A stretch of 41,932 nucleotides of DNA from an uncultured Flavobacteriales bacterium (GCA_913048175.1 CAJWVX010000011.1:1-41932); one strand, 5' to 3'. Shown: positions 1 to 41,932, numbered from the stretch's first letter. Notes: generated from the sequence alone by a model not told the origin. Made by a program: numbers and translations.

Positions 1-8
1 AATGATTT

Positions 9-899
9 ATGGAATTATTTCAAAGCCAAAACATCCTAGATTTTTCTGAACGCTTCAAAACTGACCTAGATTGCAAAGAATACCTATCTAAAATTAAGTG
101 GCAAGATGCTTATAACTGTGTGAAATTTGGTCATAAAAAAAGCCAAATCAGGAAGGATTATTCTCGGACTTGCAATAAATGCAGTCATGCTGAAACTGCT
201 TCATCCAATACATCGTTTCATAAAGTAAAGTTTGGTTTACGTAAAGCATTTTTTATTGCCTTTGAAATGACAACTACAACAAAGAGTTTGTCAGCAAGTC
301 AAATGGGTGTTAGCTATCTTGTTAGCGATAAGACAGCGAGATTATTTATGCATAAAATTAGAGAGGCTCTGAAATCTAGTGGTAATAACCCAATGGAGGG
401 TATTGTCCATGTTTATGAGTTTATAATTGGAGGTAAGGAAAAGGGTGTGGTTGGGCGCAGCTATAATAGTAAGAAGAAGAAAATTGTTTGTTCAGTTGAA
501 CTTACTGACAGCGGAAAGGTCCAAATAATGTATGCCTTGTAAATAGACATTTATTCATCAAAAGATTTAGTAACTATTTTTGAACAACACATAAGTGAGC
601 AAGCAGATGTCACAACTAATCAATGGAGAGGCTATGGTCCTTTCTCTGGAGAATACAAGATCACATAAGAAAAAGGTGTTGGAGGTGTTAATTTTAAAGC
701 TTTACACTATGATTCATCAGTTAAAATCATGGCTAATAACTAGCTACTCTTGGATTCGCCCATTTAATGTTAATAGATATTTAGATGCGTTCTGTTATTG
801 AATAAATAGGTCGTAAGCAAAAAACAATATCCTTAATAATCTAATTGAAAGAATGGTTCATGCAGATAAAAAATATCAAACAGAATTAATATGTTCTTA
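9..899 (+). pseudogene. Decayed IS1595-type transposase
   Basis: The first 177 codons read as the N-terminal half of an IS1595-group (ISXO2-like) transposase. The opening FSERFKTDLDCKEYL block is followed by a zinc-ribbon (CVKFGH, with CNKCSH further on), then TSFHKVKFGLRKAF, TTTTKSLSA, and the catalytic-core strand ending GRSYNSKKKKIVCSVELT. The frame stops at 540-542 (TAA where Lys is expected), yet the same frame goes on with matching sequence (HISEQADVTTNQWRGYGPFSGE, 588-653). The rest is spread over other frames: GVNFKALH at about 685-710, then QLKSWLITSYSWIRPFNVNRYL up to a TGA at 799-801, and NLIERMVHADKKYQTELI up to about 899. At least two frameshifts and two internal stops mean the protein cannot be made. 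Inverted repeats and target duplications were not recognised, so the element ends are approximate. Confidence 0.85.
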
Positions 900-981
900 A
901 CTACTTACCTCTATATTTCTTTAAAGAAATATATGATGTGAACTAATCTAACAAAATTGATTCCTATGTACTTTTAGACTA

Positions 982-1235
982 AAAGTCCGACAGGCTCCTA
1001 GATTAAAACTAGCACATTGGTATAATAAAGTTGAGCAGGCAAATTTAAATCATTTAATACGATTGCTAAGTCTATAGAAATGCGTTATATCCCAATACTG
1101 AACTACTTTAATAATAGAAGTACAAATGCGTCTGCAGAATATTTTAATGCTAAAACTAAAGAGTTTATAGCTCAATTTAGTGGCGCTAAGGATATCAAAT
1201 TCTTTCTATTTAGGTTGACTAAATTATTTACCTAA
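982..1235 (+). pseudogene. C-terminal remnant of a second transposase (ISL3-like)
   Basis: Two overlapping frames together read as the tail of an ISL3-like transposase common in Bacteroidota. One part (982-1052) gives VRQAPRLKLAHWYNKVEQAN; the next (1053-1235), one frame on, gives IAKSIEMRYIPILNYFNNRS, then TNASAEYFNAKTKEFIAQFS, and ends in FFLFRLTKLFT and a stop. The NRSTNASAEyFNAKxKxF block is the recognisable signature. Everything N-terminal is missing and a frameshift lies near 1050, so this is a dead fragment. It abuts the truncated hydrolase pseudogene, which suggests that this element, or a rearrangement at it, removed the hydrolase's 3' end. The family call is from memory of the C-terminal motif. 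Confidence 0.7.
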
Positions 1236-1775
1236 TATATTTTTTGATCCGACAAGTGTTGGTTACAAGCTAAAGTGTCAGTGCTATATTTTCTAAAATA
1301 GTCACCCATTTTCTCAAGAGAGATATCCAAAGCACTATAAGATTTGGAAGCCTCTCTTTTATCACTTAAATAGCTTGTAGTTCCAGTTACTTTACCCAGC
1401 AATTTCCCTTTACCATCTCTCCCATTAGCAGGACAAGAAAAAGCAACTACTTCAACATTATAATTCTGTTCTAATTGATATCCTCTCTCAATAACATCAC
1501 TTAAATCGTTATTAAATCCATGTACAAAAAACAAACAATTTCTTTTCTCAGTTTTTATTTTTAATTGAAGATCCCTAAACACTTTTTCACTAGCATACTC
1601 AGCATTCGAACCTACTCTATATGAATCATTATCAATTATATTCACCTCCCATTTACCTTCCTTTTTGTTAACAGTTCTAAAGTTAATTCATCAGGGTTTT
1701 CATCATTAAACTTTTACCCATAACGCTCTTCTGGTCTACTTTTAATTGAATATTTCTATTGGTAATAATTATCAT
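1232..1775 (-). pseudogene. DUF900-like alpha/beta hydrolase, truncated and frameshifted
   Basis: The longest open piece (1645-1232) contains CLFFVHGFNNDL, where the HGF strand-turn of an alpha/beta hydrolase lies, then VEVVAFSCPANG, YLSDKREASKSYSALD and LEKMGDYF, as in DUF900 proteins. Upstream pieces of the same protein lie in other frames: an ATG at 1775 starts MIIITNRNIQLK; after a single-base deletion in an A run (about 1741) the frame gives SRPEERYG, a TAA stop (about 1718), and KFNDENPDELTLELLT; a second single-base deletion in an A run (about 1667) leads into KEGKWEVNIIDNDSY. The 3' end breaks off at the transposase remnant, losing the part that should carry the catalytic Asp/His. All three lesions plus the truncation argue for a real pseudogene rather than one sequencing error. 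Confidence 0.75.
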
Positions 1776-1879
1776 TGTAAACTTTTTTGACTAAAGTTAA
1801 ATACACAAATTATTACGACAATCCAACCTTTTTCATCTACCAATCGTATTTATAATGTTATCAACCAAAATACTTTCCT

Positions 1880-2275
1880 ATGAATAACGTAGACAGTCAC
1901 GGATTAAAATTTTGCTTTATCAGTAATTCTAATCACAGTTATTTAAACGAATACATCAAAATTTCTCAAAAAGACTTTCGAAAATATTACTCTTTTAAAA
2001 ACTTAAATCTATTAGAGATAAAAGGATTTGATCCTGATGTTATAATTATTGATGAATACTTTAAAAATAAGGCTTACTCCTCAATAATAAATTCTATTAA
2101 ATTGAACTTTAAGCACACTACAATTTATTTCTTATCACCAGAATACACAAACTATAACAGTATTATTCAATCTGTTAATCATAAAACGCATTTCTACTCT
2201 AATTTTAGTATTGATATTTTAAAGCAAATTAACACACAACATGGAAGCCAAAACAATTTTTTAGAGGCAAGCTAA
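1880..2275 (+). CDS. Hypothetical protein, receiver-like fold suspected
   Basis: A 131-residue protein starting at ATG 1880. I do not recognise a family. Its layout resembles a degenerate response-regulator receiver: hydrophobic strand LKFCFISNSN near residue 9, a helix, the strand PDVIIIDEYF near residue 52 (where a receiver has its phospho-acceptor Asp), strand TTIYFLSPEYTN near 80, and a final strand near 105. The usual paired acidic residues at the end of strand 1 are absent (SNSN), so phosphorylation is doubtful. There is no signal peptide or membrane segment, so it should be cytosolic. The 3' end overlaps the convergent phenylalanine hydroxylase gene by 15 bases. The receiver reading is an inference from pattern alone. 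Confidence 0.55.
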   Translation: MNNVDSHGLKFCFISNSNHSYLNEYIKISQKDFRKYYSFKNLNLLEIKGFDPDVIIIDEYFKNKAYSSIINSIKLNFKHTTIYFLSPEYTNYNSIIQSVNHKTHFYSNFSIDILKQINTQHGSQNNFLEAS

Positions 2276-2983
2276 ACTGATTAGCTGCTCTTCATATTTA
2301 TTTAAAGCAGCATACAATTCTTCAAACGAGGGTAGTAAAAAGTATTTTGTTTGAATTACGTTATTATTAAAATCTGTACTAATAATTTCATCTATATCAA
2401 AAAGCCGAATTTCAGTACTCTTTTCATAAATAGTATTGGTTTCACCAAATGAGGAAGTTATTCCTGCTCCGTATATTTTTGTTCCAGCCTCTTGTAATAA
2501 CCCAAATTCAATAGTAAACCAATATAACCGTTGTAGTTCTATAAGAATTTCTTCTGAACCTTTAAATCGAACTCCTATCTCACCCATCTTTTGAGCAAAA
2601 TCTCCATACTCACAATTCATAAATAATGGAATATGCCCAAAAATATCATGAAACATATCTGGCTCTTCCAAATAATCTAATTGAGCCATTGATCTTAACC
2701 AAGTAGAAGAACAAAACTTCTTTCGTGAAAGCAATTCAAAAAAATCACCTACAGGAATTAAACCAGGTACTACCTCAATTGTCCAACCTGTTTTTCTTTG
2801 CAATACATCATTTAATTGCTCAAACTGAGGAATACTATTTGCATTTAACACTTCTGACAATTCCGATAGACAGCTTAAATATGCTAAGCAAGATTTATCC
2901 TCTAAGTTATCTAGTTGTCTTTCAAACAAAGTCTTCCAAACTTTAAAATCTTCTTGAGTATAGTTATCAAATTCTTGTTTCAT
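2261..2983 (-). CDS. phhA: Phenylalanine 4-monooxygenase
   Basis: This enzyme hydroxylates phenylalanine to tyrosine using tetrahydropterin, O2 and a non-haem Fe(II). The signature EEPDMFHDIFGHIP carries two iron-ligand histidines, and YWFTIEFGLL carries the glutamate ligand (H118, H123 and E165 counted from the ATG at 3001). The length of about 240 residues matches the single-domain bacterial enzyme; the regulatory ACT domain of animal enzymes is absent. I favour the ATG at 2983 (MKQEFDNYTQEDFKVW) over the one at 3001, because the upstream ATG directly abuts the T-tract of a hairpin at 3007-3032. The pterin recycling enzyme lies just upstream on the same strand, which supports a shared pathway. 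The 3' end overlaps the convergent hypothetical gene by 15 bases. Confidence 0.95.
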   Translation of the reverse strand: MKQEFDNYTQEDFKVWKTLFERQLDNLEDKSCLAYLSCLSELSEVLNANSIPQFEQLNDVLQRKTGWTIEVVPGLIPVGDFFELLSRKKFCSSTWLRSMAQLDYLEEPDMFHDIFGHIPLFMNCEYGDFAQKMGEIGVRFKGSEEILIELQRLYWFTIEFGLLQEAGTKIYGAGITSSFGETNTIYEKSTEIRLFDIDEIISTDFNNNVIQTKYFLLPSFEELYAALNKYEEQLISLACL

Positions 2984-3001
2984 TCTATTGATTTTTAGCA
3001 T

Positions 3002-3032
3002 AAAAAAAGCTCGGTTCTGTTGAACCGAGCTT
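3002..3032 (-). terminator. Intrinsic terminator or attenuator between phhB and phhA
   Basis: An 11-bp perfect stem (AAGCTCGGTTC at 3007-3017 with its complement at 3022-3032, loop of 4) is followed on the minus strand by a run of seven T (3008-3002). That is a textbook intrinsic terminator for the minus strand. It lies between phhB and phhA, immediately before the first possible phhA start at 3001. It either ends the phhB transcript or attenuates read-through into phhA. Confidence 0.75.
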
Positions 3033-3141
3033 AATATATTTTTAACATACTTTACTGACTCAGTTCTTTTTAAAAATTAAGTGATAGTAATAATATGTAT
3101 TTTGCATTTTCATTTGAACTTCAAAAGTAGCATTAAATTCG

Positions 3142-3456
3142 TTATGAATTCATTCGAGGTCTTTTCTTAGTAGATTCAGCTATAATTTCTTCTATTCTAC
3201 TTGCCAACTCAAAATCATTCATTGTTAAACCATCTACATCATGAGACCTTAACTTTATGTTTAATTTATTATAAGAGTTATACCAATCTGGATGATGATT
3301 CAATTCTTCAGCAACTTCCCCGATCTTAACCATAGCAGCAAAAGCCTCTTTAAAACTTTTAAAGGAAAAGTCCTTTATAATTCTATTGTCATTATAAGAC
3401 CACCCTTTAAGTGTTGTTAAATTAAAATCTATTTCGTTTTCAGTTAATTTTTCCAT
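3142..3456 (-). CDS. phhB: Pterin-4-alpha-carbinolamine dehydratase
   Basis: This enzyme dehydrates the 4a-hydroxy-tetrahydropterin left by phenylalanine hydroxylase, regenerating the cofactor with dihydropteridine reductase. The 104-residue length is typical. The family signature ELNHHPDWYNSYNKLNIKL (H54, H55, P56, W58) and the later SHDVDGLT (H72) provide the catalytic histidines. It is cytosolic with no signal peptide. It lies 158 bases upstream of phhA (start at 2983) on the same strand, separated by a terminator-like hairpin, so co-transcription would need read-through. No other start competes with the ATG at 3456. Confidence 0.95.
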   Translation of the reverse strand: MEKLTENEIDFNLTTLKGWSYNDNRIIKDFSFKSFKEAFAAMVKIGEVAEELNHHPDWYNSYNKLNIKLRSHDVDGLTMNDFELASRIEEIIAESTKKRPRMNS

Positions 3457-3740
3457 CTTTTATTTTTTTTAGATAATCTACCAAACCTTTAATAAGCCAA
3501 AAAAATCACAAAATATGCTAAGACTGTTTTTATTCTTTACAAGGATATAAAAAATTAACTTTTTTCTCTACAATACTCTTATAATTCTCTAAGGTTAAAA
3601 TTTATTACTTTCTATTTTTAGTGTTCTGCTGTACAAAAAAATTAAACGTAAAGAAAATAAATTTTTCGCTAAAATCGCTAAGACTCTTTCTGTTTTAGAA
3701 ATAATTTAAGTCATTTTTTATGCAAAGCTCATCAAATTAC
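3457..3740. other. AT-rich intergenic stretch, no gene seen
   Basis: About 280 bases without a convincing ORF. A short direct repeat, GCTAAGACT followed by a T-rich stretch, occurs at about 3518 and again at about 3677. I see no hairpin of note, and no promoter I would defend for the flanking minus-strand genes. Confidence 0.4.
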
Positions 3741-6722
3741 CTAAGGGTAATCTTTATTTCCTTTTTTAATTGCATTATAAATTACTTGTTGAATATTTGT
3801 TCTAATATTCATCTTTAATAGCTTCTTGTTTTCAGCATTTGGATAAATTCTGTTTGACAAGAATACATAAACGAGATCTTCTTCAGGATCTGCCCAAACC
3901 ATTGTCCCTGTAAAACCTGTATGCCCAAAACTTGCTTGAGAAATACTATCGCAAGTAGGCCCGCCATAACCTTGTAAAAATGGTTTATCAAAACCAGCAG
4001 CACGTCTATTCTCTTTCTCATCATAACAAAACTGGCGCTTAGTAAACTCTCTAAGTGTTGTATCTTTGATATATCTAACATCTCCATAAGTTCCTCCATT
4101 TAAATACATCTGCATTAATTTAGCTAAATCATTCGCATTAGAAAATACTCCTGCATGTCCACCAACACCTCCTAACATTGCAGAACCAGGATCATGAACA
4201 TCTCCCTTAATAACTTGCTTCCTAAAAGTCTTGTCATCTTCTGTTGGAGTTATTCTATCTAAATCAAAACGATCTCGTGGCATATAACCCGTTGTTGACA
4301 TTCCTAAATCAGCATATATATCACCTACATAATCAGCAAGCTTCTCTCCTGTTTGTTTTTCAATTATTTTCATCATAAAATAATATCCCAAATCGCTGTA
4401 ACGATAAACTTTCTCTTTAATCGGGCCTCTAAGTATTCTTTGATAAATGGTGTCAGGATAATATTTATTGATGTAAAAATTTTCTGCTACTCTATGTGGA
4501 TAGGTTTCATTAGAATCTAAACTATATATATCATATTTCGGAACACCCTTAGACATTGTTTTAATGTAAAATGGAACCCAAGCCTGCAAACCTGATTGAT
4601 GTGCTAAAATCTCTCTCAAACCTAAATCACCATATTTCGAAGAATCCGGAATTAAATAACTCAAATAACTACTTAAAGTAGAGTCTAAACTAAACTTATT
4701 ATCATCTTGCAAAAGCATTAAAGAAAGTAAAGAAGCACTAATTTTAGTTATTGACGCTAAATCATAAATATCAGTATTTATTACAGTTCTTTTATTCTCA
4801 TAAGTATGATATCCAAACGATTTATTGTAAATTACTTTTCCTTTCTTAGCCACTAAAATCTGACAACCTGGGTAAGCATGTTCTATAATTCCACTTAAAG
4901 CAATAGAATCGATTCGAAACAAATCACTTTCGTTTATCCCTACCTCTTCAGGCTCAGTATATTTAAACCTATTAATAGATTTAACATCCAATCCAGTACC
5001 TTCTTTAAATTTATCTGAAACACTAACTGGTAATTTTCCGTTAGCTCCAATTCCGCCAAAAATAAGTTGAGCCGATGCCAAATGAGCGTATCTACTATTT
5101 TGATACGCTACAATTAACCCATCCGTTTTTTCAATCTGATTAAATCCTATTAAACTATAAGGATTTGCAAAAACTGTTAGAATTACTCTATTATCCTTAG
5201 TTAAATTAGTAATCATATCTTTAGTTACTGCTGATATTTTATAACTTTTCCAAGGGTTTTTATTTGATTTATGGATAGAAACGATAATGGTATTATAAGT
5301 TCTTAACGTATCTAATAAAGCAGAATTCTTTTTGCTGTCCAATTGCATCACATTAAAATGATCTACTTGATGGTATAATGAAAGCTCATTCTGAAAATCG
5401 TTAACCTTTGCTTCACCTATCACTAAAGAAGCAATCTTTAGTTTACTCAAATCTCTTAAAGGAATAATATTGCTATCATTCTTTAAGACAGTTAACGAAG
5501 CCTCTGAAAGCTTTCTATTCAGTAACTCATATTCTCTTTTATTTAAATCTTCAATTAAGTTTTTCTTTTCAACTTTCTTATAATTATTTAAACCCTCCCA
5601 TTGTTTAGCTCTAAGAATTTTCAAACATCTTTTATCAACCTCTTCTCTAGAAATTTCTCCTGCAGCAATGGCTTTATTAATTTCTGTAATTCCCAATTGT
5701 ACATCTTTGGGAAACAACAACACATCATTTCCTGCTAACAAGGCTTTTACATCTACAACTCCAGGTTGATATAAAGTACTTACTCCTTTCATGTTTAATG
5801 CATCGGTAAAAATTAATCCTTTAAACCCTAAAGAATCTTGCAACAAACGGGTTACAACATTTTTAGATAAAGTTGTTGCTGTATTTTCCTCTTCAGCGTA
5901 AGCTGGAATATTTAAGTGAGCCACCATCATACTCGCTAAACCATTTTCTATTAGCTTATAAAAAGGATAAAGCTCAACAGAATCCATTCTCCCTTTAGTA
6001 TGATTGATTGTTGGTAATGATTTATGGGAATCCTTATCAGTATCTCCGTGTCCGGGAAAGTGTTTTGCATTTGCCATTACATTAACCGATTGCATTCCTT
6101 TCATATATGCAATTCCTTTACTTGCTACATTCTCTTTGTTTTCTCCAAAAGAACGCGCATTAATGATTGGATTTTTAGGGTTAACATTAATATCTACAAC
6201 TGGAGCAAAATTTACGTGAATTCCTAAACGCTTACACTGCTCTCCAATGTCAACACCCATTTCATAAATCAACTGTTCATCTTGAATTGCACCCAGAGTC
6301 ATTTGCCAAGGGTATTTAACTGTACTGTCTAAACGCATAGCCAATCCCCATTCCCCATCTATAGAAACCATTAAAGGTACTTTAGATTTTTTTTGATATC
6401 GATTAATCAATTCTGCTTGTCTTAATGGACCACCTTGCATAAAAATTAATCCACCAATTTTATTTTCGATAACCAATTTTTCAATTTTTGCAACATGATT
6501 AACACCCTGATTAGAATATGCCGCCACCATAAACAACTGAGCTGTTCTTTCATCTGGAGTCATAGTTTTAAATATAGAATCTGCCCAATTTCCTTGAACC
6601 TCTAAAAATGGCGGATCATTCTCGTTATCGATAATGATATTATTTGACAATGGCTTTACAAATGCCGTTGTTATGACAAGTAATAAAACCAATCCTATTC
6701 CTATTATTTTTTCTACTTTCAT
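3741..6722 (-). CDS. Secreted GH3 beta-N-acetylglucosaminidase fused to a beta-lactamase-like domain
   Basis: An N-terminal signal/anchor segment is followed by a glycoside hydrolase family 3 domain of NagZ type (residues about 55-385 counted from the ATG at 6734). It carries the loop KHFPGHGDTDKDSH (H229 and D231 region, the NagZ acid/base dyad) and the nucleophile D311 in IFTDALNMKGV. A GH3 C-terminal domain spans roughly 405-580. Residues about 600-990 form a beta-lactamase/PBP4*-type serine hydrolase with SITK (S661, K664), Y779-S-D781 at the second motif and H938-T-G940 as the third. This fusion is common in Bacteroidota and is thought to act on peptidoglycan fragments in the periplasm. 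YSD instead of YxN is slightly unusual. The start at 6722 gives the cleaner signal peptide; 6734 is possible. Confidence 0.92.
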   Translation of the reverse strand: MKVEKIIGIGLVLLLVITTAFVKPLSNNIIIDNENDPPFLEVQGNWADSIFKTMTPDERTAQLFMVAAYSNQGVNHVAKIEKLVIENKIGGLIFMQGGPLRQAELINRYQKKSKVPLMVSIDGEWGLAMRLDSTVKYPWQMTLGAIQDEQLIYEMGVDIGEQCKRLGIHVNFAPVVDINVNPKNPIINARSFGENKENVASKGIAYMKGMQSVNVMANAKHFPGHGDTDKDSHKSLPTINHTKGRMDSVELYPFYKLIENGLASMMVAHLNIPAYAEEENTATTLSKNVVTRLLQDSLGFKGLIFTDALNMKGVSTLYQPGVVDVKALLAGNDVLLFPKDVQLGITEINKAIAAGEISREEVDKRCLKILRAKQWEGLNNYKKVEKKNLIEDLNKREYELLNRKLSEASLTVLKNDSNIIPLRDLSKLKIASLVIGEAKVNDFQNELSLYHQVDHFNVMQLDSKKNSALLDTLRTYNTIIVSIHKSNKNPWKSYKISAVTKDMITNLTKDNRVILTVFANPYSLIGFNQIEKTDGLIVAYQNSRYAHLASAQLIFGGIGANGKLPVSVSDKFKEGTGLDVKSINRFKYTEPEEVGINESDLFRIDSIALSGIIEHAYPGCQILVAKKGKVIYNKSFGYHTYENKRTVINTDIYDLASITKISASLLSLMLLQDDNKFSLDSTLSSYLSYLIPDSSKYGDLGLREILAHQSGLQAWVPFYIKTMSKGVPKYDIYSLDSNETYPHRVAENFYINKYYPDTIYQRILRGPIKEKVYRYSDLGYYFMMKIIEKQTGEKLADYVGDIYADLGMSTTGYMPRDRFDLDRITPTEDDKTFRKQVIKGDVHDPGSAMLGGVGGHAGVFSNANDLAKLMQMYLNGGTYGDVRYIKDTTLREFTKRQFCYDEKENRRAAGFDKPFLQGYGGPTCDSISQASFGHTGFTGTMVWADPEEDLVYVFLSNRIYPNAENKKLLKMNIRTNIQQVIYNAIKKGNKDYP

Positions 6723-6850
6723 AGCTATCATCAAAAAAATAAAATTAGCGTTTATACAAGCCTAACGTTTTATTGTTCTCAGGTCTTATTAACAATGGAT
6801 TATTTATATCCTAGATTGTTTAAAACTCTTGATTAAAAGTTCGATTAAAA

Positions 6851-6883
6851 TTGAGTCATTTCTTGTTTATTCAGCTATTTTTG
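6851..6883 (+). promoter_or_regulatory. Bacteroidota-type promoter for the transketolase operon
   Basis: TTG at 6851-6853 and TATTTTTG at 6876-6883 (matches TAnnTTTG), with a 22-base spacer. The -7 element lies 33 bases before the ATG at 6916 and inside the longer reading frame that begins at 6829. That supports 6916 as the true start. Confidence 0.55.
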
Positions 6884-6915
6884 CAATCTTAAAATCACTC
6901 ACTAAAACAAGAAAA

Positions 6916-7761
6916 ATGCCAACAATCGTTGAATTAGAAAAAACAGCAAGTCAGGTAAGAAGAGATATTGTAAGAATGGTAAACGGAGTAATGTCAGGAC
7001 ACCCTGGAGGATCTTTAGGTTGCGCTGATTATTTAGTTGCTTTATACTTTGAAATTATGAAGCATAATGCTGCTGATTTTAATATGGATGGTACAGATGA
7101 AGACATCTTTTTTCTATCAAACGGACATATTTCTCCTGTTTTTTATAGTGTTTTAGCACGTTCTGGATACTTTGATGTTTCAGAATTAGCAACTTTTAGA
7201 AAATTAAATACAAGATTACAAGGACATCCAACTACACACGAAGGTTTAGAAGGAATTAGAATAGCAAGTGGATCTTTAGGGCAAGGTTTATCAGTAGCAA
7301 TTGGAGCTGCTGAAACAAAAAAACTAAACAACGATAAAGGAATAGTTTTCACATTACATGGTGATGGAGAGATACAAGAAGGGCAGATTTGGGAAGCAGC
7401 AATGTATGCAGCTCATAACAAAATAGATAACTTAATTTCCGCTATCGATTACAACCACAAACAAATTGATGGTGACATTAGCGATGTATTGGACTTAGGA
7501 GACATTAAAGCAAAGTGGCAAGCTTTTGGATGGGACGTAATGGAAATGAACGGAAACAACATGCAAGAAGTAGTAAATAAAGTTAATAAAGCTAAAACGC
7601 ACTTAGGCAAAGGAAAGCCCGTTATGATTATTATGAAAACGGAAATGGGTCAAGGAGTTGATTACATGATGGGAACTCACAAATGGCACGGAAATGCTCC
7701 AAATGAGGAACAATTAGCATCGGCATTAGGCCAATTAGAAGAGACTTTAGGAGACTACTAG
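6916..7761 (+). CDS. tktA: Transketolase, N-terminal (thiamine diphosphate-binding) subunit
   Basis: This is the pyrophosphate-binding half of a two-subunit transketolase in the non-oxidative pentose phosphate pathway. In the 281-residue product, SGHPGGSLG (H29) and FLSNGHISP (H71) are substrate-site histidines. The ThDP/Mg2+ motif begins HGDGEIQEGQIWEA (G149-D150-G151-E152) and closes with DYN (N180). The reading frame is open upstream to 6829, but the ATG at 6916 (MPTIVELEK) fits the family N-terminus and lies just after a promoter. The pyrimidine-binding half is encoded at 9192-10139, with another gene in between. Split transketolases are normal in many bacteria and archaea, so this is not a truncation. 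Confidence 0.95.
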   Translation: MPTIVELEKTASQVRRDIVRMVNGVMSGHPGGSLGCADYLVALYFEIMKHNAADFNMDGTDEDIFFLSNGHISPVFYSVLARSGYFDVSELATFRKLNTRLQGHPTTHEGLEGIRIASGSLGQGLSVAIGAAETKKLNNDKGIVFTLHGDGEIQEGQIWEAAMYAAHNKIDNLISAIDYNHKQIDGDISDVLDLGDIKAKWQAFGWDVMEMNGNNMQEVVNKVNKAKTHLGKGKPVMIIMKTEMGQGVDYMMGTHKWHGNAPNEEQLASALGQLEETLGDY

Positions 7762-7806
7762 TTATTGGTATTTTGTTTTTAAATTTTAACACATAACAAC
7801 CAAACA

Positions 7807-9189
7807 CTGAAAGAATTAGCAAGACATATAAAATTTACAATCGTTGCTTTGACACTTCTCATCGCAACAAATTCTTTTTCTCAAATTAAACAGAAAACGA
7901 GAATTCTATTTGTTTTAGATGCTTCTCAAAGTATGCTAGGACAATGGTCTGGTGAGCAAAAAATGAACGTAGCTTCTCGACTATTAAGTAATCTAATGGA
8001 TAGTCTTAAATCTGTTGAAGATTTAGAAGTTGGAATGAGGGTTTATGGACATCAATTTTCTGTTGCAGCTGGTGATAGAAGTTGCGAAGATACAAAACTA
8101 GAAGTTCCATTTAATGGAAGTAATGGTTATGAGAATATTAAAACGACCTTAGGTCAACTCTATCCAAAAGGAACAACACCTATTGCCTACTCTTTAGAAC
8201 AAACAAAAAATGATTTTCCGCCCTGTTCAAACTGTCGAAATATTATCATACTGATTACAGATGGAATTGAAGAATGTGATGGAGATCCTTGCGCTGTAGC
8301 ATTAGCTCTTCAAAAAAATGGAGTTACCTTAAAACCATTTGTTATTGGAATGGGATTAGATGTTGATATTATTGATGCTTTTAGATGTATTGGTACTTTT
8401 TACGAAACTAAGGATGCAGAATCATTCAACAACATACTTAGCGTTGTTATTTCTCAAGCAATGAATAACACAACTGTTCAAGTAAACCTAATAGATGCGA
8501 TAGGCGATCCAAGTGAAACAGATGTTAACATGACATTTTATAATAGCCACTCTAAAGTTATTGAGTATAATTTTGTGCACACGATGAATCATAGAGGTGT
8601 TCCTGACACAATACCCTTAGACCCAGCTGTAAAATATGATTTAACAGTACATACACTTCCTGCCGTTAGTAAAGACAGCATCAGCATAAAACCCGGAATT
8701 CACAACATAATTGCTTTAGATGCTCCACAAGGCTATTTAAAACTAGAAATGAATGGACTTAATGAGTACGATAAATTAAAATGTATTGTTAGACAGAAAG
8801 GAAAAATGAAAACACTTTATGTGCAAAACTTTGAAGAAACTACTAAATATATTACCGGAAATTTTGATTTAGAAATACTTACTCTTCCTAGAATGTATGT
8901 TAATGATGTAAACATAAGGCAAAACCATACAACAAAAGTTTTTATTCCAGAACCTGGTATAGCAACTTTTTCTCTCCCCAATAGAGGTATAACAAGTGTA
9001 TTTTTAGAAAACGAAAATAAATTAGAATGGATTTACAATATATCTCCAAAAACAGATAGAGAGACGATTGTACTTCAACCAGGAAGCTATAGATTAGTTT
9101 ATAGAGGGCTTAACTCTAGAAACGTTATTTATACAAAAGAAAAAAGATTTACAGTAAAATCAGGCGCATCAACACAAGTTAAATTTTAG
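7807..9189 (+). CDS. Secreted von Willebrand factor A domain protein, probable CTG start
   Basis: A VWA domain opens with the MIDAS motif DASQS (D38, S40, S42 counted from codon 7807). It continues with KGTTPIAYSL (MIDAS Thr) and IILITDGIEECDGDPC (MIDAS Asp), about residues 32-215; the rest is beta-rich and unassigned. The frame contains no ATG before the domain. Starting at CTG 7807 gives a good signal peptide: Lys/Arg-rich n-region, hydrophobic core (about residues 10-22) and cleavage before Gln26. Starting at TTG 7849 leaves only a stub with no basic n-region. The product would be periplasmic or exported. It sits between the two transketolase subunit genes, 45 bases after the first and 2 bases before the second, so all three are likely co-transcribed. 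Function is unknown. Confidence 0.8.
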   Translation: MKELARHIKFTIVALTLLIATNSFSQIKQKTRILFVLDASQSMLGQWSGEQKMNVASRLLSNLMDSLKSVEDLEVGMRVYGHQFSVAAGDRSCEDTKLEVPFNGSNGYENIKTTLGQLYPKGTTPIAYSLEQTKNDFPPCSNCRNIIILITDGIEECDGDPCAVALALQKNGVTLKPFVIGMGLDVDIIDAFRCIGTFYETKDAESFNNILSVVISQAMNNTTVQVNLIDAIGDPSETDVNMTFYNSHSKVIEYNFVHTMNHRGVPDTIPLDPAVKYDLTVHTLPAVSKDSISIKPGIHNIIALDAPQGYLKLEMNGLNEYDKLKCIVRQKGKMKTLYVQNFEETTKYITGNFDLEILTLPRMYVNDVNIRQNHTTKVFIPEPGIATFSLPNRGITSVFLENENKLEWIYNISPKTDRETIVLQPGSYRLVYRGLNSRNVIYTKEKRFTVKSGASTQVKF

Positions 9190-9191
9190 AT

Positions 9192-10139
9192 ATGAAAGAT
9201 TACCCTTACACAGAAAAAAAAGATACTCGTTCAGGTTTCGGAGACGGTCTAACTGAACTAGGAAGAGAGAACAAAGATGTTGTAGCATTATGTGCAGACC
9301 TTACGGGCTCTTTAAAAATGAATGATTTTGAGAATGAAAATCCTGATCGTTTTTTTCAGATTGGTATTGCAGAAGCTAATATGATTGGTATTGCCGCTGG
9401 AATGACTATTGGAGGGAAAATTCCTTTTACTGGAACTTTCGCTAACTTTTCTACTAGTAGGGTTTATGACCAGATTAGACAATCGGTTGCTTACTCTGGT
9501 AAAAACGTTAAAATTTGTGCATCTCACGCAGGTTTAACTTTGGGTGAAGATGGTGCAACTCACCAAGTCTTAGAAGATATTGGAATGATGAAAATGCTTC
9601 CAGGAATGACAGTTATTAACCCATGTGATTATAATCAAACCAAAGCTGCAACTAAAGCAATTGCAGATTATAAAGGACCTGTTTATTTAAGATTTGGAAG
9701 ACCAAAAGTTCCTGTTTTTATGAATGAACCTTTTATCATTGGCCAAGCTATTAAATTACAGGAAGGTGCTGATGTTTCTATCTTTGCTACAGGACATTTA
9801 GTTTGGGAAGCTTTAGAAGCTCACAAAACATTAGCTGCTAAAGGAATTAATGCAGAAATAATAAACATACACACCATTAAACCATTGGATTCAAAAGCAA
9901 TTCTAGATTCAGCAAACAAAACAAAATGTATTGTAACTGCTGAAGAACACATGAGAAATGGTGGATTAGGAGATAGTATTGCGCAGGTAATCACTCACAA
10001 CAACCCTATGCCTATTGAATATGTTGCTGTAAATGATAGTTTTGGAGAAAGTGGAACTCCAGATCAATTAATGAATAAATATGGTTTAAATGCCGAAGCG
10101 ATAGTAAAAGCTGCAGAAAAAGCTATTTCCAGAAAATAA
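9192..10139 (+). CDS. tktB: Transketolase, C-terminal (pyrimidine-binding) subunit
   Basis: The second half of the split transketolase, 315 residues. It contains the pyrimidine-binding domain with the catalytic glutamate in IGIAEANMIG (E61), which activates ThDP, then FTGTFANFSTSRVYDQIRQS and HAGLTLGEDGATHQ, followed by the transketolase C-terminal domain from about residue 185. It must pair with the subunit at 6916-7761 to form active sites. The ATG at 9192 follows the VWA gene by only 2 bases. The stop codon ends exactly where the convergent receiver gene begins, with no spacer for a separate terminator. Confidence 0.95.
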   Translation: MKDYPYTEKKDTRSGFGDGLTELGRENKDVVALCADLTGSLKMNDFENENPDRFFQIGIAEANMIGIAAGMTIGGKIPFTGTFANFSTSRVYDQIRQSVAYSGKNVKICASHAGLTLGEDGATHQVLEDIGMMKMLPGMTVINPCDYNQTKAATKAIADYKGPVYLRFGRPKVPVFMNEPFIIGQAIKLQEGADVSIFATGHLVWEALEAHKTLAAKGINAEIINIHTIKPLDSKAILDSANKTKCIVTAEEHMRNGGLGDSIAQVITHNNPMPIEYVAVNDSFGESGTPDQLMNKYGLNAEAIVKAAEKAISRK

Positions 10140-10538
10140 CTAATCTTCAAAACTTATTATAAAAAATGGGGCATTGCTAAGCATTTGCTCAATGGCCCAT
10201 TTTAAGTGCTCTCCAATCTTTTCTTTAATTAAATATCCTCTTGCTCCAGCTTCTTTCATTTTATCAATATCTAACTGATTTGTATGCATAGAAACTCCTA
10301 AAATTTTAATTGTTTCATTTCCTTTCTGAGACATTATTTCTTGAGTAGCAGCTACCCCATCCATTATAGGCATACTGATATCCATCAAAACAAAATCGTA
10401 AGATTTTTCAGAAACCATATCCACTGCCTCTAATCCATTAGTAGCCTCATCAATATATTCTAAATTAAAATTTAATTTAAGAACCGATTTAATACTATCT
10501 CTTATTATTTTGTGATCATCTACAATTAGTACATGCAT
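10140..10538 (-). CDS. Stand-alone response regulator receiver
   Basis: A 132-residue receiver domain with all the key residues: D7/D8 (acidic pair), D53 in FVLMDISMP (phospho-acceptor), S83 (switch) and K105 in GYLIKEK. It resembles the NarL/DegU-type receivers, but no helix-turn-helix follows, so output must be by protein contact or by passing the phosphate on. It lies 1 base downstream of the multi-PAS histidine kinase on the same strand, which is its obvious phosphodonor. Confidence 0.9.
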   Translation of the reverse strand: MHVLIVDDHKIIRDSIKSVLKLNFNLEYIDEATNGLEAVDMVSEKSYDFVLMDISMPIMDGVAATQEIMSQKGNETIKILGVSMHTNQLDIDKMKEAGARGYLIKEKIGEHLKWAIEQMLSNAPFFIISFED

Positions 10539-10539
10539 A

Positions 10540-12810
10540 TTATATTGATTTTTGAGGTAGAATTATTTTCGCACTAGTTCCCTTTCCTATTGATGTATTT
10601 ATGATAAAATCTCCATTTAAGAAACTAACTCTTGAATTAATATTATCTAATCCTATTCCAGAATTATTAATTTTGTTTTCAATTTTATCAAAGCCCACTC
10701 CATCATCTTTTACTTCTAATACAAGTTCTTTATTTAATATTTCTAGAATAATAGTAACATTTTTTGCAGATGAATATTTTAATATGTTATTAACTAACTC
10801 CTGAGATATTCTATATAATTCTATTTCGATTTTTTCACTTAATTTAAGTTCAATAGTATTACTTTTAAATAAAAACTTAATCTCTTTAACCTTATTTAAA
10901 TCAGCACACATCACTTTTAAAGTTTCTCTTAACCCCAACTTCTCTAAGGATGGTGATGCCAAGTTATGAGCTACAGCCCTATATTCCTTTATAGCTCTAT
11001 CAGCAACACTTATTAAATGACTGAACATTACTTCATCTATTTCCGATTTTAATCCATATAAATTAAGTTTAATTGCAGAAAGCAATTGGCCTAACCCATC
11101 ATGTAAATCTTGTGATATTCTTTTACGCTCTTTCGCTTGACCAACAAACAACGCATCTAGCAAATTCTCTTTCACCATTTTTTGTTCAGTTATATCTAAA
11201 CAAGCTCCATTCACCAAAACTGGCTTACCCATACTATATAAACTTACGGTCAACCAAGTTTGTAAAAACCTTGTTTCACCATTTGGTCTAATAATTCTTT
11301 GTACATAAGAAAAATTAGTTATTTCAGCATCCAAATTTCCTCCAACATCTTTTACCAACTGAACATCTTCAGGGTGAACCATTTTAATATAGCTATCAAA
11401 ACTAACATTAAACCCCTCCTTTTCAACTCCAAAAATAACATACATCTGATCACTCCATATTGTCTCATTAAGAACCATATCCTTTTGCCAAACCCCAAGA
11501 CCAGTAACTTTTTGAATTTCATCCAATAATACTGTTTGCCTCTTTATTTTTTTTTCATTTTCTATTCTTACAGTAATATCAACATGAGTACCTATCATCC
11601 TTACTGCAACGTTTTTGCTATTTAGTATAGTATTACCTCTTGCCAATATAGTTTTATAACCTTCTTTCTTACTCAGCATCCTAATTTCAATTTCATATTT
11701 TTCGAGTTTTCCTTCCAAGTAATTTGTTATGCAATATTGAACTTGATCCCTATCGTCTGGATGCAATAATGCGAAAAAACTCTCTGTGGAGTTTACTATT
11801 TCATTATCCTCATAGCCTATAATCGATTTCCAACGTGGAGAAAAGTAAATGTCATTAGTTACTAAGTCCCAATCCCAAATACCATCATTAGCGCCCTTAA
11901 TTGCTAAATCTAAACGCTCTTTATTTTTAACTAATGAAACTTCTATAGCTTTTATATCAGTAATATCTCTACTTATTCCAATTAATCCTAATGGCTTATT
12001 ATCATTACATAAATAAGGAGTTTTAAGAGTATCTAATAACACTTTCTTTCCATCAGGATAAACTACCCACTCCTCATTTCTTAAAAACCTACCTGAGCTA
12101 AGCATTAACTCATCTTTTTCTCTAAAAAATTTTGCTAAATCATGGTCTTCAAAAATATCAAAGTCCGTTTTACCTATAATATCTAACTTATCTTTATTAA
12201 TAAATTTTTCAAAAGCATTATTGCAATCGACATAAACACCATCTAAATCTTTATAAAAAATTAGATCCGGAATACTCTCCATCAAAGCATTTAGCAAAGA
12301 ATGCTGCTTACTCAATTCTACTTCAACTTTTTTTTGCACAGTTAAGTCCCTTGCTACGGCATATAATTTACCAGTTTCAGCATTAATAGTACAAGACCAA
12401 ATTAACGACAAGTATGTCCCATCACTTTTTCGGTATCTATTCTCAAACCCTACAGAAGGAAATCCAGCGATTAATTCTCTAACCTTAGCAACAGTAGATT
12501 CTAAATCATCTGGATGAATAAAATCTGCAAATGGCGTTGCCAAAATATGTTCTTCCGAAAAACCTAAGACTTTAGAAAAAGTTGGATTAATTCGTTCAAA
12601 AGAACCATCAATATTAGCTACACAAAAAAGTCCTAAAGAGGATGAGAAAAAATTTTTATACTCTAAATTACCATTCTGATTATTTAAAAAAATTTTAACT
12701 TTATCATCAATTTTACTAAGCTTTTTTAAACATCCAACTTGATCATTAGCTGTTTCCATATATGATTTAAGTTCACTTAACAATTCTTTTATCTCATTTT
12801 TATTGGCCAT
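10540..12810 (-). CDS. Multi-PAS hybrid-free histidine kinase (HisKA_3 type)
   Basis: A cytosolic sensor kinase of 756 residues. Four PAS/PAC units run in order (about residues 65-175, 180-305, 310-435 and 440-565 counted from the longer start at 12855). Several have a visible PAC tail, such as AVARDLTVQKK, GISRDITDIK, GTHVDITVR and GACLDITEQK. A HisKA_3 dimerisation domain follows with the phospho-histidine H585 in RISQDLHDGLGQLL, then a HATPase with the N-box QELVNNILKYS and the glycine boxes VKDDGVGFD and NSGIGL. No membrane segment is predicted once the start at 12810 (MANKNEIKELL) is used; the upstream 15 residues are probably not translated. The NarX/DegS-like kinase core matches the receiver encoded next. 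Confidence 0.9.
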   Translation of the reverse strand: MANKNEIKELLSELKSYMETANDQVGCLKKLSKIDDKVKIFLNNQNGNLEYKNFFSSSLGLFCVANIDGSFERINPTFSKVLGFSEEHILATPFADFIHPDDLESTVAKVRELIAGFPSVGFENRYRKSDGTYLSLIWSCTINAETGKLYAVARDLTVQKKVEVELSKQHSLLNALMESIPDLIFYKDLDGVYVDCNNAFEKFINKDKLDIIGKTDFDIFEDHDLAKFFREKDELMLSSGRFLRNEEWVVYPDGKKVLLDTLKTPYLCNDNKPLGLIGISRDITDIKAIEVSLVKNKERLDLAIKGANDGIWDWDLVTNDIYFSPRWKSIIGYEDNEIVNSTESFFALLHPDDRDQVQYCITNYLEGKLEKYEIEIRMLSKKEGYKTILARGNTILNSKNVAVRMIGTHVDITVRIENEKKIKRQTVLLDEIQKVTGLGVWQKDMVLNETIWSDQMYVIFGVEKEGFNVSFDSYIKMVHPEDVQLVKDVGGNLDAEITNFSYVQRIIRPNGETRFLQTWLTVSLYSMGKPVLVNGACLDITEQKMVKENLLDALFVGQAKERKRISQDLHDGLGQLLSAIKLNLYGLKSEIDEVMFSHLISVADRAIKEYRAVAHNLASPSLEKLGLRETLKVMCADLNKVKEIKFLFKSNTIELKLSEKIEIELYRISQELVNNILKYSSAKNVTIILEILNKELVLEVKDDGVGFDKIENKINNSGIGLDNINSRVSFLNGDFIINTSIGKGTSAKIILPQKSI

Positions 12811-12965
12811 CAAACTATATATATATAAAAGGTAGTAAATTAAAATAATGCTCAACTAAAATACAACATTAAACAGACTAATCACTAAGATTTTATAATT
12901 AATTAAAACGACTAATTTATCTAGCACATTAAACCTTTATGTACTTTTAAAGTCTAAAAAATTAA

Positions 12966-13514
12966 TTGAACCACTACCCTGACAATAAATTACTTGATAT
13001 GTTTCGAGACGAAAATTCTCGCAACTATGCCTATGATTTAATTGTTAGAAAGTACCAAGAAAGAATATATTGGCACATCAGGCGAATGGTTATTACACAT
13101 GAAGATGCAGATGATGTAACTCAAAATACCTTAATTAAAGCTTGGAAAGGATTACACAATTTTAAAGAAGAATCTCAACTATACACTTGGCTTTACAGAA
13201 TTGCATCTAATGAATCCATTACTTTTTTAAATAAGAAAAAGAAAAGGTTCTTTATTTCAATGAATGATGTGGAATTTGAGTTATCACAAGCTTTAGAAAG
13301 TGATGAACAATATTCTGGAGATGAAATACAATTAACCCTCCAGAAAGCCATTTTAACCTTGCCAGAAAAACAGCGTTTGGTTTTTAATATGCGCTATTAT
13401 GATGAATTAAAATATGCTGATATATCTAAAATTCTAGGAACATCTGAAGGAGCTCTAAAGGCATCTTACCATCATGCAGTAAAAAAAATTGAAAATTACA
13501 TTAAAGAAGATTAA
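12966..13514 (+). CDS. ECF-type RNA polymerase sigma factor, TTG start
   Basis: Region 2 appears at residues about 20-95 (LIVRKYQERIYWHIRRM, DADDVTQNTLIKAW, LYTWLYRIASNE) and region 4 at about 120-180 (LPEKQRLVFNMRYYDELKY, ILGTSEGALKASYHHAVKKI). The 182-residue length is typical for the ECF group. The only start that preserves the family N-terminus is the TTG at 12966. It heads a three-gene unit with a membrane protein (33 bases on) and a Spy-like periplasmic protein, the usual layout for an envelope-stress sigma system in Bacteroidota. Confidence 0.92.
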   Translation: MNHYPDNKLLDMFRDENSRNYAYDLIVRKYQERIYWHIRRMVITHEDADDVTQNTLIKAWKGLHNFKEESQLYTWLYRIASNESITFLNKKKKRFFISMNDVEFELSQALESDEQYSGDEIQLTLQKAILTLPEKQRLVFNMRYYDELKYADISKILGTSEGALKASYHHAVKKIENYIKED

Positions 13515-13547
13515 ACCTTTTATGAAAAACTAAGTCTTACACATAGA

Positions 13548-14000
13548 ATGGAACAAAAGAAAAACATATTAGAAGAACTTAAAAATGAAGCTCCTTTTCT
13601 TTCTGAAATCAATAGGAAGAATCATTTTTTAGTACCTAGAAATTACTTTGAAGTTTTACCTGAAATAGTATCATGTAAAAAACTGAATAACAACTATTTA
13701 AATTTATTTATTGACAAATTGTCACACAAGTATTTTACACCAATTGCAGCTGCTGTCATTCTGTTTATTGTTGTTTTCAAGGTCAACACATATAACATTT
13801 CAACTGAGCTAACTTCAGATCAATTAAGTGAACTAATTATAGAAGACGACTACTTTGAAATGGATGATTATTTAGTGTATGAAGCATATACAGAAATCTT
13901 AGAAGAAGCCGAAAAAGAAACATCTTCAGATGAGGATGAATACATTAATTATTTAATTGAAAACAATATCGATATCAATTCAATAATAGAAGAGCTTTAG
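13548..14000 (+). CDS. Single-pass membrane protein, probable anti-sigma factor
   Basis: A 150-residue protein: a cytosolic N-terminal region of about 60 residues, one membrane segment at about 62-79 (FTPIAAAVILFIVVF), and a strongly acidic C-terminal tail. No conserved zinc-binding anti-sigma motif is visible. Position and topology, between an ECF sigma factor and a Spy-like periplasmic protein, argue for an anti-sigma role. It is short for the group and the inference rests on context. Confidence 0.7.
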   Translation: MEQKKNILEELKNEAPFLSEINRKNHFLVPRNYFEVLPEIVSCKKLNNNYLNLFIDKLSHKYFTPIAAAVILFIVVFKVNTYNISTELTSDQLSELIIEDDYFEMDDYLVYEAYTEILEEAEKETSSDEDEYINYLIENNIDINSIIEEL

Positions 14001-14029
14001 CTCTTAATTATTAATTTAATATTACAATT

Positions 14030-14533
14030 ATGAAACTACTTCAACAAATATCTTTTACAGCATTTGCAATACTATTGGTAACAACATCATTTGGACAAAA
14101 GCCTAAAGCTGATAAAAAAGCTCATAAAGAGAAAATACAAGCAATGAAGATTGGTTACATCACAGAAAAGCTTGATTTATCATCAAAAGAAGCTGAAGCG
14201 TTTTGGCCTATCTATAATGAGTTTGATGCCAAAATGGATGAAGCTCGTAAATTTATGCGAAAAACCCATAAAAAAGAAGAATCTATTGATGATATGACAA
14301 ATGCTGAAGTTGAAAGAATGATAGAGGATATCAATAACATGCGCCAAAAAGAACTAGACATTTTAAAAGAGTATAATATTAAATTCAAAGCTATACTCCC
14401 AATTAAAAAGGTAGCTAAACTACATAAAGCCGAGCATGGCTTTAAAAGAGAGCTTCTTAAAAAGCTAAGAGTTAAAAAAGGTAGCCATAATGATTTAAAC
14501 ATCCCACCCCCTCCTCCAGGAGGAAGACACTAA
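14030..14533 (+). CDS. Spy/CpxP-like periplasmic protein of the sigma unit
   Basis: A signal peptide ends near residue 22 (SFGQ). The mature part is a highly charged all-helical protein with the pattern YITEKLDLSSKEAEAFWPIYNEF and a long coiled segment DDMTNAEVERMIEDINNMRQ, closing with a Pro/Gly tail (PPPPPGGRH). This matches the proteins annotated as sensors of ECF-type sigma factors in Bacteroidota, related in layout to Spy/CpxP. It probably works in the periplasm as a chaperone or stress sensor. It follows the membrane protein by 29 bases and ends at a terminator. Confidence 0.8.
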   Translation: MKLLQQISFTAFAILLVTTSFGQKPKADKKAHKEKIQAMKIGYITEKLDLSSKEAEAFWPIYNEFDAKMDEARKFMRKTHKKEESIDDMTNAEVERMIEDINNMRQKELDILKEYNIKFKAILPIKKVAKLHKAEHGFKRELLKKLRVKKGSHNDLNIPPPPPGGRH

Positions 14534-14535
14534 AC

Positions 14536-14567
14536 AAAAACCTGACTGATTAAAATCAGGTTTTTTT
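14536..14567 (+). terminator. Intrinsic terminator after the sigma unit
   Basis: A 10-bp stem (AAAAACCTGA at 14536-14545 with its complement at 14556-14565, loop of 10) runs into a T stretch to 14567. It closes the three-gene ECF unit. Confidence 0.8.
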
Positions 14568-14599
14568 GTGGGTATATTTTTGCTAATTTCGTTCTTGTT

Positions 14600-15457
14600 A
14601 TGATAAAAATTAGAATTGGCGGAGTTCCAGAACACTTTAACTTACCTATCCATTTGGCTAATGAAAATGGAGACTTTAAAAAAGCAGGTATAGAAATAGA
14701 ATGGACTGACTTTGGAGGTGGAACTGGAGAAATGACCAAATCCCTAAGAAACAACGAAGTAGATGTTTGCATTTTACTAACTGAAGGAATAATTCTTGAC
14801 ATAATTAATGGAAACCCTTCAAAAATTATTAGTGAATATGTTATTACACCTCTTTGCTGGGGAATACACACAAGTATAAACAACCCTATAAACGAATACA
14901 GCCAAATTTATAACAAACAGTACGCAATTAGCAGAAATGGCTCTGGATCGCACCTTATGGCACAAATTGATGCCAATGGACAAGGTCTAGATTTAAAAGA
15001 AAGTCAATTTAAAATAATTAAAAACTTAGATGGTGCCCTTTCTTCTCTAGAAAAACTAGATACTGATGTTTTCTATTGGGAGAAGTTTACTACAAAACCA
15101 TATGTGGATAATGGCTTACTTAAGCGTATTGGAGAATTTCCTACCCCTTGGCCATCTTTTATGGTTGCTGCATCTGATAAAATATTAGCTGAGCACCCAA
15201 TAATTATTGATAAATTTTTAGACGTGATTCAAGAACGCTGCAAAAATTTTATGCTGAGTGATAAAGACGTAATTCCGCAAGTATCTGAACGATATAAACT
15301 TAAGATTCAGGATGCTGAAAACTGGTTTCACAGAACAGAATGGGCTATAAATGGCTGGGTAAGTGATAAAATGTTACAATCAGTTATTTTCAATCTAAAA
15401 CTAGCTAATATACTAGACCAAGACAAAAAAACCCCTGAATTGATATGGAAAAGATAG
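14600..15457 (+). CDS. Cytosolic SsuA/THI5-like substrate-binding protein
   Basis: A 285-residue periplasmic-binding-protein fold of the NMT1/SsuA type: IRIGGVPEHFNLPIHLANENGDF at the N-terminus, DFGGGTGEMTKSL and the block VDVCILLTEG typical of the ligand cleft, then a second lobe with ISRNGSGSHLMA. The protein starts directly at the first strand and has no signal peptide, so it should stay in the cytosol. No ABC permease or ATPase is nearby, so transport is unlikely. It may be a ligand-sensing or enzymatic relative, as THI5/NMT1 proteins are; the ligand is unknown. The 3' end overlaps the next gene by 13 bases. Confidence 0.75.
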   Translation: MIKIRIGGVPEHFNLPIHLANENGDFKKAGIEIEWTDFGGGTGEMTKSLRNNEVDVCILLTEGIILDIINGNPSKIISEYVITPLCWGIHTSINNPINEYSQIYNKQYAISRNGSGSHLMAQIDANGQGLDLKESQFKIIKNLDGALSSLEKLDTDVFYWEKFTTKPYVDNGLLKRIGEFPTPWPSFMVAASDKILAEHPIIIDKFLDVIQERCKNFMLSDKDVIPQVSERYKLKIQDAENWFHRTEWAINGWVSDKMLQSVIFNLKLANILDQDKKTPELIWKR

Positions 15458-16698
15458 TTTCCAAAATGTTGTGCCCACGTATTCAAATCAAGCTCTCTTC
15501 CTATTTTTCTAGAACTACAATCTTTCTATTAACAATAATACTAATAAGCAGTTCATGCACAAACAAAGAAAATAATAGTAAGAGTAATCTTAAATATGCT
15601 ACTAAAATTGACTCAAGAAAAGTCATTTACACCCATCAATACAGCCGGAAATATAGTGTAATTTATCCTTCATCAAACAATTTATACTACTACAAACTGA
15701 AGGTTATTAAAGATAGTATTAATATAGATTCTGTTTCTGTTCAAATTTCCTTCAAAAACACCTATTCTAATTTTAAAAATTATGCTTTCAAGTTAAATGA
15801 ATTATACAAATCCACATCAGAGGATACTTTCACATTTAAATTTGATAAAAATGCAAAAGATTACATCTACAAGAATTTAAAAATTGATGTAATAACTACC
15901 AATAATAAATCATTTGAATATTTTATAAATATAAGTTTTGATCCTAAAATTTTACATTTAAAAAATGGAAGAACTACCTCAAATAATGGCTTTCATATAC
16001 ATGAAACTGATGTTTCCTATATGGAAATACTCAGTACTAAATTTATTGTACCTAGCCCAACCGATGACGAAAAGTTAATTATACTAACTGAATTTGGAGA
16101 TTCTATTAATAATATTAAATCTGAAAAAGAAAAAATAAACACACTTGCAAAAATCATCCTAAATACCATTGATAAAAATAGAGGAATTCCTTCCGATACG
16201 ATGAATCAACTATCTTCGATGGAACAGTATTATAGAGTAAAAAACAATCTAGATAAATTTTGGTGCGGAAATATTGCCTATCTCTTTACTCAAGTATGCT
16301 CCTCTTTTAATATTCCATCAAGAATCATAGGTTTAGGCAATACATACAGCAGTAATTCTGAAACAACAATTTACAATGCAAATCATCATACATTAACAGA
16401 AATTTATAATAAAGACAGCGAGTCTTGGGAAGTTATTGACCTTACTTTTAATATGTTAAGAGCAACAAACAAAAAAGGAAAGACATTAAATTTTATTGAC
16501 TTTTGGAGTCTTATAAACATCTCTCAAGAAAGAAATGGATTAATAATTAACTATTATGATACAAATAAAAATGTTGTAGAAAAAAATAGTATATCTCAAT
16601 CAAAGAACCGTAATGAATTACTCAATTATTACAAGAAAGACCAAAAAGCTTGTTTTCCTTATAGCACAAAAAATGGATCTGGATATTACAATTATTAA
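15445..16698 (+). CDS. Transglutaminase-like lipoprotein
   Basis: A hydrophobic segment ends in the lipobox-like ISSSC (about residues 28-38), suggesting an outer- or inner-membrane lipoprotein. The C-terminal half is a transglutaminase/protease-like fold with a plausible catalytic triad: C274 in KFWCGNIAYL, H314/H315 in NANHHTLTEIY, and D332 in WEVIDLTF. It could be a cysteine peptidase or a non-catalytic relative. It starts 13 bases inside the previous gene (ATG 15445; a second candidate start is 15466), implying translational coupling, but the two products appear to sit in different compartments. The substrate is unknown. Confidence 0.75.
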   Translation: MEKIVSKMLCPRIQIKLSSYFSRTTIFLLTIILISSSCTNKENNSKSNLKYATKIDSRKVIYTHQYSRKYSVIYPSSNNLYYYKLKVIKDSINIDSVSVQISFKNTYSNFKNYAFKLNELYKSTSEDTFTFKFDKNAKDYIYKNLKIDVITTNNKSFEYFINISFDPKILHLKNGRTTSNNGFHIHETDVSYMEILSTKFIVPSPTDDEKLIILTEFGDSINNIKSEKEKINTLAKIILNTIDKNRGIPSDTMNQLSSMEQYYRVKNNLDKFWCGNIAYLFTQVCSSFNIPSRIIGLGNTYSSNSETTIYNANHHTLTEIYNKDSESWEVIDLTFNMLRATNKKGKTLNFIDFWSLINISQERNGLIINYYDTNKNVVEKNSISQSKNRNELLNYYKKDQKACFPYSTKNGSGYYNY

Positions 16699-16930
16699 TT
16701 TAATTAGTAAGACAAAGCTATAGCTGATTTAATATAGATTAGATAAGTTATTGCCTTTCTCCTTTAAAAATATTAATTTAGATAATTGTGTCATCGTTAA
16801 GTAAAATTGAAATATAAAATCAGGAAAACTTAACAATTTTTATTCTAATAAAAATTTTGTTTTACTAATCCTTAACAAGAAATGAGGCTTAAAAAAGTAA
16901 ATCACTTCGAATCCTTTAACATCAATTATT

Positions 16931-18073
16931 TTGTCAATAAATAAAGAAAATATACAACTCCTAGAGCTAACTCGTAAGGAATTACATTCTAACCCTGAAA
17001 TTTCAGGAAAAGAGTTTAATACGCAAAAACGAATTCTTAATTTCTTAGAAAACCACAACATAAAAGCTATAAAAGTTGGAAAAACTGGTGTATTGGTAGA
17101 ATTTAATAGTAATACTTTTAGTAAGTCGATTTTGATACGAGCCGATACCGATGCTCTGCCTATTCAAGAACAAAATCAGTTCAAGCATAAATCAAAAGTG
17201 AATGGAATATCTCACAAATGTGGGCATGATGGCCATACTTCTATTTTACTAGGTCTTGCCATTCAATTAACTAAAACACCCATACAAAAAGGTAAAGTAT
17301 TTCTTCTTTTTCAGCCTTCAGAAGAAAATGGTAAAGGTGCACAAGCAGTACTTAACGATAGTACTTTTAATAAATTGAAAATCGACTATGCTTTTGCCTT
17401 ACATAATCTCCCAGGATTTCCACTGCATGAAATTGTAATTAAAGAAAATGAATTTACTAGCAATGTAAAAAGTGTTATTATCAAACTAAATGGTAAAACC
17501 GCTCATGCAGCTGAACCTGAAAAAGGTTATAATCCTGCAAATGCAATTGCAGCTATTATAAGTCAGGCATCAAAATCAAGCAATAATAATCGATCTTCAA
17601 AAGACTTTTTCTTAATAACTCCAATACATATAAACATGGGGGAGGTTGCTTATGGAATATCTGCTGGTTACGGTGAAATTCATTTCACAATTAGAAGTTG
17701 GTCAACTCAATTAATGGAAAAAGAATGTATGGATTTAGAAAGTTATATTTCTAATTTGTGTAAACAAGAAAATCTCACTTTTGAAACTACTTGGTTAGAA
17801 GAATTCTATTCAAACAACAATGATAAAATAGCTGTAAACATTATAAAAGAAGCTGCAAAAGAAAATTATCTTTCAATCAATGAAATTTTAACTCCTTTTA
17901 AATGGGGCGAAGATTTTGGTCTTTTTACACAAAGGTTTAAAGGAGCAATGTTTGGATTAGGTGCAGGAAAAAAAACACCTCCATTACATAATCCAGAATA
18001 TGATTTTCCTGACGAAATTACGCCTACCGGAATTGACATGTTTTACGAAATAATAAAAAAAACATTAGAATAT
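16931..18073 (+). CDS. M20 family amidohydrolase/peptidase
   Basis: A 381-residue metal-dependent hydrolase of the M20D/amidohydrolase type. Visible motifs are ADTDALP (D72, D74), SHKCGHDGHTSILLG (C97, H99), LLFQPSEENGKG (E131, E132) and LHNPEYDFPD at the C-terminus. The family includes N-acyl-amino-acid and IAA-amino-acid hydrolases that release amino acids from N-acyl or peptide conjugates. No signal peptide is present. The start is TTG 16931 (MSINKENIQLLELTRKELH); no ATG gives the same N-terminus. It is followed by alanine racemase with a one-base stop/start overlap, so both are translated from one message. The amino-acid substrate cannot be read from the sequence. Confidence 0.88.
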
Positions 18074-18075
18074 TG

Positions 18076-19236
18076 ATGCATACATCGTTCATAGAAATAT
18101 CAGAATCTGCAATTGAAAATAACATTAAATTTATTAAAAAGATAATTGGTGAAGATGTTACATTCTCTTCAGTTGTTAAAGGTAACGCATATGGTCACGG
18201 AATAAAAGTCTATTGTCCAATTGCTTACAAATATGGAACTAAACATTTTAGTGTGGCCAATGCTAGTGAAGCTCTTGAAGTGTTAGACGTATTTAAATCA
18301 TTGGGTGCAAAAGACATCACCATAATGATTATGGGAATGATAGACAATCAACAAATAGAATGGGCAATTGAAAACAATATTGAGTTCTTTGTATTTGAAA
18401 CAGATAGACTAAAAGCGGCTGAACAAGCCGCCAGAAGAATTGGAAAAGCTGCTAAAGTTCATTTAGAAGTTGAAACGGGGATGAATCGAACTGGATTTGA
18501 AGTGAAAGAATTCCGTTCTGTTTTAAAGTTTCTAGTATCAAACTCTGAATTTATTGAAGTTAAAGGATTATGTACACACCTTGCTGGAGCAGAAAGTATT
18601 GCCAACTTTAAAAGAATATCTAATCAACAAAAAAAGTTTAAACGCATCCTAAATTATTTGGATAAAAATGATTGGGAAATTCCTCAAAGACACATGGCAA
18701 GTTCTGCTGCAACTATCAGGTACCCTAAAACCAGATATGATTTAGTAAGAGTTGGTATTTTACAATATGGTTTTTTTCCAACAGAAGAAATTCTTGTTCA
18801 TTATCTTGAAAAAATAAAAATCACTGAAAATCCACTAAAAAGGATCGTTTCTTGGAAATCAAGAGTAATGGATGTGAAAACTGTAAAAACAGGTGAATTT
18901 ATTGGTTATGGAACATCGTATTTTACCAATAAAACAACAATAATTGCAATCATTCCAGTTGGCTATTCTTCTGGCTACAACCGTTCTTTAAGTAATAAAG
19001 GTAAAGTATTAATTAACGGAAAACGATTAGATGTAATTGGAACAGTAAATATGAACATGATGGCAGTGGACATTACGTTTGCAGGCGAAATAAATAAAGG
19101 TGATGAGGTTGTTTTAATAGGAAACCAAGAGGATCAAGAAATTGCTGTTTCTTCTTTTGGCGATTTTAGTCAAGTAATTAACTACGAACTATTAACACGA
19201 TTACCTCAAGATATTCCGAGAATTACAATACCATAA
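18076..19236 (+). CDS. alr: Alanine racemase
   Basis: A PLP-dependent fold-type III enzyme converting L- to D-alanine for peptidoglycan. The PLP lysine is K35 in SSVVKGNAYGHG. The second catalytic element is GYGTSY near residue 276, and NMNMMAVDIT is the matching C-terminal block. Length 386. The ATG at 18076 overlaps the TGA of the upstream amidohydrolase (TGATG), so translation is coupled. The pairing suggests a route from N-acyl or peptide substrates to D-Ala, but that is inference. Confidence 0.92.
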   Translation: MHTSFIEISESAIENNIKFIKKIIGEDVTFSSVVKGNAYGHGIKVYCPIAYKYGTKHFSVANASEALEVLDVFKSLGAKDITIMIMGMIDNQQIEWAIENNIEFFVFETDRLKAAEQAARRIGKAAKVHLEVETGMNRTGFEVKEFRSVLKFLVSNSEFIEVKGLCTHLAGAESIANFKRISNQQKKFKRILNYLDKNDWEIPQRHMASSAATIRYPKTRYDLVRVGILQYGFFPTEEILVHYLEKIKITENPLKRIVSWKSRVMDVKTVKTGEFIGYGTSYFTNKTTIIAIIPVGYSSGYNRSLSNKGKVLINGKRLDVIGTVNMNMMAVDITFAGEINKGDEVVLIGNQEDQEIAVSSFGDFSQVINYELLTRLPQDIPRITIP

Positions 19237-19310
19237 ACCTATCTGAGATTAACAAGTTATACTACTCAAATAATCCATAAGAAAGGGCTATAATTAGCAG
19301 CCTATAAAAC

Positions 19311-22300
19311 TTAGCTCGGTAATTTCCTATTTCTTAATCCAGCAACAATTGCAATAACTACAATTACCGCTGCAGTAATAGGAACAAACGTTGGAATTGG
19401 AACAGGATCTCCTGCAGCATAAGAATGTAAACCTGATAAGTAGTAGTTTACTCCAAAATAAGTCATTAAAACAACTGACAAGCCTAAAACTGCCATTAGA
19501 TTGAATATGAACCTTCCGTTTGCTTTTGGAATAAAGCGTAAGTGTAAAATCATAGCATAATACAAAACAATTACTAAAGCCCAAGTTTCTTTAGGATCCC
19601 ATCCCCAATACCTTCCCCAACTCTCATTTGCCCAAATACCACCTAAAAATGTTCCTACAGCCGCCATAAAAACACCTACTGTAACATTCATTTCTACTAT
19701 ATAAGTTAACTCTTTAATTACCCTATTTAACTTCACTTTATTATTAACTGTTTTAAAAATCATTAACAATAGATTGATAAACCCTAACAAAGCACCAAGT
19801 GTTAATGGAGCATAACTACCTACCATTATAGCAACGTGTATCATTAACCAATACGATTTAAGAACAGGAACAAGATTTGTTATTTGAGGATCTAAAAAGT
19901 TAAGATTAGCAGAAAACAAGACTACACAAGCTAAAATAGCTGATGCTGCTAATGTCATTTTATTGTTTTTAGAGAAGATAAACCCCATAACCATTGCTGT
20001 CCAAGAAACCAACAACATTGCTTCATAACCATTACTCCAAGGAGCATGACCAGAAATATACCAACGCGCAGCCAAACCAGCTGTATGAATCAATAACATT
20101 CCAAACAAGCCAACACTTAATACATTAACAACTTTCTTTTTCCATTTCTTATCCTTAAAAATATCTGAGAATAAAAAGAACATCATTAACAATCCAAATA
20201 CTGGATAGTATCTATATAACTGACTAAAAATATCGATCTTATTATATGATATTTCCATATCAATTTTTGCTTGTTCTGGATAAACAGTAGAACCAAACTT
20301 TCTTTGATACTCATCAATATGCTTTAAGGTGCTATCCGCCTTACTCCAATCTCCAGTATTTAATGATTGAGTGATTGATTGATAATAGAACGGTAAAATA
20401 GCTTTAACAAAGATAGAATCATGTGTGCTAAACTGATTGTACTCCGAGTTACTAAACCACTTATTATCAATATGATTAGATTTTGGAAAAAGTTTTAAAA
20501 TAGACCCTTCATAAACCATATAGCAAATATTAATTCGCTCATCTACAGCCAATATATCTTTATCATACTGTGTTTGTTCTGCAGGCTTTTTAGAATTAGC
20601 CTCCTGTACATCTTCCATTAAAACATATTGGAACTTCTCATCAAAAAAGCTGGAAAAAGCAGCGTAATTGCCCTCTGCGTTTAACTTAGATTTTAACTTC
20701 TCATTATTTCTATTGATATAGATAAAAGGAGTTTGTTGCCAATATCCAGAATGATACATAATGCTCAATAAAACCTGCTCAGAGTTTAAATCCTTATATG
20801 TTGTTTTATGATGTACCTTCCTTAAAAACTCTGAAGCAAACGTATGTAAAGGCTTCATCCGACCCTCTCCATCTTGCATTAATAAACGGCTAAACTTATC
20901 AGCATGTTCAGCATTAATTATTGTATAATCAATTTTTTTTTTCGTTTTATGATCGTGACCATCACCCTCTAAATGGTCATGCTGTGCATGAGAAGCTAAT
21001 GGAAAAAAGGAAGCTAATCCAATTGCTACAATTACAGCAACTTCTCTTTTATTTTTAAGTTCTTTAAGCTTGTTCCTTAACATTCTAAACCTAGTATTTT
21101 TCATTATTAAGGTTAATATCATTCCTAAAAACAAAAATCCATATCCAATGTAAGAAACTAGAGTTCCCCAAAAATCATGATTTACAGAAAGCACCGTTCC
21201 TTTTTCATCTTTATCATAATTAGATTGAAATAAACGGTAACCATCATAATCTAGAACATTATTCATAAATATTCGTTGATCAAATTCTACTCCACCAAAA
21301 CGATTATCTAAAACAGTTACCTCACTTGCAAAAGAAGATGGGCTCAAAGATCCAGGGTATTTTTCCATCACAAAATCATTACAACGAACATTAAATGGAG
21401 TTATAATCTCTTTTGCACCATAGACCAAAGAAAAATTTAAATCATCTAATTGAAATATAGTATTGTTAGAAATATAACCTTGTCCACCAAAAAGCGTTAC
21501 TTCTTTTGTAATATCATTACAAGTAACATCAATAATTAAGGCATCTTCACCACTTTTATTATCCTTAGGGGCAGACATTGGTTTAATTAAAACATTTTTG
21601 TGAACAGCTTTAAACACCAACTGAATTTGATCAATAGAGTACAATCTTCTATTCTTAAATTCATGAATTGTATCTCTTTTCAAAACAGCCTTACTCTGAT
21701 CGTCCATACTCATATAATTGATATCGTAAGGCGAAAAAATTGTTAATCCAGAATCTGTTTCATTAATCTTAACAGATTCAGTCATTGTATTATCATTAAA
21801 AGCTACTGGAAAATTCCCGAAAAATTTAGTTTTTCCACTTTCAATATATCTTGACAACCTTCCTCCCTCACCTACTGTAACAATTTCAATAACATTTTTA
21901 CCATTCTCAGATTCTATAACCGTATCAATAGAGTTTTGGATATAATTTTTATAAGCTATTGTTATCTTGTTTCCTTTAAAATCAAAATTATTTTCAAATT
22001 CATCATTCAATTTGGCATTTAAAAAAAGTTTCTTCTCGTAAGTCAACTGTTCTGACTTATCATCCACCTTAAATTGCATATATGTATCTGCAGAAACAAT
22101 AACGTTACTCATTTCACCTTCTCTGATGTGCATTGAACCTTCGAAACTGATATAACGTGTTATTCCAGCTCCAATAATAATTACAATAAACGCTAAATGA
22201 AACATCAAAGTCGCAGTCTTTTTCCACTGAAATAATTTGTACTTAATAATATTTCCAACCAAATTAATTGGCAACAAAACCATAATTAACTCGAACCAGC

Positions 22301-22445
22301 GTGTATTAAAAATTAATGATTTGGAAGCAGGTGTACCAAAATCATTTTCTATAATAGTTGCCCAACCTATTGCCCCAGCAAAACCCAATAATAATACAGC
22401 TGTCAATTTGGTTGAAAAAAGGATGTTTTTAATAGATTGAAACAT
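19311..22445 (-). CDS. ccsBA: Fused ResB-CcsA cytochrome c biogenesis protein
   Basis: A 1044-residue fusion of the two system II cytochrome c synthesis proteins. The N-terminal ResB/Ccs1 part has several membrane segments (about residues 10-110 of the mature start) and a long periplasmic loop. The CcsA part, with many membrane segments, carries the tryptophan-rich haem-handling motif WGRYWGWDPKETWALV near residue 940 and conserved histidines such as YWLMIHVAIM and RFIPKANG-flanking regions. It moves haem across the membrane and ligates it to CxxCH apocytochromes, which fits the di-haem protein encoded at 35235-36650. The start at 22445 is favoured over 22514 because a -7 element at 22472-22479 lies just upstream. 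Confidence 0.93.
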   Translation of the reverse strand: MFQSIKNILFSTKLTAVLLLGFAGAIGWATIIENDFGTPASKSLIFNTRWFELIMVLLPINLVGNIIKYKLFQWKKTATLMFHLAFIVIIIGAGITRYISFEGSMHIREGEMSNVIVSADTYMQFKVDDKSEQLTYEKKLFLNAKLNDEFENNFDFKGNKITIAYKNYIQNSIDTVIESENGKNVIEIVTVGEGGRLSRYIESGKTKFFGNFPVAFNDNTMTESVKINETDSGLTIFSPYDINYMSMDDQSKAVLKRDTIHEFKNRRLYSIDQIQLVFKAVHKNVLIKPMSAPKDNKSGEDALIIDVTCNDITKEVTLFGGQGYISNNTIFQLDDLNFSLVYGAKEIITPFNVRCNDFVMEKYPGSLSPSSFASEVTVLDNRFGGVEFDQRIFMNNVLDYDGYRLFQSNYDKDEKGTVLSVNHDFWGTLVSYIGYGFLFLGMILTLIMKNTRFRMLRNKLKELKNKREVAVIVAIGLASFFPLASHAQHDHLEGDGHDHKTKKKIDYTIINAEHADKFSRLLMQDGEGRMKPLHTFASEFLRKVHHKTTYKDLNSEQVLLSIMYHSGYWQQTPFIYINRNNEKLKSKLNAEGNYAAFSSFFDEKFQYVLMEDVQEANSKKPAEQTQYDKDILAVDERINICYMVYEGSILKLFPKSNHIDNKWFSNSEYNQFSTHDSIFVKAILPFYYQSITQSLNTGDWSKADSTLKHIDEYQRKFGSTVYPEQAKIDMEISYNKIDIFSQLYRYYPVFGLLMMFFLFSDIFKDKKWKKKVVNVLSVGLFGMLLIHTAGLAARWYISGHAPWSNGYEAMLLVSWTAMVMGFIFSKNNKMTLAASAILACVVLFSANLNFLDPQITNLVPVLKSYWLMIHVAIMVGSYAPLTLGALLGFINLLLMIFKTVNNKVKLNRVIKELTYIVEMNVTVGVFMAAVGTFLGGIWANESWGRYWGWDPKETWALVIVLYYAMILHLRFIPKANGRFIFNLMAVLGLSVVLMTYFGVNYYLSGLHSYAAGDPVPIPTFVPITAAVIVVIAIVAGLRNRKLPS

Positions 22446-22471
22446 AATTATTACACTTAATTTATTGCTAA

Positions 22472-22505
22472 CAAAATTAGTTAATTTAGTTAGTTTTAAC
22501 AGCAA
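22472..22505 (-). promoter_or_regulatory. Promoter of the cytochrome c biogenesis gene
   Basis: On the minus strand TTG (22505-22503) and TAATTTTG (22479-22472, matches TAnnTTTG), spacer 23. It sits 27 bases ahead of the ATG at 22445. Confidence 0.5.
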
Positions 22506-22612
22506 AGATCTCAAAGAATTAAAGGAGAAAAGAAGCTTATGTTCTAATTATTATTAAAAGAATTAAAGGAGAGTTAATAACCAGAAAACATCATTGTTCT
22601 AAGTCAAAAACT

Positions 22613-22643
22613 TTGCAGTTAAACACATAAATTCTTATATTCG
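22613..22643 (+). promoter_or_regulatory. Promoter of the DUF2520-KdsC pair
   Basis: TTG at 22613-22615, a 20-base spacer and TATATTCG at 22636-22643 (one mismatch to TAnnTTTG), 19 bases before the GTG start at 22663. The spacer equals that of the clearest promoters in this window. Confidence 0.5.
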
Positions 22644-22662
22644 TTTCTCATTATTTATAACC

Positions 22663-23427
22663 GTGATTAAAACAATAACAATAATAGGTTCAGGAAACGT
22701 GGCAACACATTTAGGCAAAGCTTTATTTAATAAAGGTTTTGCTATTAACCAAGTTTACAGCTACTCTAAAGATAATGCTTTTGAATTAGCCAATGAATTA
22801 AATGCAATGCCTTGTGATGATATAAAGTTTATTTCTGATGAAAGTGATGCTTATATCGTTTGCATTAAAGATGATTTTATTGAAGAAATTGCCAAACAAT
22901 TTTCTTTTAAAAATAAAATAGTTGTTCATTCTTCAGGAAGTGTTCCTATGAAGGTTTTAAATCAATTTAATAATCATGGTATTTTTTATCCTCTTCAAAC
23001 TTTCTCTATAGAAAAAGAGGTAAATATTACCGAGGTTCCTTTTTGTATTGAAGCTAATAATGAGGAAACAAAAAAAACATTAATTGATCTAGCTAAGGTT
23101 TTATCTAATAACGTAAACGAAATTGATTCTGAACAGCGCAAAAAGATACACTTGGCCGCAGTTTTTGCTTGTAATTTTAGCAACTTTATGTATACAGTTT
23201 CTGAAGAACTCTTAAAAGAGAATAATATTGATTTTAATATTTTAAAACCCCTTATTTTAGAAACGGCTAAAAAAATACAAGATAATTCTCCTACATCAAT
23301 GCAAACTGGACCGGCAAACAGAGAGGATAAAGACGTAATTAAAAATCATCTGAAACAATTAGAAAACAACAGCGATTATCAGGATATTTACAAACTGATT
23401 ACAGACAGCATCATAAAAAAGAACTAA
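22663..23427 (+). CDS. Rossmann-fold DUF2520 protein
   Basis: A 254-residue protein with an N-terminal dinucleotide-binding motif GSGNVATHLGKAL (residues 9-21) and the DUF2520 C-terminal block NFMYTVSEELL, TGPANREDKDVI. It resembles NADP-dependent pyrroline-5-carboxylate reductase/6-phosphogluconate-type enzymes, but the substrate is unknown. The start is GTG 22663. It overlaps the KdsC-like gene by 1 base (TAATG), and the two probably form one unit. Confidence 0.85.
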   Translation: MIKTITIIGSGNVATHLGKALFNKGFAINQVYSYSKDNAFELANELNAMPCDDIKFISDESDAYIVCIKDDFIEEIAKQFSFKNKIVVHSSGSVPMKVLNQFNNHGIFYPLQTFSIEKEVNITEVPFCIEANNEETKKTLIDLAKVLSNNVNEIDSEQRKKIHLAAVFACNFSNFMYTVSEELLKENNIDFNILKPLILETAKKIQDNSPTSMQTGPANREDKDVIKNHLKQLENNSDYQDIYKLITDSIIKKN

Positions 23428-23936
23428 TGGCAAACTTTAAAGAACTTCTTCCAAACATAAACTCATTTGTATTTGATATTGATGGTGTACTTTCTGACGG
23501 TAGCATTCTAGTTACAGAAAATGGACAACAACTAAGAACAATGAGTACTAGAGATGGAATGGCAATTACTATGGCTTTAAAAAAAGGCTATAATATTGCT
23601 ATTATTTCTGGAGGAAACTCTCAATCAGTTGTTCATCGTTTTAACTACTTAGGAATTACTGATGTATTTTTAGGTGTACAAGATAAAATTGCTGTTTTAC
23701 ATCAATATTTTGATGACAAAGGGATTACTGCAGAAAATGTTCTTTATATGGGAGATGATATTCCAGATTATTATCCAATGAAAGAATGTGGTGTTGCAAC
23801 CTGCCCAAAAAATGCAGTGATAGAAATTAAAGAGATTTCTGATTACATTTCTGATAAAGATGGCGGGCATGGTTGTGTTCGAGATATTGTTGAACAAGTT
23901 ATGCGTTGTAACGGGGATTGGTTTAAGCCGGAATAG
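23427..23936 (+). CDS. kdsC: KdsC-type HAD phosphatase
   Basis: A HAD-superfamily C0 (capless) phosphatase of 169 residues. DIDGVLSDGSI carries the nucleophile D17 and acid D19, IISGGNSQSV is motif II, and MGDDIPDYYPMKECG is motif IV. The order and length match 3-deoxy-D-manno-octulosonate 8-phosphate phosphatase, which acts in Kdo synthesis for lipopolysaccharide. It is translated from an ATG inside the preceding gene's stop. Related sialic-acid-type phosphatases (KdnB-like) are the main alternative. Confidence 0.85.
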   Translation: MANFKELLPNINSFVFDIDGVLSDGSILVTENGQQLRTMSTRDGMAITMALKKGYNIAIISGGNSQSVVHRFNYLGITDVFLGVQDKIAVLHQYFDDKGITAENVLYMGDDIPDYYPMKECGVATCPKNAVIEIKEISDYISDKDGGHGCVRDIVEQVMRCNGDWFKPE

Positions 23937-24028
23937 TATTTAATTAATAGTGTTTGGCTTCTAGTAATAATTGTCAATTTAATTGATTTTTATAAACTTA
24001 GAAAAAAATCAAAAATTAAATTTTAGAT

Positions 24029-24865
24029 TTAACCCAAATGATATTTCACTAATTCTTCTATTGGCTGCTTAATTACTTTAACAACTTTTACATTGTATTT
24101 TTCTGCAACTGCCTTAAAAACATCTTGGTAAATAAAAGCGACTGAACCAATTAAATGTAAGTTATTATTTTGATAATCGGAATACTTGCAAATGTTTTTT
24201 TCAAAAAACAACGCAAAACGTTCTGCTACCATTCTATAGATAATAGGATCATCAATATTTTGAAATACAAATAAACTAAAGCTTGCTAAAAAACGATTTG
24301 GTAATGCCTGCTTATAAGTTGCATCTAAAATATCATCTGTACTCAAACCAGACTCTTCCTTAAATGCCTTTTCTATTTCTGGAGAAAGTTCTCCACCTAA
24401 ATAAGCTTTAATAAAGGTTGTTCCAATATCTGCTCCACTCCCATTATCGCCTAACAAATAACCTAAAGCTCTTATATTTTCTGTTATTTCTTTCCCATCA
24501 TACAAACAAGAATTAGATCCTGTTCCTAAAATTGCAACAACCCCTTTTTCATTAAAACAAGTTGCTCTAGCAGCAGCTAACATATCATGCTCTACTTCTA
24601 CTTTTGCATTACGAAAAAAAGTGTTTAAAGTATTGTGTAATTCTTGCTTATTTTTTACTGTAGAACAACCGGCAGCATAAAAAAAAACTTGAGTAACTTT
24701 TTCGTTGATAGCAACTAAATCAGAATTGGTTAATTCAGATAATATATTTTCCGAATTAATAAAATAGGGATTAAAACCAATCGTCTTATAATGAGCTATT
24801 TCGCCCGTATCATTCACTAAACGCCAATCTGTTTTAGTTGAACCACTGTCCGCTATCAAAATCAT
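24029..24865 (-). CDS. BadF/BadG-type ATPase, GlcNAc-kinase-like
   Basis: A 278-residue actin-like ATPase of the BadF/BadG/BcrA/BcrD group: MILIADSGSTKTDWRLV (phosphate-1 motif), VVAILGTGSNSCLYDG (phosphate-2) and LGDNGSGADIG. In this length class the likeliest role is an N-acetylglucosamine kinase. It is cytosolic. Stop and start lie clear of neighbours, and it is convergent with kdsC. No sugar-pathway partner is adjacent, so the substrate is uncertain. Confidence 0.78.
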   Translation of the reverse strand: MILIADSGSTKTDWRLVNDTGEIAHYKTIGFNPYFINSENILSELTNSDLVAINEKVTQVFFYAAGCSTVKNKQELHNTLNTFFRNAKVEVEHDMLAAARATCFNEKGVVAILGTGSNSCLYDGKEITENIRALGYLLGDNGSGADIGTTFIKAYLGGELSPEIEKAFKEESGLSTDDILDATYKQALPNRFLASFSLFVFQNIDDPIIYRMVAERFALFFEKNICKYSDYQNNNLHLIGSVAFIYQDVFKAVAEKYNVKVVKVIKQPIEELVKYHLG

Positions 24866-24899
24866 CCAACAAATGTATCCATAGTCGTCCTATAAATCA

Positions 24900-24907
24900 T
24901 AGATTTG
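24900..24907 (+). promoter_or_regulatory. -7 element of the SlyD-type gene
   Basis: TAGATTTG matches TAnnTTTG and lies 16 bases ahead of the ATG at 24924. No clear TTG is found at the right distance, so only the -7 part is called. Confidence 0.4.
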
Positions 24908-24923
24908 TAAAAAATTAAAATTT

Positions 24924-25427
24924 ATGAGTGAAGTAAAGAACAAAGTGGTATCTATCAGTTACAACCTATACAAGGATACTGAGAAAGGAGAAATGATAGA
25001 ATCTACAGAAGGAAAAGATCCATTGGTATTTTTAACTGGTTTAGGACAAATGATTCCTGAATTTGAAGCAAATGTTTCTGAATTAAACTCTGGTGATGCT
25101 TTTTCTTTCGGAATTAAATCTGAAAATGCTTATGGAAACAGAACTGAAGAAGCTATCGTTGAGTTACCTCAAGATATGTTTATGAAAGAAGGAAAATTAG
25201 TTGAAGAAGTTGCTGTTGATAACGTTTTACCTTTAGAAGATCAAAATGGTCACGTACATCCTGCTAAAATTGTTTCTATCAATGAAGAAACAATTACTTG
25301 CGATGTAAACCATCCTTTAGCTGATCAAGATTTACATTTTACAGGAAACATTGTGGAAGTAAGAGATGCTACTGCTGAAGAATTAGATCATGGCCATGTT
25401 CACGGAGCTGGAGGACACGAACACTAG
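24924..25427 (+). CDS. slyD: SlyD-type FKBP peptidyl-prolyl isomerase
   Basis: A 167-residue cytosolic FKBP with an inserted chaperone flap. EGKDPLVFLTGLGQMIPEFEANV is the FKBP entry, FSFGIKSENAYGNRTEEAIVEL leads into the insert-in-flap domain (about 70-125), and DVNHPLADQDLHFTGNIVEVRDATAEE completes the FKBP fold. The C-terminus is histidine rich (HGHVHGAGGHEH), a metal-binding tail typical of SlyD, which also binds nickel. It stands alone, with its own -7 element and a strong terminator 22 bases after the stop. Confidence 0.92.
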   Translation: MSEVKNKVVSISYNLYKDTEKGEMIESTEGKDPLVFLTGLGQMIPEFEANVSELNSGDAFSFGIKSENAYGNRTEEAIVELPQDMFMKEGKLVEEVAVDNVLPLEDQNGHVHPAKIVSINEETITCDVNHPLADQDLHFTGNIVEVRDATAEELDHGHVHGAGGHEH

Positions 25428-25449
25428 AAATAAAATTCTAAATATTTAG

Positions 25450-25481
25450 AATCCTCACATTTTATGTGAGGATTTTTTTTT
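25450..25481 (+). terminator. Intrinsic terminator after the SlyD-type gene
   Basis: A perfect 11-bp stem (AATCCTCACAT at 25450-25460, complement at 25464-25474, loop TTT) is followed by T at 25475-25481. Confidence 0.9.
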
Positions 25482-25598
25482 CAAAAATTTAGAGCTTATC
25501 CTTCTCCATAAAAAACGCTAACTTCGTTTGACAACTTGTAAAAAAAAATGAAACGTTTTCACCAATAGCGATGTAATAAATAGAAGAACTATATTTTT

Positions 25599-26069
25599 AT
25601 GAAAGATTTTCTACTTAATATAATTGACTCAGGTCATTTTATTTTTAAAAAAAATATTCCACTTAAGACATATAGATATTCAGTTTGCGGTGGCAGTAAT
25701 TTAATCTTAGATACAGTTTTATATTTTATATTTTTTCATTTCATCTTTAATAAAGAAAATGTTGATTTAATTATTGTAGTATTGAGTCCACACATAGCAT
25801 CTTTGTTTTTTGTATTTCCAATCACATTTATTATCGGCTTTATACTAAACAGATTCATCGTATTTTCTGAATCAAGACTGTCAATTAAAACTCAATTTTT
25901 GAGATATTTAACTGTTGGAATAATCGCTTTACTTATTAGCTATTTTTCAATGAAATTACTTGTAGATATTCTTCTTTTTTATCCTACACCATCACGTCTT
26001 TTAACAATTGTTATAACTGTTTTATTTAGTTACATAATGCAAAATAAATTTAGTTTTAAAATTCAATAA
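25599..26069 (+). CDS. GtrA-like membrane protein
   Basis: A 156-residue protein with four predicted membrane segments (about 24-45, 54-80, 100-122 and 128-148) and the GtrA-type pattern YSVCGGSNLILDTVLYFIFF and TFIIGFILNRFIVF. GtrA-like proteins are thought to flip undecaprenyl-linked sugars or help surface polysaccharide synthesis. No glycosyltransferase is adjacent, so the partner is not apparent. Confidence 0.8.
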   Translation: MKDFLLNIIDSGHFIFKKNIPLKTYRYSVCGGSNLILDTVLYFIFFHFIFNKENVDLIIVVLSPHIASLFFVFPITFIIGFILNRFIVFSESRLSIKTQFLRYLTVGIIALLISYFSMKLLVDILLFYPTPSRLLTIVITVLFSYIMQNKFSFKIQ

Positions 26070-26333
26070 CATTTAAATAATTTTTTGTTTAGCTAAAACA
26101 AAGACTAATTAAAGCTAAACGTGTTACAACTACATGTTACAAAACATAGCTATTTAGTTGAAAAAAAAAGCTAATGAATGACAGAAAGTGCCGACAAATA
26201 TTTAATTTATAAAAAGTTGTAACTAAATATAAAAATGTGGTTCAGTGCTAAAAAGAAGTTTGAACACTTAAAAGACAGGATATTTCATTCATAGGGTGTT
26301 AAACGAAACTGTCATTCAATCCAATATTTAGCT
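26070..26333. other. Intergenic stretch between convergent genes
   Basis: About 260 AT-rich bases after the GtrA-like gene. A weak stem TTTGTTT/AAACAAA (about 26085-26102) might act as a terminator. A 19-codon ORF (26235-26294) is present but unsupported. Confidence 0.35.
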
Positions 26334-27383
26334 CTACATTTGAATATTGTTCTTATTTTCAAACGGTTCAGGAATGCTATTCGCATCCTCGTCAATAATC
26401 TGAAGAATATCTCTAGTAATTCCTCTAGCTATATTAGAAATAGGAACATCGTTCGGTGATCCTTCAAAAGGGTTTTCTCCCGCTAAACCAATCCGAAGCA
26501 TCGTATTAAACACCCAAATAACAATAACAGTGAAAGGAATATTTAACCAAACAAAGTAATTACCAACAAATGGATTTGTTACTGCTATATCTACTCCCAT
26601 ACTTGCAAAAGCAGGAATAATTGCCATTGGTAACAAATACATAAATATATGTACAAAATGATAACCAATACTACCATATTGCTTTGGGTAAGGGAAGTTT
26701 TTAATTCGCTCTGATTTTCCCTGAAGTGCCGTTAACTCTTGCAACATCTTTTGCAAGTTTAGTAAGGTAAAATCCCACAACTTCTTTTCATCGGTCAATC
26801 TTCGCAAGTGTTTAGATTGCAAGCTGATTATCGCATTCGGTTTATTATCGTTTTTCAAAACAAAATCCAACTCTACTTTTGAAAGATAAGGAGTAATCTC
26901 ATCCTCTAACGAAGTTTTATATTCAGGAACATTATATTGAGTCAACTTCTTTTTACCATCAATCTCATAAGTTGCTTCCCAAACCTTTTTAGTACGCATA
27001 GCATAACGCAAGGAAGTTAACCAAGCAATATGCCTATTTGTAATCTCTCTAATAGTTTCTTTCTCTTCCTTTTTACCTTCCGGATTATGTAAATAAAAAC
27101 TATCTCTTACAGTTATTACAAAACTTCTTGATGAATTCACAATACCTCCCCAAATTTTTCTAGCCTCCCAAATTCTATCATAAGCAGCATTATTTTGAAA
27201 ACCAATTAAAAAAGCAACCGCAGTACCAATAAGTCCAACGGGAGCTAAAGGCACTTGCAGCCAATGTATACTAAGCACTTCGTAGAGCACAGTAACAACA
27301 GTAGCTAAAATAAAGAAAAACAGTAATTCCTTTCTTGTCCAGATTAAAACATTCTTAAAAGAAAATCTTCTTAATATGTACAT
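26334..27383 (-). CDS. Bestrophin family channel-like membrane protein
   Basis: A 349-residue protein of the bestrophin/RFP-TM (UPF0187) family. It has N-terminal membrane segments (about 17-60), the block GLIGTAVAFLIGFQNNAAYDR followed by WEARKIWGGIVNSSRSF, a cytosolic helical middle, and C-terminal membrane segments (about 235-300) leading into the EGSPNDVPISNIARGITRDI tail. Bacterial homologues form pentameric anion or cation channels. It lies 65 bases downstream of a small membrane ORF that is coupled to the TonB receptor, so it may share that transcript; no iron box of its own is visible. Confidence 0.88.
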   Translation of the reverse strand: MYILRRFSFKNVLIWTRKELLFFFILATVVTVLYEVLSIHWLQVPLAPVGLIGTAVAFLIGFQNNAAYDRIWEARKIWGGIVNSSRSFVITVRDSFYLHNPEGKKEEKETIREITNRHIAWLTSLRYAMRTKKVWEATYEIDGKKKLTQYNVPEYKTSLEDEITPYLSKVELDFVLKNDNKPNAIISLQSKHLRRLTDEKKLWDFTLLNLQKMLQELTALQGKSERIKNFPYPKQYGSIGYHFVHIFMYLLPMAIIPAFASMGVDIAVTNPFVGNYFVWLNIPFTVIVIWVFNTMLRIGLAGENPFEGSPNDVPISNIARGITRDILQIIDEDANSIPEPFENKNNIQM

Positions 27384-27448
27384 ATACTATCTTTTGTTAG
27401 AGGTTATAAAAAATGAAACATAATATTACTAAATAAAAGGATTCAATT

Positions 27449-27619
27449 CTATAGTGAAAGAATTCCTTTTACAGCGAGTAATGTTAACCCAAGAACACCA
27501 ATAAGAGCTCCAAAAAAACTTTTAACAAAAGTATAACCATTTGCTTTTTGATAATTGGCTATTAAATACGCAATTAGAATATCTACTATAAAAATAATTA
27601 GCCAAGTAGAAGTATCCAT
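27449..27619 (-). CDS. Small two-segment membrane protein coupled to the TonB receptor
   Basis: A 56-residue ORF not obvious by length. Its ATG (27619-27617) shares its first base with the stop codon of the TonB receptor (TAATG), so it is positioned for translational coupling. The product has two hydrophobic segments, WLIIFIVDILIAYLIA (about 6-21) and SFFGALIGVLGLTLLAV (about 35-51), joined by NYQKANGYTFVK with two basic residues. It resembles small inner-membrane proteins with a YLIA...KGxxxxxxFFxG pattern, but I cannot name a family. The exact coupling and clean hydropathy support it being real. Confidence 0.6.
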   Translation of the reverse strand: MDTSTWLIIFIVDILIAYLIANYQKANGYTFVKSFFGALIGVLGLTLLAVKGILSL

Positions 27620-30090
27620 TATATTTTTAGCTGAATGGTAAAATAGTAATTTCTAATAGCTGAAGGTATTATTCCTGGACCAGGATAACCTATTGCTCTT
27701 CTTGTAAAATAACTTTCATTGCTTAAATTATTGATACCTGCTTCAAACTGAATTTGTTTTAAATTATATGTTAGAGATAAATCCATTACTGAATAAGATG
27801 GGATTACTCCAATAATAGCATTTGGTATAAATATTAAATTTCCATTAACATCTTTACCTGCATTTGTTGCATCAGAATATTGTTCTTGAACATAAGAATA
27901 CTGATAGCTAATAGAAAAGCCTTTATATGAAAATGTTGCACCAGTTTTTATATTAACAGGAGGAACAAATTCGACCAATTTATTGTTAAAAGCACTAATT
28001 TGACTATTGGTATATTTTGCACTAATATAAGAAGCATTTACAAATGTTCTAAAAGAGAATTTACTTGTATCTGAAAATAATATTTTACACCAATCCATTT
28101 CAACAACGGCTTCAACTCCCATTATATTGGCTTTTGAAACATTTGTTCGGTAGCGATAAACGATAAAGGTTTGTTCATCTTTCTTATCTACCGATCCTAT
28201 TCTATTGTCATACAACAACATAAACCCCGAAACATCATAACTCAATTTATTCGATACAACACCTCTAACACCTAAATCAAAATTATAGCCCGTTTCATCC
28301 TTTAAATCAGGATCTATTCTAAAATTTCTGTTTCTAATTTGCATATCCGTAAAATTAATGCTTCGGTAATTTTGAGTGAAATTAGCATACATATCAACGG
28401 TTTCATTAAATTTATAATTTAATCCCAAACCGCCTATTACAAAAGACCTTGTATTTTCACGTGATTCATTCCAAGTAGCATCAAAAATCGGATTTTGAGC
28501 TAAATCATATACAATCTGCCTATAACTTCCTTCTGCTTTTGTTTTAATATATTCAAATCTTAACCCTGGTGTTATACTCAACCTTTTTCCAAACCTAAAA
28601 ATATGCTCTACAAAAGCAGAATAATTGGTACTTGGAAATTCATAATCTGATCCTTCTAATTCATCCGGACTATTAAAGGTAAAATGTGGGAGGCTAGTTG
28701 TGTCTGCTGCTCCTTGCATACTGCGATTGAAACCCTTATAAAAACGACCTCCTAAAACAAAAGCCCAAGTACTTTTTCCTACATCATAAAGTTTTAGTAA
28801 CCTGGTTTCATTTCCCCAGTTTTTAAAGTCTCCGGTTATTAAATTTCTTTCTTCTGATGAATTATCTGTTCTACTGATATTTCCTAAAACACCCAAGGCT
28901 TTTCTCGAAGCATAAAGTCCAAAAAATTGTGTTTTTATTTTTGTTTTGGGCGAAAATTCATAATTAAAAGAAGACGCAAATAAATTCCAATCCACCTCAA
29001 ACCAGTTTCTTTCTCTTTTAGATTGAATCGGATCTTTATAAAACTCCTTGTCTGTTAATCCGCCTGGTTGTTGCGCCAAGTAATGCATTTTAGTATACTC
29101 AATATTTACAGTGACTTTTTCAGATAATTGATTGCTTATGTTCATTGCTCCCGAGTACACTTCAAAACCAGAATTTGGTCTAAATTCATTTCCTTTTTTT
29201 AACTGAAAATACCCATATCCTTTCCATGAACCTTCTTTAACCCCTATACTCATAAAGGAGTTGTTTAGATTGAAGGATCCTTTAGTGTGTCTGTAAATTA
29301 CTTCTAAATCCTTGTCTACCGGCCCATCATGCAATTTAAAATTAATTAAACCACCAAACTGAGTACCAAATTGCAGCGATGCTGCTCCCCTAACCATTTG
29401 TATTTCTTTAATAGCTTCGGCTGGTGGAGAATAATAACTTTCAGGATAACCCAAAGCATCTGCACTAATATCATATCCATTTTGGCGCGTATTAAAATTT
29501 GATGTTCTATTCGGATTTAGACCTCTACCTCCTATTCCAAGTTGAAGACCAGCACCATCACTTTCCCAAATATTTAATCCTGGTATTCTTGAATAAATCT
29601 GTCTACCTTGATTGGTTGCTTTATTGGCATCAATCTGTGCCATTTGAATCACTTCATTTTTTTTCCCTTCACTAATGATTACGCCTTCTATAGAACGCAT
29701 TCTTTTCATATAGCCAACACCTTGCTTTTTATCTATAACCTCAAAAGCATCTAAATCTTCAGTTTTAGGTTTAAGCGTAGCACTAATTTTCAACTTAGTC
29801 TTATCAAGATGTATTGTTTTTTCTTGTTTACTATAGCCTATAAACTGAAATACTAAGGTATAATCACCATAAGGTACGTCTTTTAAATCATACTGCCCTT
29901 TATCGTTGGTTTGAGTAGATTGATTTGTCTCCAACAAATATACCGTACAGTAAGGCATTTTATCATTGCCATCTGATTTTACAATACCCGAAATTGAACC
30001 TGTATTTTCAGCAAATAAAAAGGTTGGTAATATAAAAAATATTACCAAAATATTTAAATTAAGTGTTTTTATGTATTTAAAGTTAATCAT
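27619..30090 (-). CDS. TonB-dependent outer-membrane receptor (FecA-like) with carboxypeptidase-regulatory-like domain
   Basis: An outer-membrane receptor of about 823 residues. After a signal peptide (ending near LFAENTG) comes a CarboxypepD_reg-like beta domain (GSISGIVKSDG to TLKPKTED). The plug follows with GLNIWESDGAGLQLGIGGRG, SADALGYPESYYSPPAEAIK and MVRGAASLQFGTQFGGLINF, and then a 22-strand barrel ending YYFTIQLKI. The plug wording resembles ferric-citrate (FecA-type) receptors. The ATG at 30090 overlaps the stop of the upstream imelysin by 8 bases (ATGATTAA), so the lipoprotein and the receptor are made together. No TonB box was identified with certainty. Iron import is inferred from context. 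Confidence 0.92.
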   Translation of the reverse strand: MINFKYIKTLNLNILVIFFILPTFLFAENTGSISGIVKSDGNDKMPYCTVYLLETNQSTQTNDKGQYDLKDVPYGDYTLVFQFIGYSKQEKTIHLDKTKLKISATLKPKTEDLDAFEVIDKKQGVGYMKRMRSIEGVIISEGKKNEVIQMAQIDANKATNQGRQIYSRIPGLNIWESDGAGLQLGIGGRGLNPNRTSNFNTRQNGYDISADALGYPESYYSPPAEAIKEIQMVRGAASLQFGTQFGGLINFKLHDGPVDKDLEVIYRHTKGSFNLNNSFMSIGVKEGSWKGYGYFQLKKGNEFRPNSGFEVYSGAMNISNQLSEKVTVNIEYTKMHYLAQQPGGLTDKEFYKDPIQSKRERNWFEVDWNLFASSFNYEFSPKTKIKTQFFGLYASRKALGVLGNISRTDNSSEERNLITGDFKNWGNETRLLKLYDVGKSTWAFVLGGRFYKGFNRSMQGAADTTSLPHFTFNSPDELEGSDYEFPSTNYSAFVEHIFRFGKRLSITPGLRFEYIKTKAEGSYRQIVYDLAQNPIFDATWNESRENTRSFVIGGLGLNYKFNETVDMYANFTQNYRSINFTDMQIRNRNFRIDPDLKDETGYNFDLGVRGVVSNKLSYDVSGFMLLYDNRIGSVDKKDEQTFIVYRYRTNVSKANIMGVEAVVEMDWCKILFSDTSKFSFRTFVNASYISAKYTNSQISAFNNKLVEFVPPVNIKTGATFSYKGFSISYQYSYVQEQYSDATNAGKDVNGNLIFIPNAIIGVIPSYSVMDLSLTYNLKQIQFEAGINNLSNESYFTRRAIGYPGPGIIPSAIRNYYFTIQLKI

Positions 30091-31231
30091 TTTCGTAAAT
30101 AGGACAAAACACTTCCAAAGAATTTGACATATCAACTTTTAGATAAACTAACATTTGTTGCATTTTTTCATAAAGTACAGCAACACCAGAGCTATTGGTT
30201 AATACTTCATTACTTAGTGGATCGTTAATATTAGCTAATTCTAACCGAATAGTTTCAAATTGGTTATTAATGACTGCTTGTAAGTCTTGGCCATCTGTTT
30301 TGGCTTTTAAAAACGTCATATAATCATCTAATCCTTCTCCCGTAATATTTGTAACATAGTTATTGCCATTAATAAATGTTTGCATCGCGTTTAATGATCT
30401 GAATAAAAATGGCAATGATTTTTCATAATATAAAGCCTCTACATGATTAGGCATGGCCATTGGATTAAAATCATCTATTCCTAGGGGTATACCAATTTTA
30501 CCAAGTCTTACAGAATATACATAATGATGATTTATAGCACAAACCATATCAAATATGCCAATAACCTCACCATTATTTCCATTATTATTAATGAATGAAT
30601 TGGTATAAGAACCTTGCCATTCATTATTTACAAAGTTTGCGTTGTTCTCTAACACATCAACAATATCTAAAAGGTAAACTCTAGCATTAGCCGTGTTGGA
30701 GAAATAATTAACAATACCTGCATCATTTGATGACACTCCATTTATTAAAAAATCTAAGGCTTGAAAGCCTGCAGCTCGGTAATTTGGATTCAACTGTAAG
30801 TTGTATGATCCAGATGAAATATTACTGCTAATTAAAGTCGTATCAGTTGGAAATGAATTGGTTTTATAACTTGAAAATTTAGCTGGTCCAAAATCTAAAA
30901 AAGCCACATCTTGCCATACCAACAAGGCGTTTTCCCACTTTATTCTTAAGTTTTGCAATGCCGCTTCGGTAAGGGTGTTATTAAAATTTACAATCTCGCT
31001 TTTTAATTCCGTAACTTTTAATAAATACTCACTGTAAGCAGGCTTAATATATCCATTGGCATAATTGGTTAATAATGCCTTACTATTATATTCCTCTTCC
31101 ACCGCAGGTTGACTTTGAGGCAATATTTTTTCCTCTTCGTCTTCTTTACTGCACCCAACTACAATTACTAGACTAAGTAAAATTAGTACTAATGACAAAT
31201 TCCAAGGTAAACAATTGTTATTATTTTTCAT
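30083..31231 (-). CDS. Imelysin-family lipoprotein (paralogue 4)
   Basis: A 382-residue lipoprotein: lipobox VVGCSKEDEEE with C27 and an acidic post-cysteine stretch typical of surface-exported Bacteroidota lipoproteins. The imelysin-type all-helical domain follows from about residue 48 (ALLTNYANGYIKPAYSEY, WENALLVWQDVAFLDFGPA). At the position of the family GxHxxE metal motif it has GFQALD (G155-D160), with His replaced by Gln and Glu by Asp. It is clearly a duplicate of the next gene upstream. It shares 8 bases with the TonB receptor gene and so is the receptor's likely surface partner. Confidence 0.88.
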   Translation of the reverse strand: MKNNNNCLPWNLSLVLILLSLVIVVGCSKEDEEEKILPQSQPAVEEEYNSKALLTNYANGYIKPAYSEYLLKVTELKSEIVNFNNTLTEAALQNLRIKWENALLVWQDVAFLDFGPAKFSSYKTNSFPTDTTLISSNISSGSYNLQLNPNYRAAGFQALDFLINGVSSNDAGIVNYFSNTANARVYLLDIVDVLENNANFVNNEWQGSYTNSFINNNGNNGEVIGIFDMVCAINHHYVYSVRLGKIGIPLGIDDFNPMAMPNHVEALYYEKSLPFLFRSLNAMQTFINGNNYVTNITGEGLDDYMTFLKAKTDGQDLQAVINNQFETIRLELANINDPLSNEVLTNSSGVAVLYEKMQQMLVYLKVDMSNSLEVFCPIYEND

Positions 31232-31292
31232 ATTGCTAGCTGTTAATAATAATTAATATCTGTTTTAAAAAAATTCTTATTTATAAATAATA

Positions 31293-31316
31293 CAGGGTTG
31301 GATAGAACCAACCCTG
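31293..31316 (-). terminator. Intercistronic hairpin between imelysin paralogues
   Basis: A 9-bp GC-containing stem (CAGGGTTGG at 31293-31301, complement at 31308-31316, loop of 6). The T stretch on the minus strand (31267-31274) begins some 19 bases further on, so it is a weak terminator or a transcript-processing stem. Confidence 0.55.
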
Positions 31317-31348
31317 ATTTTAGAATAAACTAAATCCTTGCAAAAGTA
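31317..31348 (-). promoter_or_regulatory. Possible promoter with degenerate iron box
   Basis: A -7 element TACTTTTG (31348-31341) with, 5 bases downstream, TTTAGAAT-AAA-CTAAAT (31319-31335). This resembles the 21-bp operators further right, but its half-sites are one base closer. No TTG is found at 20 bases. It is a candidate control point for the imelysin-TonB receptor pair. Confidence 0.35.
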
Positions 31349-31438
31349 GTTAGTTCATATTGTTCTTCGTAATTAATTATTCTTGTATTATAAATTTATT
31401 TTAAAATCTGTTCATAAAGTTTCTCTATGATTCCAAAA

Positions 31439-32584
31439 TCAATCTCCATCACCACTGTCATAGGTAATTATAACTTCTATAGCGTCTGACATATCAACTT
31501 TTATATAAGCCACCATCTGCTGTATTTTTTCATAAAGACTAGTCAGAGCCGGATTATTAGCGCTTACCTCATTAGCTAATGGATCATTAATATTTGCCAA
31601 TTCTGCGTTAATAGTTGAAAATTGGTTATTAATAACCGTTTGTAAAGGCTGACCACCAGTTTGACCGTTTACAAATGAAATATAATCATCAAATCCTATA
31701 CCTGTTGCACTATTGGCGTAAGCATTACCATTAATAAATGTTTGCAAAGAACTTAAAGATCGATAAAGATAAGGTAAAGACTGGCCGTGATAGTAGGCCT
31801 CAACTTTCTCTGGGAATGTTTCAGTCGTAAAAGTATCAAAAACATTTAATGGAATTCCTAATTTTCCGCTTCTAAGATATTTCTCGTAATGTAAATTTAT
31901 AGTATTCACAATAAGACTTACAGAGCTTCCATCTGCATTACTGGCACTATTGGCAATAAAGCTAGAAGCGTAAGTTCCAAACCAATCATTTTTTACAGTT
32001 GTTGCATTAACTTTCAACTCATTTACGACATCGGCTAAATAAGTTCTAGCATTTGGTGCATTATTGAAGTAAGAGACTATATCAGCATCATTTGCTGCAA
32101 CTCCATACAATAAATAATCAACAGCCTGAAAACCTTTTGCCGGTATATTAATTAACTGTGCTAGATTGTAACTGCCCGAAGCAATATTATTCTCTATTAC
32201 TGCTGCAGTTATTGGGTAAACATTGGTTTGCCCCCTTAAGCTAATATTTGAAGCCGGACCAAACTCAAGAAAAGAAACATCTTGCCAAGTTAATAGTGCA
32301 TTGTGCCATGCTGTTCTTACGTTAGATAACGAAGACAAATCTAATGAAGTATTAAATGAACTAACTGCATTTTCTAAAGCAACAACCTGAGATTCATATT
32401 CAGTGTATGCTGGTTTAATGTATTGATTAGCATAGTTGGTTAACAAAGCTTCTCTATCAAACGCATCAGGACTTTGTTCTAAAAGAACAACATCATCTTC
32501 ATCTTTACTACAACCAGTTGTAAAAATAGTTATAGCAACAATTGCCGACAAGGATAATTTAGTTATTACAGATTTTTTTTTCAT
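31439..32584 (-). CDS. Imelysin-family lipoprotein (paralogue 3)
   Basis: A 381-residue lipoprotein (lipobox TTGCSKDEDD, C25). It aligns along its length with the downstream paralogue: ALLTNYANQYIKPAYTEY, WHNALLTWQDVSFLEFGPA, INNQFSTINAELANINDPLANEV. The metal-motif position reads GFQAVD (G151-D156), again lacking His. It ends in DSGDGD, a tail echoed by the paralogue at 34077 (GNDGD). A hairpin precedes it (32604-32645) and another follows. No -7 element is seen ahead of it, so it may rely on read-through from the DUF4856 gene. Confidence 0.88.
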   Translation of the reverse strand: MKKKSVITKLSLSAIVAITIFTTGCSKDEDDVVLLEQSPDAFDREALLTNYANQYIKPAYTEYESQVVALENAVSSFNTSLDLSSLSNVRTAWHNALLTWQDVSFLEFGPASNISLRGQTNVYPITAAVIENNIASGSYNLAQLINIPAKGFQAVDYLLYGVAANDADIVSYFNNAPNARTYLADVVNELKVNATTVKNDWFGTYASSFIANSASNADGSSVSLIVNTINLHYEKYLRSGKLGIPLNVFDTFTTETFPEKVEAYYHGQSLPYLYRSLSSLQTFINGNAYANSATGIGFDDYISFVNGQTGGQPLQTVINNQFSTINAELANINDPLANEVSANNPALTSLYEKIQQMVAYIKVDMSDAIEVIITYDSGDGD

Positions 32585-32603
32585 GATTTTTAAATTAAAA
32601 TTT

Positions 32604-32645
32604 AAAACAAATAAGGGTTGAATACATTCAACCCTTATTTGTTTT
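32604..32645 (-). terminator. Perfect long hairpin between DUF4856 and imelysin genes
   Basis: Two 20-base arms (32604-32623 and 32626-32645) are exactly complementary, with a core AAGGGTTGAAT. On the minus strand the stem ends GTTTT with a moderately T-rich continuation. It follows the DUF4856 stop (32702) by 57 bases, so it is a terminator or attenuator for that transcript. Confidence 0.75.
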
Positions 32646-32701
32646 CATATGTATTATATGAATAATATTTTCATGTATTTACTTTTAAAAGTAAAAAAAT
32701 A

Positions 32702-33907
32702 TTAAAGGTTATCTTTGTCGCCAGCTAATCCAGTATTATTAGCAATTAAATCAATAGCAGCATTCAAGTTAGCAAGAGTCACCTGACTAAAGTCAGCACC
32801 TACAAGCAATAAAGCAGAATCGATATCAGCTGCACTCATTCCAGTACCACCAATACAAGGTTGACCATATCTTAAACCATTTATAAATGCCCAAGCTTCA
32901 GATAACTGGTGATTCATCAATGTATTCTCTTGACCAAAGCTATCCTTAGCATCATTCAAATAATGAATTGCAGTTCCTGCCAATACTCTTTCCATTTCAG
33001 TATTAATAATAACTGCCTGTGCATCTCTTGTAGTATAATCTTGATTATCAATGGCAGCTCTACCAGTTCTAAAAGCAGTTGCGATAGCAGTTGCAGAACC
33101 TAAAACAGTTTCTCTACCATCTGCATATTTACCCCAAAAACGGTTTGTACCATTAGTTGGATAATCAAATTCCGATGTAAAATATCCGTAAGCTTCATCC
33201 CAGTGGTGTTGCATATCCGTATATGTTTTCCCAGTTGGAATAGTAGTATTATCATCACTTGAGATATTTGCTAAGTAGTTAGTAGTCATTTGGCTATAAA
33301 ACACTGCAGCCATCAATCCTTTCTCAATTAACTGTGTATACTCTAAACCATTTGCACTTTGCAAATAGCTCTTAGTACCACTGGCATTGCTCCAAACACC
33401 ACCAGTACCATAACTTTCACTAGAGTTATCAACATTCATATTACTTAATGCTGCCATATCATCCATCCAAACCTCAAAAGTTGCTTGTACTGATGGACTA
33501 TTACCAGCTGTTTTACTTTTTAGTTGTTTTGTAGTTGGATTCATTCCAAGCATTGGAACATCAGCCCAAACATAACTATTTGCATTTGCATACATATTCT
33601 TTAATGTTTGCGCATCAACAGTATTTCCTAAAGTTTTCGTGGTATTCATGTAAGCACTCAATTCACTCAACATTTCTAAACGTTGTTGTTGGCCACCAAA
33701 ACTTACTGTATTAGCACTTGCAGCATCTACAAAAGTATAGGTTGTTGGAACGTTGTATGCTGGAGTTGTTGTTCCTGTTGTTGTTGTTGCTGGTGTTACA
33801 GCTACTGGCTCAACAACCTCATCATCTTTAGAACATCCTACTGCCATTAACATTGTACTTGCTAAAAAGACAGTACCTACTTTGTTTAAATTTAACATCA
33901 TTTTCAC
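32702..33907 (-). CDS. DUF4856 lipoprotein
   Basis: A 401-residue lipoprotein (lipobox MAVGCSKDDE, C25), followed by a Thr/Pro linker (about 36-52). The DUF4856 domain spans about 55-395, with the blocks YTFVDAASANTVSFGGQQQR, LEMLSELSAYMNT, MQHHWDEAYGYF and FRTGRAAIDN. DUF4856 proteins regularly accompany imelysin and TonB-receptor genes in Bacteroidota, and a helical iron-related role like that of imelysins is suspected but not proven. It has its own TTG-N20-TACTTTTG promoter and a 21-bp iron-box-like operator 13 bases ahead of the start. Codons at 33905-33896 offer alternative Met starts. Confidence 0.88.
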   Translation of the reverse strand: MKMMLNLNKVGTVFLASTMLMAVGCSKDDEVVEPVAVTPATTTTGTTTPAYNVPTTYTFVDAASANTVSFGGQQQRLEMLSELSAYMNTTKTLGNTVDAQTLKNMYANANSYVWADVPMLGMNPTTKQLKSKTAGNSPSVQATFEVWMDDMAALSNMNVDNSSESYGTGGVWSNASGTKSYLQSANGLEYTQLIEKGLMAAVFYSQMTTNYLANISSDDNTTIPTGKTYTDMQHHWDEAYGYFTSEFDYPTNGTNRFWGKYADGRETVLGSATAIATAFRTGRAAIDNQDYTTRDAQAVIINTEMERVLAGTAIHYLNDAKDSFGQENTLMNHQLSEAWAFINGLRYGQPCIGGTGMSAADIDSALLLVGADFSQVTLANLNAAIDLIANNTGLAGDKDNL

Positions 33908-33919
33908 TTTATTTTACCT

Positions 33920-33940
33920 TATTTAGATTAGTTCTAAATA
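33920..33940. promoter_or_regulatory. Fur-box-like palindromic operator (DUF4856 gene)
   Basis: Half-site TATTTAGA-TT and inverse half-site with one central base (33930); outer 8 of 10 bases match on both sides. It lies between the -7 element and the start codon. It belongs to a set of four such sites. Confidence 0.75.
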
Positions 33941-33946
33941 ACTACA

Positions 33947-33977
33947 CAAAAGTAAACTGAGACTCTAATTCTTACAA
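33947..33977 (-). promoter_or_regulatory. Promoter of the DUF4856 gene
   Basis: On the minus strand TTG (33977-33975), a 20-base spacer, TACTTTTG (33954-33947). The same geometry occurs at 38014-38044 and 41017-41047. Confidence 0.75.
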
Positions 33978-34076
33978 TACCATAAATGTGGTATTCTGTA
34001 TATATTTTAACTTAAACTGTTTCGCGTTATATAAAAGAGATGTTAATATAGAATAAACTTAACACTGCTAACTCGA

Positions 34077-35222
34077 TTAATCTCCATCATTACCACTAAA
34101 GGTAACGATCACATCTGTTGAATTTGCGACATCAAGCCTTAATAAATCATGTAAACTTTTAAAATGATTTAATATATTATTTAATTGAGAAGGTTCGTTT
34201 ATCACTGCCGTTGCTATTGAGTTTGAAGAAATTTGATTGATAGATAACTGAAGACTATCTAACTGCTCCTTTATTGCTGCACTTAATAAATCACTGCCTT
34301 TTTGAGCATTGATTTCATCTAACAAATCACTCACGCTCTTTTCATTCAGATTTTGAGTATCTGCTATCAACCCTTTTTCTAATGCAATTAAGTTTTTCTG
34401 AATATTTGACAAGGAATTTTCACTATTGTAAGATTCTGATAAAGTAGGATCAACATTACCTATAGATGCTCCCATTGGCTTTTCCAATTTTGTAATTATA
34501 ATATAACCCAATAACTCAATTAAATTATTTAGATGAACATTAAAACTTCCACTAATTTCGTTTTGAGTGTGGTTAATAAATTCCTGGTAATAGTTCCCTT
34601 CGTTTATATTCCAAATCGAATCAATTTTTGATACTTTATCTAAAAGATTAACAGCTAAAGCATTTAAATATTGTTTTCGTCTGTATTGATAATTAGAACT
34701 ATTAAAACTATCTAACACACTTTGGTTACCATAATCTATACTAAAAATAAAATTTTCTATTGCTGGCAATCCTTTAACGGTTGAGCCTTTAGAGTCTAAA
34801 TAAACACTATTAATAGAATCAGATCCAATAAGCACATTATCAATAAATACTAAATTTGATGGCCAAACATCTATTGAAAAAAGTAAATATTGATTCTTTA
34901 CAGGACCAATATTATACAAACAATTTTGTTCCCATTGATCCTGAACTGTTTTCCAATTATTTTGAAGAATTAGTAAGTTAGATAGATTAGAATTATTAGT
35001 AAATGCTGATGAACTTAACTTCAGAGTTAATGCCTTATCAACCAATAATTGATTATTTGGTAGAATAACATTATCTGCTAAATTGCTTAAAATTTCTTTC
35101 TTAAACTGATCATTATTTGTCGCTATATTGGATGATTCATTTGTTGACTCTATAGTTTGATCTTTGCTACAACTCAAAAAACAAAATGTGGTAATAAAAA
35201 AAATGATTATTATCTTACTCAT
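34077..35222 (-). CDS. Imelysin-family lipoprotein (paralogue 2), divergent
   Basis: A 381-residue lipoprotein (lipobox FLSCSKDQ, C18). The imelysin-like region is recognisable by FKKEILSNLADNVILPNNQL, WKTVQDQWEQNCLYNIGPV and YRRKQYLNALAVNLLDKV. The metal motif position reads GLPAIE (G151-E156): Glu kept, His replaced by Pro. It ends FSGNDGD. It starts 12 bases after the di-haem oxidoreductase gene and so belongs to that operon. Possibly it is a scaffold or a binder of another ligand, since the His ligand is gone. Confidence 0.85.
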   Translation of the reverse strand: MSKIIIIFFITTFCFLSCSKDQTIESTNESSNIATNNDQFKKEILSNLADNVILPNNQLLVDKALTLKLSSSAFTNNSNLSNLLILQNNWKTVQDQWEQNCLYNIGPVKNQYLLFSIDVWPSNLVFIDNVLIGSDSINSVYLDSKGSTVKGLPAIENFIFSIDYGNQSVLDSFNSSNYQYRRKQYLNALAVNLLDKVSKIDSIWNINEGNYYQEFINHTQNEISGSFNVHLNNLIELLGYIIITKLEKPMGASIGNVDPTLSESYNSENSLSNIQKNLIALEKGLIADTQNLNEKSVSDLLDEINAQKGSDLLSAAIKEQLDSLQLSINQISSNSIATAVINEPSQLNNILNHFKSLHDLLRLDVANSTDVIVTFSGNDGD

Positions 35223-35234
35223 ATCTATATTAAA

Positions 35235-36650
35235 TTAAAGTGATTTAACAAATTCTAACAATTGACCTCTTTCTATTTGAGATAAATTCGAGAAATTATC
35301 TTTTGAATTTTCTGCTTCTCCTCCATGCCACATTATAGCTTCTGTAAGATTTCTAGCCCTACCATCATGTAAATAAAAAGTATGGCCATTTACAGTTTCT
35401 ATAAGACCTAACCCCCATAAAGGGGGCGTTCTCCATTCCTGCCCATTTGCTAAAAATTCTGGTCTATTATCTGCTAAACCAACTCCCATATCATGCAATA
35501 ACAAATCTGTATAGGGCCATATTTTCTGATTACTTAAATTAGAGAATTTAAGGTTAATACCTGTTGTGTAATTCGCTTTATGGCAAGCAACACAACCACT
35601 ACTATTAAAAATTTTCTTTCCTTGTTTTACATTAAAACTATCTATATTTCTTCTTGCTGGAACAGCCAAATTACTAACATATAGTTCAATATGACTTAAA
35701 GAGGTATCTGTTAACTCTGGAATACCTCCACTTACAGCAGTTAAACAATCATTTTGAGGACTTGTACAATTTTCAACAGGAAAAAAAGAACTTGTTATTC
35801 CTATATCTCCTAAAAAAGCATCTGCGGACTGCTGCCTTAAATTGGGTTGACCAGCTTTCCAACCAAAACGCCCTAACTTATTGGTTCCCGCAATAACATC
35901 ATATACATAATTTGGCTTGCCTGATACTCCATCATTATTGATATCTTGTTCATCTGCATTTGCTAAAATATCTACTTCACCAATTGAGCCCAACAAACCC
36001 AAACCTATCATATGCTGACCTACCCTTGGAGAGGTTAATACTCCTGATAGCGAACCAAAATTTAAATTAACAAACGAATAAATTGGAGTTTGTAAACTGT
36101 AAGCTTCACCATCTAAAAAAGTGTAATTAGTTATTGTCTGGCTTATATAAACTTCTCCTTCTGCAGGAATTCCGACATTAGCTTGAGGGTTTAACTGTCC
36201 ACCATAAGCGGGATGAGGATTTGGAGCTCCATTTGGATCAGCACCAGCAATGCTTAAACGCATCAAAAAACCGGTTGAATTTTCACCATTAAAAGCTGGA
36301 GGTCTTCCTCTACCATCTTTAAAGTGACAAGCTGAACAAGATCTTGCATTAAATGTTGGCCCTAAGCCATCACGAGCAGTAGTTGAAGCTGGAGCACTTA
36401 CCCAATTTTGATTAAAAAAAGAATTCCCAACAAAAAAATTCAATTCTTGCAAACCTGTTATTGCTGGAGAAACATGACCAAAAGCGTTCGGGGAAAAATC
36501 AAAAGTGGTATTGTTATTACCTCCAGGATATTCTTCACTTTCATCATAAATAGAAGTTGCTGCAACAGCATCAACAGATTCATAATCCTCTTTTTTTGAA
36601 CAAGACAATAAAAAAAAAATACTAATTATTACAATTATATATATATTCAT
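35235..36650 (-). CDS. Di-haem c-type oxidoreductase (DUF1111/DHOR) lipoprotein
   Basis: A 471-residue lipoprotein (FLLSCSKKED, C17) with two c-type haem sites, CSACH (C105, C108, H109) and CVACH (C353, C356, H357). Flanking blocks are typical of the putative di-haem peroxidase family: GLGPTFNARSCSACHFKDGRGRPP, IGLGLLGSIGEVDILA, FGWKAGQPNLRQQSADAFLGDIG, and the C-terminal TPPLWGLGLIETVNGHTFYLHDGRARNLTEAIMWHGGEAE. It is exported and would be matured by the ResB-CcsA system at 19311-22445. Between two imelysin genes it is a redox partner for iron chemistry at the surface; its substrate is unproven. Confidence 0.92.
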   Translation of the reverse strand: MNIYIIVIISIFFLLSCSKKEDYESVDAVAATSIYDESEEYPGGNNNTTFDFSPNAFGHVSPAITGLQELNFFVGNSFFNQNWVSAPASTTARDGLGPTFNARSCSACHFKDGRGRPPAFNGENSTGFLMRLSIAGADPNGAPNPHPAYGGQLNPQANVGIPAEGEVYISQTITNYTFLDGEAYSLQTPIYSFVNLNFGSLSGVLTSPRVGQHMIGLGLLGSIGEVDILANADEQDINNDGVSGKPNYVYDVIAGTNKLGRFGWKAGQPNLRQQSADAFLGDIGITSSFFPVENCTSPQNDCLTAVSGGIPELTDTSLSHIELYVSNLAVPARRNIDSFNVKQGKKIFNSSGCVACHKANYTTGINLKFSNLSNQKIWPYTDLLLHDMGVGLADNRPEFLANGQEWRTPPLWGLGLIETVNGHTFYLHDGRARNLTEAIMWHGGEAENSKDNFSNLSQIERGQLLEFVKSL

Positions 36651-36669
36651 AATAAATGATTCAACCTAA

Positions 36670-36700
36670 AAAACAGAATCCTTTTAAAGGATTCTGTTTT
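36670..36700 (-). terminator. Strong hairpin between imelysin and di-haem gene
   Basis: AAAACAGAATCCTTT (36670-36684) pairs with AAAGGATTCTGTTTT (36686-36700), a 15-bp perfect stem with a one-base nominal loop. It lies in the 78-base gap after the first imelysin gene. T's follow on the minus strand only weakly, so partial termination or mRNA protection is likely. Confidence 0.7.
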
Positions 36701-36728
36701 CAAGAAATTGTTCTTCTATTTTTAAAAA

Positions 36729-37961
36729 CTAATCAATAGAAATTGTTAATCCAAATGCATCTGCCATTTCAGAAATTTTATCTCCTTGATTTTGTAAAGA
36801 TAAAATCGCAGTCATAATTGGACCACTACCACCAACAGACTCTTGTGTTAATGCATTATCAAAAGGTACTGGCATAGCACTAGTATTAGAAATAGTTGCT
36901 AAAGAAAGTACATTCATTTCACCTTCAATTGTTGTATTTATTTGTGTAATTAAATCTTTTAATGAAGTTCCAGAAACAACCGACCCATCAGTTTTTGTAT
37001 AACTTCCTGTATAAACATTTCTAATACCTTGAGCATTTAAAATAATATCTCTGTGTGTATTATCACTAAAACAAGAATGTTCATCCTCTTGATCTTGATT
37101 AGTTAAAGCAACAAACATTCGCTCTCCTGCTAATTCAGCTTTACTTAAAGTACCAATTCCAGTTAAAATATATTGTAACATTGTGTTATTAGGTAAAGCT
37201 ATAAAAGAAGCTCTATAGTTATTTGAATTTCCTGTTTCCCAAGCTTTTACCATTAAATCTAAATGATCTAATAATAAGTCAGCAACAGCTAATAAATAGT
37301 CTTTTCTTCGTTGTTCATTACCTGGACCACTACCTACAATAAAATCAGTAAACGGTCTATTCCCTGATGTTTGTAGTGATGTGTTAGCATCATCTTGCCC
37401 CCATAATAAAAATTCTATTGCATGGTATCCAATTGAAATATTCGCTTCTCCACCTTGTTCATTCAATCCATCTAAAATACTTCCTGAAATTGTTGGATAA
37501 GTTGACACATCATTAATAATTCCACTTGTTGAAGAACTTGATGTATAATCAATATAAGCCTCATCCAAAGGCCAAGCATTTAATTGACCTTCTGGGCCGT
37601 TAGCATCATCAATTGGTCCACTTGCAAATCTAAATGCTTCTGTTTGTCCATAAGGTTCACGAGCATCTAACCAAGACTGTTTTGCAGTTGCTAAATTTGC
37701 TGCACTTGGCGCGTTTGTAAATGAAACTAAAGCTGTTTTCAACTCTACTGCTTTATCATAAGAGTCTTTATAATTTGCATAAACAATATTTGCATAATTT
37801 TCTTTTATTGCAGTTTTTGCACTTGCATTCGGGTCAGCTGCTGTAGTTGTACCACCAGAAGCAACAACAGGTACTGGAGTTTCCTCATCTTTAGAGCATC
37901 CTATAGCAACTGCTATTCCTACCAATAAAATGCTACTTACTTTTAACAATCTTGTTTTCAT
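36729..37961 (-). CDS. Imelysin-family lipoprotein (paralogue 1), canonical metal motif
   Basis: A 410-residue lipoprotein from the favoured start at 37961 (lipobox AIGCSKDEE, C22 of that start). It is the only one of the four with the full imelysin GxHxxE motif: GYHAIEFLLWGQD (G184, H186, E189 counted from 37979). It also carries WLDAREPYGQTEAFRFASGPI near residue 103, typical of ICMP/IrpA-type imelysins (Pfam Peptidase_M75). Family members bind iron and are iron regulated; protease activity is doubtful. It heads the di-haem/imelysin operon, with its own promoter and the best-conserved 21-bp operator. Confidence 0.92.
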   Translation of the reverse strand: MKTRLLKVSSILLVGIAVAIGCSKDEETPVPVVASGGTTTAADPNASAKTAIKENYANIVYANYKDSYDKAVELKTALVSFTNAPSAANLATAKQSWLDAREPYGQTEAFRFASGPIDDANGPEGQLNAWPLDEAYIDYTSSSSTSGIINDVSTYPTISGSILDGLNEQGGEANISIGYHAIEFLLWGQDDANTSLQTSGNRPFTDFIVGSGPGNEQRRKDYLLAVADLLLDHLDLMVKAWETGNSNNYRASFIALPNNTMLQYILTGIGTLSKAELAGERMFVALTNQDQEDEHSCFSDNTHRDIILNAQGIRNVYTGSYTKTDGSVVSGTSLKDLITQINTTIEGEMNVLSLATISNTSAMPVPFDNALTQESVGGSGPIMTAILSLQNQGDKISEMADAFGLTISID

Positions 37962-37982
37962 TATAAATTCTTTTTTCAACCC

Positions 37983-38003
37983 TATTTAGAATCATTCTAA
38001 ATA
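37983..38003. promoter_or_regulatory. Fur-box-like operator (imelysin/di-haem operon)
   Basis: A perfect 10-1-10 palindrome: TATTTAGAAT, central C (37993), ATTCTAAATA. The inner part has the 7-1-7 AAT-N-ATT core of Fur boxes. It lies between the -7 element (38014-38021) and the start codon, where a repressor would block initiation. Confidence 0.85.
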
Positions 38004-38013
38004 ATAATCAACA

Positions 38014-38044
38014 CAAAAGTAAAAGCCTACAAAAGAATATGCAA
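38014..38044 (-). promoter_or_regulatory. Promoter of the imelysin/di-haem operon
   Basis: On the minus strand TTG (38044-38042), a 20-base spacer, and TACTTTTG (38021-38014), followed downstream by the palindromic operator. Confidence 0.8.
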
Positions 38045-38153
38045 TACCAGAAACAAGGTACAGAAAGTCAAAACTCTGATAAACAGATTTTTAAAAGAAC
38101 AAAATACCCTATTTAAGGTATACAAATTTAAAAAAAGTGACAATTATAAAGTA

Positions 38154-39242
38154 TTAAATTTCAAACCCCATAAACAAAACATCATCAATCTGCTCCGATT
38201 TTGATTTCCATACTTCAAAATATTTCTTAAAACTTTTTTTTTGCTGCTGTAAGTTTAAACTCTGAAATTCCTGAATAAGTGATACAACTTTATTAGAGCC
38301 TATTTTCTTATTTTTAAAACCTCCAAATTGATCTTGATAACCATCAGAAAACAAATAAAAACGATCTCCTTCTTTCAGACTAATCAATTCATTTTTAAAT
38401 TCTTTTTTAACAAAAGGATAGAATCCAATAGGAAATCTACCTCCACGAATTTTATTTAATACCCCATCTTGAAAAACAATTGCGTTATGAAATGCGCCAG
38501 AAAAGATTAGTTCCTTACTAACTGTATTTAGTCTGCATAGTCCAATATCTAAACCATCTGTTATCACTCTATTATGTACTTTTAAAGCTTCAAGCATCTT
38601 CACATCAAGTAAAGCTAATATCTCTTTTGGATCCGATACTTTTTCATGAATAATTATTTCATTAAGCAAAGTATTTGACAAAACAGTCATAAGTGCTCCT
38701 GGCACTCCATGTCCCGTACAATCAATTGATGCAATAAAGAGAAAATCATCCATTTGATAAAACCAATAAAAATCTCCACTGACAATATCTTTTGGCTGAT
38801 AAATTATAAAGCTATTTTTTAGCAATTGTAAAGAAGAAACATTAGGTAATAAAGATTTCTGAATTCCTTCAGCATACTTTAAACTATCAATCATATTCTT
38901 ATTTTGCTGCTTTAGTTTTCTGTTCTGTTCATTAATTAAAGGTTCAAATTTTTTAACACAAGTAACATCTTTTCCAATAGCAACAAGTTTTACATCCGAG
39001 ACCTTACAAACAATCCACTCTATCCAAATAATACCTTTTTTTGTTTGATACTTATATGTGACTGTTTCAACCTTATTAATCAAGAATTTATTTAAAAACC
39101 GCTCACTAACTAATGGACAACATTCTCTACTTCTGATTAAACCAAGAAAATTTGAATAGACATACCTAAATTCACTTAGGAAAGATTTAACCTCAGTGTT
39201 AGCTTCAGATAAAACCCCTAAATTTGATATTTCAATATACAT
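38154..39242 (-). CDS. SpoIIE-type PP2C serine phosphatase
   Basis: A 362-residue cytosolic protein. The first about 90 residues are a PAS-like sensor segment, a short coiled region (EQNRKLKQQNKNMIDSLKYA, about 104-124) follows, and then a SpoIIE/PP2C phosphatase domain. Its metal-ligand aspartates are conserved: VSGDFYWFY, IDCTGHGVPGALM, ITDGLDIGLC, FSDGYQDQFGG and QIDDVLFMGFE. The domain dephosphorylates serine/threonine partners, such as anti-sigma antagonists, in other bacteria; no such partner is encoded here. Its start lies 10 bases from the palindromic operator at 39252-39272, placing it under the same control as the iron genes. Confidence 0.9.
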   Translation of the reverse strand: MYIEISNLGVLSEANTEVKSFLSEFRYVYSNFLGLIRSRECCPLVSERFLNKFLINKVETVTYKYQTKKGIIWIEWIVCKVSDVKLVAIGKDVTCVKKFEPLINEQNRKLKQQNKNMIDSLKYAEGIQKSLLPNVSSLQLLKNSFIIYQPKDIVSGDFYWFYQMDDFLFIASIDCTGHGVPGALMTVLSNTLLNEIIIHEKVSDPKEILALLDVKMLEALKVHNRVITDGLDIGLCRLNTVSKELIFSGAFHNAIVFQDGVLNKIRGGRFPIGFYPFVKKEFKNELISLKEGDRFYLFSDGYQDQFGGFKNKKIGSNKVVSLIQEFQSLNLQQQKKSFKKYFEVWKSKSEQIDDVLFMGFEI

Positions 39243-39251
39243 AAATACTGC

Positions 39252-39281
39252 TATTTAGAATGATTCTAAATAACAAAACTA
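39252..39281 (-). promoter_or_regulatory. Fur-box-like operator and -7 element (SpoIIE phosphatase)
   Basis: A perfect 10-1-10 palindrome (39252-39272, central G at 39262) with a -7 element TAGTTTTG (39281-39274) directly next to it. No good -33 TTG is seen at 20 bases, so the promoter part is weaker than the operator. Confidence 0.75.
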
Positions 39282-39398
39282 TATTAAAAATTATTTAAAA
39301 AAAAACTAATAAAGACATCAAAATATATTAAACTGATATTCAGTTAAATAAAAAATAAACTAAAAGGAATATACCCTGTTTAAGGTATTTAAAAAAAA

Positions 39399-40334
39399 CT
39401 AATTAAATAGTTTTCTAAAAGGGGAGGTTAGGTTTTTTGAGAAGGAATTATAGTCCTTATCTTCATCTCCTAAACCAAAAGTTAACTCTTTAACATTTTT
39501 TGATTTAATAAGTGTTCCAAATAAAAGATCCCAAAAAGCAAAACGAGAGCCTAAGTTAGTGTCAAAGTGTTCCTTTTTACTACTGTGATGAATTTGATGC
39601 TGAAAAGGACTGATTAGAATATTTTCAATAAAAGAAAAGTATTTAAGTTTTACATGAGAATGGCGCAAGTTTGCACCTAAAAAATAGAACATAAAATTAA
39701 AAATATTCACTCCTAAAAAGGTTACAATACTAACATTTCCATTTGCTAAATAAAGAAATACACCCGTAATTGCTCCTTTTACAACTACACCTTTTATATT
39801 GTTTACAATTAACTCTATAGGATGAATTCTGTATTGAGTAAAAGGAGTTAAAGTAGTTGCTGAATGGTGAATTTTATGAAATTCCCATAGAAAAGGAATT
39901 GTGTGCATAAAGTAATGAATCAGAAAACTAAAGAAATCGTTAACAACAACTATCGTAATTGTATAAACGATAATTATTGTGGTTGATGACAAAGCGAATT
40001 CCGAAGGGCCAATAGTTTCAATAAAATAATCATTTATTCCTTCAGCAATGTATAGAGCAAATATTAGAAAAGGCGAAATAACGAATACCTTTACTGCACT
40101 ATTAAAAAATATGAGACAATAATCAACAATAGCTGAACTACCAAACCATCTCTTTTTACTTAAAAAGTACTTTTTAAAAGCTGGCTTTTCTTTTGTTCTA
40201 AAAAAAACAAATAAAGCCAATAAAAATGAAGTTAATAAATAAACGAGAAAAATTCTTTTACTAGGAGAAAGTAAATAGTTAATTGGCATCTGAACAATCT
40301 CTAAAATTAAATCTATTAATTCTGACAAGTTCAT
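39399..40334 (-). CDS. Sterol desaturase/fatty acid hydroxylase family membrane enzyme
   Basis: A 311-residue integral membrane diiron enzyme with several membrane segments (about 25-45, 75-100, 118-145 and 190-225). The histidine clusters HYFMH (about 149-153), HKIHH (about 162-166) and HQIHH (about 256-260), with HSH nearby, form the diiron centre of the fatty acid hydroxylase superfamily (alkylglycerol monooxygenase, sterol desaturase, ceramide hydroxylase). The substrate is probably a membrane lipid. It follows the LuxR-type regulator by 24 bases, so it is under the same iron-box promoter. Confidence 0.88.
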   Translation of the reverse strand: MNLSELIDLILEIVQMPINYLLSPSKRIFLVYLLTSFLLALFVFFRTKEKPAFKKYFLSKKRWFGSSAIVDYCLIFFNSAVKVFVISPFLIFALYIAEGINDYFIETIGPSEFALSSTTIIIVYTITIVVVNDFFSFLIHYFMHTIPFLWEFHKIHHSATTLTPFTQYRIHPIELIVNNIKGVVVKGAITGVFLYLANGNVSIVTFLGVNIFNFMFYFLGANLRHSHVKLKYFSFIENILISPFQHQIHHSSKKEHFDTNLGSRFAFWDLLFGTLIKSKNVKELTFGLGDEDKDYNSFSKNLTSPFRKLFN

Positions 40335-40358
40335 AATCCAGTGTTATTAAAAATTATT

Positions 40359-40988
40359 TTATTTGATAATATTCTCCCGAAAAGCGTAAATAACAATACC
40401 TGCAGTATTTTTTATTCCGAGTTTATTCATGATGTTTTTACGGTGAGTATTTACCGTATGTGTACTTAAAAATATTTTTCCTGCAATTTCTTTGTTAGAA
40501 AACCCATCTGAAATAAGCTTAATAACTTCTATTTCTCTTTCGGATAAAGAAACTCCTGAACAGCCTTGCTTTTCAGCCTCGGTACCCTCTGCTAAAATAT
40601 CAATTACTTCTCCGCAATAAAATTGTTTACCTGCATGAGTATCCGCCAATGCATCCATTATTTCTGGCTTTTCACAATCGGAAAGTAAATAACTATCTAC
40701 GCCATTTTTTAATGCGTTATAAACTGTTGATTTAGGCAACTTGTCTGTAATGGCTAATATCTTACAGTCTTTATAAATCTTCTTTATGGTTTTAATAGCT
40801 TTAACTCCAAAAACATCAGAAGAAAAATCAATTACAACTACATCAGGAAAGTATTTAGAAGATTTTTTTTCTAGATATTCAATAGAATTAGCAATTCCTA
40901 AAACCCTATTACCCGTTTTAGATTGGATAATCGTTTTTAGCCCCTCTCCGGCTATTTCATTTTTATTTGCAATTAATATATCTATCAT
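40359..40988 (-). CDS. LuxR/NarL-type response regulator with degenerate receiver
   Basis: A 209-residue protein: receiver-like domain (1-120) and a LuxR helix-turn-helix (about 145-205; LSEREIEVIKLISDGFSNKEIAGKIFLSTHTVNTHRKNIMNKLGI). In the receiver D54 (VVVIDFSSD) is present, but the acidic pair after strand 1 is replaced by ANK (residues 7-9), and the usual lysine near 105 is Ser (SYLLSD). Phosphorylation by a kinase is therefore doubtful, and no kinase gene is adjacent. It heads a two-gene unit with the diiron hydroxylase, under a promoter with a palindromic operator (40991-41011). Confidence 0.92.
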   Translation of the reverse strand: MIDILIANKNEIAGEGLKTIIQSKTGNRVLGIANSIEYLEKKSSKYFPDVVVIDFSSDVFGVKAIKTIKKIYKDCKILAITDKLPKSTVYNALKNGVDSYLLSDCEKPEIMDALADTHAGKQFYCGEVIDILAEGTEAEKQGCSGVSLSEREIEVIKLISDGFSNKEIAGKIFLSTHTVNTHRKNIMNKLGIKNTAGIVIYAFRENIIK

Positions 40989-40990
40989 AT

Positions 40991-41011
40991 TATTTAGACT
41001 GGTTCTAAATA
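40991..41011. promoter_or_regulatory. Fur-box-like operator (LuxR regulator and hydroxylase)
   Basis: TATTTAGACT, central G (41001), GTTCTAAATA; the outer 8 bases of each half match the other sites. It starts 2 bases upstream of the ATG of the regulator and lies just below the -7 element, where it could overlap the transcription start and ribosome entry. Confidence 0.75.
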
Positions 41012-41016
41012 GACTT

Positions 41017-41047
41017 CAAAAGTAAGTACATTATATAAATCTAACAA
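41017..41047 (-). promoter_or_regulatory. Promoter of the regulator/hydroxylase unit
   Basis: On the minus strand TTG (41047-41045), a 20-base spacer, and TACTTTTG (41024-41017). Confidence 0.75.
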
Positions 41048-41120
41048 GAATATTTTGTTCTAAAATATCAATAAATAGCATTTTGTTAAGTAAGCATTAA
41101 TCATTAAATTTACGCTACTT

Positions 41121-41932
41121 ATGAAATCGCTACTTAAGCATTTAACATTTTTACTCATTTTTACTTCTAAATTGGCTGTTGCTGGTGACGGGGTGAAATT
41201 TATTGAAAACAAAGGGCAGTGGAATAGTAATGCAATATTTAAAGGTGAATTAAAAGGTGGTTTCTTATATTTAGAAAAAAACAAACTAACTTTTGATTTG
41301 TTAGACACAAAAACTTTTAGCCAATACATAAAAGCCCATCATGAAAAAAGTTCTAATAGAGTTTTTGACAAATTAAATTGGCATGCTTACAATATTGAAT
41401 TCCTTGGAGGGGAACTTAATCCTTCTATTTCAGGAAAATACAAGTCTCAGGAATATTACAACTACTTTTTAGGTAATGACAAGTCAAAATGGGCATCAAG
41501 AGCTAAAGGCTATTATCAAGTTGATTACAAAAATATTTATAAAGGAATTTCTTTAACCATATATTCTGATGATGACTTAAAGTATGATCTAATAATTGAT
41601 CCAAACTCAAATACCAAAGACATTAAACTAAAATATAATGGAGTTGATAATATTTCATTAAAAAAAGGTCAAATTCATATTACAACTTCTGTAAACAAAA
41701 TTATTGAAGAAAAACCATACGCCTATCAGATAATTAATAACGAAAAAATTCAAGTCACCTGTAATTACACTTTAAAAAATAACACCATTGGTTTTGATTT
41801 TCCTGATGGGTATAATAAAAATGAAAAACTTGTAATTGACCCAACACTAATATTCTCAGCCTATTCGGGTTCACTTTCTAATAATTTTGGCTATTCTGCT
41901 ACATCAGATTCTAAAGGCTTTTTATACTCTGG
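41121..41932 (+). CDS. Large secreted DUF7948/SBBP-repeat protein, 5' part
   Basis: A reading frame open to the end of the window, starting at ATG 41121 (about 270 codons seen). A signal peptide (ending near AVAGDG) is followed by FIENKGQWN and the DUF7948-type blocks YYNYFLGNDKSKWASRAKGY, IYKGISLTIYSDDDLKYDLI and KLVIDPTLIFSAYSGS, and finally GYSATSDSKGFLYSG, the first of the SBBP beta-propeller repeats. Such proteins in Bacteroidota usually carry a C-terminal type IX secretion or gliding-type domain, which is outside the window. It is divergent from the regulator unit. Confidence 0.8.
   Translation, partial: MKSLLKHLTFLLIFTSKLAVAGDGVKFIENKGQWNSNAIFKGELKGGFLYLEKNKLTFDLLDTKTFSQYIKAHHEKSSNRVFDKLNWHAYNIEFLGGELNPSISGKYKSQEYYNYFLGNDKSKWASRAKGYYQVDYKNIYKGISLTIYSDDDLKYDLIIDPNSNTKDIKLKYNGVDNISLKKGQIHITTSVNKIIEEKPYAYQIINNEKIQVTCNYTLKNNTIGFDFPDGYNKNEKLVIDPTLIFSAYSGSLSNNFGYSATSDSKGFLYS

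Follow-up and report, generated by a model that had tools for sequence, protein, structure and literature searches.

The window analysed here, a stretch of 41,932 nucleotides, is one entire contig (G000:C11) from a draft genome of the Bacteroidota. A family scan of the window identified imelysin (PF09375, four copies), di-haem oxidoreductase (DHOR), DUF4856, SpoIIE, FA_hydroxylase and LuxR/GerE, as a first-pass annotation made from the sequence alone had stated (Table 1). For the imelysin gene nearest to the SpoIIE-type gene, the ATG at 37961 was preferred as start over a TTG at 37979. A pattern search of the window confirmed four near-identical copies of a 21-bp palindrome. Two match TATTTAGAAT-N-ATTCTAAATA perfectly and two have 2 mismatches, with the outer 8+8 bases kept in all four. 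Each copy begins 9–18 bp past the first base of a TAnnTTTG −7 element and is separated by 3–22 bp from the start codon of a minus-strand gene. The number of palindromes, their positions, the two perfect copies, the invariant outer bases and the location between −7 element and start codon had all been claimed in the first-pass annotation, and all held. The four copies are the only matches in the window at ≤3 mismatches (0.07 expected), and none of 100 shuffles gives four.

Table 1. Features of the gene cluster and its promoters, with positions counted from the first nucleotide of the window.
Feature	Position	Strand	Remarks
TonB-dependent receptor	27619..30135	-	likely end of DUF4856 unit; matching gene order in G012
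Imelysin	30083..31231	-	
Imelysin	31439..32584	-	
DUF4856 lipoprotein	32702..33907	-	
Fur box 1, ahead of DUF4856 gene (predicted)	33920..33940	-	2 mismatches; pattern match; position conserved in G009
-7 element TACTTTTG, DUF4856 promoter	33947..33954	-	
TACC-N8-GGTA element, DUF4856 promoter	33978..33993	-	TTG next to it is presumed -33; predicted LuxR operator
Imelysin	34077..35222	-	
Di-haem oxidoreductase (DHOR)	35235..36650	-	
Imelysin (PF09375)	36729..37961	-	start set at ATG 37961
Fur box 2, ahead of imelysin gene (predicted)	37983..38003	-	perfect; pattern match; G009 comparison
-7 element TACTTTTG, imelysin promoter	38014..38021	-	
Proximal TACC-N8-GGTATTG element, imelysin promoter	38045..38060	-	
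Distal TACC-N8-GGTA element, imelysin promoter	38105..38120	-	
SpoIIE-type PP2C phosphatase	38154..39242	-	
Fur box 3, ahead of SpoIIE-type phosphatase gene (predicted)	39252..39272	-	perfect; pattern match; G009 comparison
-7 element TAGTTTTG, SpoIIE promoter	39274..39281	-	
Distal TACC-N8-GGTA element, SpoIIE promoter	39372..39387	-	G009 orthologue has proximal copy
FA_hydroxylase (diiron)	39399..40334	-	second gene of luxR unit
NarL/FixJ-type (LuxR) transcription factor	40359..40988	-	degenerate receiver; Cys105, Cys125, Cys143; proposed cluster activator
Fur box 4, ahead of luxR (predicted)	40991..41011	-	2 mismatches; TACC element absent here; pattern match; G009 comparison
-7 element TACTTTTG, luxR promoter	41017..41024	-	

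The palindrome is the same as the predicted Fur box of Riemerella anatipestifer, which belongs to the same order (Flavobacteriales): 5'-ATTTAGAATTATTCTAAAT-3', a 19-bp inverted repeat of the 7-1-7 type. That box is backed by EMSA with purified Fur on selected promoters and by a fur mutant (PMC5609570). The two regulons are also alike in having sites ≤100 bp from the start codon and −7/−33 promoters, and an imelysin lipoprotein and TonB receptors appear in the table of fur-regulated Riemerella genes (PMC5609570). In contrast, the organism of the window adds LuxR, the SpoIIE phosphatase, the diiron hydroxylase and DUF4856 as targets.

Its genome contains 18 sites at ≤3 mismatches, as opposed to 5 for the reversed control pattern; about 14 of the 18 are promoter-proximal and four are intragenic. 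A chance origin of the palindromes was rejected. Promoter-proximal sites precede feoAB, fbp-type iron ABC transporter genes, sufA-BCD, a gene for an HmuY-like T9SS protein, nqrA, a gene for a short Cys-rich protein and others (gene names outside the window were read from translations unless a Pfam or NCBIfam scan had been made). The first-pass annotation had read the palindromes as a candidate iron regulon and named a genome-wide motif scan as a check, the outcome of which supports that reading. Of 41 relatives drawn from the genus, the family and the class, nearly all have more motif sites than control sites.

The genome encodes one Fur (C39), one PerR-like protein and one MntR-like protein of the DtxR type. 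The PerR-like gene, a neighbour of ahpC and sodB, comes with an operator of its own, TTGTAATGATTACAA, and the DtxR-type gene adjoins a Mn/Zn-type ABC transporter. The four palindromes are almost certainly Fur boxes. Because the PerR-like protein has a different operator and the DtxR-type protein looks like MntR, the local Fur is by elimination their probable binder; Fur binding is inferred, as there are no binding or expression data in this organism. The repressor had been proposed from the sequence as being of the Fur/DtxR type, of which the Fur part held and DtxR is the less likely option. A Fur regulon with iron genes is an already known kind of system. As a separate observation, MliR, a MerR-like regulator of iron genes in Bizionia, gave no motif match.

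The first-pass reading was incomplete, as it missed a second operator and the probable role of the LuxR protein as the regulon's own activator. Four palindromes of the form TACC-N8-GGTA are the sole copies in the window (0.29 expected; no four in any of 100 shuffles), and all lie upstream of Fur boxes 1–3. Across relatives the composite promoter reads TACC-N8-GGTATTG, 17–20 bp, TAnnTTTG and Fur box, with the −33 TTG directly abutting GGTA. In the imelysin and DUF4856 promoters the element lies at about −42, as estimated from the −7.

In 1.42 Mb of distinct sequence, 39 of 94 TACC-N8-GGTA sites were found ≤130 bp from a Fur box, while each of 11 permuted half-sites and of 14 other spacings (range 2 to 16) gave 0–1. 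The distance from GGTA to TAnnTTTG was 22–24 bp in 32 cases, exactly 23 in 23 of these; control half-sites gave 0–1 in the range 20–26 bp before TAnnTTTG. Since Fur sites and LuxR loci had partly guided the assembly of this set, it was followed by two tests with less bias. A whole-genome scan of 149 genomes of the class revealed 43 TACC+Fur composites in 31 genomes and promoter-only composites in 53, with a control of 0 in both cases. Thirty DUF4856 genes, chosen by protein family alone, had a TACC element in 24 cases, a Fur box (≤4 mismatches) in 21 and both in 18, where shuffled rates were 0.3% for TACC and 0.8% for the box. Within the organism's own genome, 9 of 31 TACC sites lie beside Fur boxes (chance about 3e-20). 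The plain count of TACC-N8-GGTA is not enriched there (31 vs 56 for the reversed control), and the signal lies only in the coupling to Fur boxes and promoters. A degenerate pattern, TACCNTNTTTAAGGTA, was rejected as operator; it is too loose and near chance, the signal being in the TACC/GGTA ends. The motifs, their spacing, their conservation and the co-occurrence of both elements are shown by these data. Genes behind composites include those for DUF4856, imelysin, HmuY-like, TonB receptor and porin-like proteins, suf and luxR. HmuY-like genes are preceded by TACC and Fur elements, their control by LuxR being inferred, and some luxR genes have a TACC promoter of their own (L217, L222, L231, L243).

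In a genome of the same genus (G009), the order luxR - hydroxylase - spoIIE - imelysin - DHOR - imelysin - DUF4856 is kept, and four Fur boxes and four TACC elements are all present. Identity to the window is 92% in motif bases and 57% in other intergenic bases. The hydroxylase gene lies between luxR and DUF4856 in G012, with its own TACC element, and upstream of a DUF4856 gene carrying TACC and box in G024. In both G023 and G026, a SpoIIE-type gene lies next to luxR in divergent orientation. The three genes unexpected in an iron regulon, encoding LuxR, SpoIIE and the diiron hydroxylase, thus do belong to it in at least some of the genus and family. Their earlier assignment to the regulon held in this respect.

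Sequence, an AlphaFold model (pLDDT 91) and a fold search all assign the window LuxR to the NarL type, with a receiver and a GerE HTH. Its orthologues share three conserved cysteines (C105, C125 and C143 in the window protein, C143 lying in a low-confidence linker of the model). Asp54 is kept in orthologues, the acidic pair is lost or degenerate (second residue S/N/G/A/K/Q), and the receiver Lys is often lost in the closest relatives; the full phosphorylation pocket of acidic pair, acceptor Asp and Lys is not met by this group. No linked kinase was seen for LuxR, which we class as an orphan regulator. Conservation of E109 alongside the cysteines looks, by eye, common in NarL-type receivers and was not used as evidence.

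Among 73 three-Cys LuxR genes, at least 60, from a dozen different families, have a Fur box in the start region, vs none of 28 other paralogues (p=3e-15). This p value is uncorrected for relatedness, and a few loci represent one genome from two collections. Because the three-Cys alignment (A3) was selected by the cysteines, their invariance in it does not count as independent evidence, whereas the 73/8/28 split does. A single clade of CC-bearing LuxRs was not rejected (p 0.13) and is not shown, with 3 label changes vs 24.9 in shuffles.

The TACC element follows this LuxR across genomes. Of the class genomes, 30 of 76 that encode a LuxR orthologue contain TACC+Fur composites vs 1 of 73 that do not (p=1e-9); for promoter-only composites the figures are 44 of 76 vs 9 of 73. 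Among the 30 DUF4856-bearing genomes, the element is present in 23 of 24 with an orthologue vs 1 of 6 without (p=2e-4). A divergent LuxR whose HTH is closely similar is encoded in G079, the lone exception. These counts ignore phylogeny, and many luxR-bearing genomes are without an exact composite. Nine genomes have a TACC promoter with no LuxR orthologue at E<1e-55; in several of them, not all, a CdhR-like LuxR with hemerythrin is the likely substitute. We consider it likely that LuxR binds TACC-N8-GGTA, an inference made without binding or expression data for any three-Cys LuxR. Other NarL-type paralogues, which number 19 in the window's own genome (G000), could possibly bind it as well. That the three-Cys LuxR itself serves as a sensor (iron, Fe-S or redox), with a cysteine-bound cofactor in place of phosphorylation, is a guess that we do not favour on present evidence but cannot put aside.

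In Porphyromonas gingivalis, CdhR (PG1237), whose hemerythrin partner is PG1236, is a LuxR/NarL-type regulator of the HmuY haem-uptake operon (PMC10434189, PMC9666725). How it controls hmuYR remains unclear according to a 2023 paper, and its operator was not found in the literature searched. Hemerythrin + CdhR-like operons of Bacteroidales encode a closely similar HTH, and TACC-N8-GGTATTG promoters are found in the same genomes, preceding a porin-imelysin-DHOR unit, TonB receptor units and feoAB. Several genomes with TACC promoters have no three-Cys LuxR; in these a hemerythrin-domain gene is followed by a LuxR gene, as in CdhR and BT_0519-0520. In the window no hemerythrin gene adjoins luxR. 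A gene of hemerythrin-like type is among the neighbouring targets in G011 and lies within the HmuY operon in G024. Unlike the window LuxR, the CdhR-like proteins examined are without the three cysteines, and no Fur box at ≤4 mismatches precedes their genes. TACC-N8-GGTATTG may be the operator of a wider CdhR-like group, a proposal for which there are no binding data.

The NarL consensus heptamer is TACYYMT, and TACC-N8-GGTA shares its form with an engineered high-affinity NarL site, TACCCCTAAAGGGGTA (PMC4549865). The window LuxR resembles E. coli NarL and NarP in its receiver + GerE HTH fold, in a putative 16-bp 7-2-7 operator of the TACC-N8-GGTA type and in predicted activation from about −42. 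It differs from them in the absent acidic pair, the lack of a visible linked kinase, Fur control and the three conserved cysteines. BldM and WhiI are also orphan response regulators described as atypical, but a comparable cysteine set and a Fur-controlled gene were not reported for them in the literature searched.

We propose that Fur and LuxR probably form a coherent feed-forward loop, in which Fur represses luxR and the targets and LuxR activates the targets; Fur binding, LuxR binding, activation and kinetics are all inferred. The Fur boxes overlap the expected transcription start of the four units, and Fur with iron would block transcription; repression is inferred because the box covers the start region. 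One Fur-controlled unit would supply the orphan activator LuxR together with the diiron hydroxylase. The other three, namely imelysin-DHOR-imelysin, DUF4856-imelysins-TonB receptor and SpoIIE phosphatase, each combine a Fur box with a putative NarL-type 7-2-7 site. When iron drops, Fur would leave all four promoters, and LuxR would be made, bind TACC-N8-GGTATTG and turn on haem and iron surface genes. Class II activation is predicted because the TACC element lies at about −42 and abuts the −33, and the coherent feed-forward layout because luxR has its own Fur box. A first tier with Fur box and no TACC element (feoAB, fbp-type transporter) would respond immediately; a LuxR-dependent second tier (imelysin, DUF4856 and HmuY-like units) would follow only in lasting starvation. 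A point against the loop is that the SpoIIE promoter of the window has a distal TACC element only.

One alternative is that the sign is opposite, and that TACC-bound LuxR represses, e.g. with iron or haem on its cysteines, which would give two brakes. Repression is known for NarL-type proteins, the TACC element of suf lies close to the promoter core, a Fur box lies inside the spacer in C172, and no functional data decide the sign. However, the main position directly upstream of the −33 TTG (22–24 bp before the −7) is that of a class II activator site, NarL acts at napF and yeaR as an activator from positions of about −38 to −49, and hmuYR rises when the related CdhR, reported as its regulator, rises. 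We regard this alternative as unlikely.

A second alternative, also unlikely, is a plain Fur regulon in which luxR is a mere Fur target and the TACC elements belong to an unrelated NarL-type regulator with a sensor kinase. The Fur boxes suffice to explain the four palindromes, and each genome has many NarL-type paralogues. Against it, the TACC elements adjoin Fur boxes, precede iron and haem genes and lie within or beside luxR-containing clusters, and where the LuxR orthologue is absent, DUF4856 promoters lose the TACC element but keep the Fur box (G055, G013). The weakest alternative, that a DtxR/IdeR-type or PerR-type regulator binds the palindromes, draws on the presence of a DtxR-family and a second Fur-family gene, but was rejected as very unlikely on the gene context and operator described above, the identical motif being bound in vitro by Riemerella Fur (PMC5609570) and retained in several relatives with a single Fur-family gene.

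What the feed-forward reading adds to a known Fur regulon is the two-tier Fur + LuxR layout and the second operator. Neither the two-tier architecture nor the TACC operator was found in the open-licence literature searched, and a LuxR tier and TACC element were not found in the relevant sections of the Riemerella paper (PMC5609570). Our understanding of iron control in Bacteroidota is poor. The proposed circuit becomes testable through a concrete predicted operator, in which TACC-N8-GGTATTG is fused to the −33, together with a candidate family of Fur-controlled activators and a gene list. There are now regulatory grounds to count DUF4856, SpoIIE-type phosphatases and FA_hydroxylase proteins among the genes of iron starvation. 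If the loop is correct, bacteria of the Bacteroidota would have a two-step iron-starvation response. Should the more doubtful cysteine-based sensing also prove true, the three-Cys LuxRs would be a class of response-regulator-derived transcription factors, and much of the class Bacteroidia would read its iron status twice, in the manner of an AND gate.

In the organism's own genome, a TTGTAATGATTACAA palindrome precedes the start of a gene for a PerR-like Fur paralogue, and is likely to be a PerR box, different from the 21-bp Fur box. The genes ahpC and sodB adjoin the paralogue gene.

Variant and isolated operator sites were also observed. In the promoter at one locus, the spacer that separates the TACC-TTG element from TAnnTTTG contains the Fur box. 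An isolated site exactly matching the distal TACC-N8-GGTA element upstream of the window's SpoIIE-type phosphatase gene occurs in a relative with no SpoIIE at the site's position; the site may be left over from the promoter of a lost gene. Two proteins, one small and hemerythrin-like, the other a Cys-rich DUF6686 protein, go together with the HmuY operon or with the Fur/TACC promoters of that operon; they are conceivably iron sensor partners.

In the window, as in several relatives (L083, L092, L097, L098, L360, L361), the divergent neighbour of luxR encodes a long secreted 'ENKGQW' protein. Orthologues of luxR from other genera and families adjoin ribonuclease Z, STAS-domain or BadF-type ATPase genes (L094, L097, L285).

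Coordinates of features in the window and in sequence loci (L) of its own genome (G000) or relatives
Feature	Location
PerR-like Fur paralogue and TTGTAATGATTACAA palindrome	L081 (G000:C83) 3086-3493 and 3512-3530
Variant promoter before gene of short Cys-rich protein	L021 2394-2431
Isolated TACCTTAAACAGGGTA site	L083 1147-1162
Small hemerythrin-like and Cys-rich DUF6686 proteins	L083 1549-2486; L090 7207-8147; L364 3878-4832
Long secreted protein, 'ENKGQW' motif near start, next to luxR	window 41121-41932
BadF-type ATPase gene, also present in window	24029-24865
Fur box upstream of nqrA	L018 2032-2052; L095 3889-3909

Finally, a Fur box upstream of nqrA is kept in two species of the window's genus, which suggests that a respiratory complex, Na+-NQR, is under Fur control.
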